Below, piece after piece: positions 1-64,000 of a stretch of 64,000 bases of DNA. A model generated the notes under the pieces. The model saw only the letters and a program-made list of their open reading frames with translations. It was not told the DNA's origin and ran no database searches. Origin of the DNA: Chloroflexota bacterium (lineage in GTDB: Bacteria > Chloroflexota > Dehalococcoidia > GIF9 > UBA5629); contig VGOP01000001.1 in NCBI GenBank assembly GCA_016875875.1, positions 1-64,000 of the forward strand, in the 5' to 3' direction. The translations under genes and the position numbers were made by a program. Numbering within the stretch: the stretch's first letter is position 1; every line of letters starts with the position of its first letter.

Positions 1-2
1 AA

Positions 3-230
3 GTTACGCCGCAGAAAGTGAAGGAACATTACAGAGACTTGGTCAAAGGTGAGGTTGAGGTATACGAGATGCCGAACATAAATGCGCTGCAGGTTGTAAT
101 GCATAACGCTTTAGGAGGTGGCGCTACCAGAACACTGAGGTGGGACGAGACAGGGAAATCGATGTGCTTAGCCATGTTGCATATGGAAATCGAAGTCCCA
201 CGCGGGTTTAGACCGACTGAGCCTCCCTGA
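3..230 (+). CDS. AtuA-like ferredoxin-fold domain protein, C-terminal part (cut by window start)
   Basis: The frame is open from the first bases of the window to the stop at 228-230, so this is the 3' end of a longer gene. A GTG at 18 is only an internal codon. The visible residues include the stretches NINALQVVMHNALGGGATRT and GKSMCLAMLHMEIEVP. These match my memory of the small domain found at the end of AtuA-type proteins, or as a separate chain of about 100 residues, in acyclic terpene and related acyl-CoA pathways. The true start and any large AtuA domain lie outside the window. It converges with the acyl-CoA synthetase gene 66 bases downstream, which fits an acyl-CoA or acid-degradation setting. 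Family assignment is by motif recall only. Confidence 0.65.
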   Translation, partial: VTPQKVKEHYRDLVKGEVEVYEMPNINALQVVMHNALGGGATRTLRWDETGKSMCLAMLHMEIEVPRGFRPTEPP

Positions 231-296
231 TGGAGGTCGCCACCCACCGGTATACAATGAACGCGATGACGAATTGTTGAGTTCTGGGATTTCTAG

Positions 297-1700
297 TCAA
301 ATGTTTTTCATGGCGTGGTAATGATAGAGCGCAGATAGTGCCCTGATCGCTCGTTCCCCTGATGTGTATACTGGTATTCGGTTATACTCCAGTTGGTCAA
401 CTAACTTTCCTCCCACTCTAGGATCAGTCACCCATGTCACCACTGGCTTGCCATTTTTAACCATATCACAATATGGTTTCACAAATTGATGAGGATCAGC
501 TCGTGTATATGCGTGTATCTGCGTAGCCAACGCTGCACAGTCAACATTCGGGTCATCGGCTAAAGCGTCTAAGAAAACAGCATTGGCGTCCGTTCCCCAA
601 TTGAACTGATAGCATACCCCAGCATCAAGCGGGTTCACCGGAATGTCCCAGGGCGGGAAAATGGAGCGGAGTTTATCACGTGTCTCTGGGCTTAATTGGG
701 CTATGGTAAACCCATTAAGCAGGCATAGGTCAGTGGCGATTACTCCTTCTCCACCAGAACCGGTGGCGATGGCAATCCTGTTTTTCTTCAATGGGGGTAA
801 ATACTCAAAGATCTTGGCAAAATCGAAAAAATCGTCCAGAGCCTGTACCCGAATCGCTCCAGCTTGCTTTAGAGCAGCATCAACCACGGCATCGCTTGAT
901 TTAGCTATGGCACCAGTGTGTGAGGAGGCCGCTTCAGCTCCTTCTGGCGTTCGACCTGACTTGAGAACAATCACCGGTTTTTCCTTGGTAGTGCGCTTCA
1001 AAAGCTGCATGAATTCTTTAGCATCGCCGGCAATGCTTTCCAGGTGCAGGGCAATAACTTTTGTCTCCGGGTCCTGTGATAAATACTCCAGAGCGTCAAC
1101 TTCATTGATATCCATCTTATTGCCCAGGTCAATGAGCTTACTTATGTGTAGATTAAGACCTGAAAGAAGCCAGCCGAACCTGGGCTCATATAGCCCCGAC
1201 TGGAAGATAAAGGAAAGCTTTCCGTGCGGCAGCTTCTCAACGGGATGAAAGCTGATGACAAGGTTGTTTCGGCTATTGACAGGGGTAAGTGCGTTTGGTC
1301 CGATGGCTCTGATTCCATGCTGCCTTAACAGAGCCAGTATTTCATCTTGTAATGCTTTTCCCTGCTTGCCAATCTCGGAGAAACCGCCAGGAACCAGGGT
1401 AACACACTTCACTTTCTTGGCAACGCAATCTCTGACGATATCTAGAGTTTTACTGGCGGGAACAGCGATTACGGCTAAGTCTACTTCCTGTTCAATGCTC
1501 CGTAAATCAGGGTATGATTTTAATCCCAAAATCTCTTCAGCGTTGGGATTTACGGGATATATCTTGCCCATAAAGCTTAGATTTACTAGGTTTGACAGTA
1601 ACTGGAAGTTCAATGTGCCTGGGCTTCTGGCAGCGCCAACCACAGCGACGCTTTTCGGATAGAAAAAGGTGTCTAAAAAATGACGCTTACCGTTACTCAT
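297..1700 (-). CDS. ADP-forming acyl-CoA synthetase, alpha-type subunit (CoA-binding / succinyl-CoA ligase-like)
   Basis: 467 aa. A CoA-binding Rossmann domain fills residues about 10-140 (SVAVVGAARSPG at 17-28). Two succinyl-CoA-synthetase-like domains follow. The SSHTGAIA motif at about 259-266 carries the histidine (H261) that is phosphorylated in ADP-forming acetyl-CoA synthetases. In this family the reaction is acyl-CoA + ADP + Pi to acid + CoA + ATP. No ATP-grasp (beta) domain is present in the chain and none is encoded next to it, so a partner subunit elsewhere would be needed. The start ATG at 1700 gives a full-length N-terminus. The gene stands alone on this strand. It could act on acetate or on branched or aromatic acyl-CoAs; substrate cannot be read from sequence. 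Confidence 0.85.
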   Translation of the reverse strand: MSNGKRHFLDTFFYPKSVAVVGAARSPGTLNFQLLSNLVNLSFMGKIYPVNPNAEEILGLKSYPDLRSIEQEVDLAVIAVPASKTLDIVRDCVAKKVKCVTLVPGGFSEIGKQGKALQDEILALLRQHGIRAIGPNALTPVNSRNNLVISFHPVEKLPHGKLSFIFQSGLYEPRFGWLLSGLNLHISKLIDLGNKMDINEVDALEYLSQDPETKVIALHLESIAGDAKEFMQLLKRTTKEKPVIVLKSGRTPEGAEAASSHTGAIAKSSDAVVDAALKQAGAIRVQALDDFFDFAKIFEYLPPLKKNRIAIATGSGGEGVIATDLCLLNGFTIAQLSPETRDKLRSIFPPWDIPVNPLDAGVCYQFNWGTDANAVFLDALADDPNVDCAALATQIHAYTRADPHQFVKPYCDMVKNGKPVVTWVTDPRVGGKLVDQLEYNRIPVYTSGERAIRALSALYHYHAMKNI

Positions 1701-1805
1701 ACTAGCTTCTGCTGTCTAATTCGCTGTAACTATGGGATTCTACCATATATGTCGGGTGAAGCACAGGGGTAATTGCAAAACCGTGAGTTTCGGTGTCGGA
1801 GCACT

Positions 1806-1854
1806 GAACAAAATAGCGAAAGGTTCAATGCACGTTGGATGTCAGGGAGCGTTG
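1806..1854. repeat. diverged intergenic repeat, copy A
   Basis: The 324-base gap 1701-2024 has no convincing gene. It holds a stretch of about 49 bases that resembles 5328-5377, another intergenic gap. The shared core reads roughly TTCA-x-x-GCACG then GAT-x-TCAG-x-GAGC-x-TTG, and most differences are transitions. Similarity was found by eye. The rest of the gap shows nothing else I can name. Confidence 0.4.
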
Positions 1855-2024
1855 TGGCTGGACCTCGGCCTGTCTTGCCCCGGATTAAAATCAGCACACT
1901 GGTTAGAACGAAAACCGGGCAACATGCACAATATCGTCATTGTCGCCCGATTTAAGTCTTCTTCAGCACTTTTTGCAGCAGTCTAATTCACTGTCCGCAA
2001 GGGTGCCGCATTCAGGGCGGAAGT

Positions 2025-3728
2025 TTATCTAGACGTTCGTTTTTTAGCCTTAGATGAAGCCTTCCTGGCTCTGGTTGTGGCGACGGGTTTGGCGGCAGGC
2101 TTTGACCGGAGACGGTATATGAGATAGACCAGGCCGACGATGACCAGCAATACAATCACTATGGCTATGATCGGCATGGTGTAGTTGGGCCTCCACATGA
2201 TTTCTACGGTAGCGGGCCCGTTCATAATTTGCTGGCCGCTGGCGTTCATCGGGCTTTGTACCCCACCCAGGAAACCCCAGAAGCCCAGCATGGGGACTGC
2301 GTGCAGCGACAGGTTCCAGGTGGCAATGCTGTCTTTGCGTTCCCAGGAGCGCTCGTCTATGGCCGGGTAATCCGAGGTTAGTCGCAGCTGATAAAAAGTA
2401 TCGTATGCGGCAGTGACAGTCCCTCCCTGGTTGACAGCAAATAACAGGTTACTGATGGGGCGTGTGGTGCCGTCGGGGAGCTTCCATTCCCGGAAGACGT
2501 ACTTTATGCCGTTCTGGATATTAGTTTCAATGGTGCCCGGCGCGGTACTGCTGAAATTGCTGCCCACAGCATAAAAGCCGGTGCCCGGTGGCTGTGTGGC
2601 TCCGGACGGTTCGCTGGCCGTCTGGATGTATACCTCCTGCGCATAATCGAAATAGGCATAGTTGTCGATATCAGTCACCGTCTTGGTATTTGGCCCTATG
2701 ACGGTGAACCTGGCATTGGAGTTTGGGACCTGTATGGTTTGATTGACCATCACCAAATGGCTTTCGCACGGCACGGAGATAAAGGTTTCCGATTGGCCGC
2801 CTACAAGTGTGGCCTCGTGTGTACCATCGAACAGCACATTTGTCTGGCCCTGGGTAAGACCGGGGCCAATTTCGACGGTGAAATCGCAAGCGGTAGTGTA
2901 GTAAAAGATGGGAAGGTAGTTAGCCCAACAATCAACGATAAGGATAAAGTCGCGGCTGATGGCTGGGCAGCAGGTCGGGTCTGGGCACGTACCGGTATCG
3001 GTAACCGTAGCCGTTACGGTATAGATGCCGCAGGTACCCGGGCCGGGGATGCCGGAAATGACTCCGTTGGTGGCGTCCGTCACGGTCAGCCCGGCTGGCA
3101 ATGGGGTAGCGGTCCAGTTTAACGGCCCCACACCGCCGGTGGCGCTCAACGTCATGGTGAACGGCAAACCCTCCCAGGCAACCGGGTAAAACGTTGGATT
3201 AATGGCCGTGACACAGGGTGGGATATTAGCGGCGACATTGAGGGTGACATTGGCAATGGTCGGCGATATGGTTACGCAAGGTAAAGTGGCGTCGCCATTG
3301 GGAAAGCAATTCCCAAAGGTACAAGTGGTGCCCGCCGCGTTAGGGCAAACGCAAAGCTCGGAGACCTGAACGCCGAAGGTATAGGCGCCAGCGCTAGGCG
3401 TGGGAGGGCAACCTGAAATTGCCCCGGTATTTTGATCTATGTTTACCCATGCCGGAATCCCCCCTCCCGTATCCACCAGCCAAAAGAAGAGGTTTTGTGG
3501 AGGGTTCGAGCATGTACAACAAGTAACGGTAAGTTGGGTATCAACAAAGGGTAGGCATTCGAACGCGTCTATGGTTATATTGGCAGGAGAAATGTCAAAT
3601 ATAGCCTGTGCAGGCTGGGTGTTCAGAGCCATCCCTCCCAGTGACAATGTCAAGGCAACTATAATGCCCAGGCATAACCTGAAAAAGACCGCTGCCCTAC
3701 GGCACTTTCCGAAGTTCCATGTCCTCAT
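2025..3728 (-). CDS. surface-anchored protein with putative-Ig (He_PIG-like) domains
   Basis: 567 aa. An N-terminal signal sequence (residues about 1-43, ending near AQAIF) is followed by two or more extracellular Ig-like domains of the He_PIG type, visible as 'PAWVNIDQNTGAISGCPP' near 90-110 and 'PLPAGLTVTDATNGVISGIP' near 205-225. The domains are rich in Cys and Thr. The C-terminus has one membrane helix (about 522-543, AIVIVLLVIVGLVYLIY) and then a basic Lys/Arg/Ala tail, so the bulk should lie outside the cell with a cytoplasmic basic anchor. It lies 67 bases downstream of the Cys-rich repeat gene on the same strand and is probably co-transcribed. Binding partner is unknown. Confidence 0.75.
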   Translation of the reverse strand: MRTWNFGKCRRAAVFFRLCLGIIVALTLSLGGMALNTQPAQAIFDISPANITIDAFECLPFVDTQLTVTCCTCSNPPQNLFFWLVDTGGGIPAWVNIDQNTGAISGCPPTPSAGAYTFGVQVSELCVCPNAAGTTCTFGNCFPNGDATLPCVTISPTIANVTLNVAANIPPCVTAINPTFYPVAWEGLPFTMTLSATGGVGPLNWTATPLPAGLTVTDATNGVISGIPGPGTCGIYTVTATVTDTGTCPDPTCCPAISRDFILIVDCWANYLPIFYYTTACDFTVEIGPGLTQGQTNVLFDGTHEATLVGGQSETFISVPCESHLVMVNQTIQVPNSNARFTVIGPNTKTVTDIDNYAYFDYAQEVYIQTASEPSGATQPPGTGFYAVGSNFSSTAPGTIETNIQNGIKYVFREWKLPDGTTRPISNLLFAVNQGGTVTAAYDTFYQLRLTSDYPAIDERSWERKDSIATWNLSLHAVPMLGFWGFLGGVQSPMNASGQQIMNGPATVEIMWRPNYTMPIIAIVIVLLVIVGLVYLIYRLRSKPAAKPVATTRARKASSKAKKRTSR

Positions 3729-3795
3729 TTAACTACCTCCATTTTTCTCTCACAGAATGGATTTATTTTTCATCTGGTCTGCCAAATAGAAGCCA

Positions 3796-5052
3796 TCAAC
3801 GTAGAGCTGGGGTCTGACGGCAGGCTGCGGCTGCCTGGGACTGTGTGGCATAACAGGCGCCTCCAGTCTGGGTACACTGGGCCTGAGTGGTCTGGTAGAC
3901 CTGGCTTTTCAGGCAGCACCAGCACGTCGGCGGTTGGCAGCGTTCCGTCACCTGGGCCTGGTTGGTTGACCAGTAGGAGCCTCCTACCTGGGTGCACTGA
4001 GCCTGGGTGGCCGTGTAGACCTGGCCGTCTCTGCAGCAGTATCCCATCGGCTGGCAGCGTTCCATCGTCTGGGCCCGGTTGGTGGACCAGTTGGAGCCTC
4101 CCATCTGGACACACTGGGCTTGGGTGGATGGGTAGTATATCTGCCCATTCAGGCAGCAGTATCCTTTCGGCTGGCAGAATTCTATCGCCTCGGCCTGGAA
4201 GGTGGACCAGAAACCTCCTATCTGGGTGCATTCACGTTTGGTGGTCTGGCTGACTTTTTCATTTGCGCAGCACCAGCCTTCCGGCTCGCTGTAGCAATAC
4301 CAGTTTTGCTGGTCGTCAGGGGAGTAGTAGCAGCGCGCATCAGAGCATTTCTGGGTGAACCCGAGGTTTGCTGCCTCCCCAGGTTTCAGACAGTAGGCGC
4401 AGTTGCTGGGGCATTTGAAAAAATCAGGTCTATTACGAGTAGTAATCGATGGAGGTGAAGTACCTGGCGTGGAATACTGGTCCAACCATTTTGGCGTACG
4501 CTGCTCGGTCTGGTTATCCGTCGGCCCTGATTGTCCAGCCGGTATAAGATTGGCGGCAAGAGATAGCGTTAGCTCTGCCGTATCGCTGCCGTATTCGTTG
4601 CTGGCCATGAGGATGGTGATAAACTTACCGCTGTCGTCCGTCGTTATTGCAGAGGCCGGCAGCCCGTCGGCAGTCCCGTTAAGGGCGGCGCCGGAAGGGT
4701 TACTGATGTTTTTAATGTTAGTGCCCGCCTCATTTATCACTACATTCGTGGCGCGCCTCACCTTGAAGGTATACACGGCGGCGGAAGTGGGGGTATCCAG
4801 CTCCATTGGGTCAGCTTTGAACACCTGGATGACCGGTCCATTCCCGTCTATAGCGGTTGAAGTGTAATCGGCTTCGTTCTGTTGTAAGGGCTCAGCTTTG
4901 CACACCTGGACGTCCGGTAGCATCCTGCCTGTGTAGGACCGATTAGTGTACACGATTGCCCCGGCAGTTGTGAGGCCGATCAGCACAAGGCAGAGACACA
5001 ATCCGAGAATGCTATTCATGCTGCGGACCCATCTAAAACCTGATAATTTCAT
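3796..5052 (-). CDS. exported protein with four C-terminal Cys-rich repeats
   Basis: 418 aa. An uncleaved or cleaved N-terminal hydrophobic segment (about 12-35) marks export. Residues about 60-170 look like a beta-sandwich domain, followed by a linker and a Cys-rich patch at about 212-255. Residues 259-418 are four tandem repeats of 38-42 residues with the pattern [GC]-[WY]-C-C, T-x-x-[QE]-C, G-G-x-x-[WY]-x-T and a final C-[QR], four or more Cys per unit. The even Cys number suggests disulfide-bonded modules outside the cell. The start at 5052 has a good Shine-Dalgarno (GGGAGG) nine bases upstream. Not recognised as a named family. The next gene is the Ig-like surface protein. Confidence 0.75.
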   Translation of the reverse strand: MKLSGFRWVRSMNSILGLCLCLVLIGLTTAGAIVYTNRSYTGRMLPDVQVCKAEPLQQNEADYTSTAIDGNGPVIQVFKADPMELDTPTSAAVYTFKVRRATNVVINEAGTNIKNISNPSGAALNGTADGLPASAITTDDSGKFITILMASNEYGSDTAELTLSLAANLIPAGQSGPTDNQTEQRTPKWLDQYSTPGTSPPSITTRNRPDFFKCPSNCAYCLKPGEAANLGFTQKCSDARCYYSPDDQQNWYCYSEPEGWCCANEKVSQTTKRECTQIGGFWSTFQAEAIEFCQPKGYCCLNGQIYYPSTQAQCVQMGGSNWSTNRAQTMERCQPMGYCCRDGQVYTATQAQCTQVGGSYWSTNQAQVTERCQPPTCWCCLKSQVYQTTQAQCTQTGGACYATQSQAAAACRQTPALR

Positions 5053-5201
5053 GGCTCAACCTCCCAATAAGAATCAATTGCAGATTTCCTGTCATATCGG
5101 CGGAATTCCCTTAGCCACAGTTTCTGGGATCATTCCATCTAAAACAAATGCCATGCAATGCGAGTCCCTAGAGTAAATTATGTAAGAACATCGCTGCTGT
5201 T

Positions 5202-5230
5202 AGTATGCGCCATGTTTTTGTATGTGTCAA
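5202..5230 (-). promoter_or_regulatory. candidate sigma-70 promoter for the Cys-rich protein gene
   Basis: On the minus strand TTGACA (5230-5225) is followed after 17 bases by CATACT (5207-5202). It would give a leader of about 145 bases before the ATG at 5052. Confidence 0.35.
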
Positions 5231-5327
5231 TAGTCGTCTCAGGACAGAATCCCTGAATGGCCAGCTCCTTAGTTTTTTGCCTTGCCTGCGCCGTGTCAGC
5301 AAGTCACCCCTCTCTTAGTGGGCCGGG

Positions 5328-5377
5328 ACAACAATTTAGCGGAACGTTCAGCGCACGCTAGATATCAGAGAGCATTG
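5328..5377. repeat. diverged intergenic repeat, copy B
   Basis: Partner of 1806-1854. It lies at the 3' edge of the MBL hydrolase gene inside the 326-base gap 5053-5378, which otherwise holds only the candidate promoter at 5202-5230. Same orientation as copy A. Confidence 0.4.
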
Positions 5378-5378
5378 C

Positions 5379-6059
5379 TTACGAAAATTTCCGCAGGACG
5401 GCCTTGGGGTCGAATGGGCCACCGTGGGTACAGAAGATTTTTACCGGCTTTTTTCGCAGTATCAGTTTAATGCTTTCTTTTAGCTGGAACATGTTGTCGG
5501 CGAATAAGGGATAGTTCGGCTGCCAGAAGCGGACTATGCCCCTCATAATCAGGTCGCCGACGATGACCTCGCCGCTGGGCAAAATCACCGATAGAGAGCC
5601 GGGAGTGTGCCCCGGCGTGTGTATTACTTTGCCGTCGACGCCGAATTTGTTGAGGTCCATTTCGTTTTCGATGATTATATCCGGTTTCACAGGTGGGGCT
5701 GTGGCCGGGCCCCTTTTTGCCATCAGGGAGAGGAAGAAGCGGCCGATGGCTCCGGTGGGGCTGAGAGATGAGTCTTGACCTTTTTTCAATACCTCGGCAT
5801 CGAGCTGGTGGACGGCTACCGGCGCACCGGTCTGCTTCTTCATCTCGGCGGCGCTGCCGAAATGGTCGGAATGGCCGTGGGTGATGAGTATGAGAGAAAC
5901 CCAGCCGGGTTCGATGCCGTTACGGGTGAGACTGTTGATGATGGCTGGAGCGCTGCCGGGAAAGCCGGTGTCAACGAGGACAGCGCGTTTGCCACGGATG
6001 ACAAAGACATTGGCCCTGCCCAGGGGAATTTGAATCACCGATGAGCCTTGTTTCGGCAT
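5379..6059 (-). CDS. MBL-fold metallo-hydrolase
   Basis: 226 aa. It has the metallo-beta-lactamase signature HGHSDH (H61, H63, D65, H66), a second-sphere HTPGHTPGS (about 147-155) and a conserved VGDLI aspartate near residue 168, so the binuclear metal site is complete. The family covers glyoxalase II, lactonases and other thioester or ester hydrolases; the exact substrate is not evident. The N-terminus begins directly with the first beta strand and has no signal peptide, so it should be cytoplasmic. It is divergent from the crotonase gene at 6235, with which it shares a 175-base intergenic region. Confidence 0.85.
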   Translation of the reverse strand: MPKQGSSVIQIPLGRANVFVIRGKRAVLVDTGFPGSAPAIINSLTRNGIEPGWVSLILITHGHSDHFGSAAEMKKQTGAPVAVHQLDAEVLKKGQDSSLSPTGAIGRFFLSLMAKRGPATAPPVKPDIIIENEMDLNKFGVDGKVIHTPGHTPGSLSVILPSGEVIVGDLIMRGIVRFWQPNYPLFADNMFQLKESIKLILRKKPVKIFCTHGGPFDPKAVLRKFS

Positions 6060-6234
6060 TTTAACCTCCTCCTGCCGCTGCTTAGCGTGGCTATGTTAAG
6101 GCTAGGCTCGCCAGCTGTCAAGATGCTGGGGGATAGAATAGATTTGTGCCTGCCATTGCCCTGTGGTTCAGTTTGCGCTGCTGGTTTCATTTGTATAGAA
6201 TGAGCCCGCAGCAAGTTATCGAAGGAGGACATTC

Positions 6235-6993
6235 ATGGAGTTTGAGAGCCTGAAATACGATAAAAAGGACGGTATTGCCAGGATAACGATTAACCGCCCC
6301 AGCGCTATGAACGCGATTACGCCGGCATTGCTTAAGGAGATGAAGGCTGCGGTGGAGGATGCCGGGAAGGATAAAAATGTGGGAGTGGTGGTGATAACTG
6401 GGGAAGGCAGAGCTTTTTCTGCCGGTGTGGACTTGAAAGCTCTGGGTGAGCGCAAGCTTGAGAAGGGGAAGGTGGGGCCGATTCTTGACGACCCGGCACG
6501 TGAGCTTATCGATACGATACAGGCTATACCTAAGGTCGTGATTGCCATGGTCAACGGGTTTTGCTTTACTGGTGCCCTAGAGATAGTGCTTGGTTGTGAC
6601 CTGGCGATAGCGGCTGAGGAGGCGAAATTTGGGGATACACATGCCAGGTGGGGTCTCAGACCCACATGGGGTATGAGCGCGCGTTTGCCGCGCACTGTCG
6701 GGCTTGTGAAGGCAAGGGAGCTGTCGTTCACCGCTGATACTATAGACGGTCGTGAAGCCCAGCGTATAGGCCTGGTAAACATGGCAGTGCCGGCAGATAA
6801 ACTGGAGGAGACAACAAACGAGCTAGCCAAGAAGATAATGGCCAACAGTTGGGAGAGCCTGGCTGCTTATAAGTATCTCTATAATCGGGGCATGAAGCTA
6901 ACCCTGAAGAAGGGCCTGGAACTTGAGTTCGGCAGCGAGTTTGATATCGCCGATACCGAGGACAGGCTGGCCAGCTTCAGGAAGAAAAGCTGA
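6235..6993 (+). CDS. enoyl-CoA hydratase/isomerase (crotonase) family protein
   Basis: 252 aa, normal length for the family. The start ATG at 6235 follows GAAGGAGG. The CoA-binding and oxyanion-hole segments are visible (GRAFSAGVDLKAL about 58-70; NGFCFTGALEIVLGCDLAIA about 108-127). The first catalytic Glu of hydratases aligns with E116. The second one, normally in a QPE motif, is replaced by histidine (H136 in FGDTHARWG), and the usual GxGG stretch is TWGM. It therefore belongs to the crotonase superfamily, but classical hydratase activity is doubtful; isomerase or another CoA-thioester reaction is possible. Confidence 0.8.
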   Translation: MEFESLKYDKKDGIARITINRPSAMNAITPALLKEMKAAVEDAGKDKNVGVVVITGEGRAFSAGVDLKALGERKLEKGKVGPILDDPARELIDTIQAIPKVVIAMVNGFCFTGALEIVLGCDLAIAAEEAKFGDTHARWGLRPTWGMSARLPRTVGLVKARELSFTADTIDGREAQRIGLVNMAVPADKLEETTNELAKKIMANSWESLAAYKYLYNRGMKLTLKKGLELEFGSEFDIADTEDRLASFRKKS

Positions 6994-7017
6994 GGGCTGG
7001 AGCATGCCAGGGTGTTT

Positions 7018-8223
7018 TTATTCGTGACGCAAACATTCTATCGGGTCTAGCCTGGCAGCCCGGAAGGCGGGGTAGGTCCCAGATATCAACCCTGTCCCAA
7101 TTGACACGGTAAGGGCGAGAATAACAACGCCGAGTGAAATTTGAGCCTGAAAAGTTGAGTTCCCCATAGTAATATTGCCCATTAATAATGACCCTCCTAC
7201 CGCTATGAGCAAGCCAATCAAACCGCCGGTGAAGCTAAGGGCTGCTGCTTCAATAAGGAACTGAGTTAAAATATCACGTCGCTTGGCGCCGATAGCTTTG
7301 CGTATGCCGATTTCTCGTGTCCGTTCCGATACGGAAACCAGCATGATGTTCATAATGCCGATGCTGCCCACAATGAGCGAGATAGCGCCTACGCTGCTCA
7401 AGAAAATCGAGAAGGCAGCTAATGACTGCTGCATGCTGCTCAGGACTTCCCGCATGTCCCTGATGGTGAAGTCATCTGCGCCCCCTGGCCCGATATAATG
7501 CCGTGCCCTTATTATCGAGGTTATTTCGGCAATAGCAGAATCTACTTGGTCCGGGCTGACTGCCTTTACGGCAATCTGCTGGATATTGTTGCCACCGACT
7601 ATTTTTGATTGCATTGTTGTAAGCGGCATCAATATATAGTCATCTCCTGCAAAGCCCCCCATCTTTTGAATGGTGCCGATGACCTGGAATTTAATGCCGT
7701 CAACGCGCAGGCTCTTGCCCAGTGGGGATTCGCTGCCGAATAAGTCCAAAGCCGTCTGGTAGCCAACTATTACCACGTTCTGCCTTGCTGTGATATCCTG
7801 CTCGGAGATAAATCTACCTTTATCTACAGTATAAGCCCTTATTTGTGCTATCGTGGGCGTAACACCGGTGGCCTGTATATTCACGTTGTTGTTACTGTAA
7901 GACACATTTACACCTTTGCTAAGCGTAGGCGACACTACAGCTATTGATGGTGCCATCTTCTGGTCTGCCAGTGCTTGGGCATCTTCAAGTGTGAGGTCAC
8001 GCACAGTTTTTGTTGTCTTGTCTGCCGAGCTGGATATATAAAGCGCGCTGGCCCCCATATTCTCAAAAGTTGTTTTCATACTGGCCTGAAACCCTTGGCC
8101 TAGGGCAACCAGCAGGACCACAGCGCAGACGCCAATCACAACACCAAGCATCGTCAGCGAGGACCGCAGTTTATTGGAAAATATAGATCGCCAGGCTGTT
8201 CTGGTGCTCTCCCAGATGTTCAT
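7018..8223 (-). CDS. MacB/LolC-type ABC transporter permease
   Basis: 401 aa. One N-terminal membrane helix (about 18-40) is followed by a large extracytoplasmic MacB-PCD domain (about 45-240) and a three-helix FtsX domain (about 275-395) with the typical 'RTREIGIRKAIGAKRRDILTQFL' region. This is the type VII ABC family, which moves or extracts substrates at the membrane surface by mechanotransmission rather than through a channel. It overlaps the upstream ATPase gene by four bases (ATGA), so the two should be translated together. With the adaptor genes upstream it forms an exporter. Substrate not known; antibiotics, peptides or lipoproteins are typical for the family. Confidence 0.9.
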   Translation of the reverse strand: MNIWESTRTAWRSIFSNKLRSSLTMLGVVIGVCAVVLLVALGQGFQASMKTTFENMGASALYISSSADKTTKTVRDLTLEDAQALADQKMAPSIAVVSPTLSKGVNVSYSNNNVNIQATGVTPTIAQIRAYTVDKGRFISEQDITARQNVVIVGYQTALDLFGSESPLGKSLRVDGIKFQVIGTIQKMGGFAGDDYILMPLTTMQSKIVGGNNIQQIAVKAVSPDQVDSAIAEITSIIRARHYIGPGGADDFTIRDMREVLSSMQQSLAAFSIFLSSVGAISLIVGSIGIMNIMLVSVSERTREIGIRKAIGAKRRDILTQFLIEAAALSFTGGLIGLLIAVGGSLLMGNITMGNSTFQAQISLGVVILALTVSIGTGLISGTYPAFRAARLDPIECLRHE

Positions 8224-8888
8224 CGTTTCTTTTCCTCGATGACCTTACCATCCCTGAGATAGATAGTTCTATGAGTATATGCTGCTATATCTTCTTCGTG
8301 GGTAACTACGATCACAGTAATACCTTTCTTACACTGTTCAAGTAAAAGAGACATGATTGTGCGGCTCGAGGCGGTATCAAGGTTACCGGTGGGTTCATCA
8401 GCAAGTATTATCACAGGGTTGTTTACTAGGGCACGGGCGATTGCTACCCTTTGTTGCTCGCCGCCAGAAAGTTCGGTCGGGTGGTGGTGTGCCCTTTTGC
8501 CTATGCCGACCGATTCCAGGGCATCGAGGGCACGCTGGTGCCTGTGATTTTGACCCGAATATATCAGCGGCAATTCTACATTATCTACTGCGGTCAATTT
8601 AGGTAAAAGGTTGTAAGACTGGAAAACGAAACCTAATTTGTTATTTCTTATTACCGCCAGGTTATCGTCCTTAAGGCTGGAGACATCCTGTCCCTCCAGG
8701 CGATAGCTTCCAATAGTCGGCCTATCTAAGCAGCCGAGTATGTTCATCATGGTAGATTTGCCAGAACCGGATGCCCCCATGATGGAAACCATCTCACCTT
8801 TCTGGCAGTGAAAAGAGATATCGTCTAAGGCAGTGACCTTCACCTCACCCATGTCGTATATCTTAGTTGCATTTTCTAATTCAATCAT
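8220..8888 (-). CDS. MacB/LolD-type ABC transporter ATP-binding protein
   Basis: 222 aa, usual length. Walker A GASGSGKST is at 38-46, the signature LSGGEQQR near 139, Walker B with ADEPTGNLD near 163 and the H-loop in VVTHE near 196. The protein energises the permease encoded immediately downstream. It is preceded by 49 bases after the second adaptor gene and is probably in the same operon as both adaptors. Confidence 0.93.
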   Translation of the reverse strand: MIELENATKIYDMGEVKVTALDDISFHCQKGEMVSIMGASGSGKSTMMNILGCLDRPTIGSYRLEGQDVSSLKDDNLAVIRNNKLGFVFQSYNLLPKLTAVDNVELPLIYSGQNHRHQRALDALESVGIGKRAHHHPTELSGGEQQRVAIARALVNNPVIILADEPTGNLDTASSRTIMSLLLEQCKKGITVIVVTHEEDIAAYTHRTIYLRDGKVIEEKKR

Positions 8889-8937
8889 ATCCTAACACCA
8901 AACTTACAAACATTATGCGATATGCGGGGTTGCCATC

Positions 8938-10635
8938 TTAGCGTATAGGGACGCGCATCATACCTGGCGTTCCCCGACGCTGTGTATTAGTACCTGTGCT
9001 GGGCGTCAGATTTGATACAGTAACTTTCTCCCCTTCTTTTAATCCCTCTAACACCTCGGCGTATTGGAAGTTTTGTCTGCCCAGAGTGATCCGCCGTAAC
9101 TCGGACTGGCCTGTGGCCTCGTCTATCACCGCCACCATGGGTCCCGAAGGTGTATTGACAATCACTGATACGGGCACCAGCAATGTGTTCTTGGCGCTGT
9201 AGATACTGATATCGGCAGTAGCGCTTAAGCCACCCCTGAGCTCGATATCAGTCGGGTCCAGCTCGATGGTGACATCAAATTTAATTACATTGCCCGACTG
9301 TGTGCCAAAGGGTGAAATGAATTTCACTGTTCCTGTGAACACCTTATTTGGTACAGCGTCTATGGTAATCGTGGCCTTTTGTCCACGTTTGACTTTCATA
9401 ATATCGATTTCATCGACAAGCCCCTGGAACTCTATAGATTTAGTATCTACGAGCTTGACAGCTGTCCTGGAGGAATAATCCTGGGCAGACAGGACGTAGG
9501 ACTTTTTAAGGTCCACGCTGACCACAGTGCCGTCGGAAGGGGCTATGATGGCAGTCTTCATGATATCCTGCTTGGCCTCATATAAAGATATTTCTGAGCT
9601 TTGCAGGCTGAGGTTGTATTGCTGCAACTTCTGCCAGTTGACGTCTTTTATGATTACAAAGAGTGACGTTTGATTCTCCAAGATGTCGCGTCCTACCAGC
9701 AGGTTAAGCTTGGCGATGTACAACTTCTTTGCAGCTTCAACCGGCAGGGCGTCGCTCTGTGTCAGGTAGTCCTCTAATTCCTGCAAAGCGCGCATAGACG
9801 ATTGCAGGAAATCGACGCTGGTAGCGGTATCGGGGTACTCGAACAAATTACTGTCCTTGAGATATATTGTGCTTTTAGCCAGCTGGACAACCGTGAGCAT
9901 TTCCTGTTGCACCTTGTCGAATTCAGGTGTAAGTGTGGCATAGTCCCCGATTTTCATCAATTGGGCAATGTTTAGCAATTTCTGACGGTACTTCTGCAGG
10001 TAGTCGACGACCATTTTGTCATTCGGCGACTTGCTTTGGGAGCTGCCCGCGGTAAGGTCTGGATAGTAAGTTGAATTTGTCTTGGCCCCAGCCAATACGG
10101 CGGCATCGGGTCTGGACTTAATCAGGTCTTCGCATACTTCAATATCAAAATATGTCATGATGAGCTTATAGCCGGCGTCCTTGTAGTTCCCCTGTTCAAA
10201 ATAATTAATAGCCGCAGCTATATCCTTTTGTGCTTCATCAACAAGACGGGATACGCTCAAATCCAAGTAATTATAGGGAAGATGGTCAGCTCCGCATTCA
10301 AATTCGATGTCATTTTTTGTAGCCTGTATGCTAAACAGGGCTGTTCTAATGGCGTTTTTCTGTGATGAATTATCAAGCATAGCCAGGAGGGCACCCTGCT
10401 TGACCGTGTCTCCTTCTTCCACCAGTATCTCATCGACCTGCCCATTTGTGCCGAACTTTAGGTCGAACTGGTTGGGCATGATAAGGGAACCATCGGCAGA
10501 TACCACGATATCGAGGTCCCCCCTTTCCACTTGGAAAGTTTGCCCAAGAGGAACCACAGTTTTGCTGCAGCCACTGAGCAATATCGAAAGTAAACTTATA
10601 TTTACTAAAAGTATGGTTATTATTCTTGTTTTCAT
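8938..10635 (-). CDS. HlyD/MacA-like efflux adaptor lipoprotein (second of two)
   Basis: 565 aa. The N-terminus has a lipoprotein signal with lipobox LLSGC (Cys about 23). Residues about 35-95 and 355-430 form the split biotinyl-lipoyl-like and beta-barrel parts of an adaptor ('VKQGALLAMLDN', 'IIAPSDGTVVSVD'), and about 430-560 form the membrane-proximal domain. Between them is a long mostly helical insert of about 250 residues, much larger than in MacA. It starts five bases after the stop of a clearly related adaptor. In a bacterium without a recognised TolC system here, the adaptor may gather substrate at the outer face for the MacB-like permease. Confidence 0.85.
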   Translation of the reverse strand: MKTRIITILLVNISLLSILLSGCSKTVVPLGQTFQVERGDLDIVVSADGSLIMPNQFDLKFGTNGQVDEILVEEGDTVKQGALLAMLDNSSQKNAIRTALFSIQATKNDIEFECGADHLPYNYLDLSVSRLVDEAQKDIAAAINYFEQGNYKDAGYKLIMTYFDIEVCEDLIKSRPDAAVLAGAKTNSTYYPDLTAGSSQSKSPNDKMVVDYLQKYRQKLLNIAQLMKIGDYATLTPEFDKVQQEMLTVVQLAKSTIYLKDSNLFEYPDTATSVDFLQSSMRALQELEDYLTQSDALPVEAAKKLYIAKLNLLVGRDILENQTSLFVIIKDVNWQKLQQYNLSLQSSEISLYEAKQDIMKTAIIAPSDGTVVSVDLKKSYVLSAQDYSSRTAVKLVDTKSIEFQGLVDEIDIMKVKRGQKATITIDAVPNKVFTGTVKFISPFGTQSGNVIKFDVTIELDPTDIELRGGLSATADISIYSAKNTLLVPVSVIVNTPSGPMVAVIDEATGQSELRRITLGRQNFQYAEVLEGLKEGEKVTVSNLTPSTGTNTQRRGTPGMMRVPIR

Positions 10636-10640
10636 TTTAT

Positions 10641-12416
10641 CTATCTAGGTGGTGGTCCCTGGGATCGCCGCGGAAAACCTGTTGTTATGGGTGCCCCGGT
10701 AACCTTTTCTTGAACTACGACTTCATCGCCTTCATTCAGCCCGGTCAATATCTCGGCAAATTGATAGCTCTGGCTACCCAGAGTGACCTTTCTTTTCTCG
10801 ACCTGGCCTGTGGCGCTGTTTATGAAATCGACGAAGGAGCCGGCAGATGTGGTGGTGATAGCCGATACCGGCAGTAGTAGTACATTTTCTATGTTCTTTA
10901 CGATTATATCGGCTGTGGCGGTAAGGCTCCCCTTGAGTTCGACATCGGTAGGATCAAGCAGGATGGTCACGGCGAATTTGACAACACTGCCCGTGTCCGT
11001 GCTGGCGTAAGGTGAGATGAAGGATACTGTGCCTGGGAATGTTCTGTCTGACACAGCGTCCACGGAAATCGTAGCTTTCTGGCCGGTTTCTATTTTCAAG
11101 ATATCGATTTCATCGACAAGCCCCTGGAATTTGATTGCCGTGGTATCAACAAGCTGGATGGTACCCTTGGATGAATAATCCTGGGCGGAAAGGACATCGT
11201 TCTTTTTGACATCCACACTTACCACCGTGCCGTCAAAAGGTGCCATTATCACCGTCTTGAGGAAGTCTTCCTCGCTATTCACCAGTGAAACAAGGTCTTT
11301 TTGTAGGTCGAGCTTGTATCCATGCTCCTTTTGTAGGGAGAGGCCGTGCTGGAACACTAAGTCATTGCTTCCCAGAATAGCGTTGCAGAGCTTCATGTAG
11401 TGCTGCGCTATACGCAGATTGTCATGTAGTTCAGATGAGTTAAGGTCGCCCCTTTCTATACCTTTCAGCGCCGTATCTAAATTCTCTTCAGCAGCGCCGT
11501 AAAAATACAAGCTTATTGCCTCGCCGTAAATGGTCGTATCGATATGCGTTTTTATCATGTTGATGTTATTTTTTACTGTTTTGCCTATGTCGTCAACCCG
11601 GCTTAAGAGGACCTTGAAAAGCGTGCCGGCTTCGTCGGTTTTGCCCTGCCCGATTAACTCGCGCAGCTTATCGATGTCGGCCTGTCCCTGCTTGATTAAA
11701 TCAACCGCCTGGCGCAGCTCAATGATGTAAGACACAGCAAATGATTGCCCCTGATATATCTGGAAATATGTTATGCCAGCCTCATCACTGGGGACGAATG
11801 GCGCCATGTTGCCCAGGCCGGACTTCGGGTTGTTTATGGTGTCCTCAAGTATTTTCACGCAGGGCTCTAGGTCAGATAAAGCTACATACAATTCAGACGC
11901 GGCTTCACTGTATTTGCCGGCTTGGAATAGTTCACGCGCTTTAAAAATCTCGTCCTGCGCCCAGATGAGGGATGACAGAGCAGTGGCGTTGGGATAATAA
12001 AATGGATAGCCAACACCTGAATTATCGTTAGGATCATTAGCCGGAAACTGGGGCAGCAGTGGCACGGTTTCGTAGAGATAACTCAGTGTTTGCTGTACGG
12101 TGTTGTTGGCTGATCTTACATCCAGCCTCTGTGCCGTGTCATCCAGTGTGGCTAATATTGTCCCGGCTCTGACGAAATCCCCCTCTTCTACGTATACATC
12201 TTTAACGTCGCCCGGTGCGCCGAAAGTCAGATCAAATGCCTGCGGCATTACCAGGCTGCCGTCCACTGGCACAGTCACTGCAAGGTTGCCGCGCTGTACG
12301 GTAATGATTCGCCCTTTTGGTTCCTGAGAATCTGGCTTTGAGGAACAGCCTATCCCCGAAACAATCAAGGCGCATGTGAAGAGAACGATTAGCAATTTAG
12401 TAGATATTTTGCTCAT
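10641..12416 (-). CDS. HlyD/MacA-like efflux adaptor lipoprotein (first of two)
   Basis: 591 aa from the ATG at 12416, chosen because the sequence then opens with a lipoprotein signal (MSKISTKLLIVLF, lipobox VSGIGC, Cys near 24). The longer frame would need a TTG at 12464 and adds an unlikely polar leader. Domain order matches the next gene: lipoyl half, long helical insert of about 290 residues, second lipoyl half ('IMAPFDGTVVSVDVKKNDVL'), beta-barrel and membrane-proximal domain. The two adaptors share the phrases 'VDEIDI', 'GQKATI' and 'LSAQDYSS' and are tandem duplicates that diverged mainly in the insert. A direct-repeat operator lies 75 bases upstream. Confidence 0.85.
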   Translation of the reverse strand: MSKISTKLLIVLFTCALIVSGIGCSSKPDSQEPKGRIITVQRGNLAVTVPVDGSLVMPQAFDLTFGAPGDVKDVYVEEGDFVRAGTILATLDDTAQRLDVRSANNTVQQTLSYLYETVPLLPQFPANDPNDNSGVGYPFYYPNATALSSLIWAQDEIFKARELFQAGKYSEAASELYVALSDLEPCVKILEDTINNPKSGLGNMAPFVPSDEAGITYFQIYQGQSFAVSYIIELRQAVDLIKQGQADIDKLRELIGQGKTDEAGTLFKVLLSRVDDIGKTVKNNINMIKTHIDTTIYGEAISLYFYGAAEENLDTALKGIERGDLNSSELHDNLRIAQHYMKLCNAILGSNDLVFQHGLSLQKEHGYKLDLQKDLVSLVNSEEDFLKTVIMAPFDGTVVSVDVKKNDVLSAQDYSSKGTIQLVDTTAIKFQGLVDEIDILKIETGQKATISVDAVSDRTFPGTVSFISPYASTDTGSVVKFAVTILLDPTDVELKGSLTATADIIVKNIENVLLLPVSAITTTSAGSFVDFINSATGQVEKRKVTLGSQSYQFAEILTGLNEGDEVVVQEKVTGAPITTGFPRRSQGPPPR

Positions 12417-12490
12417 TTCTGTCTGGTCTTCAGTTTTATTTAATACCTTAACTGCCGGCTGCAAACCATCTTATTAAAATAACAGGGAAA

Positions 12491-12508
12491 TGTTAAGATT
12501 TTGTTTAG
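12491..12508 (-). promoter_or_regulatory. putative response-regulator operator upstream of the adaptor/ABC operon
   Basis: On the plus strand TGTTAAG, four bases, TGTTTAG: an 11-base-period direct repeat like those bound by PhoP/OmpR-type regulators. The same layout occurs at 14716-14733 and 15400-15417. Confidence 0.55.
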
Positions 12509-12574
12509 AAAGCATGTATTTAAGCCTGGAATTAAGAGAAACCTCTAAACTAATAGCAAATGACATGGCAATGA

Positions 12575-14014
12575 TTACTTTGATACCGGAATGGTAAAAC
12601 TAAAACAGCTCCCCTTTCCTAGCTCGCTTTGTACATTAATTTTACCGTTATGCGCCTCGACGAGATATTTGGCAATAGCAAGCCCCAGACCCGTACCGCC
12701 GGTGGCTCGGGCTCGAGATTTATCCACCCTATAGAAGCGCTCAAAAACATTCGGCAGGTCCTCAGCAGGGATACCCTCACCAGTATCTTCTACACTTATC
12801 TCCAGCCAGTTATCAAGCTGCCTGGCGGCTATAGTTATGGTACCGCCTTGTGGTGTGTGAGTTATGGCATTATCGATGAGGTTGAGCAAGACTTGGCTAA
12901 TCCGTCGGGATTCAATGCTCACCAGTGGCAGCTTTTTGGGCAGATTAGAGGATAACGCTATTCCCTTTGCTGTTGCTTGGCTTTGTTTCACAGCCACCGT
13001 TTGCTTCAATAACTTGATAATATTTTCCTTCCGACAATGCAGTTTTAGTTCACCTGCCTCAGCCGAGCTCAGCTCCTGGAGATCGTCAACCAGTACTGAT
13101 AGCAGGTCTGCCTCTTCGTTGAGGGAGCGGATGGCATCTGGCTCTGGCTTTATCACACCATCATGCATTGCCTCCAGGTAACCTCTGAGATTGGATAGTG
13201 GAGTCCGCAACTCGTGGGCAATGTCAGCTATCATATTGCGGCGAAGTTGTTCACTTCGTCCCAAATTTTCTGCCATGGTATTGAAGGCTTGTGCCAGTTC
13301 TCCGATTTCACCTTTCTCCTTAGACTGTACCCTCTGAGACAGGTCCCCCTGTCCCAACTGCCTGGCGGCAAGGGTAAGAGCCTTTACCGGTGCTGAAATT
13401 CGACGCGACAGGAAATAAGTTATTAGGAGTGCAACAGCAACCGCCAGTAGTGCACCCCAAAGAAGAAAACGACTTATTGCCTGGGAGAGACTTAGCGTTG
13501 AAGGGAAAACTGCCGATGGTTCGGGGCTGATATAGAAAGTCCCCACGCTGCTTTCTTCCCACGGCGGTGACAATCCCATACCCGGCATGTCAGGATGGTG
13601 CTGCTGTCCAAACCACTCTCCTTGAGCCAACTGCGGTGGCAAGCCCATACCTGGTATGTCAGGATGGTATTGTTGTCCCAATAACTCTCCTTGAGAATCA
13701 GCCACTACTACTCCGCTAGAGTCGGTCAGTATAATCCTTCGTCCATATAGGTTGCCCCACTGCTCCACATAGGGTTGAATTCCCTCCCAGTTTCCATGCT
13801 CGCGGTAATAGCGGTGCAGCTCAAATGCCACTCTTCCAAAGTGTGCTTGCTCGCTTCGTTCACCATACCGGCGGAATTCAACTCCGGTAGTTTGACTGAC
13901 AAATAGGTATATGGCGCCGACTACAACCAGTATGACGAGGGTGAAGGCCGCCAGGAGACGAAATCGCAAACTATGTACCACTTTGAGTCTCCGAAAACCT
14001 GTAGCCAGTTCCAT
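12575..14014 (-). CDS. sensor histidine kinase (BaeS/PhoR-like)
   Basis: 479 aa from ATG 14014; a GTG at 13981 would shorten the overlap with the regulator gene to 11 bases and is also possible. Membrane helices lie at about 20-40 and 182-202 and enclose an extracellular sensor of about 140 residues. HAMP (about 200-255), HisKA with H267 in [12 protein letters not shown], and a full HATPase_c (N box [12 protein letters not shown]1 EDTGEGIP, G2 [10 protein letters not shown]) follow. The sensor contains two copies of a 15-residue unit, GQQ-x-HPD-x-PGMGL, at 113-127 and 136-150. It should phosphorylate the regulator encoded just upstream and control the neighbouring exporter. Confidence 0.93.
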
Positions 14015-14666
14015 AGACTGTCTTTATGTACTTGGGGTGTCTTGGGTCAGGCTCTAGTTTCCGTCGCAAGTTCAGGATATGAACATCGATGGTGCGGTCA
14101 AAGCCCTTATAATCATAGCCCAAAGCTTTTTCAACAAGTTCTGCCCGGCTGAAAACTCTGCCAGGTTCTTTAATGAGAATTCCCAGCAGCTTGAATTCAA
14201 TGGGGGTAAGATTCAAAGGTTTGCCGGCAATGGATGCTTCCTGTTTGAGGAAGTTTAGGACAATTTTGCCGTGCTTAATCTCTACAGGACCACGTTCTCC
14301 CGGCAGGCGTCTGAGCACTGCTCGGACCCTGGCTGCCAGCTCCCTCGGGCTGAAGGGCTTGGTCACATAATCGTCCGCTCCTAAACCCAGACCAGTCAGT
14401 TTGTCCTCGTCCGTAGTTCTGGCGGTGAGCATAATTATTGGCACATCGGACTCATCTCTAAGGGTACGGCAGACCTCAAGCCCATCCATGCCGGGCAGCA
14501 TTAAGTCCAGGACGATAAGATCAGGGCGACTCTCACGAGCCAGGTGCAGGGCTTCAATACCATCGTGAGAGGTCATAACCCTGTAGCCATCCCGGTTAAG
14601 GTAGAGCTTGACCAATTCCACCGTTTTTGAATCGTCATCAACTACAAGGACTTTTTTACCAGCCAT
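13971..14666 (-). CDS. OmpR/PhoP-family response regulator
   Basis: 231 aa. Receiver domain (about 4-115) with acidic pocket VVDDD, phospho-acceptor D54 in [10 protein letters not shown], Thr in MLTART and Lys in VTKPFSP. C-terminal winged-helix DNA-binding domain (about 130-225) with '[21 protein letters not shown]' and 'RRKLEPDP' regions. It overlaps the kinase gene and is the first gene of the pair. The direct repeat TGTTAAG-GAAT-TGTTAAG sits 50 bases upstream of its start, so it probably regulates itself as well as the adaptor operon and the small secreted protein. Confidence 0.95.
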
Positions 14667-14715
14667 CTCTAGATACCTTAACGATTGCTATGTTTCTATA
14701 ATCTTATAACATAAA

Positions 14716-14733
14716 TGTTAAGGAATTGTTAAG
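14716..14733 (-). promoter_or_regulatory. putative autoregulatory operator of the two-component system
   Basis: Exact direct repeat TGTTAAG-GAAT-TGTTAAG on the plus strand (TTAACA-N5-TTAACA on the sense strand), close to the B. subtilis PhoP-box pattern as I recall it. AT-rich -10-like bases TATAAG/TTATAG follow downstream before the start at 14666. Confidence 0.6.
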
Positions 14734-14846
14734 CCCTGGTTCATTTTTAGCGCTCATCACCGGTTCATTAATAATCAGAGAGGGAGAGAAGTGCTCTCCC
14801 TCTCTTGATGTGGTCAAATGAGTTCTTGTAATCGAAGTTTGGTCAG

Positions 14847-15350
14847 CTATTCAGATGGTGGTGGAACACATGGTCCACCCTTGCCAGGGAAGCCGCCATG
14901 GCCGGGGAAGCCGAATCCAACGGGGACATCGGGTTTCGCCTCCATCCACTTTTTAAGTGCATCAGCCTGTTCCTGGGTGGGGACGCTAGGCCTCGCCTCC
15001 CACCACTCCTGGAGTGCCTTAGCTTGTTCTTGGGTTATTTTACCCTCATTGACTAGATTCTGAAGGCGGTCTTGCATGGCTTCAGCCCCCATCTTTGGGC
15101 GGTTCTGCATGACTTCAGGGCGCATCTCGCTTGTGGCCTGGGCAAAGGCCTCTTTCAGCGCTTCTTGGTCTATGGTGGTGCCTGTGTTCTGTTGGTAGAT
15201 TTCACAGACTCTGTCCAGTAGAGCCCCACATCGGGCCTTAGGTTGATTGTCATCACCGTTGTCGGCAGCAAGTGCTATTCCACCTATGCTCCCGGCCAGT
15301 AATACAGCCGCCAGTACCGTGAAAATAATGAATTTCTTGCTTCGCCACAT
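14847..15350 (-). CDS. small exported protein with DUF2680-like helical repeats
   Basis: 167 aa. A signal peptide covers residues about 1-29 (cleavage near GGIALA-ADN). The mature part is helical and carries two copies of a short unit, 'GKITQEQAKALQEWWEARP' (about 104-122) and 'PTQEQADALKKWMEAKP' (about 125-141), like the DUF2680/YckD proteins. It ends in a Gly/Pro/His-rich tail (FPGHGGFPGKGG). A GGAGG ribosome site precedes the ATG. It is transcribed away from its own operator repeat at 15400-15417 and lies just upstream of the regulator gene, so it probably belongs to the same regulon. Function unknown; a metal- or stress-binding envelope protein is possible. Confidence 0.75.
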   Translation of the reverse strand: MWRSKKFIIFTVLAAVLLAGSIGGIALAADNGDDNQPKARCGALLDRVCEIYQQNTGTTIDQEALKEAFAQATSEMRPEVMQNRPKMGAEAMQDRLQNLVNEGKITQEQAKALQEWWEARPSVPTQEQADALKKWMEAKPDVPVGFGFPGHGGFPGKGGPCVPPPSE

Positions 15351-15399
15351 TTCTGTTTGGCCTCCTTTTTTTAAGGCTAATATAAGGATAGCATCTGGA

Positions 15400-15417
15400 T
15401 GTTAAAATCTTATTAAG
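15400..15417 (-). promoter_or_regulatory. putative response-regulator operator upstream of the small secreted protein
   Basis: TGTTAAA, four bases, TATTAAG on the plus strand: third copy of the 11-base-period repeat, 49 bases before the start at 15350. Confidence 0.5.
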
Positions 15418-15464
15418 ATCTCACAGGGTGCTGCGGGATGGCTCACTGAGGGTTGTTGACTGGT

Positions 15465-15524
15465 TTAACTAACGACGTTCTGAATTAGCTCAATGCGTGT
15501 GGGTTTTGCGTTGTGGCGAGCTTC
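15465..15524 (-). pseudogene. yraN 3'-end fragment, copy 1
   Basis: About 60 bases match the last codons and stop of yraN (18095 onward), in the same orientation. The minus strand reads K-P-T-R-I-E-L-I-Q-N-V-V-S-stop against K-A-T-R-I-E-L-I-E-N-A-I-S-stop in the intact gene. Only four mismatches were seen in the first 33 bases; similarity fades towards 15524. It has no coding context and is a remnant. It lies in the 339-base gap 15351-15689. Confidence 0.7.
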
Positions 15525-15601
15525 AGTACCTCGGTGCCAATATCTTTTTTGAACACCCCTCTAGAAAACTTTAAAAAGTTACAAAAATCACCTAAAACCC
15601 C

Positions 15602-15666
15602 TTGACAAGTACATTCCGAGCAGTCTATAATATATCAAGATATATCGTGATAATACTGGATATATC
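15602..15666 (+). promoter_or_regulatory. padR promoter with three phased ATATATC repeats
   Basis: TTGACA (15602-15607), an 18-base spacer and TATAAT (15626-15631) form a near-consensus promoter. Overlapping and following the -10 are AATATATC (15629-15636), GATATATC (15639-15646) and GATATATC (15659-15666). Offsets are 10 and 20 bases, that is one and two helical turns. The position covering the -10 and start site fits repression, probably by the PadR protein encoded next. Confidence 0.65.
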
Positions 15667-15689
15667 ATAATTTAAAGGAGGTGATGGAC

Positions 15690-16211
15690 ATGTTTAGAGA
15701 CAGGTTTTACAGAGGCGAGCGATTTTTCCGCGGATTCGGCCGGGAAAGTCCCTTTAGCAAGGGCGATTTGAAATATGTGATTCTCGACCTGCTGAAAGAG
15801 AAGTCGAGGTACGGGTACGAGATCATACGTGCTCTCGAGGAGCGCTCACATGGATTTTACACGCCGAGTCCCGGAGTGGTCTATCCAACCCTGCAGATGC
15901 TGGAAGAAATGGGCTACGCCAGCGCCAAGGAACGGGATGGGAAGAAGGTCTATACCATAACCAAGGAGGGTACTAAGTTCCTGTCGGAGCAGAAAGACTT
16001 CACCGACGAAGTCAAGAGCCACATGAGGCGTCATTGGAACCCCGAAAACATTGGCGTGTTTATGGAGATGATGGGCGAGTTCGGCGAACTGGCGAGAATG
16101 ATGGGCCGCCGGGCACGGCGTGTAGCCCCCGATAAAATGAAGCGCATACGCGAGGTGATTTCGCGTGCTTCCCAGGAAATCAAAACTATATTGGAAGAAA
16201 AGGAGGACTGA
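15690..16211 (+). CDS. PadR-family transcriptional regulator
   Basis: 173 aa from ATG 15690. Upstream in-frame starts (GTG 15681, ATG 15684) lie inside the Shine-Dalgarno AAAGGAGGTGA, so 15690 is the better choice. The winged helix is recognisable: KGDLKYVILDLLKEK, RYGYEIIRALEERS, PSPGVVYPTLQMLEEMGY, then the wing with KKVYTITKEG. The C-terminal helix region (about 105-170) serves dimerisation in PadR proteins. These regulators usually repress their own operon and adjacent membrane or efflux genes. It is followed after one base by a small membrane protein. The pair is flanked by two yraN 3' fragments in direct orientation. Confidence 0.9.
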   Translation: MFRDRFYRGERFFRGFGRESPFSKGDLKYVILDLLKEKSRYGYEIIRALEERSHGFYTPSPGVVYPTLQMLEEMGYASAKERDGKKVYTITKEGTKFLSEQKDFTDEVKSHMRRHWNPENIGVFMEMMGEFGELARMMGRRARRVAPDKMKRIREVISRASQEIKTILEEKED

Positions 16212-16212
16212 A

Positions 16213-16431
16213 ATGGGTTACTTTAGAATACTGGCAGCTATTCCCGGTTTTTTTCTGAGTTCGTTGTTCTTAATGCTTCTCTGGGGCGTTATCGCTCCAA
16301 AGCTCGGCTGGCAGGGTATAGATTATCCCATGGCTATGCTGATTACCATCACGCTGTGGATAGCGGTGGCGCCTCTGGCGGCAGCGGCTGGTAGAGCTAG
16401 TATAAGAAAATGGAATCGTCATAGCCGTTAA
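16213..16431 (+). CDS. small two-helix membrane protein in the padR operon
   Basis: 72 aa from ATG 16213, one base after the padR stop and preceded by GGAGG inside padR. Two hydrophobic helices are seen (about 5-27 and 42-61) with a short loop KLGWQGIDYP between them and a basic tail KWNRHSR. It is likely an inner-membrane partner or target of the PadR regulator. Not recognised as a named family. Its stop overlaps the end of the second yraN fragment on the other strand. Confidence 0.65.
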   Translation: MGYFRILAAIPGFFLSSLFLMLLWGVIAPKLGWQGIDYPMAMLITITLWIAVAPLAAAAGRASIRKWNRHSR

Positions 16432-16519
16432 TTCTGGCTGATGGCATTCTCGATGAGTTCGATACGGCTGGCCTTGCCGTTCTGGTCGAGCTCGACGGCG
16501 ACGAAGTTTATGCGCCAGG
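16428..16519 (-). pseudogene. yraN 3'-end fragment, copy 2
   Basis: The 79 bases 16441-16519 match 18102-18180 inside yraN with ten mismatches by eye (about 87 percent). Translation gives W-R-I-N-F-V-A-V-E-L-D-Q-N-G-K-A-S-R-I-E-L-I-E-N-A-I-S, then Q-N-stop. Reading frame and C-terminal sequence are preserved, but everything upstream of W-R-I is replaced by a different gene remnant, so it cannot make YraN. Confidence 0.8.
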
Positions 16520-16765
16520 TCATGACCATTCGGGCTCTAGATTGTCCCTTGGATTATCTGTCAGTTTTGTGGGTTTAGATGGGGCACTGATATCCCGCAA
16601 GTAGACATCATAGCTCATGCCACCAATTTTGGATTGATATGCTATTTTTAGGCCCGCTGTTATCGTTTTTGAAACTGTTTGCTTGCTGAACATCCACACT
16701 TTGTGGTGATTGCGCACAATTAACATTGTGAATATAAGCAGAGACAAAGTCGGGCTTATTAGCAA
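16520..16765 (-). pseudogene. fragment of a TolB-like beta-propeller gene
   Basis: An 81-codon frame whose last 40 residues are one propeller blade (IAYQSKIGGMSYDVYLRDIS ... KLTDNP ... LEPEWS), like the blades of the gene at 16848-17789. It stops exactly where the yraN fragment begins. The N-terminal 40 residues include a hydrophobic stretch and no clear blades. It looks like the remains of a larger propeller gene cut at 16520. A short real protein is less likely. The gap 16766-16847 shows nothing else. Confidence 0.55.
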
Positions 16766-16847
16766 GAATAATGATGACTTGATTCTATGTTACCTCTACA
16801 TATTATTTTGGTAACTAAAATAGAAAATCGATAGTCCTCTAATATCG

Positions 16848-17789
16848 TTATGGTTGCCAGACTGGGTCCCGGTAATTACTGGACGACGTGCTGGTGATTT
16901 TAATTGGTTTGGAGCCATTGGAATTCATGATGTAAAAATCACCATCTCCTTCTCGGTTTGAGTAGAACAGGACCCTTTTTCCATCCGATGACCATGAAGG
17001 GGAAGAATCCCATTGGGGATTGTTAGTGATGTTCGTCTGCTTGGAACCATCAGCATTCATTGTATATATTTCCCAATTACCATCACGGTCCGAGACGAAA
17101 GCAAGCATCTTTCCGTCAGGCGACCATCTGGGTAGGCTATCTTTTGCATTAGGGGTATTGGTTAAATTAACCTGGCTTGTTCCATCAGCATTCATTATAT
17201 ATATTTCCCGATTGCCATCACGTTCCGAGACGAAGGCAACTTTGTTGCCATCTGGAGACCAACGCGGGTAGTCATCATAAGCAGAATTATCGGTAAGACG
17301 AATGGCTTCGGTGCCGTCAGCGTTCATGGTATATATTTCCCAACTGCCACTGAACTCGGATGAAAAAACAATTTTTTTACCGTCGGGTGACCATGAAGGA
17401 CTCGCCGAGCTGAATCCTATTCTGGAAGGGATCTTGACAGAGGCGTATAATGCTTTGGCACATATTCTAACTTTCTCATTTGTACCGTCAGTATCTATGA
17501 CGCAAATACCTTCATACCTCTCAGATGTGAAAGCAATTTTTTTACCGTCAGGTGACCATGCAGGTTCGGTAGAGCCAAGGTGTGTATCATCTTTGGTGAT
17601 CTGCAAAGGCTGCCCCAGTCCATCTTCATCCATTATATAAATATTGTTATACTTATCCTTATAAGCGTAAGCTATCTTTTTCCCAGCAGGCGAAGACGTC
17701 ATGCCAGCGCAACTAATGCCTGCGCCTACTATTATTAATATGATAAGGACGATGCCCACAGCATGAACTGAAAAAATGCTTTTTCTCAT
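16848..17789 (-). CDS. exported TolB-like six-bladed beta-propeller lipoprotein
   Basis: 313 aa from ATG 17789, which has GGAGG at a suitable distance; the ATG at 17807 lies inside that site. An N-terminal lipoprotein-like signal (lipobox near GAGISC) is followed by about six PD40/WD40-like blades with repeated W-S-P-D-G-K-K-I-A-F, D-G-N-W-E-I-Y-T-M-N-A-D-G and L-T-N-x-P motifs. Such proteins are periplasmic or surface binding scaffolds, often with peptide or carbohydrate ligands. It is single on this strand, with yraN upstream and a truncated propeller remnant downstream. Specific function unknown. Confidence 0.8.
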   Translation of the reverse strand: MRKSIFSVHAVGIVLIILIIVGAGISCAGMTSSPAGKKIAYAYKDKYNNIYIMDEDGLGQPLQITKDDTHLGSTEPAWSPDGKKIAFTSERYEGICVIDTDGTNEKVRICAKALYASVKIPSRIGFSSASPSWSPDGKKIVFSSEFSGSWEIYTMNADGTEAIRLTDNSAYDDYPRWSPDGNKVAFVSERDGNREIYIMNADGTSQVNLTNTPNAKDSLPRWSPDGKMLAFVSDRDGNWEIYTMNADGSKQTNITNNPQWDSSPSWSSDGKRVLFYSNREGDGDFYIMNSNGSKPIKITSTSSSNYRDPVWQP

Positions 17790-17957
17790 TATTCCTGCCT
17801 CCTCCAATCCAATTATTGTATTGTTAGGAGATTTATGGGGATGCTATTGATTGTTTACCTTCTCATTTTATCATTGGCCCGATAGAATTTCAATCGATTG
17901 TTAGGTGAGCCCTCTTGTTTACCTTTTTAGGAAAGCATGAATAAACTGAACGCTGCT

Positions 17958-18094
17958 AAAATCAAAAGCCAAAAATCAAAATGACAGATAAAAATGCAAA
18001 ATGCTCCTGTTCTTTTAGCCGAACAGACTTGAAGTCGTCTCCCTACTTTTGACTTTTAACTTGTCTTTTTGCCTTTTGATGTTTTACTTTTGCA
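17958..18094. repeat. AT-rich imperfect inverted repeat between the propeller gene and yraN
   Basis: The left arm (about 17958-18003) is made of CAAAA-type words, the right arm (about 18046-18094) of the complementary TTTTG words; ATCAAAAG-x-CAAAAA appears on both arms in inverted form. The centre holds a small hairpin CTGTTC...GAACAG. It could be a miniature mobile or REP-like element, or simply low-complexity DNA. Confidence 0.35.
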
Positions 18095-18454
18095 TTAACT
18101 AATGGCGTTCTCGATTAGCTCAATGCGGGTGGCTTTGCCTTTCTGGTCGAGCTCGACGGCGACGAAGTCTATACGCCAGGACTCGGGTAGGTCTTGGTGG
18201 CTGTTGAGGTAGGTGAGGGCTGAGGCGATGAGTTTTTCTTTTTTGGCGAATGTCACCGATTCCTCAGGGCTGCCGAAACCGGAGCTGGTTTTGGTGCGGA
18301 CTTCGACGAAAACGAGACAGCCTTTTTTCTGGGCGATGATGTCTATTTCGCCCTCGCGACAGCGGAAATTAGTCTCGCGAATCTTGTAGCCTTTCTTTTT
18401 GAGAAAGTCCTTAGCCAGCTTTTCGCCGGTGTCGCCGAGTTCCTTGCGTTTCAT
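18095..18454 (-). CDS. yraN: YraN family (UPF0102) endonuclease-fold protein
   Basis: 119 aa, normal length. Family motifs are visible: 'GEKLAKDFLKKKGYKI' (about 10-25), E-G-E-I-D-I-I-A (about 36-43), and L-V-F-V-E-V-R-T-K (about 47-55), which form a restriction-endonuclease-like (PD-D/E-xK) core. Role is poorly known; it is widely linked to rnhB and DNA repair or uptake. It overlaps the rnhB stop by four bases and ends the seven-gene operon. Its 3' end occurs again twice downstream as direct-repeat fragments. Confidence 0.9.
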   Translation of the reverse strand: MKRKELGDTGEKLAKDFLKKKGYKIRETNFRCREGEIDIIAQKKGCLVFVEVRTKTSSGFGSPEESVTFAKKEKLIASALTYLNSHQDLPESWRIDFVAVELDQKGKATRIELIENAIS

Positions 18455-19113
18455 TTTGTTTGTGCTGCCTCTCTTACCGGGGCGAAGGAATGGCGGTGGA
18501 TGGGTGAAGGGCCGTGCTGGCGCAGGCAGGATACATGATGTTTTGTGCCGTAGCCCTTGTGGAGGGCTAAGCCGTAGCCGGGGTGAAGATGGTCAAGCTC
18601 CACCATAATGCGGTCTCGGGTGACCTTAGCGATAATCGAGGCACAGGCGATGGTGAGGCATAATTTGTCGCCCCGGATTATCGGCTTTTGGGAGATACGA
18701 AGCTGAGGCAGACGCAGGTAATCTATGAGCAGGAAGTCTGGCGGGCAGGCTAGCTGCTCGATGGCATGGCACATGGCAATCTTGGTGGCGTTGAGAATGC
18801 CGATGACATCGATGGTTTGAGGGGCGATTATGCCGACGCCGATGGCTACGGATTCTTGCTTTATCAGGTCGAAAAGGTACTCGCGCTTGGCGGGAAGTAT
18901 CTCTTTGCTGTCTCGAACTGATTTTAGCCAGAGGAAGTTGGGAGATTGGGGCAGAATCACGGCGGCGGCGACGACAGGGCCGGCTAAGGCGCCACGTCCG
19001 GCTTCATCCACGCCGGCGATGAAGCGATAACCTTTGACGCTAAGCCCATTCTCTTCAACGAGGCTCGGAGGCTCAAATACAGGTTTATTGCCTTTAGTTT
19101 GCAATGGTGCCAC
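18451..19113 (-). CDS. rnhB: ribonuclease HII
   Basis: 220 aa. The catalytic motif A-G-V-D-E-A-G-R-G at 33-41 (D36, E37) is present, as are LLIDYLRLPQ and IAKVTRDR regions and the GYGLALHKGYGTKHH segment. It removes ribonucleotides and RNA from RNA-DNA hybrids in the cytoplasm. The 25 N-terminal residues are longer than in the E. coli enzyme, but an internal start is not obvious. It overlaps mnmA by 20 bases and yraN by four. Confidence 0.95.
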   Translation of the reverse strand: MAPLQTKGNKPVFEPPSLVEENGLSVKGYRFIAGVDEAGRGALAGPVVAAAVILPQSPNFLWLKSVRDSKEILPAKREYLFDLIKQESVAIGVGIIAPQTIDVIGILNATKIAMCHAIEQLACPPDFLLIDYLRLPQLRISQKPIIRGDKLCLTIACASIIAKVTRDRIMVELDHLHPGYGLALHKGYGTKHHVSCLRQHGPSPIHRHSFAPVREAAQTK

Positions 19114-20158
19114 CGCCTAGAACTTCGTTATCTTGGTAGAAAACCACGGCTTGCCCCGGAGTGACGGCAGGTTGTGGCTGACGGAAACTAACTTCGACTG
19201 AGTCAGGCCCGGGACGAATGGTGGCAGCTACCTCCGGTGACCGGTAGCGTATTTTAACAGTTAACGTCATCGGTTTGGGTGGGGTCTTGCCGGATATCCA
19301 GCTCACCTCTGTGGAGGTAAGCCGTGGGCAGTAAAGGTCTTCTTTGGAGCCAACGATTAGCTGATTTTTATCAGGTTCTATTTTTGTTACGTATAATGGT
19401 TCGGCAGTGGCAAGCCCCAGGCCATGTCGCTGCCCCACGGTATAAAAGACGGTACCTTTATGTCTGCCCAGCACTTCACCTCGGCTGTTGACGATTTCAC
19501 CCGGGGTGGGGGTGAACTGTTGGCTTAGGAAAGCACCGTAGTCCGAGGCGATGAAGCAAATGTCCTGGCTGCTGGGTTTACCTGCGGTGGGTAAGCCATT
19601 CTGCCGTGCCAGCTCTCGGATGTCGGCTTTCAGATAATTCCCCAGAGGAAAGAGTATGCGGCTTAGCTTTTCCTGTCCCAAAGTGTATAGCATGTAAGAC
19701 TGGTCTTTATCAGGGTCGATGCCCTTTAGCAGGTGGTAGGCATCGTTACAGTATTCGATTCTGGCGTAGTGGCCGGAAGCTAAGTAGTCGGCGTCGAGAG
19801 AAAGAGCGTGGTCGAGGAGGAAGCCGAATTTTATGTGCCGATTGCAGGCAATGCACGGGTTCGGAGTCCGACCTTCAGCGTATTCCTGGCAGAAGTAGTC
19901 GATTACATATTGCTTGAACTCTTTCTCCAGATTGATGGCATGAAAGGGTATGCCGAGAGTCTGGCAGATGTGTTCAGCATCGTGGATATTCGATGTTGAT
20001 GGGCAGGGATGCCGCTGTTTGCCCGGCAGTGGTTCCTCTTCAGGCCACAGGCGCATGGTCAGGCCGATGACTTCATGGCGGGCTTCCTTGAGAAATAGAG
20101 CCGCCGTTGAGGAATCAACGCCGCCGCTTAAGGCTACAGCTACGCGTTTCTTAGACAT
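19094..20158 (-). CDS. mnmA: tRNA 2-thiouridine(34) synthase MnmA
   Basis: 354 aa from ATG 20158; the longer frame adds 28 residues that overlap tmk. The PP-loop S-G-G-V-D-S-S is at 11-17. The two catalytic cysteines are C102 (N-P-C-I-A-C-N) and C201 (S-Q-D-I-C-F). The C-terminal beta-barrel tRNA-binding domain is present and ends G-Q-A-V-V-F-Y. It thiolates the wobble uridine of tRNA-Lys, -Glu and -Gln. Start overlaps the end of tmk by eight bases. Confidence 0.95.
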   Translation of the reverse strand: MSKKRVAVALSGGVDSSTAALFLKEARHEVIGLTMRLWPEEEPLPGKQRHPCPSTSNIHDAEHICQTLGIPFHAINLEKEFKQYVIDYFCQEYAEGRTPNPCIACNRHIKFGFLLDHALSLDADYLASGHYARIEYCNDAYHLLKGIDPDKDQSYMLYTLGQEKLSRILFPLGNYLKADIRELARQNGLPTAGKPSSQDICFIASDYGAFLSQQFTPTPGEIVNSRGEVLGRHKGTVFYTVGQRHGLGLATAEPLYVTKIEPDKNQLIVGSKEDLYCPRLTSTEVSWISGKTPPKPMTLTVKIRYRSPEVAATIRPGPDSVEVSFRQPQPAVTPGQAVVFYQDNEVLGGGTIAN

Positions 20159-20789
20159 GCTTCGAGACTTTTTCTGCCTGAAGTAGACGGTTAATCCTGT
20201 CCCAGATAATTGTACCAATTCTGGCTCTGGGCAAGGTAGCATCTATCACCAGCCAGCGTTCTGGCTCCTTGGCGGCTAACTTCAGGTAGCCATCTCTTAC
20301 TTTGTTGTGAAAGGCGATGTCTTCGGACTCGAAGCGGTCATTCATCTTTGATTGCTTGCGGCTCAGTCCCTTCTGGGTGGGGATGTCCAGAAATATGGTG
20401 AGGTCGGGCTTTATTCCTTGTGTAGCTAAATCGTTAGTCTTTTCGATGGTCTCCAGGTCCAGTCCGCGGCCATAGCCCTGATAGGCTGCAGTGGAATCAG
20501 AGAAGCGGTCGCAGATAACCACTTCGCCTTGTTGCAGGCTGGGGCGAATCACTTCTGTAACCAGTTGTATGCGGCAGGCGGCAAACAGAAACAGCTCGGC
20601 TAGGGGAGAGATTTTATCCTGGCGTTTTCTTTTGAGTATGCGCCTGAGCTGGTTGCCTAAAGCTGTGCCACCGGGCTCGTGTGTCAGCTTTGCGGGTATG
20701 CCCAGTCGAACGAGTTTTCTCCACAGGGCTCTGGCCTGCGTGCTCTTGCCGCAGCCTTCACTGCCCTCAAAGGTGATAAATAGACTCAA
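20151..20789 (-). CDS. tmk: thymidylate kinase
   Basis: 212 aa. P-loop F-E-G-S-E-G-C-G-K-S-T at about 7-17, the DR motif in VVICDRFSDSTAAYQGYGRGL (about 90-110), and a short LID region. It makes dTDP from dTMP. The P-loop follows the type in which the lid carries extra basic residues (TQKGLSRKQSK). Located between the R3H ATPase and mnmA within one operon; the gap to the upstream gene is 32 bases. Confidence 0.95.
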   Translation of the reverse strand: MSLFITFEGSEGCGKSTQARALWRKLVRLGIPAKLTHEPGGTALGNQLRRILKRKRQDKISPLAELFLFAACRIQLVTEVIRPSLQQGEVVICDRFSDSTAAYQGYGRGLDLETIEKTNDLATQGIKPDLTIFLDIPTQKGLSRKQSKMNDRFESEDIAFHNKVRDGYLKLAAKEPERWLVIDATLPRARIGTIIWDRINRLLQAEKVSKHV

Positions 20790-20821
20790 GAGTTCACTAT
20801 CCTATGGCAAAATAAAGGCTT

Positions 20822-22318
20822 TTAGCCTTTGATAATCTGCACTCTTCTTTTGGGCTCTTTGCCCAGGCTGTGAGAAGTCAGGCTATGGCGTTCGGCCAGG
20901 AGATGCTGCAGACGACGAATGTAGGCATTTTGAGGGCTCAGTTCTACAGGCCCCTTGCCTTCTTTCACCTGGGTAATCGCCTGCTCGGCCTCTTCGATGG
21001 CGGAATTTATGGGTACGTCTTTATGTGGCGAGTAGATAGTGTCAAGGCATTGTCTTAACTGGGGAAGATTGTTGCTTTTCACAGCGTAGATGGGAATGCC
21101 AGCTATCTCGGCATCTATTAGCTTCTGCGGCTTGCGGCGATAGTAGTTCTTGGTGGTAAGCAAAAGATTGCTTCCTGTAAGTTCATTGGTAAGCTCTAGG
21201 TTAATTCCTTTTTCCTTGGCGGCTTCTTCCAGCTTAGAACGGTTGAGGCCGAAAAGGTATATGCGAAATCCCTCTCTTTTTGGTGCTGGCTCCCTCTTGT
21301 CTAGTATGTGGGAAGTTGTTGCCTTATCCTTTCTCACTTCGCCATTTTCATCAAGCCAGCGGATTTCGGTTTCCTGAGGCCTGCGGTGGAGGATAGCATC
21401 TACGGCCTGACCTACATCCGAGTGGACAATTACCCGGTCTCGTTCCTGAATTTCGACGACTATATCGAAGGTGGGTGGCGCCTTGCGCTCTAAGATTGAT
21501 TTCTGGGTGTGCCGCCGCCGCGCCTCTTCATCTCCTAGGGTCACTGTTTGAATGCCGCCGATGAGGTCGGACAGGGTAGGGTTCATCATTAAGTTCTCTA
21601 AGGTATTTCCATGGGCGGTGCCTATTAATTGGACACCACGCTCGGCGATGGTTCGGGCAGCTTCAGCTTCCAGACTGGTGCCTATTTCATCGATGATGAT
21701 TATCTCGGGCATGTGGTTTTCCACGGCTTCAATCATCACCGCGTGTTGCATAGTCGGTGTTGGCACCTGCATCCGCCGCGTGTGTCCTATGGCGGGATGG
21801 GGTATATCGCCGTCACCGGCGATTTCATTGGACGTGTCAACGACGATCACCCGTTTTCTAAAGTCATCAGCCAGGACTCGAGCTACCTCACGCAGCATGG
21901 TTGTTTTGCCGATACCAGGTCGGCCTAGGAGCAGCACGCTTTTGCCTGACTCGACAAGGTCCTGGATGATTTTCACCGTGCCGAAGACAGCTCTGCCTAC
22001 GCGGCAGGTCAAGCCTACGATTCGCCCTTCACGATTGCGTATAGCTGAAATGCGGTGTAGCGTGCGCTCGATGCCAGCGCGGTTGTCGCCGCTAAAGCTG
22101 CCGATGCCAGAGACTACGTGCTCGATATCTGAGTCTGTGACCTCTGTGGGGTTGAGGATTACCTCCTTGTGTGGATAGCGGGCTTCAGGAGGACGACCGA
22201 GGTCTAAAACTACCTCAAGTAATTCACTGTTTTCAGGTTGTGCAAGAAGTGCCTGGCGGATGTGTTGTGGCAGGACACCAAGCAGGGCGTCTAAATCATC
22301 AGCGATTACTTTTTGCAA
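20822..22318 (-). CDS. AAA ATPase with C-terminal R3H domain (SpoIIIAA/Ycf45-like)
   Basis: 498 aa. The N-terminal half is a RecA/SpoIIIAA-like ATPase with Walker A L-G-R-P-G-I-G-K-T-T near 134-143 and Walker B-type IIIIDEIG near 207-214. Residues about 350-420 are a linker domain, and the C-terminus (about 455-495) carries an R3H-like single-strand nucleic-acid-binding motif (LQHLLAERHSLTSHSLG). Proteins of this architecture are conserved in cyanobacteria, plastids and Chloroflexota; their role is not settled. It overlaps pdxT by 20 bases. Confidence 0.85.
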   Translation of the reverse strand: MQKVIADDLDALLGVLPQHIRQALLAQPENSELLEVVLDLGRPPEARYPHKEVILNPTEVTDSDIEHVVSGIGSFSGDNRAGIERTLHRISAIRNREGRIVGLTCRVGRAVFGTVKIIQDLVESGKSVLLLGRPGIGKTTMLREVARVLADDFRKRVIVVDTSNEIAGDGDIPHPAIGHTRRMQVPTPTMQHAVMIEAVENHMPEIIIIDEIGTSLEAEAARTIAERGVQLIGTAHGNTLENLMMNPTLSDLIGGIQTVTLGDEEARRRHTQKSILERKAPPTFDIVVEIQERDRVIVHSDVGQAVDAILHRRPQETEIRWLDENGEVRKDKATTSHILDKREPAPKREGFRIYLFGLNRSKLEEAAKEKGINLELTNELTGSNLLLTTKNYYRRKPQKLIDAEIAGIPIYAVKSNNLPQLRQCLDTIYSPHKDVPINSAIEEAEQAITQVKEGKGPVELSPQNAYIRRLQHLLAERHSLTSHSLGKEPKRRVQIIKG

Positions 22319-22892
22319 ATAGCTTCTCCTTGACGAGGTCGAGGAAGTATCTGTGGAACCTCAAGTCATCGGTCAGTTCCGGATGGAAGGCACAGGCGAG
22401 TAGCTTACCTTGCCTGACAGCTACCGGCTTGCCATTTAATTGACATAATACTTCAACTCCACGTTCAGCTTTTTGGATTATCGGGGCTCTGATGAAAATG
22501 CCGTGGAAAGTCCCGTTGTCCAGGGCTGGTATCTTCAGGTCGGCTTCAAAGCTATCTACCTGCCTGCCGAAGGCATTACGCTCCACCTCTATGTCCATGA
22601 CCCCGATAGGCTCCATTTCTAAATTGGGCACTTTTTTGGCTAGAAGCACCAAACCGGCGCAAGTGCCGAAGATGGGAAAACTTTTTTTGGCGAGCTTGCG
22701 TATCGGCTCCAGCAAACCGTAGTCTGACAGTAGTTTACTGATGGTAGTGCTTTCTCCACCGGGGATGACCAGTGCATCCAGGCCATTGAGCTCTGGGGGC
22801 AAGCGTACGGGGACGGCTTCTGCGTTTAAAGCGGATAGCATCTGTATATGTTCAGTCACAGCTCCCTGCAGAGCCAGGACACCGATTTTCAC
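22299..22892 (-). CDS. pdxT: pyridoxal 5'-phosphate synthase glutaminase subunit PdxT
   Basis: 197 aa. The class I-like glutaminase triad is visible: Cys in F-G-T-C-A-G-L (about 78), and His/Glu in C-A-F-H-P-E-L-T (about 168-175). The oxyanion motif P-G-G-E-S-T-T is at about 48-54. It releases ammonia from glutamine and passes it to PdxS. The gap to pdxS is a single base, so the two subunits should be made together. Confidence 0.97.
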   Translation of the reverse strand: MKIGVLALQGAVTEHIQMLSALNAEAVPVRLPPELNGLDALVIPGGESTTISKLLSDYGLLEPIRKLAKKSFPIFGTCAGLVLLAKKVPNLEMEPIGVMDIEVERNAFGRQVDSFEADLKIPALDNGTFHGIFIRAPIIQKAERGVEVLCQLNGKPVAVRQGKLLACAFHPELTDDLRFHRYFLDLVKEKLFAKSNR

Positions 22893-22893
22893 T

Positions 22894-23775
22894 CTACCAG
22901 CCTCTGGTGGCCAATAATTCTTCCGGCGGGATGGTCTTTATGTCCAGCCCGGGCATGGCTGTGCCGAGGGCTTTGGATACCTCGGCGATGACTGCCGGGT
23001 CCTGGTAATGTGTGGTCGCTTTAACAACGGCTTTAGCTCTCGTCGCCGGGTCGCTGGACTTAAAAATACCTGAACCGACGAAGACGCCCTCGGCCCCCAG
23101 TTGCATCATCAGCGCGGCATCGGCCGGTGTGGCTACACCGCCAGCGGCAAAGTTGACCACCGGTAGTTTCCCCGTTTTGTGTATTTCCAACACCAGCTCG
23201 AGGGGAGCACCCAGGTTTTTAGCTTCAGTGGTAAGTTCATCAATGGGCAAGGCTTGCAGCCGGCGAATGCCGTCGTGAACTGCCCGCATGTGTCTTACGG
23301 CTTCAACGATGTTGCCAGTACCGGCCTCGCCTTTGGTGCGAATCATGGCGGCACCTTCAGCGATGCGGCGTAGGGCTTCGCCTAAATCGCGGCAGCCGCA
23401 GACAAAGGGGACCTTGAAATCGTGTTTCCAGATATGATGGCTTTCGTCGGCAGGTGTGAGCACCTCAGATTCGTCGATGAAGTCGACTCCCAGCGCCTCC
23501 AGCACCTGGGCCTCGACAAAATGTCCGATGCGGCATTTGGCCATCACCGGGATGCTTACCGCTTCCATTATGGCCTTGATTATCGTCGGGTCAGCCATAC
23601 GGGCAACACCACCGGCAGCCCGGATGTCTGCCGGCACCCGCTCCAGTGCCATGACGGCGCAGGCTCCAGCGTCTTCAGCGATTTTGGCATGCTCCGCTGT
23701 GACCACATCCATGATGACACCGCCCTTGAGCATCTGGGCTAAACCTGATTTAACTTTCCAAGTACCTGTGTCCAT
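22894..23775 (-). CDS. pdxS: pyridoxal 5'-phosphate synthase lyase subunit PdxS
   Basis: 293 aa. The very conserved (beta-alpha)8 protein is recognisable by [45 protein letters not shown] and the phosphate-binding [20 protein letters not shown]. It forms PLP from ribose 5-phosphate, glyceraldehyde 3-phosphate and PdxT-derived ammonia. It is the first gene of a seven-gene operon that ends with yraN. Start ATG 23775 follows GGGG-A. Confidence 0.97.
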
Positions 23776-23906
23776 TTTCCCCGTTTACATAAGTGTTTTT
23801 ATTATTTTACACTGGTTCGGTCTTCGTAGCAAATGGAAGTAGCTGCCCTTTTTCGACTATTCGATTTCGTTCTCAATCTCCTATATTAAAATTACGTGAT
23901 TATCCC

Positions 23907-23935
23907 TTGACATGCAGTACCTTTTGTGCTATAAT
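23907..23935 (+). promoter_or_regulatory. consensus sigma-70 promoter of the transposase gene
   Basis: TTGACA (23907-23912), 17-base spacer, TATAAT (23930-23935). The match to the bacterial consensus is complete and the ATG follows at 23960. Confidence 0.75.
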
Positions 23936-23959
23936 GTATTCAGATAAGGGGTGATTACG

Positions 23960-24826
23960 ATGAGAAAAAGGGAGTTCACAGCCAAAAACCTTGAGAGGAT
24001 GTTTCCAGACGACAACGCCTGCCTTGAATGGTTGGTAAGCCAACGCTACCCTAACGGCATTGAGTGTCCTGTTTGCAAGAAAGTCACCAAGCATCACAAG
24101 TATAAGAGCCGATATGTCTATGCTTGTGACCAATGCGGGCATCACGTATCGCCACTTGCTAGCACAATCTTCCATAAGTCGCCCACACCCCTTAAGATAT
24201 GGTTTGACGCCATACATGAAATAGCCACAACACGGACTGGCTTTTCGGCTAAGGCTTTTCAGCGAAAGCATGAGGTAACTTACAAGACGGCATGGAGAAT
24301 ATTCAAGCAAGTCCGCAAACTTCTTAATGAAACCCCTATAATTCTGGACAATGAGGTTGAGGTTGACGAAACCTATGTCGGCGGGAAGGCTCACGGCAAG
24401 CGTGGGCGTGGTGCAGAAAACAAGACCGCCGTAATCGGCATCGCCCAACGGCGGGGCAGGATAGTCACCAAGGTTGTCGCCGATGTCAAGAGGTCTACGG
24501 TCATGCCTTTTATCGCTCGGAATGTAGCCCAGAGAGCCATCGTCTACACAGACGAATACCATGTCTATGACACGGTTGACAGGCTCGGCATGAGGCACGA
24601 ATCGGTCAACCACGCTGATAAGGTCTACGCCAACGGCAGGGTGCATACCAACACCATCGAGAGTTTTTGGAGTTTGACCAAGCGTGGCATAAGCGGTGTT
24701 TATCATGCTGTCAGCCCTAAATATCTCCAGTCTTACCTGAACGAGTACGCTTTTCGACACAACCATCGGAAAGACGAGACTCCGATGTTTGTCCTGATGC
24801 TGAATCGGATTGTCGCCAGTCTTTGA
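23960..24826 (+). CDS. IS1595-family (ISXO2-like) transposase
   Basis: 288 aa from ATG 23960. An N-terminal zinc ribbon (C-P-V-C ... C-D-Q-C about 34-58) precedes the ISXO2-like DDE domain: first Asp in VEVDETYVGGK (about 133-143), second in VYTDEYHVYD (about 196-205), and the last acidic/Asn position near NTIESFWSLTKRG (about 232-244) with YLNEYAFRHNHR after it. The gene looks intact and has a consensus promoter, so the element may still move. It is the only clear transposase in the window and sits between the pdx operon and tsaD. Confidence 0.9.
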   Translation: MRKREFTAKNLERMFPDDNACLEWLVSQRYPNGIECPVCKKVTKHHKYKSRYVYACDQCGHHVSPLASTIFHKSPTPLKIWFDAIHEIATTRTGFSAKAFQRKHEVTYKTAWRIFKQVRKLLNETPIILDNEVEVDETYVGGKAHGKRGRGAENKTAVIGIAQRRGRIVTKVVADVKRSTVMPFIARNVAQRAIVYTDEYHVYDTVDRLGMRHESVNHADKVYANGRVHTNTIESFWSLTKRGISGVYHAVSPKYLQSYLNEYAFRHNHRKDETPMFVLMLNRIVASL

Positions 24827-24908
24827 CAGGCTGCGCAGCCTTGCTGAGAATAGCTAGGAACTGGTCTTTAGTGATTTTGCGTTTGATTATCTTGCGTTGT
24901 CGTCTCAT
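24717..24908 (-). pseudogene. small basic protein gene, probably cut by the insertion sequence
   Basis: The first 29 residues (MRRQRKIIKRKITKDQFLAI, then LSKAAQPVK) look like a real small basic protein. The remainder runs antisense to the end of the transposase gene and looks like out-of-frame sequence. It overlaps the end of the membrane-protein gene by about 40 bases. Most likely the insertion replaced its original 3' end. Confidence 0.35.
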
Positions 24909-25326
24909 TTGTATTCCGCCTGTTATTTATTAGACGTTCAATATTTGTCGATAATCTATCCAAAGATGCAGTTAACGCCTTATTTGTTGCCATTTGCTCA
25001 TTTTGTAAGGTTCTCTCACGAGAACGTTGGTTATTGTTAGCCCTCATAAGAAATGTAGTTATTGCAGCTACTACTCCTGCTAACATAGCAAACTCCAATG
25101 GTAATACCCACCATTTAACCCCCATATTGTTGCGACCCTGTTCCCAATGAATGTCCCAAAGAGATACGACAGCCCCATATGTAAAATCCAAGAAGTGTCT
25201 TCCAAGTATGTCGGTAATCCACCCAGCCAAAAGTGTGAGGAATATGATGATTGTCTGGAAATACGCAGAGGTTGGCAAGATTGGGAAAATTGAATGCCAC
25301 CAGTTTCTAATTTTGGTTCTGCACAT
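24868..25326 (-). CDS. hypothetical membrane protein with C-terminal coiled region
   Basis: 152 aa. Two hydrophobic segments are seen (about 20-40 and 73-94) and a charged Gln/Asn/Arg-rich, probably helical C-terminus (about 95-152) with spacing typical of a short coiled coil (LQNEQMATNKALTASLDRLS, TNIERLINNRR). A weak ribosome site GGTGG precedes the ATG. Not recognised. It follows an AT-rich promoter-like stretch and lies between tsaD (divergent) and the insertion sequence. Confidence 0.55.
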   Translation of the reverse strand: MCRTKIRNWWHSIFPILPTSAYFQTIIIFLTLLAGWITDILGRHFLDFTYGAVVSLWDIHWEQGRNNMGVKWWVLPLEFAMLAGVVAAITTFLMRANNNQRSRERTLQNEQMATNKALTASLDRLSTNIERLINNRRNTNETTTQDNQTQNH

Positions 25327-25468
25327 ATACCACCATTATATACCTTTCCCTGTATAAAATGGTATACTTTGGCAGGGGAAATTCCCAAAGATTGCATACT
25401 GCACAAGGGGGTATACTGTCGTAAAATTATAGCATCTATCAGTGATAAAGCGAATTTCGAACTTATGT

Positions 25469-25474
25469 TATAAT
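25469..25474 (+). promoter_or_regulatory. -10 element placing tsaD transcription start at or next to its ATG
   Basis: TATAAT at 25469-25474 is only seven bases before the ATG at 25482 and no Shine-Dalgarno is visible. A transcript begun here would be leaderless or nearly so. Confidence 0.45.
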
Positions 25475-25481
25475 CCTGAGT

Positions 25482-26468
25482 ATGAAAATTCTGGGAGTTG
25501 AGAGCTCTTGTGATGAGACCGCGGCAGCGGTAGTTGAGGATGGAGTTAGCATTCTATCGGACGTCGTCGCCTCTCAGGTGGATATACACAGTCGCTATGG
25601 CGGCATCGTGCCCGAGGTAGCTTCGAGGCAGCATGTGCTTACAGTCCTGCCGGTGGTGGAAAGCGCTATGGCCGAGGCGAAAGCCACCTGGAAGGATATA
25701 AAGGCCATTGCCGTAACCATGGGCCCTGGTCTGGCAGGCTCGCTTCTGGTCGGGGTGAATGTAGCTAAAGCTATCGCCTTAGCTTACGGCCTGCCCCTCA
25801 TTGGTATAAATCATCTTGAAAGCCATATCTACGCCAACTGGTTGAGTGGGGGTAAGCCTGTTTTCACTTGTCTCTGCCTTATCGTTTCCGGGGGGCATAG
25901 CGATCTGGTGCTGATGAGTGGGCATGGACAGTTTGAGAAGCTGGGACGGACGAGAGATGATGCTGCCGGCGAGGCCTTCGATAAGGCAGCTAGAATTTTG
26001 GACCTGGGTTATCCTGGCGGTCCGGCTATAGAGAAGGCAGCCAGAGACAGGCCGGCATCGTTTCCTTTGCCCCGGGCATGGCTTAAGGGCAGCGATGATT
26101 TCAGCTTCAGCGGATTGAAGACAGCTTTGCTCCATCTGGTCAGAGATAATGATTTTTCGGACTCTTCTCGGGTAGCAGAGGCGGCGGCCAGCTTTCAACA
26201 GGCCGTGGTTGACGTGCTGACCACCAAAACGATACAGGCTGCGGAGAGGCTGGACGTCAAGCAGATACTGTTATCCGGCGGTGTGGCGGCTAATCAAGCT
26301 CTCCGTGACAGTTTTATCTCCAATTCACCTGTGCCGGTGCTTATACCACCTCCGGGCTTGTGTACCGATAATGCGGCGATGGTTGCTGCTTGCGGCTACT
26401 ATCGCTACCAGTCGGGCAAAATCGATGGCTATGATATAGATGTGCTACCCAGCCTCAGCCTCGGTTAA
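25482..26468 (+). CDS. tsaD: tRNA N6-adenosine threonylcarbamoyltransferase TsaD
   Basis: 328 aa. ASKHA fold with N-terminal [17 protein letters not shown] (about 4-20), the metal-binding H-x-x-x-H in NHLESH (about 109-114), [40 protein letters not shown] and a C-terminal [10 protein letters not shown]. It transfers the threonylcarbamoyl group to A37 of ANN-decoding tRNAs with TsaB and TsaE, which are not in this window. The 3' end overlaps the convergent DUF2851 gene by 14 bases. Confidence 0.96.
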
Positions 26469-27777
26469 AAGCTACAGTACACTCAGCGCAATTTCGGAGA
26501 CGGCAATAGGTCTTGAAGATATGAATCAGCCCCTGCTGCTGGCAGGCAGAAAGGCGGGCATCCGGCTTGAGAAGTAACTGCTGTTTCATATGCCGAGTTA
26601 GCTCGTTGTCTGCCGGGCTGGGATAGCGGCGGTAAATTTCAGCAGCTTTTTTCTTCAGCTTCAGTTCAGAATTCAGCTCACCCCAGGCGCAGGCGAAGGG
26701 CAGTATGGTATTTATAACTATTTCTGAAGCTTTCTCTCGGCCGATAATGGCCGAGCTTCTTTTCTGGGCGATGCCGAAATCGAAGTGGTTTCTCCAGTAG
26801 CCCTGGCCGTCAATGACTAAGCCGTTTATCAGCCAGCCATGTTCAGTTCCCTGAGGCGCCTTCTTTGCTAGTTCGAGTATTCCTCGGAGGAGCCCCGTTT
26901 GGTGATAACGGGCCAGGAGGTAGCTCAGGGCAACAAGGCGACGAGTGGGGAAGTTGTCCGGTCTCACTCTGAAGAAGCACCAGTCATCTTTCTTCATGGT
27001 TTGGGTGATGACGAGGGAGCGCCATATCCTTTCCAGTTTATCTGTCTCCATGTCTTCAATTGACCTTTTCCGCTGAGAAGGCAGTAGTCCGGCGGTCCCC
27101 AGAATCAAAGCTTGCCTGCTGGTATCGCTCTCCGGTTCGGCTCTCTCCAAAAAACTTAGAGATAACCTGTTGGCCAGTTCCTCGCAGGGCTCAGCATTCT
27201 GGGCATAGCCCAGAGCTCTGGCTATGCCGCGAAATAGCACCTGCCCCGCCTTCTCTTTATTCAGAGCTTTGCAGGACAGACTTACTTTGGCGGCGAACCT
27301 TTCCTCGCCGGCGATAGTAAGCAGTTTATTTAAGCGCTCTGTATTTGAGTGCTGGCTGACTTTGGGGCAAGAGGTTAGATAATAACCAGACAGGTTGGCT
27401 AGATTGTCTAACTCGTCTAACGGACTGCTGAAGAAAGAATTCAGGCTGATTGTAGGAATGGCTTTGCCATTTTGCATTAAGGTGTGAGATTGGCTATCGT
27501 GCCACCATACGATATGCAAGGCTATATTATTATATTTAGGGTCTTGGTGATGACCGTGGCTATACCACTGGCTGGACTTAACATGAATCTCGATGTCCCC
27601 GTTCATTATGTGGCCGTTGAGGGCGAAAACGGCATCTTTGAAATCACAGCCACTGGTGTTACTGACTCTGCCGGGATATATTGCCTGAAATGGCTCACCA
27701 TCATCGGTAACCAGGCTTTTTACTAGATGGCACTGCCAGAGGCGGGCAATGAGCTTTTCTGAAACCTGTGTTTTCAT
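26455..27777 (-). CDS. DUF2851 family protein
   Basis: 440 aa. The N-terminal third has the family block [18 protein letters not shown] followed by DPKYNN and LHIVWWHD (about 60-95), which resembles a nuclease-like beta-sheet core. The C-terminus ends in a Cys cluster (C-R-L-R-N-C-A-E-C, with an earlier Cys at 'SACQQ'), perhaps a metal or Fe-S site. Function is not established. It converges with tsaD. Confidence 0.8.
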
Positions 27778-27862
27778 CTTGTTGCACGTTTACGTGTAGT
27801 TATAAGCAAAAAATTAAGGCAACTATCCCCCCTAGCAGGTAGTAGTGTCTATCTGTTTACAT

Positions 27863-28102
27863 TTAATCATGTGCCTCTTTTTTGGCGTTTGGCTTATATT
27901 TGAAGCCAGAACGCTCGGCGATCAGGGTAAGCAAAGTGGCCGAGGTTCCTCGCGGTTTATACATTCCGGTTTCCCACTCGCTGATCGTCTGCTGGCGGGT
28001 GCCCAGCTCATCGGCTAGTTTGGCTTGGGTTAGCCTCAAGTGTTGCCGCAACGCCAGAATGCGTTGCCTATTCCAATCAACCTTTTTTCGTTTCTGAGCC
28101 AT
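27863..28102 (-). CDS. XRE-family helix-turn-helix regulator
   Basis: 79 aa. A single Cro/CI-type HTH covers residues about 14-68: 'RILALRQHLRLTQAKLADEL', 'RQQTISEWETGMYKPRGTS'. The basic C-terminus (KYKPNAKKEAHD) and N-terminus (MAQKRKKVDWNRQR) flank it. It stands alone, divergent from groES, with a small palindrome just upstream of its start. It resembles stand-alone regulators rather than an antitoxin; no partner toxin gene is adjacent. Confidence 0.8.
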   Translation of the reverse strand: MAQKRKKVDWNRQRILALRQHLRLTQAKLADELGTRQQTISEWETGMYKPRGTSATLLTLIAERSGFKYKPNAKKEAHD

Positions 28103-28109
28103 GTTTTTA

Positions 28110-28132
28110 TTTTACACGTTATAGTGTGAAAA
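28110..28132 (-). promoter_or_regulatory. candidate operator of the XRE regulator
   Basis: TTTTACAC (28110-28117) and GTGTGAAAA (28124-28132) face each other around GTTATA, with a perfect ACAC/GTGT core. It lies eight bases before the start codon of the regulator, where binding would block initiation. Confidence 0.4.
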
Positions 28133-28201
28133 ATCAAGGAGTCTAAAGCTCATTTGTCGATGACCGGGGGCAAGAATTATAATCCTGCCAGCCTAAACCA
28201 C

Positions 28202-28259
28202 TTTACAAATGGATTTTTTTATGCTAATATAATTAGCACTCTAAGCCTAAGAGTGCTAA
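28202..28259 (+). promoter_or_regulatory. groESL promoter with CIRCE element
   Basis: A perfect CIRCE inverted repeat TTAGCACTC (28233-28241), nine bases, GAGTGCTAA (28251-28259) follows TATAAT (28228-28233). A loose -35 (TTTACA, 28202-28207) sits 20 bases upstream. This predicts HrcA repression of groESL. Confidence 0.93.
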
Positions 28260-28279
28260 AATCTAAAAAGGAGGTAAAG

Positions 28280-28579
28280 ATGGCGGTTAAACTTGAACCA
28301 TTAGGAGACAGAGTTGTGGTAAAGCCGAGTCCGAAGGAGGAGGTTACCAAAGGTGGTATTGTTCTTCCAGACACTGTTAAGGAGAAGCCACAGGAAGGCA
28401 AGGTCATCGCTGTCGGTCCGGGCAGGATGACTGAAGATGGCAAACGCATAGCCATGGATGTGAAGGTCGGTGATATAGTGATTTATGCCAAATACGGCGG
28501 CACCGAAATTAAGGAAGATGATGAGGAACTTATTATCCTCAGGGAAAGCGATATTTTAGCCAAGAAAAGTTCTAAATAG
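28280..28579 (+). CDS. groES: co-chaperonin GroES
   Basis: 99 aa from ATG 28280, which follows AAAGGAGGT; the upstream in-frame start at 28154 would put the CIRCE element inside the gene. Typical motifs: [12 protein letters not shown] at the start, [16 protein letters not shown] for the mobile loop (about 24-39) and [24 protein letters not shown] at the end. It caps the GroEL ring during protein folding. First gene of the heat-shock operon; groEL follows after 35 bases. Confidence 0.98.
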
Positions 28580-28614
28580 AAAAGTTTATAAAGATAAACA
28601 GGAGGTTTTAACAG

Positions 28615-30225
28615 ATGGCAAAACAAATTCTTTATGGTGAAGAGGCAAGGCGAGCCTTAAAAGCTGGCATTGATGCCCTGGCCAATGCGGTTAAGGTCAC
28701 TCTGGGGCCTCGGGGGCGCCCTGTAGCCTTGGACAGGAAGTTCGGCGCACCTAATGTTATTAACGACGGCGTTTCTATTGCCAAGGATATCGAGCTTCCC
28801 GACCCATTCGAGAATATGGGAGCGCAACTGGTTAAGGAAGCAGCAATTAAGACAAATGATAAGTGCGGCGATGGCACCACTACGGCCACTGTGCTAGCTC
28901 AGGCAATTGTAACCGGTGGTTTCAAGAATATAGCTGCCGGGTCTGATGCTATGGCTCTCAAGCGCGGAGTCGAGAAAGGCGTGGAGGCTGTTGTTGAGGA
29001 GCTGAAGAAGATGTCGACCCCGGTGACCACAAAGGAGCAGGTGGCGCAGGTGGCGACGATATCAGCTGCCGATTCTGAGGTAGGCAACCTCATCGCTGAG
29101 GTGATGGAGAAGGTAGGCAAGGACGGAGTAATTACTGTTGAGGAATCAAAGGGTTTGCTTTTTGAGACAGAGTATGTCGAGGGTATGGAATTCGACCGCG
29201 GCTACATAAGTCCTTACTTCATCACCAATGCTGAGCTGATGAAAACAGAGCTTGAAGACCCCTATATACTGATTACCGACAAGAAGATCTCAGCTATAGC
29301 TGAACTTCTGCCGGTTCTGGAGAAGATACTTCAGGTTTCCAAGAACTTTGTAATTATCGCTGAGGATGTAGAGGGTGAAGCACTGGCTACTTTGGTGGTC
29401 AACAAGTTGAGGGGCACTCTCAACTGTCTGGCGGTCAAAGCGCCGGGCTTTGGAGACAGGCGCAAGGCGATGCTTGAGGATATAGCCATTCTAACCGGGG
29501 GCAAGGTTATCTCCGAGGAGATAGGGCGGAAGCTGGATTCAACGACGGTGGCTGACCTTGGCCGAGCTCGTAAAATGGTCGCAGACAAGGACAATACCAC
29601 CATAGTCGAAGGCAAGGGTTCTGAAGAGGCTATTCAGGCTCGTATCAAGCAGATAAAGGCACAGGTAGATGAGACAACCTCAGACTATGACAAAGAGAAG
29701 CTTCAGGAAAGATTAGCCAAGTTAGCCGGTGGCGTAGCAGTAATTAAAGTGGGAGCTGCCACTGAGGTTGAACTTAAGGAGAAGAAGCACAGGGTTGAGG
29801 ATGCCCTTTCGGCAACCAGAGCTGCAGTCGAGGAAGGCATTCTGCCTGGTGGTGGCGTTGCCTTGATCAATGCCAGTCCGGTTCTGGATAAGGTCAAGGC
29901 TGAGGGCGATGAGGCCATCGGTATTGCCATTCTCAAGCGAGCCTTTGAGGAGCCGCTCCGCTGGATTGCCGAAAATGCCGGACAGGAAGGCTCGGTGGTA
30001 GTGGATAAGGTCAAACGCAGCAAGAAGGGCGTTGGCTATGATGCCTTAAAAGATGAGTTCGGCGATATGGTAGCCAAAGGTATAATCGACCCGCTTAAGG
30101 TCACCAGAACCGGTCTGGAGAATGCTTCCAGTATTGCCAATATGATACTGACCACTGAATCTCTGGTAACCGATATCCCCGAAAAAGAAAAGACCCCACC
30201 GATGCCGCCCATGCCTGAGTACTAG
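28615..30225 (+). CDS. groEL: chaperonin GroEL
   Basis: 536 aa. ATP-binding G-D-G-T-T-T-A-T at about 85-92, catalytic Asp near 396, and the signature [15 protein letters not shown] (about 403-417) are all present. The C-terminus ends P-P-M-P-P-M-P-E-Y in place of the GGM tail, as in several Chloroflexota. It forms the folding chamber in the cytoplasm. A CAGGAGG ribosome site lies upstream, and a clear hairpin terminator follows. Confidence 0.98.
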
Positions 30226-30245
30226 AAGGGGATAGAAAGCTGTAA

Positions 30246-30275
30246 AAAGAGCCGCCTCAACAGGGGCGGCTCTTT
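30246..30275. terminator. bidirectional intrinsic terminator between groEL and the M16 protease gene
   Basis: AAAGAGCCGCC (30246-30256) pairs with GGCGGCTCTTT (30265-30275) around an eight-base loop. Runs of A before and T after make it work on both strands. Confidence 0.9.
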
Positions 30276-30291
30276 ATTTGAAGCAAAGTCG

Positions 30292-31554
30292 TTAAAGCTT
30301 GAGCAGCTTGGCTAAGGGTTTTTCTTCTTTGACTGGCCCTACGATAGCCAAATTCAGCTTTTCGCTGGTCAGGAGTTGCTGTGCCACTCGCTTAAGGTCT
30401 TCGATAGTAACAGCTTCGACCAGTGATATCACCTCATCTGCGGTAAGGATGCGGTTGGTGAGTAGCTCTTGAGCTCCCAGCCAGGCAGCGACATTCCGAC
30501 TGTTCTCCAGGCCCAGCAATAATCTTCCTTTAGCTATCTCCTTAGCCTTATTGATTTCGGACTCAGAGATTTGCTCCTTGAGCTTGGCAACCTGGTCGAT
30601 AATCGCCTTTAATGCATCTTCCGTTCGGCTGGGGTCGACCCCTGCGTGGATGACGACAGCGCCTGAATCGGCAAAGTGGTCGGTATAGCTGTGAATGTCA
30701 TAGGCAAGCCCTTGTTGCTCTCTGATCTCGTTGAAGAGGCGGCTGCTCATACCTTCACCGAGTATTGTGCTAAGCAGGTCAACGGCATAGCGGTCGGCGT
30801 GGAAGAAAGATAGCCCAGGAACGCCTAAGCAAAGATGAGCCTGTTCAATTTCTCGAAACTCAATCTGTAATCTGGGCATCTCTTGATTGCCCTTATAGGG
30901 AAAGCCTGTCAGTACCTTGTTAGGTTTCCACTCGCCTAGAGTCTGGCTGACTGCGTCATGCACTTGCTTCTGTTCGATATCGCCAGCTACAGCGACCACT
31001 GTGGTATTTGGCAGATAATGTGCGGAGAAAAAGTCAAGCATCTGTTGGCGGGTTAGAGATGCGACTGTTTCCTTACTTCCAGCGATGTCACGTCCTAGTG
31101 GTTCACCGGGCCACAGTAGCTCATCTATCAGCATAGCCACCCGCTGTCTCGGTGAGTCAAGGCTCATGTTTATTTCCTCGATGATTATCTGGCGCTCTCG
31201 GTCAATGTCTGTGGCGTCAAAGCGGGAGTGTCGCAGCAGGTCGATGAGGATATCCAGAGCCAAGAGAAAATGCTCGCTGGTTACCCGACACCAGAAGGTG
31301 GTCAGTTCTTTATCGGTGCCACCATTGATCATGCCACCAACGCTTTCGATAGCTTCGCTGATTTCCTTGGAGCTATGGCGCTTTTCGGTACCTTTAAAGC
31401 AGATGTGCTCGATGAAGTGAGAGATGCCGGCTTCGGTATCAGTCTCATAGCAAGAGCCGGCGCCTATAAAAAAGACCACGGAGACGGAACGAGTATGAGG
31501 CATTTCGCTGGTGAGAAGGCGTAAACCATTATCCAGGGTAACTTTTTCGTGCAT
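30292..31554 (-). CDS. M16 family zinc metallopeptidase
   Basis: 420 aa. The inverted zinc motif H-F-I-E-H (46-50, HxxEH) is followed by the distal Glu in the 'TDKELTTFWCRV' to 'IIEEINMSLDSPRQR' region. A second M16 (inactive) domain follows with 'RLFNEIREQQGLAYDI' (about 275-290). The length matches the YmxG/PqqL-type mitochondrial-processing-peptidase-like bacterial enzymes. No signal peptide is present. It converges on groEL. Confidence 0.92.
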   Translation of the reverse strand: MHEKVTLDNGLRLLTSEMPHTRSVSVVFFIGAGSCYETDTEAGISHFIEHICFKGTEKRHSSKEISEAIESVGGMINGGTDKELTTFWCRVTSEHFLLALDILIDLLRHSRFDATDIDRERQIIIEEINMSLDSPRQRVAMLIDELLWPGEPLGRDIAGSKETVASLTRQQMLDFFSAHYLPNTTVVAVAGDIEQKQVHDAVSQTLGEWKPNKVLTGFPYKGNQEMPRLQIEFREIEQAHLCLGVPGLSFFHADRYAVDLLSTILGEGMSSRLFNEIREQQGLAYDIHSYTDHFADSGAVVIHAGVDPSRTEDALKAIIDQVAKLKEQISESEINKAKEIAKGRLLLGLENSRNVAAWLGAQELLTNRILTADEVISLVEAVTIEDLKRVAQQLLTSEKLNLAIVGPVKEEKPLAKLLKL

Positions 31555-31622
31555 GATGTCAGAATTTTACCCGCTACCAACGCCTGGCGTCAATGCAGTC
31601 GCTGGGATACACTTGGTAGCTG

Positions 31623-31651
31623 TTGACCTTCCTCTGATTCATTGCTATACT
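31623..31651 (+). promoter_or_regulatory. bioY promoter
   Basis: TTGACC (31623-31628), 17-base spacer, TATACT (31646-31651), with TAAGGAGG before the ATG at 31681. I saw no biotin-linked riboswitch here. Confidence 0.6.
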
Positions 31652-31680
31652 TTAACTTTGGTCAATGATAGTAAGGAGGC

Positions 31681-32274
31681 ATGAATAGGATGAAAACGTC
31701 AACCGCTCGGCTCACCTTTATGGATGTTGCTTTACCTAGAACTGGTTTTCTTTGGGATGTGGTCTTGGTGGTTGGTTTTGCTTGCTTAACTGCTGCCTTT
31801 GCCCAGATAAGTTTCTGGATCGGTCCGGTGCCTATTACGGGACAGACCCTTGCTGTTCTTTTAGCCGGTGCTCTTCTGGGAAGCCGGCGGGGAGCATTGA
31901 GCCAGCTCAGCTATCTGGCTGTGGGGGCTACAGGGATTCCATATTGGTTCGCCTTAGGTGGACCTCTGGGCATCGCTCGTTTGATTGGCCCTACTGGCGG
32001 TTATCTGATGGGCTTTGTGGCAGCCGCTTTTCTTGTCGGCTGGCTGGCTGAAAGAGGCTGGGACCGACGTGTATGGACGGCAATTCCAGCTATGCTTGGC
32101 GGTAGTGTTGTTATCTATATCTTCGGACTGTCCTGGCTAGCCCATTTCGTTTCTGAAGGCACTTTGCTCCAGACTGGGCTTTATCCCTTCATAGTCGGCG
32201 ATTTGATAAAGGTGGCTGTGGCCGCTTTATTTTTACCTTCAGGGTGGTTACTTCTGAGACGATTTATGACTTGA
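31681..32274 (+). CDS. bioY: biotin transporter BioY (S component)
   Basis: 197 aa with six predicted helices. The BioY family core is readable: P-I-T-G-Q-T-L-A-V-L-L-A-G-A-L-L-G near 55-71, SRRGALSQLSYLAVGATGIP (about 71-90) and GPTGGYLMGFVAAAFLVGWLA (about 103-123). It imports biotin, alone or with the ECF energising module, which is not encoded nearby. Biotin ligase BirA is encoded 12 kb away at 44569. Confidence 0.92.
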   Translation: MNRMKTSTARLTFMDVALPRTGFLWDVVLVVGFACLTAAFAQISFWIGPVPITGQTLAVLLAGALLGSRRGALSQLSYLAVGATGIPYWFALGGPLGIARLIGPTGGYLMGFVAAAFLVGWLAERGWDRRVWTAIPAMLGGSVVIYIFGLSWLAHFVSEGTLLQTGLYPFIVGDLIKVAVAALFLPSGWLLLRRFMT

Positions 32275-32318
32275 AGGCTTTACCTCTTTTTTGACTAATT
32301 CTCATTGAGGTCGTTGCT

Positions 32319-32957
32319 TTGGACATCACTTGGTTAGGTCATTCTTGTTTTCGCATCAAGGGTAAGGAAGCTACAGTTATTACTGACCCGTACCATCCGA
32401 GCTTGGGTTATTCCTTAAGTAAACTCCAGGCTAACATAGTGACCTTGAGCCACTTCCATCCCGGCCATTGCTACACTGAAGCTATCACCAGCGATTTCAA
32501 AGAGATTAAAGGGCCCGGTGAATATGAGCTGGGAGGCACGTTTATTACCGGTCTCGCTACCTGGCACGATGCTGTCCAGGGTCAGAAGCTGGGCAAGAAC
32601 ACTGTCTATCTCTTGGAAATGGATGGGATGGCGTTATGTCATTTAGGCGACCTTGGCCATTTGCTGGCATCTGAATTTATAGAAGACATGGATGATATCG
32701 ATGTGTTGTTTTTGCCTGTGGGTGGTGTGTCTACCATAGGTGGCTCGACGGGTGCTGAGATAGTAAGGCGTTTGACGCCCAAGGTTGTTATTCCTATGCA
32801 CTACAAGACGGTGGCATTGGCCAAAGAGCTTGAGCCGGTGGATAAGTTCCTGAAAGAAGTGGGAATAAAGGAATCAGTCTCTCAAGCTAAGCTCTCGGTC
32901 ACCCGGTCAACCCTGCCGACGAGCACTCAGGTGATAATCCTCGATTATCCTCATTAG
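32319..32957 (+). CDS. MBL-fold protein with altered metal motif
   Basis: 212 aa from a TTG start at 32319 (GAGG at 32307). It resembles the UPF0173 / PF13483-like MBL proteins: ITWLGHSCFRIKG at the start and HYKTVALA near 167. The usual H-x-H-x-D-H is H45-F-H47-P-G49-H50, so the metal-binding aspartate is glycine. The later G-D-L aspartate (HLGDLGHL) and the C-terminal His (MHYKT) are kept. It may bind one metal ion only. Position between bioY and a zinc-ribbon protein gives no clue to substrate. Confidence 0.8.
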   Translation: MDITWLGHSCFRIKGKEATVITDPYHPSLGYSLSKLQANIVTLSHFHPGHCYTEAITSDFKEIKGPGEYELGGTFITGLATWHDAVQGQKLGKNTVYLLEMDGMALCHLGDLGHLLASEFIEDMDDIDVLFLPVGGVSTIGGSTGAEIVRRLTPKVVIPMHYKTVALAKELEPVDKFLKEVGIKESVSQAKLSVTRSTLPTSTQVIILDYPH

Positions 32958-33011
32958 CCAGCCTCTCCTCTTTGACAGGCTTTATACTTCTCCCGTAGAA
33001 TTAGCCTGGTT

Positions 33012-33707
33012 ATGAAGTTAGCCAAGCGACTCTATGATTTACAGCAAATCGACCTGGACATTCAGGGGGAACAAGAGGTTTTAGATGACATCAATCGCCA
33101 GCTAGGTGAGAGCGAAGTTTTGCTTAAGGCTAAGGCTGAGCTTATAGCTGAACAGAAGCATCTGGCTGAGATGGAAAAGCAGCAGCGTGATATGGAGTGG
33201 GAGGTTGAAAATCTGAGAGGAAGCATCGCGCAGGTGAATGATAAGCTTTACGGCGGTGCAACCAAGAACCCAAAAGAGCTGGTCAGCCTTGAGAAAGAGG
33301 TGGAGATTTTCAAGGCTAAATTGAGGCAGAAGGAAGATAACCTGCTGGATTTAATGGCTGAGATAGAGACGTTACAGGGCAAGATAAAGTCAGGTAACGA
33401 ACGACTTAAGAAGTTAGAGGCAGAATGGCAGCAGGAACAAGCTGCCTTGACTCAAAAACAGGCTAAGGTGAGAAAGCGGCTCTCCGACCTCAGTCAGAAA
33501 CGGCAGGTGCTAGGCTCGGAAATTGCTCAGCAAACGCTTGAGCTTTATGAGGGAATAAGGCTGAGGAAGGGGCAAGCGGTGGCTAAGGTAGAGCAGGGGA
33601 GATGCCATGGATGCCACCTTAACTTGTCAATGAACGAATTGCAGCGAGCCAGAGCCGGGACTTTAGCTCAGTGCAGTAGCTGTGGCAGGATACTCTATTT
33701 GGGCTAG
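33012..33707 (+). CDS. coiled-coil protein with C-terminal zinc ribbon (C4-type)
   Basis: 231 aa. Residues about 10-195 are a long heptad-rich coiled coil. The C-terminus has two Cys pairs: C-H-G-C-H (about 198-202) and C-S-S-C-G (about 221-225), the C4 zinc ribbon of the DUF164/CdsZ-like family. These proteins bind nucleic acids or proteins; role is unsettled. The next gene, an RNase HI-like protein, follows in the same direction and this neighbour pair is common. Confidence 0.85.
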   Translation: MKLAKRLYDLQQIDLDIQGEQEVLDDINRQLGESEVLLKAKAELIAEQKHLAEMEKQQRDMEWEVENLRGSIAQVNDKLYGGATKNPKELVSLEKEVEIFKAKLRQKEDNLLDLMAEIETLQGKIKSGNERLKKLEAEWQQEQAALTQKQAKVRKRLSDLSQKRQVLGSEIAQQTLELYEGIRLRKGQAVAKVEQGRCHGCHLNLSMNELQRARAGTLAQCSSCGRILYLG

Positions 33708-33720
33708 TGTTTCGCCACCC

Positions 33721-33738
33721 GTGACCCTAAAGGGTCGC
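33721..33738. other. short intergenic palindrome
   Basis: GTGACCCT-AA-AGGGTCGC: an eight-base stem with one mismatch. It resembles the GACCCT...AGGGTC hairpin at 42274-42293 and may belong to the same family of small genomic palindromes. Confidence 0.4.
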
Positions 33739-33773
33739 AGCTATTTAGGCTAGAAACCTTGTAAAGAAAGAGG

Positions 33774-34178
33774 ATGCATCTTAATATCTATGCTGACGGA
33801 GCTTCTTGGGGCAATCCTGGCCCGGCAGCCGTAGGGGCTGTTATCAAGGATGAGAAGCAAAAAGAATTGGCTAAGATCTCTCAATACATTGGAGAGGCTA
33901 CTAATAATCAAGCGGAGTATCAAGCGGTCATCATCGCTTTAAAGGCGGCCGCCAGGTTTAAAGCAACTGATGTCACGCTTTATCTGGATTCAGAATTAGT
34001 AGCTAGACAATTAGCCGGCAGTTACAAGGTGAGAAACCTTTTTCTCTTTCCTCTCTACAAAGAGGCTGTCGAGCTGTGCAAGAAGTTTGCCAATATATCT
34101 ATTATCCACGTTGGGCACGATGGGAATGCTGAAGCCCATGCCTTGGCTAAAGCAGAATTAAAGAAATTTGTGAAATAG
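33774..34178 (+). CDS. RNase HI-like protein with altered catalytic site
   Basis: 134 aa. The RNase H fold is clear: D8 in YADGASWGNPGPA, E48 in NNQAEYQAVI and D72 in LYLDSELV occupy three catalytic acid positions. The fourth, Asp in the C-terminal N-x-x-A-D-x-L-A motif (D134 in E. coli), is histidine here (H122 in GNAEAHALA). The flanking His loop (HVGHDGN) is kept. Activity may be weakened or metal preference changed. It ends 46 bases before rnpB. Another RNase H (rnhB) is encoded at 18451. Confidence 0.85.
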   Translation: MHLNIYADGASWGNPGPAAVGAVIKDEKQKELAKISQYIGEATNNQAEYQAVIIALKAAARFKATDVTLYLDSELVARQLAGSYKVRNLFLFPLYKEAVELCKKFANISIIHVGHDGNAEAHALAKAELKKFVK

Positions 34179-34188
34179 CATCTTAGAT

Positions 34189-34217
34189 TTGACGGCCACT
34201 TAGCCAGGGTGTAAAGT
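34189..34217 (+). promoter_or_regulatory. rnpB promoter
   Basis: TTGACG (34189-34194), 17-base spacer, TAAAGT (34212-34217). Seven bases later comes the predicted first base of the RNase P RNA, as expected for a transcription start. Confidence 0.65.
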
Positions 34218-34224
34218 GGATATT

Positions 34225-34593
34225 GGGCTAAGTAAACCGGGTGACCGCTCTGATTTGTAAGAATCAGGGAGGAAAGTCCGAGCTCCACCGGGCGGGGTGC
34301 TGGGTAACGCCCAGGAGGGGTGACCCTACGGAAAGTACCACAGAAACATACCGCTCTTTGTATTAAGAGTAAGGGTGAAATGGTGAGGTAAGAGCCCACC
34401 AGCAGCTAGGTGACTAGCTGGCTGGGTAAACCCCACTCGGAGCAAGACCAAATAGGGGGCGAAGGGGATGCCCGGCCCTAACCCCGGGTTGGTCGCTTGA
34501 CCTTGGTGGTAACATCAAGGCTAGATGGATGGTCACCGCTCCGAAGACTGCTTCGGGGTACAGAACTCGGCTTATAGGTTTACTTAGCCCTTT
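34225..34593 (+). ncRNA. rnpB: RNase P RNA (bacterial type A)
   Basis: The conserved core GAGGAAAGTCCGAGCTCC (near 34268) and the 3' conserved block ACAGAACTCGGCTTATAGG are present. The ends pair: GGGCTAAGTAAACC (34225-34238) with GGTTTACTTAGCCC (34577-34590), which is the P1 helix. Length of about 366 bases is normal for type A. The RNA is the catalytic part of the enzyme that trims tRNA 5' ends. The region 34594-34730 downstream shows no further feature. Confidence 0.96.
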
Positions 34594-34730
34594 ATCTTAA
34601 TAAAATATATTGGCCTCTTGATTTCCAGCATTTTATCTCCTGAGCGGTCAAAAATTATAGATTCTTTATCCTTAGTCAACCTTGTATTAATAAACTTTTG
34701 CGGCTCTAGACCGTTTTCTTGTTAGCCACC

Positions 34731-34961
34731 ATGAATTCCCTAGACCCTCAACTGCGCGATTTTATTTTGTTCTGTGTAGACAGGCGCGGTGCTGATTGGC
34801 CATCCCTTTATGATGAGATGGCAGGAGTGGCTGGACAGCACCTATTTAGAGGATTGGGCCGTGCCGAGCTTAAGCAACTGGGACTGTCTTTGGCCTTAGG
34901 CAGTCTGGACAAGACGCTTGAGCTGGTGAAACAAGCCATTGCTCAGGGCCAGCAAGCTTAA
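34731..34961 (+). CDS. small conserved-type hypothetical protein
   Basis: 76 aa from ATG 34731 (a TTG at 34719 would add four residues). Predicted as a compact alpha-helical protein: 'DPQLRDFILFCVDRRGADWP' then 'LYDEMAGVAGQHLFRGL', and an amphipathic end 'LDKTLELVKQAIAQG'. No named domain is recognised. Codon use looks like that of its neighbours. It lies between rnpB and the S41 protease gene. Confidence 0.55.
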   Translation: MNSLDPQLRDFILFCVDRRGADWPSLYDEMAGVAGQHLFRGLGRAELKQLGLSLALGSLDKTLELVKQAIAQGQQA

Positions 34962-35045
34962 CCTTCTTATTTCTTATTTCCCCCGTAAACTGCTACAATA
35001 TCTGCCGTATTTCTGTATTATTTTCTGGATAAACGGAGGTAAATT

Positions 35046-36293
35046 ATGCGCATAAAAAATGCCGGTCCTATGTCTGTGGCATTGGCTATTCTGTTGCTTA
35101 TGTTGCCGATGTTGGGTGCTGGCTGTGACTTTATTAACGAGGAAGTCATCCCCACAATTAAATCTCCTGAAATAAATAACCCTCTTTCTTTTAATAATAT
35201 AGGTGTTAAGAATATTGATGGTGAGCTGCCTCCTGAGTTTGATATTCTGGCTGAGGCCTGGAAACAGCTGTCTGAGGACTATGTGGATAAAAGCAAGCTA
35301 GACCCCACAAAGCTGAGCCAAGGTGCAGTCAAGGGCATGGTTGAGGCATTAGATGACCCGTATAGCGGTTATGTTGACCCTGAGAATAAGGAATTGGAGA
35401 TGAGTACCTTTGAGGGGAAATTTGACGGTATTGGTGCTGTTATCAGCATGAAAGATAAACAGCTAACAATCGTGGCACCGATCGCTGATTCTCCTGCGGA
35501 GAAGGCGGGCATCAAAGCCGGAGACAAGATTTTGGAAATTGATGGTCAGTCTACTTCTAAGTTGACTCTGATTGAAGCAACTCTCAAAATTCGTGGACCG
35601 AAAGGCACTTCGGTTAAACTTCTTGTATTGCATGAGGGTGAGACCGAACCAGTGGAAATTCAGATAGTCCGTGGCGAGATAAAGGTAGAGAGCGTTTTCC
35701 TTGAGATGCGCGATGATATTGCCTACATCAGGCTTACCCAGTTCTTAAAATCTACCGGTGGTGAGTTACAAGGTGTTCTAAACGAAGCTATTGATAAGGG
35801 GGCTAAGGGCGTTGTCCTTGACCTTCGCAATAACCCCGGTGGCCTGCTTAATGCGGCTACTGAGGTTGCCAGTCAATTTCTGGCCATGGGAATGGTGGCT
35901 AAGGTTGTGGATGATGAAGGAAGGGAAAGTCCGGTGGCGGTGAAGAGAGGTGGCATAGCTACTTACCTGCCGCTTATCGTCTTGGTGAACAAGGGCAGCG
36001 CCAGTGGCAGTGAGATAGTGGCTGGTGCTCTTCAGGACTATGGACGGGCTAAGCTGGCTGGAAGCCAGACTTTTGGCAAGGGCAGTGTTCAGGTTGTCCG
36101 CGACCTCAGTGACGGCTCAGCGTTGCATATAACCGCTTATCGCTGGCTGACTCCGTTCGGTAGGCCAATAGACGGTGTTGGGCTGAAGCCCGACTTTGTA
36201 CTTGAACTCGAAGATGAGGAGCTTGTGGATTGGGCGATTCAGTATCTGAAAGGTCAGATTAAAACCGAATTGCTGCCGGTTTTTGCAAGCTAA
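35046..36293 (+). CDS. S41 family C-terminal processing peptidase (CtpA-like lipoprotein)
   Basis: 415 aa. A lipoprotein signal with lipobox L-G-A-G-C (C27) anchors it outside the membrane. A PDZ domain (about 125-205, GIGAVIS, SPAEKAGIKAGDKILEIDG) and the S41 core follow. The nucleophile Ser lies in N-K-G-S-A-S-G-S-E (near 320) and the general base Lys in F-G-K-G-S (near 344). It cleaves protein C-termini at the cell surface. GGAGG precedes the ATG. It ends two bases before the convergent hisB stop. Confidence 0.93.
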   Translation: MRIKNAGPMSVALAILLLMLPMLGAGCDFINEEVIPTIKSPEINNPLSFNNIGVKNIDGELPPEFDILAEAWKQLSEDYVDKSKLDPTKLSQGAVKGMVEALDDPYSGYVDPENKELEMSTFEGKFDGIGAVISMKDKQLTIVAPIADSPAEKAGIKAGDKILEIDGQSTSKLTLIEATLKIRGPKGTSVKLLVLHEGETEPVEIQIVRGEIKVESVFLEMRDDIAYIRLTQFLKSTGGELQGVLNEAIDKGAKGVVLDLRNNPGGLLNAATEVASQFLAMGMVAKVVDDEGRESPVAVKRGGIATYLPLIVLVNKGSASGSEIVAGALQDYGRAKLAGSQTFGKGSVQVVRDLSDGSALHITAYRWLTPFGRPIDGVGLKPDFVLELEDEELVDWAIQYLKGQIKTELLPVFAS

Positions 36294-36295
36294 CC

Positions 36296-36886
36296 CTAAC
36301 TCTCGATAGTATCCTTGGTACTTGGTATCCTGCCGGTGATTCTTTCATCGAGGCGAGTTGCCGTATCAAGTGCCCTGGCCAGGGCTTTGAACAGAGCTTC
36401 GGCTTTGTGATGGTCATCAATACCGCTGAGGACTTTGGCGTGGATATTAAGCTTGGCTTCGGAGGCGAGAGAAACGAAGAAATGGCGAATTAGGTCAGCG
36501 GACATTTTTTCGATTCTGGTGCTGCTGAAAGAGGCTTCGAACGCTGCATAACCTCTGCCTCCGATGTCTAAGGCCACTATCGCTAAGGTATCATCCATCG
36601 GCACCACAGCGTGAGCCATCCTGACTATTCCGCTCCTGTCTCCCAGAGCTTGATTTAAAGCTTTGCCTAAAGAGATGGCTACATCTTCAACCACGTGATG
36701 CTGGTCAGCCCCTGTGGCTGAGAGCTTTATATCAAATATTCCGTGCTGCGCCAGTTGACTGAGCATGTGGTCGAAGAACCTGATTCCGGTGGTGATTTCG
36801 AATTGTCCTTTGCCATCGATGTTCAGCTCAACTTTGACGGAAGTCTCCTTGGTTTCCCTGGTCACTTTAGCTTTTCTTTCAGCCAT
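36296..36886 (-). CDS. hisB: imidazoleglycerol-phosphate dehydratase
   Basis: 196 aa, monofunctional form. Metal-binding signatures H-M-L-S-Q-L-A-Q-H-G (near 40), D-Q-H-H-V-V-E-D-V (near 63) and the C-terminal D-D-H-H-K-A-E-A (near 162) are complete. It converts imidazoleglycerol phosphate to imidazoleacetol phosphate, the step before HisC. Last gene of the histidine operon visible here; the hisC gene lies 39 bases upstream. Confidence 0.97.
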   Translation of the reverse strand: MAERKAKVTRETKETSVKVELNIDGKGQFEITTGIRFFDHMLSQLAQHGIFDIKLSATGADQHHVVEDVAISLGKALNQALGDRSGIVRMAHAVVPMDDTLAIVALDIGGRGYAAFEASFSSTRIEKMSADLIRHFFVSLASEAKLNIHAKVLSGIDDHHKAEALFKALARALDTATRLDERITGRIPSTKDTIES

Positions 36887-36925
36887 GTTTTTAACCTCGT
36901 TTCATTTTCTGCGATGGTTGATACT

Positions 36926-38020
36926 TTACCCCGTTTGCTTTAATGCGGCAATCAATGCATCTGTATGTTCTGGCTTGCCCACGCTGATACGCAAGCAGTC
37001 CTTCAACTGCGGCGTATCGAAGTAGCGGACGAAAACCCCTTTCTTTTGCAGTCCTTTGTGTATTATCTTTGCCTTACCATTAAGCACTGAGCAAAGTATG
37101 AAGTTAGCTTGTGATGGATAGATTCTTAACCAGCCAAGCTGGCTGAGTTTGGTTAGCAGCCGTTCTCGCTCATCTATAATAGCGTTAATCGTGCCGCGCA
37201 GATAGCTCATGTCCTTCAGCGATGCTAATGCGGCTACTTGAGCCGCGGCGTTTACATTGTATGGTTGCTTTATTTTCATTAGATATTTGACCATATTGAT
37301 CGGGAAAATGCCGTAGCCGACTCTTAGCCCGGCCAGTCCCGCCCATTTGCTGAAAGTACGAAGGACTATTAAATTTGAGTACTTTGGAACCAGAGGTGCC
37401 ACCGTTACACCGCTGAACTCAAAGTAGGCTTCATCGATTACCACCACAATGGAATTATTCAAAAGCTCCAGAATTACCTGCTCAGGGGTTACATTACCCG
37501 ACGGGTTATTTGGTGAGGCAATAAAAATTACCTTTGTTCGCTTATCTAAAGCTTCTTTTACCGAGGCAATGTCGATGGAGAAATCTTGCTTCCTTGATAT
37601 ACTGACCACTTTGCCACTGCAAACATCGGTGCTGAAAGGATACATACCAAAGGTCGGTGGGCAGTTGATTACCTTGTCTCCAGGTTCAATAAATAGACGC
37701 AGTACGAGGTCAATGAGCTCATCACTGCCGCTACCAGCCAGGATGTATTCCGAGTTTATTCCTGTGTACTCCTCCAGTGCTTTCCTTAGCTCCCTGTGCT
37801 CGGGGTCGGGATAGAGGTGATAGTAGGCATAATCGGCCATGGCCTGTTTTACCCTGGCTGAGCAGCCATACGGGTTTTCATTACCATCTAGTTTGATAAC
37901 TTTTTCCTCGGGAATTTCGACACGCTGGCTCAAGACACCAGTCGGCTCAATGGGTGTATAGGCCTTCATGGCTTTGAGTTCAGGCCTCACTAATCCCTCG
38001 ATATCGTCAGGTGACATCAT
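36926..38020 (-). CDS. hisC: histidinol-phosphate aminotransferase
   Basis: 364 aa. PLP-dependent aminotransferase of class I/II. The Schiff-base Lys sits in R-T-F-S-K-W-A-G-L-A-G-L-R-V-G-Y (near 228). The substrate-binding SPNNPSGN (near 162) and D-E-A-Y-F-E-F (near 196) are kept. It makes L-histidinol phosphate from imidazoleacetol phosphate. Its cofactor could be supplied by the pdxST genes in this window. Gap to hisD is 19 bases. Confidence 0.96.
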   Translation of the reverse strand: MMSPDDIEGLVRPELKAMKAYTPIEPTGVLSQRVEIPEEKVIKLDGNENPYGCSARVKQAMADYAYYHLYPDPEHRELRKALEEYTGINSEYILAGSGSDELIDLVLRLFIEPGDKVINCPPTFGMYPFSTDVCSGKVVSISRKQDFSIDIASVKEALDKRTKVIFIASPNNPSGNVTPEQVILELLNNSIVVVIDEAYFEFSGVTVAPLVPKYSNLIVLRTFSKWAGLAGLRVGYGIFPINMVKYLMKIKQPYNVNAAAQVAALASLKDMSYLRGTINAIIDERERLLTKLSQLGWLRIYPSQANFILCSVLNGKAKIIHKGLQKKGVFVRYFDTPQLKDCLRISVGKPEHTDALIAALKQTG

Positions 38021-38039
38021 TTCTGCTCTTCCCTGTTGG

Positions 38040-39347
38040 TTATAATCTTATCCTTATTGCCTGGGCATGACCCTTGAGTTCTTCAGCCTCAGCTATGGTT
38101 ATGGCTGCTTGCCCCAGTTCTTTCCCGGCAGATTCATCTAAGGCGATAATATTGGTGATCTTAAGGAAATCCTCTACACCGAGCGGGGAGCTGAAATAAG
38201 CACTGCCTCCTGTGGGCAAGACATGGCTAGGTCCGGCGATATAATCACCGAGAGCTACCGGGGAACTACCGCCGATGAAGATACAGCCGGCATTGCGGAT
38301 TTTCTGAATGTAACTGGCAGCGCCGCGTAGCATTAGGGAGACATGCTCCGGAGCATAGAGATTGACTAGTTCAATAGCTTCATCTGGAGTATCAACCAAT
38401 ACTATCATACCTCCGGATCTCAGAGCTTCTGCGGCAATGGTTTGCCGTTCCAATTTTTCCAATTGTTTCTTTATCTCGCTGTTAACAGCCTTAGCTAATT
38501 TGGATGAGGTGGTGATTAAGATTGCCGATGCCTGAGAGTCGTGTTCGGCTTGAGCTATAAGGTCGGCGGCACAAAAAGAGGCATTGGCAGTGTCATCGGC
38601 TGCAATTATTATCTCGCTGGGTCCAGGAAGGCTCTCTATGGCCACTGTCCCATAGACCATTCTCTTGGCTGCAACCACAAAAACGTTGCCTGGGCCACAA
38701 ATCTTATCCACCTTCGGTACCGATTCGGTGCCAAAGGCCAAGGCGGCAATAGCTTGAGCCCCACCTATCTTAAATACGCGATTGACCTTGGCGATGTCAG
38801 CCGCTACCAGGGTCACTGGCGGAATTGTACCATCTTTCCTGGGTGGTGTAACTACAATGAGCTCTTTAACTCCGGCTATCCGGGCTGGAATGGCGGTCAT
38901 CAGTACTGTAGATGGATAAGCAGCGGTGCCACCAGGCACATAAATGCCCACCCTGTTTAATGGGCTGATTTGCCGCCCCACGCCCTGGCTGAGGAAGCTA
39001 GATTCAAGCCTTTGCTTGCACATGGAATGAAACTGTTTTATTCTGTTCGCCGCCAGTTTCAGTGCTGACACTAGCTTCTTGTTCACCTCCTCATAGGCAT
39101 CCGAAATCTCGTTTTTACTTACCTCCAATGAGCTGAGTTCAACTCCATCCAGTTTCTTGGTGTAGCTAAAAAGCGCTTTGTCACCCTTGCCCCGCACCTC
39201 AGCAAGTATGCGTTTTACTATATCCTCGGGCAAGGATTCTTCTCTTCTCGTCCTCGTTTTGGGCTTTGGGGGCAGTGGAAGCCCATAGGAGGGGACAGCT
39301 CTGGTCAATAGAGGCTTTGCCTTTTGAAAACCTTTAACTATTCTCAT
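38040..39347 (-). CDS. hisD: histidinol dehydrogenase
   Basis: 435 aa from ATG 39347, which overlaps the hisG stop by 14 bases; the longer frame starting at 39383 lies in hisG. Signatures: ICGPGNVFVVAAKRMVYG near 235, GPSEIIIAADD, and the zinc/catalytic His of A-P-E-H-V-S-L and GPSHVLPTGG. It catalyses the last two oxidations to histidine. It belongs to the his operon. Confidence 0.96.
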   Translation of the reverse strand: MRIVKGFQKAKPLLTRAVPSYGLPLPPKPKTRTRREESLPEDIVKRILAEVRGKGDKALFSYTKKLDGVELSSLEVSKNEISDAYEEVNKKLVSALKLAANRIKQFHSMCKQRLESSFLSQGVGRQISPLNRVGIYVPGGTAAYPSTVLMTAIPARIAGVKELIVVTPPRKDGTIPPVTLVAADIAKVNRVFKIGGAQAIAALAFGTESVPKVDKICGPGNVFVVAAKRMVYGTVAIESLPGPSEIIIAADDTANASFCAADLIAQAEHDSQASAILITTSSKLAKAVNSEIKKQLEKLERQTIAAEALRSGGMIVLVDTPDEAIELVNLYAPEHVSLMLRGAASYIQKIRNAGCIFIGGSSPVALGDYIAGPSHVLPTGGSAYFSSPLGVEDFLKITNIIALDESAGKELGQAAITIAEAEELKGHAQAIRIRL

Positions 39348-40785
39348 CGTAGTTGCCCTTGGCTGCCCGGCGAAAAATTTCAATCAGAGAGGCTATCCTC
39401 TCCTTTTTGGAGGGGGACTCAAGGCTGGTCTTGTTGCCGATAAGGCAGGCCGTCGATTGAAAAAGAGTGTCCATTATTTTGAGATTATGCTTGGCCAAGG
39501 TTTTTCCAGTCTGGGTGTTTTCTATAAGTAGGTCAGCGTCTTCAGGCAAGAAGGCTTCACTAGCTCCCCAGGTGGGAATCAGTTTATAGTGGCTGACATG
39601 GTTGTCACGAAGATACTTGTCAGCGGTATTTATGTATTCTGAGGCTACTCTAAGTGGTGATAACCTGTCATCCTGTATCTGCTTCAATTGTTCAATATTG
39701 GCCGCAGGCAAGTTCTGGCTGACTACTGCCACTACTTTTACCTCACCGAAGCCGAGGTTTGCAAGTTCTGTAACCGGACTTGAAGGAAAGCGACACAGAT
39801 GGTCAAGTAGCCAGTCTTTGCCTGTTATAGCCAGGTCGAAATTTCCGTTGGCTACCTGAAGCGGCATATCCTGTGGCCTAATAACCTTAGCATTAATCCA
39901 ATCAAGTTTGAAACGTGGGCGTCGCTCCAGACTATCTTCCGCATAGCCTTGTAGTTCCAGTTCAGCTTTGTTGAGTAGTTCTGATGTTGGTGGTTGTTGG
40001 TGTCCATCAGGCAGAGCCAGCCAGACCTTTTCTTGGCTAAAATCAGGGCGGAAATTATTGGAGCTTTTTGTCAATTCAGGTTTGATTTTTAGCCAGGGTT
40101 TGGTTTTCATCTCAAGACCTTGGCTGAAATAGGCTATTATCTGGCTAACGTCCTTGGTTTGCCAGCTCTCTCGATTGGCGATGAGAAAGGCATTGGAGGA
40201 GAGCAGAGTTTTGAGTGGTATTAAGCTCTGCGCTTTTATTTCCGATTCATCTTTTGCCCATAGCACAGCCAGGTCAGCATTCTCCGGTGGATAGGCTTCA
40301 GCGGCTCCCCATACTGGAAAGATTTTGAACCTCCTCAGCCTGAGATTCAAAGCTGCAATCTCTGCCAGATTGGGATATTCAGTTACTATACGCCAGCTAT
40401 ATTGCCCGGTTGACAAATCCTGGAGGCTGGATATGTTTCCGTAGCGACTGGCGGCCAGATAGAGATTTCCTTTGCCGTATTCCAAATCGGCTACCTTTAG
40501 TAGGGCGCTGGTCGGGTACTTAGCCAAAAGCTCTTCAATCCAGTCCAGGCTGCAGATGCCTAAATCATAATTGCCTACAGCTACCTGGATGGGGATGTCC
40601 TTTTCCTGGAATATCTTGGCTGAAAGATGAGGCAGCTTTGTTGATTTGAGTCGATAAACTCGTGTCCCTTGAGTATAGTCTTTGAATTCAAGCTCGGTTT
40701 CTTTTAATAGACAGGTGGTAGCTGGCAGAAGTCTTCCCTTGGGCAAAGCTATGTTAACGTAATCCGATTTGATTTCAGTTAACAA
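39334..40785 (-). CDS. hisG: tandem two-domain ATP phosphoribosyltransferase (HisG-HisG fusion)
   Basis: 483 aa from TTG 40785, which directly follows the hisZ stop; a longer frame to 40896 overlaps hisZ. A short-form HisG is about 210 aa. Here two HisG domains follow one another (8-208 and 253-455) with a 45-residue linker. Copy 1 keeps the N-terminal A-L-P-K-G-R-L (13-19), but the PRPP loop T-G-x-T-L is replaced by K-D-E-S-E-I (178-183). Copy 2 has lost PKGR (P-D-G-H-Q, 259-263) but keeps T-G-K-T-L (426-430). Both keep D-x-G-I/A-I-T-type and E-Y-x-N-x-A segments. It starts histidine synthesis; the chain may work as a pseudodimer with HisZ. Confidence 0.85.
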   Translation of the reverse strand: MLTEIKSDYVNIALPKGRLLPATTCLLKETELEFKDYTQGTRVYRLKSTKLPHLSAKIFQEKDIPIQVAVGNYDLGICSLDWIEELLAKYPTSALLKVADLEYGKGNLYLAASRYGNISSLQDLSTGQYSWRIVTEYPNLAEIAALNLRLRRFKIFPVWGAAEAYPPENADLAVLWAKDESEIKAQSLIPLKTLLSSNAFLIANRESWQTKDVSQIIAYFSQGLEMKTKPWLKIKPELTKSSNNFRPDFSQEKVWLALPDGHQQPPTSELLNKAELELQGYAEDSLERRPRFKLDWINAKVIRPQDMPLQVANGNFDLAITGKDWLLDHLCRFPSSPVTELANLGFGEVKVVAVVSQNLPAANIEQLKQIQDDRLSPLRVASEYINTADKYLRDNHVSHYKLIPTWGASEAFLPEDADLLIENTQTGKTLAKHNLKIMDTLFQSTACLIGNKTSLESPSKKERIASLIEIFRRAAKGNYDENS

Positions 40786-40786
40786 G

Positions 40787-42025
40787 TTACGTCGAGCCTC
40801 CGACCATTTTGATGGCGTCGGCAATAGAAGACGCCTCTTTCTTCTGGTTTCGGGTTTGGTCAATGATAGTAAAAGGCGATTGCTTTTCTGGAACAACGAC
40901 TATCCAGCGCCGGTCCCACTGGCGGCCGCTGAAGTCAAGCTCAGTCACATATCCCGCCTGGCGCAACGCCTCGGCTAGTTGAAAGCTGGTTCTTATTGAG
41001 TCGGGCGTTGCCCTGTCGCATCTAATCAGTATTCCCTGTTCTGTGTTTCGTTTGATTTGGGGCTGAGTCAAAGTAACAAGTGGGTCAACATAGAGAGCGA
41101 AACCACAGGCTGGCGTGTCCTTCCCGCCTATCAGCGTGATGAGGTTGTCATATCTACCACCGCTGCCTATCTTTTCCCCCTTGGTTGAAAACTGGAAGCA
41201 AAGTCCGGTGTAATACTCGAAGCCTCGTGTGGATGTAACGTCAATCTGGTAGTTGCAGCCCAGGGCATCGAGGAGGTTGGCAATTTCAGCGAAGTTATTC
41301 AATGCAGATTTCACATTAACGGGAATCTGAGGCAGGGCCTTCAGGTTTTCCAGGAAACCGCTGGTTTTTCCCCTCAAATCGAGGAACAACGATATCAGCC
41401 TACCGATTTCAGAGTTCGTTGGTTTCGCCTTCGTCAGCACTTGCCAGTTGCCATCAAGAATCTGGTCCAGTAGCCTGACTTCTTCGTCGGGATTCAGTTT
41501 CAATTCATCGAGCAAAGCCTTCAGTACTCCAGCGTGAGATAATTGTATCTGAACATCGTTGGCACCCAGGTTGCGTAGAGTTTCAATAGCCAGCAGTATC
41601 AATTCTACGTCCGATGTCGGTTTATTGCTGCCTATAAGCTCCGCTCCACATTGCCACCGTTCCCTGTTCTCATTACCCGTCTCTTCGAAGGCGAAGACAT
41701 TGGTGACATAGAAAAGTCTGGCTATTGCCTGTTGTGGCAAATTTTCAATGTAGAGCCTGGCGACAGGTATAGTGCCATCTGGTCTCAATACTACTCTTTC
41801 ACCGCTCCAGCCATCCCAATCGAGAAAAGAATATACTTTGCTCAACATATTGGGAGTAAGTGTGCCAGCGGCCGTGAACAGGTGCAGATATTCCAGAGTT
41901 GGAGTCCGCACTTCCTGATAACCCCAACTGAGACACGACTTCCGAAAGACATCCTCTATGTAACGGAATACCTCTGTATCCTTGGGAAGCAAATCCCTAG
42001 CCCCTTTACATTTCTGGTTTGTCAT
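40787..42025 (-). CDS. hisZ: HisZ, regulatory subunit of ATP phosphoribosyltransferase (HisRS paralog)
   Basis: 412 aa. A class II tRNA synthetase-like core with C-terminal anticodon-binding-type domain (about 330-400, GILIRCDR). HisRS motif 2 is changed (E-E-T-G-N-E-N-R-E-R-W in place of the E-x-P-Q-x-G-R-x-R-x-F pattern) and the histidine-A motif reads R-G-F-E-Y-Y-T-G, so synthetase activity is unlikely. It is the first gene of the his operon and lies just before the short-form HisG, which normally needs HisZ for activity and for histidine feedback. A diverged HisRS is the less likely reading. Confidence 0.85.
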   Translation of the reverse strand: MTNQKCKGARDLLPKDTEVFRYIEDVFRKSCLSWGYQEVRTPTLEYLHLFTAAGTLTPNMLSKVYSFLDWDGWSGERVVLRPDGTIPVARLYIENLPQQAIARLFYVTNVFAFEETGNENRERWQCGAELIGSNKPTSDVELILLAIETLRNLGANDVQIQLSHAGVLKALLDELKLNPDEEVRLLDQILDGNWQVLTKAKPTNSEIGRLISLFLDLRGKTSGFLENLKALPQIPVNVKSALNNFAEIANLLDALGCNYQIDVTSTRGFEYYTGLCFQFSTKGEKIGSGGRYDNLITLIGGKDTPACGFALYVDPLVTLTQPQIKRNTEQGILIRCDRATPDSIRTSFQLAEALRQAGYVTELDFSGRQWDRRWIVVVPEKQSPFTIIDQTRNQKKEASSIADAIKMVGGST

Positions 42026-42116
42026 AATTCTAAGCCCTAGCCAAGTTGACCTATTCTACACTAACGAGCTTTCTGCTTCAATTTAGGTTTGCCGTAAAGC
42101 GTCTGCCAATATTGAT

Positions 42117-42192
42117 TGTCATTCTGAGCGCAGCGAAGAATCTCATGGCAGTCTCCCCACCGGGATTGCCACGGCTTTGCCTAGCAATGACA
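42117..42192. repeat. REP-like intergenic repeat
   Basis: Begins TGTCATTCTGAGCGCAGCGA and ends GCAATGACA, so the ends form an inverted TGTCATT/AATGACA pair. The words match the TGTCATTCTGAG...GCGAAG repeats scattered in many environmental genomes. It sits in the 413-base gap 42026-42438 after the his operon promoter region. Confidence 0.6.
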
Positions 42193-42273
42193 TTTTTGGA
42201 GAGACCTCGGTGTTTCGAATTTGGGGAATTCGAATTTTGATATTGTTTGGGATTTGTAAAAGTTACATGTAGC

Positions 42274-42316
42274 CTCGACCCTTCAGGGTCGAGCACCCGA
42301 GGTTAAAACCTCGGGT
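42274..42316. other. two adjacent perfect palindromes
   Basis: CTCGACCC-TTCA-GGGTCGAG (42274-42293) and ACCCGAGGTT-AA-AACCTCGGGT (42295-42316), one base apart. Each can form a stable hairpin in DNA or RNA. They lack T-runs, so a terminator role is doubtful; they are more like small repeat elements. Confidence 0.7.
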
Positions 42317-42396
42317 CTGCATATTTTTGATTAACCTGCACTCAGGGTCAGGTCACGGCCTCACGCTGCATCAGTAAACACTGTCACAACCTGTGT

Positions 42397-42425
42397 TTGC
42401 TGTTAGCTGTTAGGTAAACTATAAT
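42397..42425 (+). promoter_or_regulatory. nfeD promoter, near-leaderless
   Basis: TTGCTG (42397-42402), 17 bases, TATAAT (42420-42425). The GTG start of nfeD at 42439 is 13 bases beyond the -10, so the 5' leader would be only about seven bases. Confidence 0.55.
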
Positions 42426-42438
42426 TAGGCTGCTGACG

Positions 42439-43767
42439 GTGAAAGTACTCAAATCTATACTCAAACTCGGCTATCTTCTTTTTCTGGCCACCTTATGGGT
42501 CATGACTTTTGTGCCCAGTGGGGTCAATGCTGACTCGTCTGACATAGAAATCCTCAGTGTTGATGGCACCATAGTACCTGTGGTTGCCAACTACTTAGAC
42601 CGTGGTATCAGCCGAGCCGAATCCAAAGGTGCTGTTTGCATCATCGAATTGAATACGCCGGGAGGGCTACTTAATGCCACAGAAGGTATCGTGCAGCGGA
42701 TTCTGAATGCCAGAGTGCCGATTGTGGTTTACGTTTCGCCTAGCGGTAGCTGGGCAGCTTCAGCAGGGACTTTCATCACTATAGCGGCGCATGTAGCGGT
42801 TATGGCTCCAGGTACCAGCATCGGGGCGGCACACCCGGTAACTGTCGGCGAGGAAATGCCTGAAGAGGTTTCAAAGAAGGTAACCGAGTATTCTTCTGCC
42901 TGGATTAGGAGCATTGCTGAAGTACGAGGGCGTGACGCTGAACAGGCTGAACTGGCGGTTTCAGAAAGCAAGTCATTCACTGCATCTGAAGCGGTGGAGG
43001 CCGGGCTTATCGATTTTCAGGTTGATGATTTGGAAAGTTTGATTCGCCAGCTCGACGGCAGGGAAGTGACTTTAGTCAGCGGCAAAAAGGTCATTATTGA
43101 TACCACCGACTATGCATTGACTAGAAATGAAATGAATCCTATTGAACGCTTCCTGCATGTCATCAGTGACCCTAATATCGCTTATATCCTGCTCAGTTTG
43201 GCCACCATAGGCTTAATTACAGAGATTTCAAATCCCGGGTTGATATTTCCTGGAGTTGTTGGCGGAATTTGCCTTTTTTTGGCTTTTTATTCCCTGGGTG
43301 TGCTCAACGCATATTGGGCTGGAGTGTTGCTTATACTCCTTGCCTTTGGATTATTTGTGGCTGAGGTTTTCACGCCGACTTTTGGCATACTTACGGCTGG
43401 GGGAATTACCTCGTTGGTTATCGGCTCCCTCGTTTTATTTAGTCATAGCTCGCCAGCAATGGAAGTAAACAGAGGTTTAATTGCCGGGGTGACTATTGGT
43501 ATAGCTGCCTTCATAGTCTTTCTTGTCGGTGCAGTGGTTAGAGGCCAGAGAAGGCAGGTGGCGACTGGTGCTGAAGGGTTAATAGGTAAAGTAGCTATAG
43601 CCAAAACAAGCCTGGCTCCAAAGGGCACGGTTCTCGTTGATGGCGAGCTGTGGAAAGCCGTGATTGACAACGGTAAAGTAGAGTCAGGAGAGGAGGTGAC
43701 GATAACCAAGGTCGAAGGACTGAAATTGTTAGTGACTCAAAGGAAAATTAAAGGGAGGAGAAGATGA
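42439..43767 (+). CDS. NfeD family membrane-bound serine protease (ClpP-class)
   Basis: 442 aa with GTG start. An N-terminal signal anchor (about 10-32) is followed by a ClpP-like protease domain with the Ser in [11 protein letters not shown] (about 97-107) and the Lys in S-E-S-K-S-F-T-A (about 175-182), the Ser-Lys dyad seen in the archaeal 1510-N proteases. Four membrane helices (about 245-365) and a C-terminal OB-fold NfeD domain (about 375-435) follow. It is overlapped by four bases with a slipin gene, the classical partner and likely substrate. Confidence 0.93.
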
Positions 43768-44525
43768 ATCTAATTCTTATTTTTGGCATTGCTATAGCAG
43801 CCATAATACTCCTGGCAGCGGCTATCAGGATTGTCAACGAGTATGAGCGCGGTGTTGTCTTCCGCTTGGGACGGTATGTTGGTGTTAGGGGACCCGGGCT
43901 TATCTTTCTAATTCCGTTTATCGAACGGATGGTCAAGATTGACCTCCGCGTTGTCACCATGGATGTCCCGACCCAGGAATGCATCACACTGGATACGGTT
44001 TCTGTTAAAGTTGATGCCGTGGTCTATTTCAGGGTTATGAAGCCTGAAGATGCTGTGCTCAATGTGGAGCAGTACATTAGAGCTGCTTCGCTGCTTTCAC
44101 AAACCACTCTACGAAACGTTGTGGGCCAGTCTGAGCTCGAAGACCTGCTGGCTCATCGAGACAAAGTCAACGAAAAGCTCCAGACACTGATTGATGAAGG
44201 AACAGAGCCGTGGGGAATAAAGGTGAGCATGGTGGAGGTCAGAGACGTTCAGCTGCCCGATACGATGCAGCGGGCGATGGCAGCTCAGGCTGAAGCTGAG
44301 CGAGAAAGGCGAGCTAAGATTGTGCACGCTGAGGGTGAAGCTCAGGCTGCGGAGAAGCTGGCTCAGGCGGCTAAGATTATCGGCAGTCAACCATCTGCCC
44401 TTCAGCTTCGCTATCTTCAGACTCTGACCCAGATTTCTACTGAGAAAACTAATACAATAGTATTTCCCTTGCCAATAGACTTGATAACGCCTTTGCTCGG
44501 TAAGACCAGTGAGTCGAAGAAGTAG
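43764..44525 (+). CDS. slipin / stomatin-like SPFH protein
   Basis: 253 aa. One N-terminal hydrophobic helix (about 3-20) and an SPFH/band-7 domain (about 20-190) with [17 protein letters not shown] coiled region with [12 protein letters not shown] (about 175-187) and a hydrophobic end ([11 protein letters not shown]) follow. It assembles as a ring at the membrane and is cleaved by the partner NfeD protease in archaeal homologs. The ATG overlaps the nfeD stop (ATGA). Confidence 0.95.
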
Positions 44526-44533
44526 TTAGACTG

Positions 44534-44567
44534 TTACCCCCTGTCACCCATAAGGGGCAGGGGGTAA
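44534..44567. terminator. hairpin between convergent slipin and birA genes
   Basis: TTACCCCCTG (44534-44543) pairs with CAGGGGGTAA (44558-44567). There is no long T-run, so termination strength is uncertain, but the position between two convergent stops fits. Confidence 0.5.
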
Positions 44568-44568
44568 A

Positions 44569-45351
44569 CTATTCTTTTAGTATCGTTACATCTCCGGCCA
44601 CGATTTCGGTGAGGCTACCGTCAGCACGGCGCAGGATGAGATTGCCGTGTTCGGTGACTGTTTCAGCTTTGCCTTGTTCCACTGTCTCCCCAGTTTTAAC
44701 CTGTATCCACCTGCCCAATGTCTCCATGTTTTCCTGCCATTCTCTGTATACAGGTGCTCCAGCTTGAGCTTCCAAATATAACCGTTCCAATTCAGATAAC
44801 AGTGTGCTGGTAAGTTCAACCTTTGATATTCCTGTTCCTAGCTCATGCGACAGACTGGTAGCTATCCCGGCAATTTCGGGGAAAACCAGGGGGTCGAAAT
44901 TGACATTTATTCCCATGCCGATAATGGCAAAATTTACCCTGCCCCCCTTGACCTCGTTTTCTATCAGGATGCCGCAGACCTTTTTGCCTTTAATCAGGAC
45001 ATCGTTGGGCCATTTGATCTGTGTCTCAAGGCCAGCAACTTTTTTGATAGCTTTGACCACAGCCAGAGAAGCTATCATGACAAGTTGTGGCAGGTTATCA
45101 AGAGAAGGCTTGAGAATAACCGACATAGCCAGACTGCCCTCAGGTGATAGCCATGTCCTACCAATCCGGCCTTTACCTGCTGTCTGCGTGCCGGCGATGA
45201 CCACAGTCCCCTCAGCTGTTCCTTCTCTAACTAGCTCTTTGGCCGTCTTCATGGTTGTGGCCAGTCGGTGGTAATAATATAGCTGCCTGCCCACAAATTT
45301 AGTGTTTAAGCGATTTTGGATTGAGGCTTTTATGTCTTGGCTATTTAGCAT
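44569..45351 (-). CDS. birA: biotin-[acetyl-CoA-carboxylase] ligase, monofunctional
   Basis: 260 aa. The biotin-binding loop G-K-G-R-I-G-R-T-W (about 59-67), W-P-N-D-V-L-I (about 114-120) and G-I-G-x-N-V-N-F region (about 145-152) are complete. The C-terminal SH3-like domain is present. The N-terminal DNA-binding winged helix of the E. coli BirA is missing, so it is an enzyme without repressor role. It biotinylates carboxylase BCCP domains. bioY is also in this window. The start at 45351 is the first ATG. Confidence 0.93.
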   Translation of the reverse strand: MLNSQDIKASIQNRLNTKFVGRQLYYYHRLATTMKTAKELVREGTAEGTVVIAGTQTAGKGRIGRTWLSPEGSLAMSVILKPSLDNLPQLVMIASLAVVKAIKKVAGLETQIKWPNDVLIKGKKVCGILIENEVKGGRVNFAIIGMGINVNFDPLVFPEIAGIATSLSHELGTGISKVELTSTLLSELERLYLEAQAGAPVYREWQENMETLGRWIQVKTGETVEQGKAETVTEHGNLILRRADGSLTEIVAGDVTILKE

Positions 45352-45494
45352 ACTTATCGTTTCCTCCGATAATCACTTCTCCTGGTTAGTATAGCGATAG
45401 CCTTAGGGTTATGTCTATTGATTTTAAGGGTAGACATCTTGACATTTTGGCCAAAGCCAATTAGCATTGTGATAGGACATTAAAAAGGCAGGAC

Positions 45495-46277
45495 ATGGAA
45501 GCGAAGGATCTGGATTATCTAGTTGATAAAGTTGCTGCCTTGATTGTGGAGGCGGACAGAGTTGTTGTCTTCACCGGAGCCGGTGTTAGCACGGAGTCGG
45601 GAATACCCGACTTCCGCAGCCCTGGCGGAATCTGGAGCAGGTTTGACCCCGATGACTTTACAATCCAGAAGTTCATGAGCAGTGAGAAGACTCGGAGGAT
45701 GCAGTGGCAGATGATGGCTGAGGGTAGCCTTCTGAAAGACGCTGACCCGAATCAAGCTCATCATGCTGTTGCTGAACTCGAAAAACTTGGCAAGTTAACC
45801 TGTGTCATAACTCAAAATATCGATAACCTGCATCAAAAGGCAGGAAATTCTCAAGACAAGGTCTTTGAGCTACACGGTAATATGAAATGGATTAGATGTA
45901 TGAGCTGTGATAATCGCTTGCCTATTGAGGACATTCTCCAGAGGTTAACGAAGGAAGAAATACCCGATTGTCATCTATGCCATGGCATTTTGAAGCCGGA
46001 TGCCGTTTTCTTTGGCGAGGCATTGCCGCAGAAGACATTAAACGATGCCATTCACTATTCCCGTAATTGTGACCTTTTTATTGTCATTGGCTCCACCCTT
46101 GTTGTTTATCCGGCAGCTTATATGCCTACGTATGCTGTGGAGTCTGGAGCTAAGCTGGTCATTATTAACCTCACCTCCACACCCATGGATTCGAAGGCTA
46201 CGGCATGCATTAACAGCAAGGCTGGGGAGGTGATGGTCAAGATTGTGGAGAGGGTAAGAAGTCAATTATCATCTTGA
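45495..46277 (+). CDS. SIR2-family NAD-dependent protein deacylase
   Basis: 260 aa. NAD-binding G-A-G-V-S-T-E-S-G-I-P-D-F-R (about 29-42), T-Q-N-I-D-N-L-H-Q-K-A-G (about 107-118) and the catalytic His in F-E-L-H-G-N (about 126-131). A four-Cys zinc ribbon is present (C-M-S-C, then C-H-L-C). It removes acetyl or other acyl groups from lysines, with acetyl-ADP-ribose as by-product. The acetyl-CoA synthetase genes that are frequent targets are not adjacent. No operon partner. Confidence 0.94.
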   Translation: MEAKDLDYLVDKVAALIVEADRVVVFTGAGVSTESGIPDFRSPGGIWSRFDPDDFTIQKFMSSEKTRRMQWQMMAEGSLLKDADPNQAHHAVAELEKLGKLTCVITQNIDNLHQKAGNSQDKVFELHGNMKWIRCMSCDNRLPIEDILQRLTKEEIPDCHLCHGILKPDAVFFGEALPQKTLNDAIHYSRNCDLFIVIGSTLVVYPAAYMPTYAVESGAKLVIINLTSTPMDSKATACINSKAGEVMVKIVERVRSQLSS

Positions 46278-46294
46278 AACAGGTTCATTAAAAA

Positions 46295-46435
46295 GTGGAA
46301 GACCGCGTTGAAAAGAGTAGCAAGGCTGAGCGAAGGCAGCAGAAGAAAGCCAGGAGGAAATTCAGGCTTCATGGTGGCAGCCTCAGAGTTATATATCAGA
46401 ACGCCGTCAGGCGGAGGCTAAGAGAAAAGAAATAG
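46295..46435 (+). CDS. possible small basic protein (46 aa)
   Basis: A GTG at 46295 opens a 46-codon frame to TAG 46433-46435 with the sequence pattern K-S-S-K-A-E-R-R-Q-Q-K-K-A-R-R-K-F-R-L-H then G-G-S-L-R-V-I-Y-Q-N-A-V-R-R-R. Strongly basic, with a helix-then-turn pattern that looks like a DNA- or RNA-binding peptide. No good ribosome site is visible, so it may be a non-coding stretch. It fills most of the 232-base gap between the sirtuin and the Ig-like protein. Confidence 0.35.
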   Translation: MEDRVEKSSKAERRQQKKARRKFRLHGGSLRVIYQNAVRRRLREKK

Positions 46436-46509
46436 CTGTGTAAGGTAGCCTAACAAGGTTTTTAAGATGTTGGATTCCGACAATTCGAATTTTGTTTGGA
46501 GGTAAGGAT

Positions 46510-47604
46510 ATGAAGAAATTGTTATTTCCAATCGTTCTAGTTTTGACTTTAGCTGTTGGTTGTCTACCTGCTCTCCTAGCTGCTAATCAACCACCCACTG
46601 CCTACATAGATTCTGTATCGCCGGCTAATGCCGCCCTGGGTGAAACGGTGACTTTAATCGGCCACGGCGTTGACCCCGATGGCACCATAGTCGCTTATAA
46701 TTGGCAGTCGAGCCTAGACGGTGATTTGGGCGCTTTGGCGAGCTTTAAAACTTCGTCTTTATCGCAAGGAACCCATACAATTTGGTTTAAGGTTCAGGAT
46801 GATAAGGGAGGTTGGTCTAAGGAAGTTTTAACAACTGTCATTGTTGTTCCTAGCGGAGGAGGCAAGCCGGTGGTTAACTTATTTGAGGCTAATCCAGGGA
46901 GGATTGTTCCAGGCGGGCCATCAACGCTTAGCTGGAGTGTTTCTGGGGCTGCAACGGTCAGTATAGATCAGGCAATAGGCAATGTTGCCTTGAGTGGAAC
47001 CAGAGCAGTGTCGCCAACCAAGACAACGACCTATACTTTGACAGCTACCAATGTGGTTGGAACTGTGACGGCTACGGCCCAGGTTGTGATTGCTGAGCTG
47101 CTTCCCAGTAATGTGATACTGTATTCCATTGCAGCAGAGGATGGGCAAGTAAGGCGAGATGGCTATGTTAGTCAGGAGCCAGACGTCGGCGACACAAAAT
47201 CAGGCACAGCCATCCAGGCTTTTTTGAGCTTTGATATTTCCATGATACCTGAAGGTGCTACTATTAAATCGGCGGCGCTTGATATAACGGCTGCTTATAG
47301 TCTTGGCGAGCCGTTCAGTAAGCTCGGCATGCTTTTTGTTTACGATTGCCAATACCAGACTCTAGGCGCCACCGATTTTGTTATTGGCCCTGTACCTGGA
47401 GCCTTGCAGACTATCCCAAATCCACCATCGCAGCCTATTGCCTCTTATACATTGACTACCGCTGTTCAGAAGCGAGTTGATGCTGGAAGTCCCCGTTTTC
47501 AGCTTCGCTTTCAGTTTGAAAAACCTCAGTTCTATAACAGTCAGGCTGATTATTTAGACTTGGGGGGTGGTAGAAGTCGACTTATCATTGAATATCAGTA
47601 TTGA
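46510..47604 (+). CDS. exported PKD/Ig-like domain protein
   Basis: 364 aa from ATG 46510 with GGAGG upstream (the 46492 start overlaps the ribosome site). Signal sequence of about 25 residues with A-V-G-C, so it may be a lipoprotein. Then a PKD-like domain (about 28-110, 'GVDPDGTIVAYNWQSSLDG'), an Ig-like domain (about 118-198, W-S-V-S-G-A-A-T-V-S-I-D, T-T-T-Y-T-L-T-A-T-N) and a C-terminal domain of about 160 residues that resembles the beta-sandwich DNRLRE/disaggregatase-related fold ('QAFLSFDISMIPEGATIKSA'). An extracellular adhesion or binding role is likely. Confidence 0.75.
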   Translation: MKKLLFPIVLVLTLAVGCLPALLAANQPPTAYIDSVSPANAALGETVTLIGHGVDPDGTIVAYNWQSSLDGDLGALASFKTSSLSQGTHTIWFKVQDDKGGWSKEVLTTVIVVPSGGGKPVVNLFEANPGRIVPGGPSTLSWSVSGAATVSIDQAIGNVALSGTRAVSPTKTTTYTLTATNVVGTVTATAQVVIAELLPSNVILYSIAAEDGQVRRDGYVSQEPDVGDTKSGTAIQAFLSFDISMIPEGATIKSAALDITAAYSLGEPFSKLGMLFVYDCQYQTLGATDFVIGPVPGALQTIPNPPSQPIASYTLTTAVQKRVDAGSPRFQLRFQFEKPQFYNSQADYLDLGGGRSRLIIEYQY

Positions 47605-47667
47605 CATATAAAGCGAATAGCTTGTTGTAATCACAGCTTTCTGTTAAATTATATTGGGAGGTGAAAC

Positions 47668-48978
47668 ATGAAAAAGTTGATTCCTTTACTTCTGCTGGTG
47701 ATGGTGGTGGTGCTTGCTGGCGGCTGTGATTTGACTGGGCTCACTGTAACCACTACCACTCAATCGCCGGTCATAAGCTCCTTTGGTGTCGAGCCAACAA
47801 CTATTGCTCGTGGCGAGTCGGCGACGCTTAGCTGGAGTGTTGTTGGGGCGACAAAAGTCAGTATTGACCAAGGGATAGGTAATGTGGCTTTGAGCGGGAG
47901 GAGAGCTGTAATGCCGGACGTGACTACTGTCTATACCCTGATGGCAACTAATGCGGTTGGGGTGAGCGTTCCAGCTACGGCTGAGGTCATAGTTACAGGG
48001 GCGCCGTCCGCACCTGAGCCGACGCCTACACCAACACCCATGCCCACCGGTCTGCCTGTGGTCAACTACTTCATATCTGACCCTGATCCGCCCATTATAC
48101 CCATGGGCGGTTCCATTACCTTCAGCTGGAGTGTGTCCAATGCCACATTGGTGACTATTGACCCTGGAGTTGGCCCTGTTGGCTTTGTGGGGACTATAGC
48201 TGTATCACCGGTGACGAGCACTAATTACACTTTGACGGCAAGCAATGCCGTTGGGTTGTATTACATGACCATTCCGGTTATGGTTACTGGGGCACCAGCT
48301 GCGGGTGAGCCAGACTTGATTATCGAGGACATTTCGCGGTCAGGTGATAAAATCAGCTATAAGATAACGAATCAGGGTGGTGCCGCAGCCGGGCCAAGCA
48401 CCTCAACCTTGCTTGTCGATACTGTTGTGGTAGCAAATGATAATGTAGGCTCTGTGGCTCCGGGTGAGTCGAAAACCGAGACATTTACTCTTTACACGTA
48501 TAATTGTACGCTCCCTGGGGATACTGCAGAAGTGCGAGCTGACACCGGCGGTGCCGTGACTGAAGCCTCTGAAGCTAATAATTCGTACGCTGAGTCGTGG
48601 TCGTGTCTTCTTGTGGTCGGCCCTATGCTTAAAATTAAGTTTCCGGACCTGGTAATTGAGGATATCTGGGTGGTGCCCGAAATAACCGGAGATATAATTC
48701 ATTACCGGATAAAAAATCAGGGTGGTGCAGATTGCACTGCGACTACTACTACGTCCTTGTTTAAGTACCCTTGTGCTACACCATGCTTCGCCGTGGCAAG
48801 TGACAGTGTGTTGCCGCTGGCGGCTGGTGCAAGCCGAGAGGAGAAATTCGCCGGCTATAAATTTAGCGGGACAGGTGGCATTTTCTGTGGTGTAAAAGTG
48901 GAGGCTGACAAAAGTGGCGCTGTGGTGGAGGAAAGCGAAACCAACAATTCACTGAGTAAGGACTGCACTGACCTGTAA
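47668..48978 (+). CDS. exported lipoprotein with two Ig-like and two CARDB domains
   Basis: 436 aa. Lipobox L-A-G-G-C (C20). Two Ig-like domains (about 32-110 and 128-206) are closely similar to the one in the upstream protein: the phrase L-S-W-S-V-V-G-A-T-K-V-S-I-D recurs. A Pro/Thr linker separates them (PTPTPTPMPT). Then two CARDB domains (about 214-315 and 330-434; P-D-L-I-I-E-D-I and P-D-L-V-I-E-D-I-W, ending E-S-E-T-N-N-S). CARDB proteins are cell-surface adhesion modules. GGGAGG precedes the ATG; 63 bases separate it from the upstream gene. Confidence 0.8.
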   Translation: MKKLIPLLLLVMVVVLAGGCDLTGLTVTTTTQSPVISSFGVEPTTIARGESATLSWSVVGATKVSIDQGIGNVALSGRRAVMPDVTTVYTLMATNAVGVSVPATAEVIVTGAPSAPEPTPTPTPMPTGLPVVNYFISDPDPPIIPMGGSITFSWSVSNATLVTIDPGVGPVGFVGTIAVSPVTSTNYTLTASNAVGLYYMTIPVMVTGAPAAGEPDLIIEDISRSGDKISYKITNQGGAAAGPSTSTLLVDTVVVANDNVGSVAPGESKTETFTLYTYNCTLPGDTAEVRADTGGAVTEASEANNSYAESWSCLLVVGPMLKIKFPDLVIEDIWVVPEITGDIIHYRIKNQGGADCTATTTTSLFKYPCATPCFAVASDSVLPLAAGASREEKFAGYKFSGTGGIFCGVKVEADKSGAVVEESETNNSLSKDCTDL

Positions 48979-49046
48979 AAAGAGGTCAAACACCGTGCTT
49001 GCCACAGGTGTGGTGAATTGTGGTGTTGGATAGGGAGAGGAAAGGG

Positions 49047-49295
49047 CTAAAGCTTCTCTAGGTCGAAGCGATAGTTTTCGATGACTGGGTTGGCCAGCAG
49101 TTTGCGACACATCTCGTTCACCTGCTCCTTGGCTTTGGTCAGGTTTTTCTCTTTGATTCGGACCTCGATGTATTTACCGGCACGGACATCTTCGACCGAG
49201 GCAAAGCCGAGATTGTGCAGGGCACCTTTTATGGTTAAACCTTGTGGGTCGTTCACCGTTGGCTTGAGTGTGATATAGACTTTAGCTAGGTACAT
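49047..49295 (-). CDS. purS: phosphoribosylformylglycinamidine synthase subunit PurS
   Basis: 82 aa, normal length. Typical start Y-L-A-K-V-Y-I-T-L-K-P, D-P-Q-G-L-T-I-K-G-A-L-H-N-L-G-F and end V-I-E-N-Y-R-F. It bridges PurL and PurQ in the three-subunit FGAM synthetase; neither of those is in this window. Overlaps purC by 14 bases and is the last gene of the purine operon here. Confidence 0.95.
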   Translation of the reverse strand: MYLAKVYITLKPTVNDPQGLTIKGALHNLGFASVEDVRAGKYIEVRIKEKNLTKAKEQVNEMCRKLLANPVIENYRFDLEKL

Positions 49296-50196
49296 CTTGT
49301 AGTGTCCTTCCAGTCAGTCGTTGGTATGCTTCAACATAGCGGCGAGTTGTAGCCTCGATTACTTTAGGCGGCAGCATGGGTGCTGGCGGCTCCTTGTTCC
49401 AGCCCGCAGCTACCAGCCAGTCGCGAACCGGCTGCTTGTCCAGGCTGGGTTGAGAGCGTCCCACAGTATATTGAGCAGCGTCCCAGAAACGACTTGAATC
49501 TGGCGTCAGTAGCTCGTCAATCAGGATAAGCTTGCCATCAACAAAGCCGAACTCTAACTTGGTATCGGCAATGATAATATCCCGTCCTCTGGCGTAGTCT
49601 CGGGCGTAGTGGTAAACAGCCAAGCTCTTTTCCTCAAGCTCACCAGCGGTGGATTTCCCCACCAGGTTTTCCAGCTCTTGTTTTTTGAGAGGCTCATCAT
49701 GTCCGGTTTCGGCTTTGGTGGTTGGTGTGAATATGGGTTTAGGCAGTTCCTGGCTTTCTTGCAATCCTTTGGGTGCCGACATGCCTGATATGGTTCCAGC
49801 TTCTTTGTATTCTGCCCAGGCTGAGCCTGAAAGATAGCCCCGAACTACGCATTCAACGGGAACGCGCTCAGCTTTGAGAGTAATCATAGACCGGCCGATA
49901 AGATAGTCCGGCAGGGTGTTTTCAGATGGGAAGTACCGCTTGAATGAATTTGTTGCGTCAACCGCTGCTACCAGATGGTTAGGCATAACTTGGCTCGTCT
50001 TTTCAAACCAGAAACATGAGAGCTGGTTGAGCACCCTGCCTTTATCTGGAATGGGGTCAGGCAGGACAACGTCGAATGCGGAGAGGCGGTCAGTAGAAAT
50101 GATTAGCAGCTTATCACCCAGGGCATAAGTGTCACGTACTTTTCCCCGGCAGAATAGAGGAAGACCTAAATTTGCCTCGTATAAGACTTTTGACAT
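49282..50196 (-). CDS. purC: SAICAR synthetase
   Basis: 304 aa, the longer fungal-like version of PurC. GKVRDTYALGDKLLIISTDRLSAFD (about 18-42), PVECVVRGYLSGSAWAEY (about 113-130) and DTKLEFGFVDGKLILIDE (about 208-225) are kept. It joins aspartate to CAIR in the purine pathway. It overlaps purS and follows purB by 12 bases. Confidence 0.95.
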   Translation of the reverse strand: MSKVLYEANLGLPLFCRGKVRDTYALGDKLLIISTDRLSAFDVVLPDPIPDKGRVLNQLSCFWFEKTSQVMPNHLVAAVDATNSFKRYFPSENTLPDYLIGRSMITLKAERVPVECVVRGYLSGSAWAEYKEAGTISGMSAPKGLQESQELPKPIFTPTTKAETGHDEPLKKQELENLVGKSTAGELEEKSLAVYHYARDYARGRDIIIADTKLEFGFVDGKLILIDELLTPDSSRFWDAAQYTVGRSQPSLDKQPVRDWLVAAGWNKEPPAPMLPPKVIEATTRRYVEAYQRLTGRTLQDVPS

Positions 50197-50208
50197 AATG
50201 TTACCAAC

Positions 50209-51555
50209 TCAAAGTGCTTGTGGTGCCACTTCCGCTGCTTTAACTGTCTTGGCCCTCTTTTTCTCGGTTAAACCTAGCCGGCGGAAAATTTCATCCACGT
50301 GTCTGACGAAATAGTTGTAGTCGAAAAGTGACTTTAATTCTGATTCAGATAGATGAGCTGTTACCTCGGTATCAGCTTTGAGCAGGTTCAAGAAGCTGGT
50401 TTTTTGTTTCCAGGCCTTCATGGCGTTTCGCTGGACTAATTCGTAAGCTTTTTGTCGGCTCAAGCCTCTGTCTATTAATGCTATGAGTACACGCTGGGAA
50501 AAGACTAAGCCTTGAGTAAGCTCAAGGTTTCGGCGCATATTCTCGGGATAGACCTGAAGGTCTTTCATCACTGAAGTGAATATGTTCAGGATGTAGTCCA
50601 GAACCAGGCAGGAGTCGGGGAGAATTACTCGTTCATTGGAAGAATGGCTGATGTCCCTCTCATGCCATAAGGCGATATTTTCCATGGAAGTTAGGGCATA
50701 ACCTCTTACTAGCCGTGCTAGCCCGCAGACGCGTTCACAGAGCTCTGGGTTGCGCTTGTGGGGCATGGCCGAAGAGCCGGTTTGTCCAGCCGCGAAAGGC
50801 TCTTCAGTTTCCAGAACTTCGGTTCGTTGTAGGCTTCTGATTTCGGTGGCGAATTTCTCCAGTGAGCTGGCGATGATAGCCAGGGTGGTGACGAACTGGG
50901 CGTGGCGGTCGCGCTGGATAATCTGGCTTGATATCGGCGCTGGGGTTAGCCCTAGGTTAGTGCAGGTTTTGTCTTCAACTTCCGGTGGCACAGTGGCATA
51001 GCTGCCTACGGCTCCAGAGATTTTGCCGACGCTGATAATTTTTTCCGCTTCAGTCAAGCGAAAGACATTGCGTTTCATCTCCTGTGCCCATAGAGCCAGT
51101 TTGAGGCCGAAGGTAATAGGCTCAGCGTGAACGCCATGCGTCCGTCCTATCATTAGGGTGTGCTTGTGCTCAATAGCTTTATCTTCCAGAACTGAGATCA
51201 TCTCAGCAATGTCTTGAGCTAGGAGTTTTGAAGCCTCTTTCAGTTGTAGGCTAAGGGCAGTATCCATGACATCGGAGGAGGTGAGTCCGAGGTGAATGAA
51301 GCGAGACTCCTCACCGAGTCCTTCGGCTACTGCTTGAAGGAAGGCGGTCATATCGTGGTGAGTTATTTTTAGAATTTCGCCGATGCGCTCCAGACTAAAA
51401 CCAGCTTTCTTTATTTTGGGTATAGCCTCTTTGGGGATGGAACCTATTTCTGCCCAGGCTTCACAGACAGCTATCTCTACCTGAAGCCATTTATTGAACT
51501 TGTTTTCTTCAGACCATATTTTTTTCATCTGTGGTCGGGAATAACGCTCAATCAT
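50209..51555 (-). CDS. purB: adenylosuccinate lyase
   Basis: 448 aa. The fumarase/aspartase superfamily signature S-S-A-M-P-H-K-R-N-P is at about 264-273, with the second His in GRTHGVHAEPITFG (about 135-148). It cleaves SAICAR and adenylosuccinate. The C-terminus is helical and matches bacterial PurB. In operon with purE (14 bases upstream) and purC. Confidence 0.97.
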   Translation of the reverse strand: MIERYSRPQMKKIWSEENKFNKWLQVEIAVCEAWAEIGSIPKEAIPKIKKAGFSLERIGEILKITHHDMTAFLQAVAEGLGEESRFIHLGLTSSDVMDTALSLQLKEASKLLAQDIAEMISVLEDKAIEHKHTLMIGRTHGVHAEPITFGLKLALWAQEMKRNVFRLTEAEKIISVGKISGAVGSYATVPPEVEDKTCTNLGLTPAPISSQIIQRDRHAQFVTTLAIIASSLEKFATEIRSLQRTEVLETEEPFAAGQTGSSAMPHKRNPELCERVCGLARLVRGYALTSMENIALWHERDISHSSNERVILPDSCLVLDYILNIFTSVMKDLQVYPENMRRNLELTQGLVFSQRVLIALIDRGLSRQKAYELVQRNAMKAWKQKTSFLNLLKADTEVTAHLSESELKSLFDYNYFVRHVDEIFRRLGLTEKKRAKTVKAAEVAPQAL

Positions 51556-51569
51556 GGTTCTCTCCAGAA

Positions 51570-52028
51570 TTATCCTTCTGCCAGCTTCTGTCTGTATTTT
51601 TCATAGGCATCTCGTATTTCTTCATATTTAACGCCTAGGATTTGGGCAGCTAATAAAGCTGCGTTTTTAGCACCTGATGTACCGATGCCGACACAAGCCA
51701 CGGGCACACCGGCAGGCATCTGGACAATAGAGTAAAGAGAATCCACGCCTTTGAGCTCGCTGGTAGGTAGCGGCACACCAATGATTGGTAGTGTTGTCCA
51801 GCCAGCTAGGATGCCGGGAAGGTGGGCAGCAGCGCCGGCGGCAGCAATTATAACCTCTATCCCCCGCTCTCTTATCTTAGAACCATAGTCACGAACTTTG
51901 TTTGGGTTTCTGTGAGCTGACAGGATTGAGAATTCATATTCGATATTTAGCTGTTTCAGCATATCTAAAGCTGGTTGTATTAATGGCTCGTCTGTTTTGC
52001 TGCCTATGACTATGGCGACTAGAGGCAT
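51570..52028 (-). CDS. purE: N5-carboxyaminoimidazole ribonucleotide mutase
   Basis: 152 aa, class I PurE. G-S-K-T-D at 9-13, S-A-H-R-N-P at about 38-43 and A-A-G-A-A-A-H-L-P-G (about 63-72) are as expected. It moves the carboxyl group of N5-CAIR to give CAIR. No PurK is adjacent, so either it is elsewhere or the pathway uses direct carboxylation. The gene abuts purD end to end. Confidence 0.96.
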   Translation of the reverse strand: MPLVAIVIGSKTDEPLIQPALDMLKQLNIEYEFSILSAHRNPNKVRDYGSKIRERGIEVIIAAAGAAAHLPGILAGWTTLPIIGVPLPTSELKGVDSLYSIVQMPAGVPVACVGIGTSGAKNAALLAAQILGVKYEEIRDAYEKYRQKLAEG

Positions 52029-53294
52029 TCAGTTGACCTCCCTGGCTGCGATGTCCTTGCGGTAATGACAGCCCTCAAAATGAATACGAGGCAGATTCTG
52101 GTAGACTTTGGCTCTGGCCTCAGCCATGGTTTTGCTGGTAGCTGTTACTGTGAGCACTCGTCCCCCATCGGTATATACTTGTGAATTCTGGTCAAGCTTA
52201 GTCCCGGCATGAAAGACCAAGATCTCTTCATCCAACTTGTCCAGTCCTGTGATAAGAAAGCCTGTCTTGTAATTCCCAGGGTATCCAGCCGATGCCATCA
52301 CCACACCAATGCAGGCGTCGTTATTCCACTCTACAGCCACTTCGCTGAGTCTATTATCTACTATAGCCAAGAGGATGTCCACTAAATCAGTCTGCAGCCG
52401 AGGTAAAATCGCCTGAGTCTCCGGGTCGCCGAATCGGGCATTAAATTCTAACACTTTTGGGCCATCGGTGGCTATCATCAGCCCGGCGTAGAGTACCCCT
52501 TTGTAAGGCATGCCTTCATGTGCCATTGCCCCTACCGCTGGTTGCAGAATGGTTTTCATTACCTGCTGGGTCAATTTGGCGTCAAAGAACCCGGGTGGGC
52601 TGTAGCTGCCCATGCCACCGGTATTAGGCCCTTGGTCATTATCAAACACCCTCTTATAATCGCAAGCTGGAACCATGGGAATAACGGTCTGGCCATCGGT
52701 GAAGGCTAAAAGGCTTACTTCTTTGCCGGTGAGACATTCCTCGACTACCACACTGTCACCAGCGGAACCGAAAATCTTAGATTCCATAATATCTGACAGG
52801 GCTTTTTGAGCTTCTTCTGTAGAACCGGCTACGATTACTCCTTTGCCGGCTGCTAGCCCATCAGCCTTAACAACGACTGGTGTTGGCTGAGATTCCAGAT
52901 ATCTCTTGGCTTCAGAGTAGCTGGAGAAAATAGTACCATTGGGGCAAGGAATACCATGTTTTTGCATTAGATTTTTGGCGAAGATCTTGCTCGATTCTAT
53001 TTGCGCAGCGGTTTTTGTCGGTCCGAAGATGGTTAGACCTAAGCGCTCAAAATGGTCTACAATTCCTGAAGCTAAAGGTGCTTCCGGGCCAACAACTGTT
53101 AGGTCAATGCTGGTGTCCCGGGCAAATTTAGCTAAGGCATCTATATCGTTGGGGCGTATGTTCTGATTATGAGCGATGGATGCTGTGCCAGCGTTGCCTG
53201 GTGCGACATAGAGTTTTTTGACTTTGGGGCTTTGGGCGATTTCCCAGGCCAGGGCATGTTCTCTAGCTCCACTGCCGATGACCATTACTTTCAA
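52029..53294 (-). CDS. purD: phosphoribosylamine-glycine ligase (GAR synthetase)
   Basis: 421 aa from TTG 53294, with AGAGGA seven bases upstream (an ATG at 53285 is the alternative). ATP-grasp enzyme with VVVKADGLAAGKGVIVA (about 140-156), the family signature R-F-G-D-P-E-T-Q (about 288-295) and a C-terminal domain. First gene of the purine operon purD-purE-purB-purC-purS. The intergenic region 53295-53521 upstream shows no riboswitch I can recognise. Confidence 0.96.
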   Translation of the reverse strand: MKVMVIGSGAREHALAWEIAQSPKVKKLYVAPGNAGTASIAHNQNIRPNDIDALAKFARDTSIDLTVVGPEAPLASGIVDHFERLGLTIFGPTKTAAQIESSKIFAKNLMQKHGIPCPNGTIFSSYSEAKRYLESQPTPVVVKADGLAAGKGVIVAGSTEEAQKALSDIMESKIFGSAGDSVVVEECLTGKEVSLLAFTDGQTVIPMVPACDYKRVFDNDQGPNTGGMGSYSPPGFFDAKLTQQVMKTILQPAVGAMAHEGMPYKGVLYAGLMIATDGPKVLEFNARFGDPETQAILPRLQTDLVDILLAIVDNRLSEVAVEWNNDACIGVVMASAGYPGNYKTGFLITGLDKLDEEILVFHAGTKLDQNSQVYTDGGRVLTVTATSKTMAEARAKVYQNLPRIHFEGCHYRKDIAAREVN

Positions 53295-53521
53295 AGCAAT
53301 ATTCCTCTTTACTCAATCCTTGATAATTGAAATGGCTATTGCTCCGCGTGTCTGCGCTGAAAACGGTGTTGGAGAATCTCCTAAGTTTCGGCCAGCTAAA
53401 TGAGTATAGCCAGTAGTCGAGGCAAAATCAAGTGCTTTTGTCTGAGTATTTTCGTTTGTCCCAGAATTTATTTTGCACAAGGCAATTCTCTACTGTGATA
53501 GAATGTAGTGGGAAATAGAGC

Positions 53522-54514
53522 TTGTTCTACATACTCTACGGGAAAGACGATTTCTCTCTCCAGCAAGCACTGGAGGAGATAAAAAGTGAGCTGGGCAACC
53601 AGGAGATGCTGGCAGTTAATATCAACATGTTGGATGGCCAGCAGCTAAGCCCAAGCCAGCTCAAGGATGCCTGCAGTGCCGTCCCATTCTTGTGCTCCCA
53701 CAGGCTAGTCATCGTTAAAGGCTTGCTGGGACGTTTCGAATTAAAGTCTGGGTCGGAACGACGAGCGACTCGCTCTAGAGCGAAACTTGACTCAGCGCTG
53801 GAGGAATGGATTAAGCTGGCCGAATATGTCAAGCAGATGCCACCGACTACTGTGCTGGTCTTAATTGATGGCGAAGTGAAGTCTAACAATCGTTTTTTGA
53901 AGTCCCTAGCGTCGCTGGCCAAAGTTAAGGGTTTTGCTCCGTTTAGTGATAGAGACCTGGGCGAGTGGATACAAGAGCGGGTAACACAAGGTGGTGGCAC
54001 CATCTCACCCGGAGCAGTCAAGCTGCTGGTTGGGCTTGTCGGTGCCGATTTATGGACTGTGAGCAGCGAAATAGATAAGCTACTTGCCTATTGTTCAGGT
54101 CAGGTTATCACCGAGGACAGTGTCAAACAGGTAACGAGTTATGCCAGAGAGGCTAATATCTTTGCCCTGGTGGATGCTATTCTTGAGGGGCGAAGAAAGG
54201 TGGCTCAGCAATTGCTCCATCGATTACTTCAGGAGGGGGCCTCTCCTTCTTATGTTTTAACTATGATTACACGGCAGCTTCGTTTAATAGTCATGGCTAA
54301 AGACCTGGGTTCCAAATTGTCTCGACCTGAAAATCGAGACAGGCTGGAACTGACTTCGGACTATGGCTTGGAGAAGGCAGTAAGGCAAGCCAAGGCATAC
54401 ACTTTAGAGCGGATAAAAAAAGCCTATCACCAACTCTTGGAAGCTGATATCGCTATCAAGACCGGTAAATATGATGGTGACCTGGCTCTTGAACTTCTGG
54501 TTGTTGAACTTTAA
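53522..54514 (+). CDS. holA: DNA polymerase III subunit delta
   Basis: 330 aa from TTG 53522. Clamp-loader subunit: start F-Y-I-L-Y-G-K-D-D-F-S (the degenerate P-loop of this family), 'VPFLCSHRLVIVKGLLG', 'LVGADLWTVSSEIDKLLAY' and the AAA C-terminal collar. It opens the beta clamp during replication. The usual neighbour rpsT (S20) is absent; glgC follows instead after 137 bases. Confidence 0.88.
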   Translation: MFYILYGKDDFSLQQALEEIKSELGNQEMLAVNINMLDGQQLSPSQLKDACSAVPFLCSHRLVIVKGLLGRFELKSGSERRATRSRAKLDSALEEWIKLAEYVKQMPPTTVLVLIDGEVKSNNRFLKSLASLAKVKGFAPFSDRDLGEWIQERVTQGGGTISPGAVKLLVGLVGADLWTVSSEIDKLLAYCSGQVITEDSVKQVTSYAREANIFALVDAILEGRRKVAQQLLHRLLQEGASPSYVLTMITRQLRLIVMAKDLGSKLSRPENRDRLELTSDYGLEKAVRQAKAYTLERIKKAYHQLLEADIAIKTGKYDGDLALELLVVEL

Positions 54515-54651
54515 CAGGGTTAACCTGCAAGGTCTTGCAGAATTTCTCTCACCTCAGCAAGCGCTCACCCCTTTCACGGCAAATACGAATAATTCGACAT
54601 TCGAAGCGAATTTGGACTAAAATAGACAATGAAGCCAGTGGGGGTGATGAT

Positions 54652-55932
54652 ATGAACCGGGTGTTAGCTATGATTTTGGCCGGCGGTGCCAGCGAAAGGT
54701 TGAGTATTCTGTCTGCAGAAAGGGCTAAACCGGCAGTACCTTTTGGTGGCAAATACCGGATTATCGATTTCACCTTGAGCAATTGTGCCAATTCTAGGAT
54801 TTCTAATGTAGCTGTGCTTACTCAATTTAATCCTCGCTCTTTGGTCCAACATATCGGTGTCGGTAGGCCTTGGGATTTAGATAGGACTACCGGTGCGGTT
54901 GTCCTGCTTCAGCCCTTTCTGAGCCGGTCAACTCGAGACTGGTACAAAGGCACGGCCGATGCTGTCTACCAGAACCTTTATTATGTGGAAGATCAAAAAG
55001 TAGATGAAGTCCTTATTCTAGCTGGCGATCACATTTATACTATGCGCTATGACCATATGATACACACCCATCGTAACAGGCAAGCTGATGTTACCGTGGC
55101 GGTAACTGAAGTGCCTTTGTCAGAAGTTTCGAGATTCGGCATCATTACGCTAGACCATAATGAGCGTGTAATCAGTTTCCAGGAGAAACCGAGGACTGCT
55201 AAGAGCAACCTTGCTTCGATGGGCATATATGTTTTCGATAAGAATGTTCTGATTGATTGCCTTGAGGAGTATGCTCAAAGGAAAGGCGGTCATGATTTTG
55301 GACAAGACATTTTGCCGGAAATTATCGGAAAGCATAAAGTCTATGGTTACAGGTTTCGCGGCTACTGGCGGGACGTGGGCACTATCGAATCCTATTGGCA
55401 AGCTAATATGGATTTGATTGTCGATTTACCTGATCTGAACCTTTATGATGCGGCGGCTGAAGTTCGGACTGTGCACCGGGATAGACCACCAGCAAAGCTT
55501 GGACCAAATGCCCAAATAGCAAAGAGCCTAGTGTCCAATGGTGCCATTATTAATGGTAATGTGGAGAGGTCTATTATCTTTCCTGGTGTGTTTGTTGAGG
55601 ATGATGCTGTGGTAAGAGATTCGATTATTTTTGATGATACTACTGTGGGTGGGGGAGCCATCGTTGACAAGTCTATTGTTGATAAACAGGTTTGGATCAG
55701 TCCGGGTAGCCATATTGGTTATGGTGATGACTTTACACCCAGCAAAGAGGAAACAGACAACCTGAACGCTGGTATAACCGTGGTTGGCAAAGGGGCCAGG
55801 ATACCGAGCGGGGTCAAAATAGGCCGCAACTGCAAGATCGGTTGCTGGGTAGATAGCGCTGATTTCCCATCCAAGCATATCCCCAGTGGAGAGAGTGTGT
55901 CCAGTAAGGCACCACGGCGTCATCCCTTATAG
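54652..55932 (+). CDS. glgC: glucose-1-phosphate adenylyltransferase
   Basis: 426 aa from ATG 54652 (GGGGTGAT upstream; the longer frame to 54535 has a non-family leader). Nucleotidyltransferase with A-M-I-L-A-G-G-A-S-E-R-L (about 6-17), K-P-A-V-P-F-G-G-K-Y-R-I-I-D-F (about 25-39) and the left-handed beta-helix C-terminus. It makes ADP-glucose for glycogen, the committed step. It begins the glycogen operon, followed nine bases on by the GH57 branching enzyme. Confidence 0.95.
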   Translation: MNRVLAMILAGGASERLSILSAERAKPAVPFGGKYRIIDFTLSNCANSRISNVAVLTQFNPRSLVQHIGVGRPWDLDRTTGAVVLLQPFLSRSTRDWYKGTADAVYQNLYYVEDQKVDEVLILAGDHIYTMRYDHMIHTHRNRQADVTVAVTEVPLSEVSRFGIITLDHNERVISFQEKPRTAKSNLASMGIYVFDKNVLIDCLEEYAQRKGGHDFGQDILPEIIGKHKVYGYRFRGYWRDVGTIESYWQANMDLIVDLPDLNLYDAAAEVRTVHRDRPPAKLGPNAQIAKSLVSNGAIINGNVERSIIFPGVFVEDDAVVRDSIIFDDTTVGGGAIVDKSIVDKQVWISPGSHIGYGDDFTPSKEETDNLNAGITVVGKGARIPSGVKIGRNCKIGCWVDSADFPSKHIPSGESVSSKAPRRHPL

Positions 55933-55941
55933 GAGGTGAAA

Positions 55942-57633
55942 ATGAAAACTGGAGGATTTACCTTTGTCTTACATAGTCATCTTCCTTATTGTCGTAATGC
56001 TGGGCGTTGGCCGCATGGTGAGGAGTGGATTCATGAGGCGGCTTCAGAAACATACATTCCACTGCTTGATGCTCTTTATGACCTAAAACAAGAAGGCTGC
56101 GCTTTCAAGTTGACTTTGGGTATCACCCCAGTGCTAGTTGAGCAGTTGGCTGACCCGTTAGTAATTGACCATTTAGTCGAATTCATTGAAGACAAAATCT
56201 ATCGGGCTCAGGGAGACGTAAAGCGATTTGATAAAGCCGGAGAAGGCCATCTCCTTTACTTAGCCCAATTCTACCTTGACTACTATCAGCATGCACTTAC
56301 GACTTTCAATGAGAGATTCGGACGAAATATAGTCTCTGCCTTTAGACAGTTGCAGGATGAAGGATATATAGAGATAGCTACTAGTGCAGCTACACATGCC
56401 TATTTGCCATTGCTTGAGCGTGATTCTTCTATCTACGGTCAATTACAAACTGGCAAGAGAAACTATAAGCGACATTTTGGTGTCGACCCATCATCCATTT
56501 GGCTTCCTGAGTGTGGTTATCGTCCTGCTTATTATGCTGGCAGCTCCGGCAAGAGCCATGTTAAGCCTGGCTTAGAATCTTTCCTAGCCCAGCTTGGTTT
56601 GACCTGTTTCTTTGTTGAAACTCATACTGTGGAAGGTGGTGAGCCTGTAGGTAAAGCCAGGGAAGAAGTTATCGGCCCCTATGCCAGTATGTCACGGCGC
56701 TACGTAGTGCCGCTGCCCCAATATTCAGAACCAACGCAGAGGACTACCTATTTGCCTTATTGGGTGCGGACACCGGAGGTTGCTGTCATCGGCAGAGATA
56801 ATCGAACTAGCATGCAGGTATGGTCTGCTGAATGGGGTTATCCTGGTGACTTCAATTATCGCGAGTTCCATAAAAAGGATGGCATTTCCGGGCTTCAGTA
56901 TTGGAAGATTACCGGAGCTAAGTTAGATTTGGCTTACAAGGAATATTATGACCCTTATTGGGCAGATAAGCGTGTTGCTGAGCATAGTTCTCATTATGCT
57001 CATTTAGTCAACGAGTCGATGACAAAATTCTATCAGGAAACTGGCAAATTTGGCATTATCGCTGCAGCTTATGATACTGAGCTTTTTGGGCACTGGTGGT
57101 TTGAGGGTGTTAGCTGGCTGAAGCAGGTTTTACGACATCTAAGTCAAAGCGAATTGGTGGAATTGACTACAGCCAGTGAGTTTGTAAGGAAACATCCGCC
57201 TGAAGATGTGTTAGCCTTGCCAGAGAGTTCTTGGGGGTTGGGTGGTGGGCATTTCACGTGGCAGAATGCTGATACCGATTGGGTCTGGCCGATTATTAAC
57301 TCGGCTGCATTGAGAATGGAAGAGCTAGTGGCCAGACATCCTAAAGCCGATGGGACGATGAAGGAAATCTTAAATCAGGCAGCCAGAGAATTGGTACTGC
57401 TACAGTCTAGTGACTGGCCTTTTCTGATAACCACTGGCCAGGCTCGCCACTATGCGGAAAATCGTTTCCTGGAGCATGTAAACCGTTTTCAGCAATTGGC
57501 TGACATAGCTGAATCGGGACGGCCGGATAAAGCAGACTTGACTCTTTGCCATCAGCTATGGGAGCTGGATAAAGTTTTTCCCCACATGGACTACCGTTCC
57601 TTTGCTGATAGGGAAGGCAAAGTCATTTCATGA
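55942..57633 (+). CDS. GH57 1,4-alpha-glucan branching enzyme
   Basis: 563 aa from ATG 55942 after AGGAGG. The GH57 catalytic fold is shown by H-S-H-L-P-Y (about 11-16), nucleophile Glu in W-L-P-E-C-G-Y-R-P (about 191-199) and acid/base Asp in Y-D-T-E-L-F-G-H-W (about 375-383). It resembles the archaeal/thermophile TK1436-type branching enzymes. It puts alpha-1,6 branches into glycogen. No GH13 GlgB is present in the cluster. Overlaps glgA by four bases. Confidence 0.9.
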   Translation: MKTGGFTFVLHSHLPYCRNAGRWPHGEEWIHEAASETYIPLLDALYDLKQEGCAFKLTLGITPVLVEQLADPLVIDHLVEFIEDKIYRAQGDVKRFDKAGEGHLLYLAQFYLDYYQHALTTFNERFGRNIVSAFRQLQDEGYIEIATSAATHAYLPLLERDSSIYGQLQTGKRNYKRHFGVDPSSIWLPECGYRPAYYAGSSGKSHVKPGLESFLAQLGLTCFFVETHTVEGGEPVGKAREEVIGPYASMSRRYVVPLPQYSEPTQRTTYLPYWVRTPEVAVIGRDNRTSMQVWSAEWGYPGDFNYREFHKKDGISGLQYWKITGAKLDLAYKEYYDPYWADKRVAEHSSHYAHLVNESMTKFYQETGKFGIIAAAYDTELFGHWWFEGVSWLKQVLRHLSQSELVELTTASEFVRKHPPEDVLALPESSWGLGGGHFTWQNADTDWVWPIINSAALRMEELVARHPKADGTMKEILNQAARELVLLQSSDWPFLITTGQARHYAENRFLEHVNRFQQLADIAESGRPDKADLTLCHQLWELDKVFPHMDYRSFADREGKVIS

Positions 57634-59051
57634 AGGTCCTCTTTGTTGCTGCAGAAGCCACTCCGCTGGTGAAGGTGGGTGGCCTGGCAGATGTCATTGG
57701 CTCTTTACCTAAAGCACTTATTGAAATTGGGCATGATGTGCGAGTGATAATGCCAAGATATGGCATTATTGATTCTGGCAAATTCCCCGTGTCACCGGTA
57801 ATTGATAATTTGAATATAGAGGTAATGAAAACTACCGAAGGAATGTCTCTGAAAGTAACTGAGCTTGACAGCAAGGTCAAAGTTTATCTGGTGGATAGTG
57901 ATGGTTTTCGTAATTCTATCGAAGTGTACGGCAAAGGTGAGCTGGAGCGCTTTCTTCTCTTCTGTCGGACTGTTTTGGATATATTGCCTAAGTTGGACTG
58001 GCAACCTGAGATAGTTCATTGCCATGACTGGCATACTGCATTGGTTCCCCTATGGCTGAAGAAAAAAGATTATGCTTATTCTTCGATTTTCACCATTCAT
58101 AACCTAGCCTATCAGGGATTCTTCGACCGTGGCTTTCTGGTTGATTACGGGATGGAGCAAGATTGGCAATGTCGTCCAGCCGGTGCACCTGAAGCTCCGC
58201 TTAATTTCATGAGTCAAGGTATTCTTTGGGCTGACATGGTGACGACGGTTAGCGAGACCTATGCAAGGGAGATCTTAATTCCAGAATATGGGGTGGGGCT
58301 TGACTATCTCTTGCGTTACCGACAGGATAAGCTCTTTGGGATAGTTAATGGATTGAGCTACGAAGAGTTTAACCCAGCAACTGACGCTTTTATACCGACC
58401 AGGTATGATATTTCCACAGTAGGCAATAGAATTACTAATAAGCTTGCCCTGCAGAAACTGGCTGGTTTTGCTGAGGATGCCGGTGTACCGCTTATCGGGA
58501 TGGTGTCACGTCTTGATGAACAGAAAGGTCTTGATATATTAAGTGCTAGCTTTGATACTTTATTCCAGAATACGGAAGCTCATATTGTTATCCTGGGAAA
58601 GGGTAGGGAAGAGTATCATGATTTGCTTAGACAAGCAGCCAGTAGGCATCCTCAGCAATTGGCCGTGTTTATTGATTTTGATGATGCCTTAGCCCGTCTT
58701 ATTTATGCGGGCTGCGACATGTTTTTAATGCCATCTCGGTTCGAACCATGTGGCTTGGGGCAGCTGATTGCTATGCGCTACGGGGCTGTGCCTGTGGTTC
58801 GTCACACTGGCGGATTGGCCGACACGGTTCGTGACTTATCTCAAGACCTTAATGAGGGCAGCGGTTTTGTTTTTCAGGATTATGATTCTGGCGCCATGTT
58901 AGATGCTATTCAGCGCGCGGTGAATAGCTGCAAAAAGAAAGCTTGGCAGAATGTGATGCGACGTGTAATGACACTGGATTTTTCTTGGCAGGCCTCCGCC
59001 AAGAAGTATGAGTCTCTTTATCGTAAGGCTCTGGAGTTGACGAAATCGTGA
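57630..59051 (+). CDS. glgA: glycogen synthase
   Basis: 473 aa, GT5 family. N-terminal K-V-G-G-L-A-D-V (about 15-22), H-C-H-D-W-H-T-A (about 129-136) and the C-terminal S-R-F-E-P-C-G-L (about 368-375) with the retaining-enzyme glutamate. It adds glucose from ADP-glucose to the growing glucan. The ATG overlaps the branching-enzyme stop (ATGA) and its end overlaps the ROK kinase start, so the three are translationally coupled. Confidence 0.95.
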   Translation: MKVLFVAAEATPLVKVGGLADVIGSLPKALIEIGHDVRVIMPRYGIIDSGKFPVSPVIDNLNIEVMKTTEGMSLKVTELDSKVKVYLVDSDGFRNSIEVYGKGELERFLLFCRTVLDILPKLDWQPEIVHCHDWHTALVPLWLKKKDYAYSSIFTIHNLAYQGFFDRGFLVDYGMEQDWQCRPAGAPEAPLNFMSQGILWADMVTTVSETYAREILIPEYGVGLDYLLRYRQDKLFGIVNGLSYEEFNPATDAFIPTRYDISTVGNRITNKLALQKLAGFAEDAGVPLIGMVSRLDEQKGLDILSASFDTLFQNTEAHIVILGKGREEYHDLLRQAASRHPQQLAVFIDFDDALARLIYAGCDMFLMPSRFEPCGLGQLIAMRYGAVPVVRHTGGLADTVRDLSQDLNEGSGFVFQDYDSGAMLDAIQRAVNSCKKKAWQNVMRRVMTLDFSWQASAKKYESLYRKALELTKS

Positions 59052-60043
59052 TGATAAGTGGCGAACGGCCGGTATTAACTGTAGACCTGGGTGGCACCAA
59101 GATTATCGCTGCGGTGGTTTTACCTGACGGTAAGGTATTATCGCGAAATTATTGCCTGACCATGGCTGATAAAGGCCCTGATATCGTAATCGATAGAATA
59201 ATGTTTGCCGTGAATGGGGCTATGGCTCAAGCGAGAATCAAGACATCTGAGCTGATTGGCTTTGGCATTGCTGCTGCTGGAATCTTGGACACGAAGAAAG
59301 GAATCGTAACCACTTCACCTAATTTGCCGCATTGGCGTAATGTTCAGTTGCGCGATATTCTAGCTGAAAAGCTGGGCATTGTTACTTATATAATCAACGA
59401 TGCCAGTGCTGCTGCACTAGGGGAGCATCGCTTTGGAGTTGGGAGGGGATTTGATAATCTAATCTATCTTACAGTGAGCACCGGTATTGGTGGTGGTATA
59501 ATCATAGACGGCGAACTTTATTCTGGGGCTGATGGCTGTGCCGGAGAACTGGGGCATATGACGATAAAGGCTGATGGGTCTCAATGCCATTGCGGCAATT
59601 TCGGTTGTCTTGAGGCATTGGCTTCGGGCTGGGCTGTGGCTAAAGAAGCGATGACACGCATAAATCGGGGGGAAAGAAGTTCTATTGTCGAGCTTGCTGA
59701 TGGCAGACTTGAAAACATTACTGCGGAGAAAGTAGCAATGGCGGCCAGACAAGGTGACCAGCTAGCCTGTGATATAGTGGCTGAAGCTGCTAATTATCTG
59801 GGTGTTGGCTTGGCGAATTCGGTCAATATCTTTAATCCCGAGTTGATTGTTATCGGCGGCGGTTTGTCCAAAATTGGATATATGCTGCTGAAACCAGCCC
59901 GGAAGGTGGTTAAAGAAAGGGCTTTTCGGTTGCCTGCTGATACAGTGCGTATCGTTCGGGCTCGCCTTGGCAGCAATGTCGGGATAATCGGTACTGCCGC
60001 TTATGTTTTCGAGCAATGTTTGGAAACAGGAGCCAAGGTATGA
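59048..60043 (+). CDS. ROK family sugar kinase (glucokinase-type)
   Basis: 331 aa. ATP/sugar fold with D-L-G-G-T-K-I (about 11-17), I-N-D-A-S-A-A-A-L-G-E (about 117-127), G-T-G-I-G-G-G type turn and the ROK zinc motif C-H-C-G-N-F-G-C-L-E (about 180-189). It probably phosphorylates glucose released from glycogen. It overlaps glgA by four bases and the next GH57 gene by four. Confidence 0.9.
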   Translation: MMISGERPVLTVDLGGTKIIAAVVLPDGKVLSRNYCLTMADKGPDIVIDRIMFAVNGAMAQARIKTSELIGFGIAAAGILDTKKGIVTTSPNLPHWRNVQLRDILAEKLGIVTYIINDASAAALGEHRFGVGRGFDNLIYLTVSTGIGGGIIIDGELYSGADGCAGELGHMTIKADGSQCHCGNFGCLEALASGWAVAKEAMTRINRGERSSIVELADGRLENITAEKVAMAARQGDQLACDIVAEAANYLGVGLANSVNIFNPELIVIGGGLSKIGYMLLKPARKVVKERAFRLPADTVRIVRARLGSNVGIIGTAAYVFEQCLETGAKV

Positions 60044-61341
60044 TTTACTGGGCACCTCTTTTCCATTTCTATCAACCTCCGACTCAAACCGCCAGCATGC
60101 TGATGAAAATAAGCAATGAGGCATATCGGCCATTGCTGGATGTCTTCAGCGAATTTCCACATGCCCATGCCACCATCAATATCAATGGTGTGCTTACTGA
60201 GATGCTGGGGCAATGTGGCTATTCTGATGTATTGACTAAATTGCGTAAATTAGCTGGAGATGGGCAAATTGAATTTACCGGTTCAGGCAAATACCATCCA
60301 GTACTGCCTCTGATACCAACGAAAGAGATGGAACGGCAGATCAGGCTTAATTATCAGACCAACCGAAGTTTCTTGGGTGACGCTTATGTCCCTAGAGGCT
60401 TCTTTCCTCCTGAGATGTGTTATTCCAGGGATATAGTTGATCCGATCATTGAATCCCGTCATGAGTGGATTATTCTGAGTGGCATTGCCTGTCCGGTGGC
60501 CTGGCCGATGAATGTGATTCATGAAATCAGTAGTGGAGAGGATAAGCTGGTTGCTTTTTTCCGTGATGACATATTAAGCAATAAGATTAGCTTTCGGGGT
60601 ATTGATGGCCCAGGCTTTATTGAGCACCTGAAGCGGTTGTACAACGGCGAAGGTGATATATATGTTGTTACTGCTATGGATGCCGAGACCTTCGGGCATC
60701 ATATTCAGCATTGGGACAAGTTGTTTCTGTCGCAAATTTTCGAGACCCTCGAGCCTATGGCAAACCATGATAAAACCATGCACGAACAGAAACCTCTTGC
60801 CGAGCAGCACCGACGACTGTTCGAGTTCGAAAAAGACAAAGAGGACAGGCAGATAAGGATAGTCACTATGGGTGAGCTGCTCGAGATTTTTCCCAGGGGG
60901 AATCAGGTTGAGCCGAAACCATCATCTTGGAGCACTTCGGCAGATGATATACAAATGCAAAATTACTATCCTCTGTGGAAAGACAAGAATAATCCGGTGC
61001 ACCAGATGCAGTGGGAACATCTTTCTATTACTATGGATCTAGCTCATAAGGCAACAAAACTGGCGGACAATGACGCCAGCTCTCAGTTTGCCAACATCGC
61101 CAGAGAAACTCTGGATGCAGCGCTCCATAGCTGTCAGTTCTGGTGGGCTAGTAAAAAGCCGATGTGGGACATAAACATGGTTTACCGTGGCTTAAATCTC
61201 CAGCGCGAAGTTTTACTGAATGCTTACAAGGCGATATCTACCGGTGGCAGTAAACCGGAGATGAAGAAGGAATACTATTATAAGGTGGTAGCGGCAAGGT
61301 ATATATTTGACCAGATTACAGACAGCCTGTATATGGATTAG
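60040..61341 (+). CDS. GH57 family glycoside hydrolase
   Basis: 433 aa from ATG 60040, which overlaps the ROK kinase stop (ATGA). Begins Y-W-A-P-L-F-H-F-Y-Q-P-P-T-Q. Nucleophile Glu lies in F-F-P-P-E-M-C-Y (about 118-125) and the Asp in T-A-M-D-A-E-T-F-G-H-H (about 208-218). It belongs to the short GH57 group that includes alpha-amylases and amylopullulanases, but the exact activity is not readable. No signal peptide, so it works inside the cell, probably on glycogen. Confidence 0.85.
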   Translation: MIYWAPLFHFYQPPTQTASMLMKISNEAYRPLLDVFSEFPHAHATININGVLTEMLGQCGYSDVLTKLRKLAGDGQIEFTGSGKYHPVLPLIPTKEMERQIRLNYQTNRSFLGDAYVPRGFFPPEMCYSRDIVDPIIESRHEWIILSGIACPVAWPMNVIHEISSGEDKLVAFFRDDILSNKISFRGIDGPGFIEHLKRLYNGEGDIYVVTAMDAETFGHHIQHWDKLFLSQIFETLEPMANHDKTMHEQKPLAEQHRRLFEFEKDKEDRQIRIVTMGELLEIFPRGNQVEPKPSSWSTSADDIQMQNYYPLWKDKNNPVHQMQWEHLSITMDLAHKATKLADNDASSQFANIARETLDAALHSCQFWWASKKPMWDINMVYRGLNLQREVLLNAYKAISTGGSKPEMKKEYYYKVVAARYIFDQITDSLYMD

Positions 61342-61386
61342 ATATAACGGGGTGAAAATATTAATTGATAAGGAGGTAGGTAACAG

Positions 61387-61608
61387 ATGAAGGCCAAGGA
61401 GCTATTTGGCAAACAAGTTATTGATGCCAATGCTAAAGTGGTGGGCAAGATTGTGGATGTAGGCTTGGATATCGAAGAAGCGACGATTAATGGTATTTTA
61501 GTTAAAAAGGGATGGGCCAAGAAAGTGTCAATATCTCCGAGGAATATCGATAGGATCGGGGATAAGGTCTTATTGAAAGTCACCAAGGATAGGAAAAAGA
61601 AAATATAA
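61387..61608 (+). CDS. PRC-barrel domain protein
   Basis: 73 aa. Complete PRC-barrel: 'ELFGKQVIDANAKVVGKIVD', then V-G-L-D-I-E-E-A-T-I-N-G-I-L-V and G-D-K-V-L-L-K. Ribosome site AAGGAGG. PRC-barrels occur in RimM and in small stand-alone proteins, where they may bind proteins or RNA. Its job inside the glycogen gene cluster is not known. Confidence 0.85.
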   Translation: MKAKELFGKQVIDANAKVVGKIVDVGLDIEEATINGILVKKGWAKKVSISPRNIDRIGDKVLLKVTKDRKKKI

Positions 61609-61627
61609 TCTGGTCAACGAGCATTCA

Positions 61628-63802
61628 TTGAAACAAATTCATCTTGGTCTGGCCATCCATAATCATCAGCCATTAGGTAACTTTCCCTGGGTCTTCGAGC
61701 AGGCTTACCAGCAGGCATATTTGCCTATGGTTGAAGCACTGGAGAGACATCTGTGTATCCGTCTTTCCTTGCACTATAGCGGTTGCCTTATTGATTGGCT
61801 GGAGCAAAACCACCCTGAATTCTTAAGCCGACTGGCCGAGTTGGTGAATCGAAATCAGATAGAGATCATAGGCGGTGCCTATTATGAGCCTATCTTGCCG
61901 TCTATTCCCGATGTGGATCAATTAGGACAGATTGCCGAGATGGCTGCTTTCACCAAGCAACGATTCGGTATAAAACCTACTGGGCTATGGCTAGCGGAGC
62001 GGGTCTGGGAACCACATCTGGCTAAGATTCTAGCTGAAGCAGGTGTGGAGTGGACGATGGTTGACGATAATGCCTTCAAATCGCTGGGGCTGGATGAGAG
62101 AAGTCTTTTTGGCTACTACCTCACCGAGGAGCAAGGTTTTTCGGTAAAGGTGTTTCCTATCAGTAAGCGCCTGCGTTATTCTATACCCTGGCATGATGTT
62201 GAGGAAGTTATTAATTACCTGGGCAGTGAAGCTTCGGATAAAGAGGATAAGATTGCTATATTGGGCGATGACGGTGAGAAATTTGGCATATGGCCGGGAA
62301 CTTATGAGTATTGTTGGCAGAAGGGATGGGTGGATAATTTCTTCACTGAACTGGAAGCTAACCAGGATTGGCTACATACCATCCCGCTTGGTGAATACTC
62401 CCGCCGGGTTCCACCTGTAGGCAGAATTTATTTGCCCTGCGCTTCTTATGATGAGATGCTGGAGTGGTCTCTGCCAGCCGACAAATCTTGGGAATATACT
62501 AATCTTAAACGTCAGCTTGAAGCTGAAGGACGCCATAATGTAACTCAATTTATGTATAGTGGGTTGTGGCGCAATTTTTTAATCAAATACCCGGAGATAA
62601 ACCGGATGCATAAGAAAATGCTCCGTGTCCACCACAAGGTTTATCAAGCTCGCACCATTGGTAAAGGCGACTGTGGACTGCAAGAACTGTGGAAAGGGCA
62701 ATGCAATTGTCCGTACTGGCATGGTGTCTTCGGTGGGATTTACCTGGCTGATATTCGGGCAAGTACTCACAGCTATCTGGTTCAGGCTGAGAGCAAAGCT
62801 GACAACATAATCCATCAGTCCCGTTCATGGCTAGGAAGACGTTTCCATAGAAAGCACAATTGGCTGGAATGGCAGATAGATGACTTTGACAATGATGGTA
62901 ATGAAGAGTTACTGGTTGATAGCGATAGCTTTTCTGTTTATTTAAGCCCCAAGGAAGGTGGCTCTGTTTTTGAATGGGACCTTCGCCGTCACCAGTATAA
63001 CGTGTTAAGCACGCTGGCTAGAAGGCCGGAGGCTTATCATAAAGCTCTGACTGAGCCAGTTTATGAGGAGCAAACAGGTGGAGGTAGTATTCCTAGCATA
63101 CATGACCTGATAATGGTGAAAGACGAAGACTCGTTACGCCATTTAGTCTATGACAGGTATCTCCGCTCCAGCTTTATCGACCACTTTTTTAGCCCGGCCA
63201 CGAAGCTTGAGGAATTTGCCAATCAGTCTTATGACGAGTTGGGGGACTTTGTTGGTCAGCCTTACGAGTTCCTTGTAGAGCAGAAAGGCGATGAAGTGAA
63301 TATTTTATTGAGGCGGAGTGGAGTTGTACAGATTCAATCACGGAGTCTACCCTTTGAGGTGCAAAAGGCAATCAGGTTGGTGGTTGGAGACGAGAAAATG
63401 GATATAAGCTACCGAGTGAAGAACATAAGTGGCTCATCAATTCAGGCTGTTTTTGGCAGTGAGTGGAATGTGAATTTGCTTGGCGGCGGACATAATGAAC
63501 AGGCCTATTATCATATACCTGGAGTTGCTCTGGACGACCATCATCTCGATTCCTGGTGTGAGCTGATGGATGTCGAAGGGATAGCCTTGGGCAATCGGCA
63601 TTTGGACATAGAGCTGGAATTGAAAGCGAGGCCAAAAATCAGCTTGTGGCATTTCCCCGTGGAAAGCATCTCCAATTCCGAAGGGGGCATAGAAAGGATA
63701 TATCAACAAAGTTGTCTACTTGCCATGCTGTCGCTCGACTTGCCATCGGGCGGGATAGCTAAGTTTAATCTTACTTGGCTGGCTAAGTCACCGATTGTTT
63801 AG
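61628..63802 (+). CDS. GH57 alpha-glucanotransferase/alpha-amylase with DUF1925/DUF1926 domains
   Basis: 724 aa from TTG 61628, only 19 bases after the PRC-barrel gene; no strong ribosome site is visible. Catalytic domain: H-N-H-Q-P-L-G-N (about 11-18), nucleophile Glu in W-L-A-E-R-V-W-E-P (about 121-129), Asp in L-G-D-D-G-E-K-F (about 212-219). The remaining half (about 290-720) matches the beta-rich DUF1925 and DUF1926 regions of Thermococcus-type 4-alpha-glucanotransferase. It rearranges or shortens alpha-1,4 glucans in the cytoplasm and closes the glycogen cluster. Confidence 0.9.
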   Translation: MKQIHLGLAIHNHQPLGNFPWVFEQAYQQAYLPMVEALERHLCIRLSLHYSGCLIDWLEQNHPEFLSRLAELVNRNQIEIIGGAYYEPILPSIPDVDQLGQIAEMAAFTKQRFGIKPTGLWLAERVWEPHLAKILAEAGVEWTMVDDNAFKSLGLDERSLFGYYLTEEQGFSVKVFPISKRLRYSIPWHDVEEVINYLGSEASDKEDKIAILGDDGEKFGIWPGTYEYCWQKGWVDNFFTELEANQDWLHTIPLGEYSRRVPPVGRIYLPCASYDEMLEWSLPADKSWEYTNLKRQLEAEGRHNVTQFMYSGLWRNFLIKYPEINRMHKKMLRVHHKVYQARTIGKGDCGLQELWKGQCNCPYWHGVFGGIYLADIRASTHSYLVQAESKADNIIHQSRSWLGRRFHRKHNWLEWQIDDFDNDGNEELLVDSDSFSVYLSPKEGGSVFEWDLRRHQYNVLSTLARRPEAYHKALTEPVYEEQTGGGSIPSIHDLIMVKDEDSLRHLVYDRYLRSSFIDHFFSPATKLEEFANQSYDELGDFVGQPYEFLVEQKGDEVNILLRRSGVVQIQSRSLPFEVQKAIRLVVGDEKMDISYRVKNISGSSIQAVFGSEWNVNLLGGGHNEQAYYHIPGVALDDHHLDSWCELMDVEGIALGNRHLDIELELKARPKISLWHFPVESISNSEGGIERIYQQSCLLAMLSLDLPSGGIAKFNLTWLAKSPIV

Positions 63803-63986
63803 GTGTTTACTTTCGGAGGAGTCGGTATATAGAGACTCTCCTGATGTTGGTATACGGAATATGCAAAAAGCTATATAGGAATTGCGAAATGTTAACCGGA
63901 AACTCTAAAATATCTAAGAGAGAAATGGTAAGGCAAATGGGAACATCAGCTCAACTAGCGATGGTATTATAAAAGGAGTTAGTGTG

Positions 63987-64000
63987 ATGGAAGAAGCAAA
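63987..64000 (+). CDS. start of a further gene, cut by window end
   Basis: AAAAGGAG followed after seven bases by ATG at 63987 (or GTG at 63984) opens a frame reading M-E-E-A to the window end. Only the first codons are visible, so nothing can be said of the product. The gap 63803-63986 holds one imperfect GAGTC/GACTC hairpin (63814-63842) and nothing else. Confidence 0.4.

Follow-up and report, generated by a model that had tools for sequence, protein, structure and literature searches.

The window analysed here, a 64 000-nucleotide stretch of the genome of a Chloroflexota bacterium, holds an operon in which the genes for two paralogous lipoprotein adaptors, A and B, stand with those for one MacB-type ATPase and permease. 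The two adaptors share common descent, are found together in relatives and carry homologous inserts; regulator genes and a DNA box lie upstream of them, and no TolC or Omp85 was detectable in the genome (1.97 Mb, 96.75% complete). We see about an even chance that the operon encodes a MacB-type ABC exporter in which two lipid-anchored adaptors likely share one mixed six-membered ring, and that this exporter is under its own two-component control and has its exit at the surface of a single-membrane cell.

The exporter operon

All four genes of the exporter lie on the minus strand.

7018-8223 (-), permease, MacB/FtsX-like, 401 aa (MacB_PCD E 9e-46, FtsX E 7e-23)
8220-8888 (-), ABC ATPase, 222 aa (ABC_tran E 1e-33; the top NCBIfam match is the ATPase part of MacB, under its cut-off)
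8938-10635 (-), adaptor A, lipoprotein of the MacA/HlyD type adjoining the ATPase gene, 565 aa (profile matches; tree clade A)
10641-12416 (-), adaptor B, lipoprotein paralogous to A and first gene of the exporter, 591 aa (BLASTP and profile matches; tree clade B)

The gap between the A and B genes is 5 bp and that between A and the ATPase gene is 49 bp, and the ATPase and permease genes overlap by 4 bp. The start of B was placed at the ATG at 12416; an alternative in-frame TTG 48 bases upstream would give a protein of 607 aa. These coordinates and the profile matches agree with the first-pass annotation, which had described two lipoprotein adaptors of 565 and 591 residues in one operon with a single ATPase and permease. 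Its description of the adaptors as tandem paralogues is borne out by BLASTP (36% identity over 604 columns, E 2e-103) and by a joint clade in the trees discussed below.

With a permease that matches both MacB_PCD and FtsX and a MacB-like ATPase, the transporter is a MacB-type (type VII) ABC exporter. The ATPase and permease (212 and 265 bits) stay under the MacB equivalog cut-off of 966 bits because they are encoded by separate genes. Both adaptors have the split lipoyl domain and β-barrel of the HlyD/MacA type, and both score past the Pfam cut-offs with HlyD_D23 and HlyD_3 and past that of NCBIfam with RND_mfp; their scores against the NCBIfam MacA equivalog are 115 and 77 bits, below its cut-off of 342 bits. 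A PROSITE-type pattern recognizes a lipoprotein-like signal in 16 of the 17 A-clade rows and 15 of the 17 B-clade rows that include the start. Elsewhere in the window, 3796-5052 (-) encodes a 418 aa protein with cysteine-rich repeat units and without a Pfam match.

Co-occurrence of the adaptors in relatives

Relatives were surveyed in 30 genomes of the bacterial family (f1) and in 75 genomic stretches (loci). Wherever a contig is long enough, the genes follow one another as B, A, ATPase, permease. An A gene is present in 23 loci; 20 of these include its start and have B directly upstream without exception, and the other three end inside A at a contig edge. The spacing from B to A ranges from -23 to 56 bp. 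Whether the two adaptors always occur together had been posed as a check by the first-pass annotation, and within the family the answer is in its favour: both types are present in 19 of the 30 genomes, and no genome with a single type was found. This count includes G024, in which a piece of B on a separate contig has its best match in the B type (63% identity, 353 bits; next clade 91); B is cut by contig ends in G023, G043 and G020. The pair is absent from the remaining 11 genomes, many of which are incomplete, one being a 91% complete genome of the same genus.

Further afield, a search of 343 genomes of the class with the B profile gave matches with E of 1e-60 or better in 12, all in family f1, and no genome of this sample outside the family reached that threshold. 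At 1e-30, matches were found in 54 of 301 genomes of the phylum, with at most four candidates scored per genome, which leaves room for tandem adaptors elsewhere.

Descent and single-adaptor sister operons

Trees were built from 88 adaptors and, with 77 rows, from the core columns alone. Support is 100/100 for A, 100/99 for B and 100/100 for A and B together. One gene duplication followed by joint retention explains the pair, and on these sequences the duplication predates the sampled members of the family that carry it.

The other adaptors of the family fall into three further groups, S1, S2 and S3. Those of S1 and S2 are single adaptors, adjoined by an ATPase or permease match in 24 of 26 rows (L022 left out), and the genome of the window has one S1 operon (G000:C7). 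The inserts of the single-adaptor sister operons are similar in size to those of A and B, which rules out the inserts as the cause of pairing and makes large inserts older than, and independent of, the A/B duplication.

Two other arrangements were seen among these loci. The S3 group (for example L131:6053-10642) is a second two-adaptor system: in 12 of 14 loci the large S3 adaptor has a small HlyD-type adaptor of 240 aa behind it. An MFS-type gene on the same strand, belonging to one and the same cluster, comes after it in 11 of the 14; the Pfam assignment was made on L131 only. In L116 (9895-12411), two tandem permease genes stand behind one single-adaptor ATPase operon.

The adaptor inserts

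A and B have the same domain plan of a lipoprotein-like signal, a split lipoyl domain, a β-barrel and a MacA-like C-terminal part. Between the lipoyl halves lie 271 residues in A and 294 in B, compared with about 90 in MacA.

9556-10368 (-), insert of A, residues 90-360, replacing the MacA hairpin (model helices; alignment to MacA)
9856-10278 (-), bundle of four helices predicted in A, residues 120-260 (hits to four-helix bundles in a structure search, Z ~15)
11256-12137 (-), insert of B, residues 94-387, homologous to the A insert (profile alignment; model)
11541-12002 (-), bundle of four helices predicted in B, residues 139-292 (hits to four-helix bundles in a structure search, Z ~15-17)

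The inserts had at first been taken as unrelated-looking. This is ruled out by a profile comparison of residues 100-355 of A with residues 104-382 of B, in which 232 columns align with a probability of 97.6% and E 3e-12. The AlphaFold models of the two chains (mean pLDDT 75.9 and pTM 0.56 for A; 72.0 and 0.38 for B) also have an identical order of helices: a first helix, four bundle helices, two more and a descending helix. MacA is among the best structure matches of both models (Z 16-17 for A and 18.7-20 for B), in which each insert looks like a four-helix bundle atop a shortened hairpin. The low pTM values make the position of this helical crown uncertain; the bundle Z scores of 15-17 are near the level of unrelated helical bundles, so that what we claim for the bundles is an arrangement and not a relative.

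The first-pass annotation had considered that the inserts might match TolC-docking hairpins, and they do so neither by motif nor by predicted fold. The hairpin-tip motif R-x3-L-x6-S (RLS), which the same pattern finds in the MacA segment, occurs between the lipoyl halves in only two of 20 A rows and one of 18 B rows, and never in the same column.

Variable Thr-rich linkers stand at the start of the B insert in L036, L037, L042 and L045, and as a result B measures 581-737 aa in rows with a start codon. Conserved cysteines are found at residues 114 (16 of 18 rows) and 168 (20 of 20) of A and at residues 186 (14 of 18) and 344 (15 of 18) of B, and the S2 and S3 inserts have an adjacent Cys-Cys in place of the A/B cysteine pairs. 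Long inserts may be common in the phylum; in the phylum sample, many Chloroflexota adaptors that match the A profile sit in open frames of 500-930 codons.

Two-component system and DNA box

Upstream of the exporter genes, again on the minus strand, lie the following features.

12492-12507 (-), direct repeat resembling the box TTAAC-N6-TTAAC with one mismatch, upstream of B (motif scan)
12575-14014 (-), histidine kinase, HAMP-HisKA-HATPase, 479 aa (domain matches)
13971-14666 (-), response regulator, OmpR-type, 231 aa (Response_reg and Trans_reg_C)
14717-14743 (-), perfect box TTAAC-N6-TTAAC (14717-14732) and overlapping one-mismatch copy (14728-14743), upstream of the regulator (motif scan)
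14847-15350 (-), small secreted DUF2680 protein, 167 aa (PF10925; homologues in seven loci)
15401-15416 (-), repeat resembling the box with one mismatch, upstream of the DUF2680 gene (motif scan)

This upstream two-component system and its DNA box are newly described here. Same-strand kinase and regulator genes lie at most three genes upstream of the pair in 13 of the 15 loci that extend at least 3.9 kb upstream of B; L078 and L089 lack this arrangement. The TTAAC-N6-TTAAC repeat has an 11-base register, as is usual for OmpR-type regulators. In the 75 loci (1.96 Mb, both strands) the strict box has ten matches, six before the regulator, two before B and two before the DUF2680 gene. Six of the ten come from L081 and L138, which belong to one genus, and in both of these a strict box precedes the DUF2680 gene. 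When each half may end in C or T, the box is found upstream of the regulator in 14 of 15 cases, upstream of B in five of 18 and upstream of single adaptors in none of 24, against a background of 0.005 per 270 bases.

Within the window there is one perfect box, before the regulator, and four one-mismatch boxes, of which three precede B, the regulator and the DUF2680 gene and the fourth lies elsewhere, at 38471; the genome's only occurrence of a stricter form is at 14717. Two-mismatch boxes are not enriched in the window (56 compared with 47 expected), and consensus promoters and terminators are at chance level. The regulator genes and the shared box suggest that the exporter is most likely an inducible envelope module in which a small secreted protein and a sensor pair accompany a pump; the DUF2680 protein likely belongs to this regulon.

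Divergent from the DUF2680 gene is a PadR gene (15681, +). Just before it, at 15602-15680 of the window, a perfect -35/-10 promoter (TTGACA-18-TATAAT) is followed by AT-rich overlapping palindromes.

Cell envelope

The first-pass annotation had noted that no TolC-type gene is near the operon. When the search was widened to the entire 96.75% complete genome, it again gave no match to the TolC family (PF02321), and there were likewise none to Omp85 (PF01103) or to the transpeptidase family (PF00905); the same searches were positive in seven, seven and ten of 14 control genomes, respectively. The sole Mur_ligase_M match in the genome reads by eye as FolC. These searches agree with a report that describes related Dehalococcoidia as having neither peptidoglycan nor an outer membrane, and some of them as having S-layers (PMC10284905). 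The cell probably has a single membrane and no peptidoglycan. With no TolC-family outer-membrane channel found, the system is not classed as a tripartite TolC-linked efflux pump, and the exporter most likely terminates at the cell surface.

Arrangement of A and B on the permease

Residues E231, Y276 and T293 of MacA are described as ring residues (PMC8277102). The glutamate is kept in both A and B, the exceptions (one of 22 and one of 19) being fragments without the site. MAFFT aligns Y276 with F or Y, from which the HMMER alignment is off by one position, and T293 corresponds to S or T in most rows and to N or R in three A rows. Since both chains keep the ring glutamate, A or B could each form a ring alone. 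Of the columns that are fixed in both A and B, seven of 15 in the insert and none of 50 in the core differ between them (Fisher p 9e-6), a pattern that fits two chains using the same ring and permease contacts. The same skew of fixed differences is seen between lineages from separate operons (S1 versus S2, A versus S1 and B versus S1), and it thus reflects a constrained core and a freer crown and is no proof that two chains divide the labour within a ring.

Coevolution of A and B beyond their shared history is unsupported. The A-B distances correlate with r 0.90 (n 15) and those of the adaptors and the permease with 0.69 and 0.67, but the single-adaptor control from the same genomes is nearly as strong (0.88 for A versus S2, n 8; 0.81 for A versus S3, n 9), so the A-B correlation is mostly shared history. 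Opposite charges on A and B were also considered and rejected, the inserts being both acidic and the core charges likewise not opposite. Complementary gate residues were looked for as well. At the gate-loop residue that HMMER aligns to MacA Q209, and that MAFFT shifts by one, Q is present by eye in one or both partners of 16 of 17 related pairs; in the same uncertain alignment the L085 pair has E in A and K in B.

The retained glutamate and the 50 core columns that are fixed alike, with the differences confined to the crown, would also suit separate homomeric rings of A and of B that compete for one permease and differ in substrate or condition. We consider this unlikely: A and B lie a few bases apart in one operon and so are without separate control, both are retained in 20 of 20 loci, and the TriABC precedent is described as needing both adaptors (PMC4338810). 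It also seems improbable that one chain alone, presumably A, whose gene is beside that of the ATPase, forms the ring while B caps or guides it as an outer or regulatory lipoprotein. The B insert is indeed the less constrained (290-433 residues in rows complete there, some with Thr-rich linkers, versus 268-285 in A), and the four-helix part is better conserved in A (mean identity to the window 0.60 versus 0.50), but B retains every core domain along with the ring glutamate, just as A does, and core conservation is equal in the two (0.71 each).

That one chain can suffice for a related pump is indicated by the sister operons of the same family, with their single adaptors and equally large inserts, and the pair might accordingly be redundant, held by drift or dosage and functioning like any single-adaptor MacAB-like pump. 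Single losses would then be expected, yet all 20 loci keep both genes after an old duplication that has left them at 36% identity, and we regard redundancy as very unlikely. A mixed A/B ring, by analogy with TriABC, is the plausible arrangement that we prefer.

In the mechanism proposed for such a mixed ring, the operon would be switched on by its own two-component system. The shared core (lipoyl, β-barrel and membrane-proximal parts) would most likely let A and B neighbour each other in a single ring of six on the permease dimer, in which they may alternate, and the permease would work by the stroke given for MacB in the literature. A shortened hairpin and a helical domain with a four-helix bundle would replace the TolC-docking hairpin. 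With this helical crown in the place of the TolC link, the exit of the channel would lie at the cell surface or a surface layer. The cargo would probably be an amphiphilic compound or a peptide, captured at the membrane's outer face. More tentatively, the full picture may be a hetero-hexameric A/B ring on a MacB-type pump that bears six helical crowns and passes cargo to or through a surface layer, in a cell without outer membrane or peptidoglycan, with a regulator that also controls the secreted DUF2680 partner.

Comparison with known systems

Among systems that need two adaptors, the closest likeness is to TriABC-OpmH of Pseudomonas aeruginosa, in which one pump is served by two paralogous adaptors, TriA and TriB, that are also 36% identical; both are reported to be required and are thought to form a trimer of dimers or a hetero-hexamer (PMC4338810). 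TriABC-OpmH, however, is an RND pump with an outer-membrane channel, whereas the present system is an ABC pump for which no such channel was found and in which the genes of the two adaptors co-occur. MacAB-TolC shares the MacB-type ATPase and permease and the MacA order of domains in the adaptor core. It has one adaptor, an RLS docking hairpin and TolC, in contrast to the two adaptors and helical crown described here in a genome where no TolC family member was found, and, unlike here, its ATPase and permease are not separate genes.

Spr0693-0694-0695 of Streptococcus pneumoniae and YknWXYZ of Bacillus are MacAB-like systems that, as here, operate without an outer membrane, and their adaptor is described as hexameric (PMC5768738, PMC8277102); they differ in having a single adaptor with a plain hairpin and in belonging to thick-walled cells. 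In DSY0927 of Desulfitobacterium, two adaptor units are described as working together, but as fused in one chain (PMC4446572). VarABCDEF was considered as a two-adaptor precedent and set aside, as it is described with one adaptor (PMC5595328). In the titles and abstract openings covered by a literature search, no paper was recognized that has two adaptors on a MacB-type ABC pump.

The A/B exporter would be a natural ABC counterpart of TriABC. Adaptors are usually explained as bridges to TolC, and strictly paired adaptors, retained over a long time, in a genome where genes for TolC, Omp85 and peptidoglycan synthesis were not found pose the question of which function an adaptor ring serves where it has nothing to connect to. 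For the contribution of the second adaptor, the single-adaptor sister operons of the same family would provide a built-in control.
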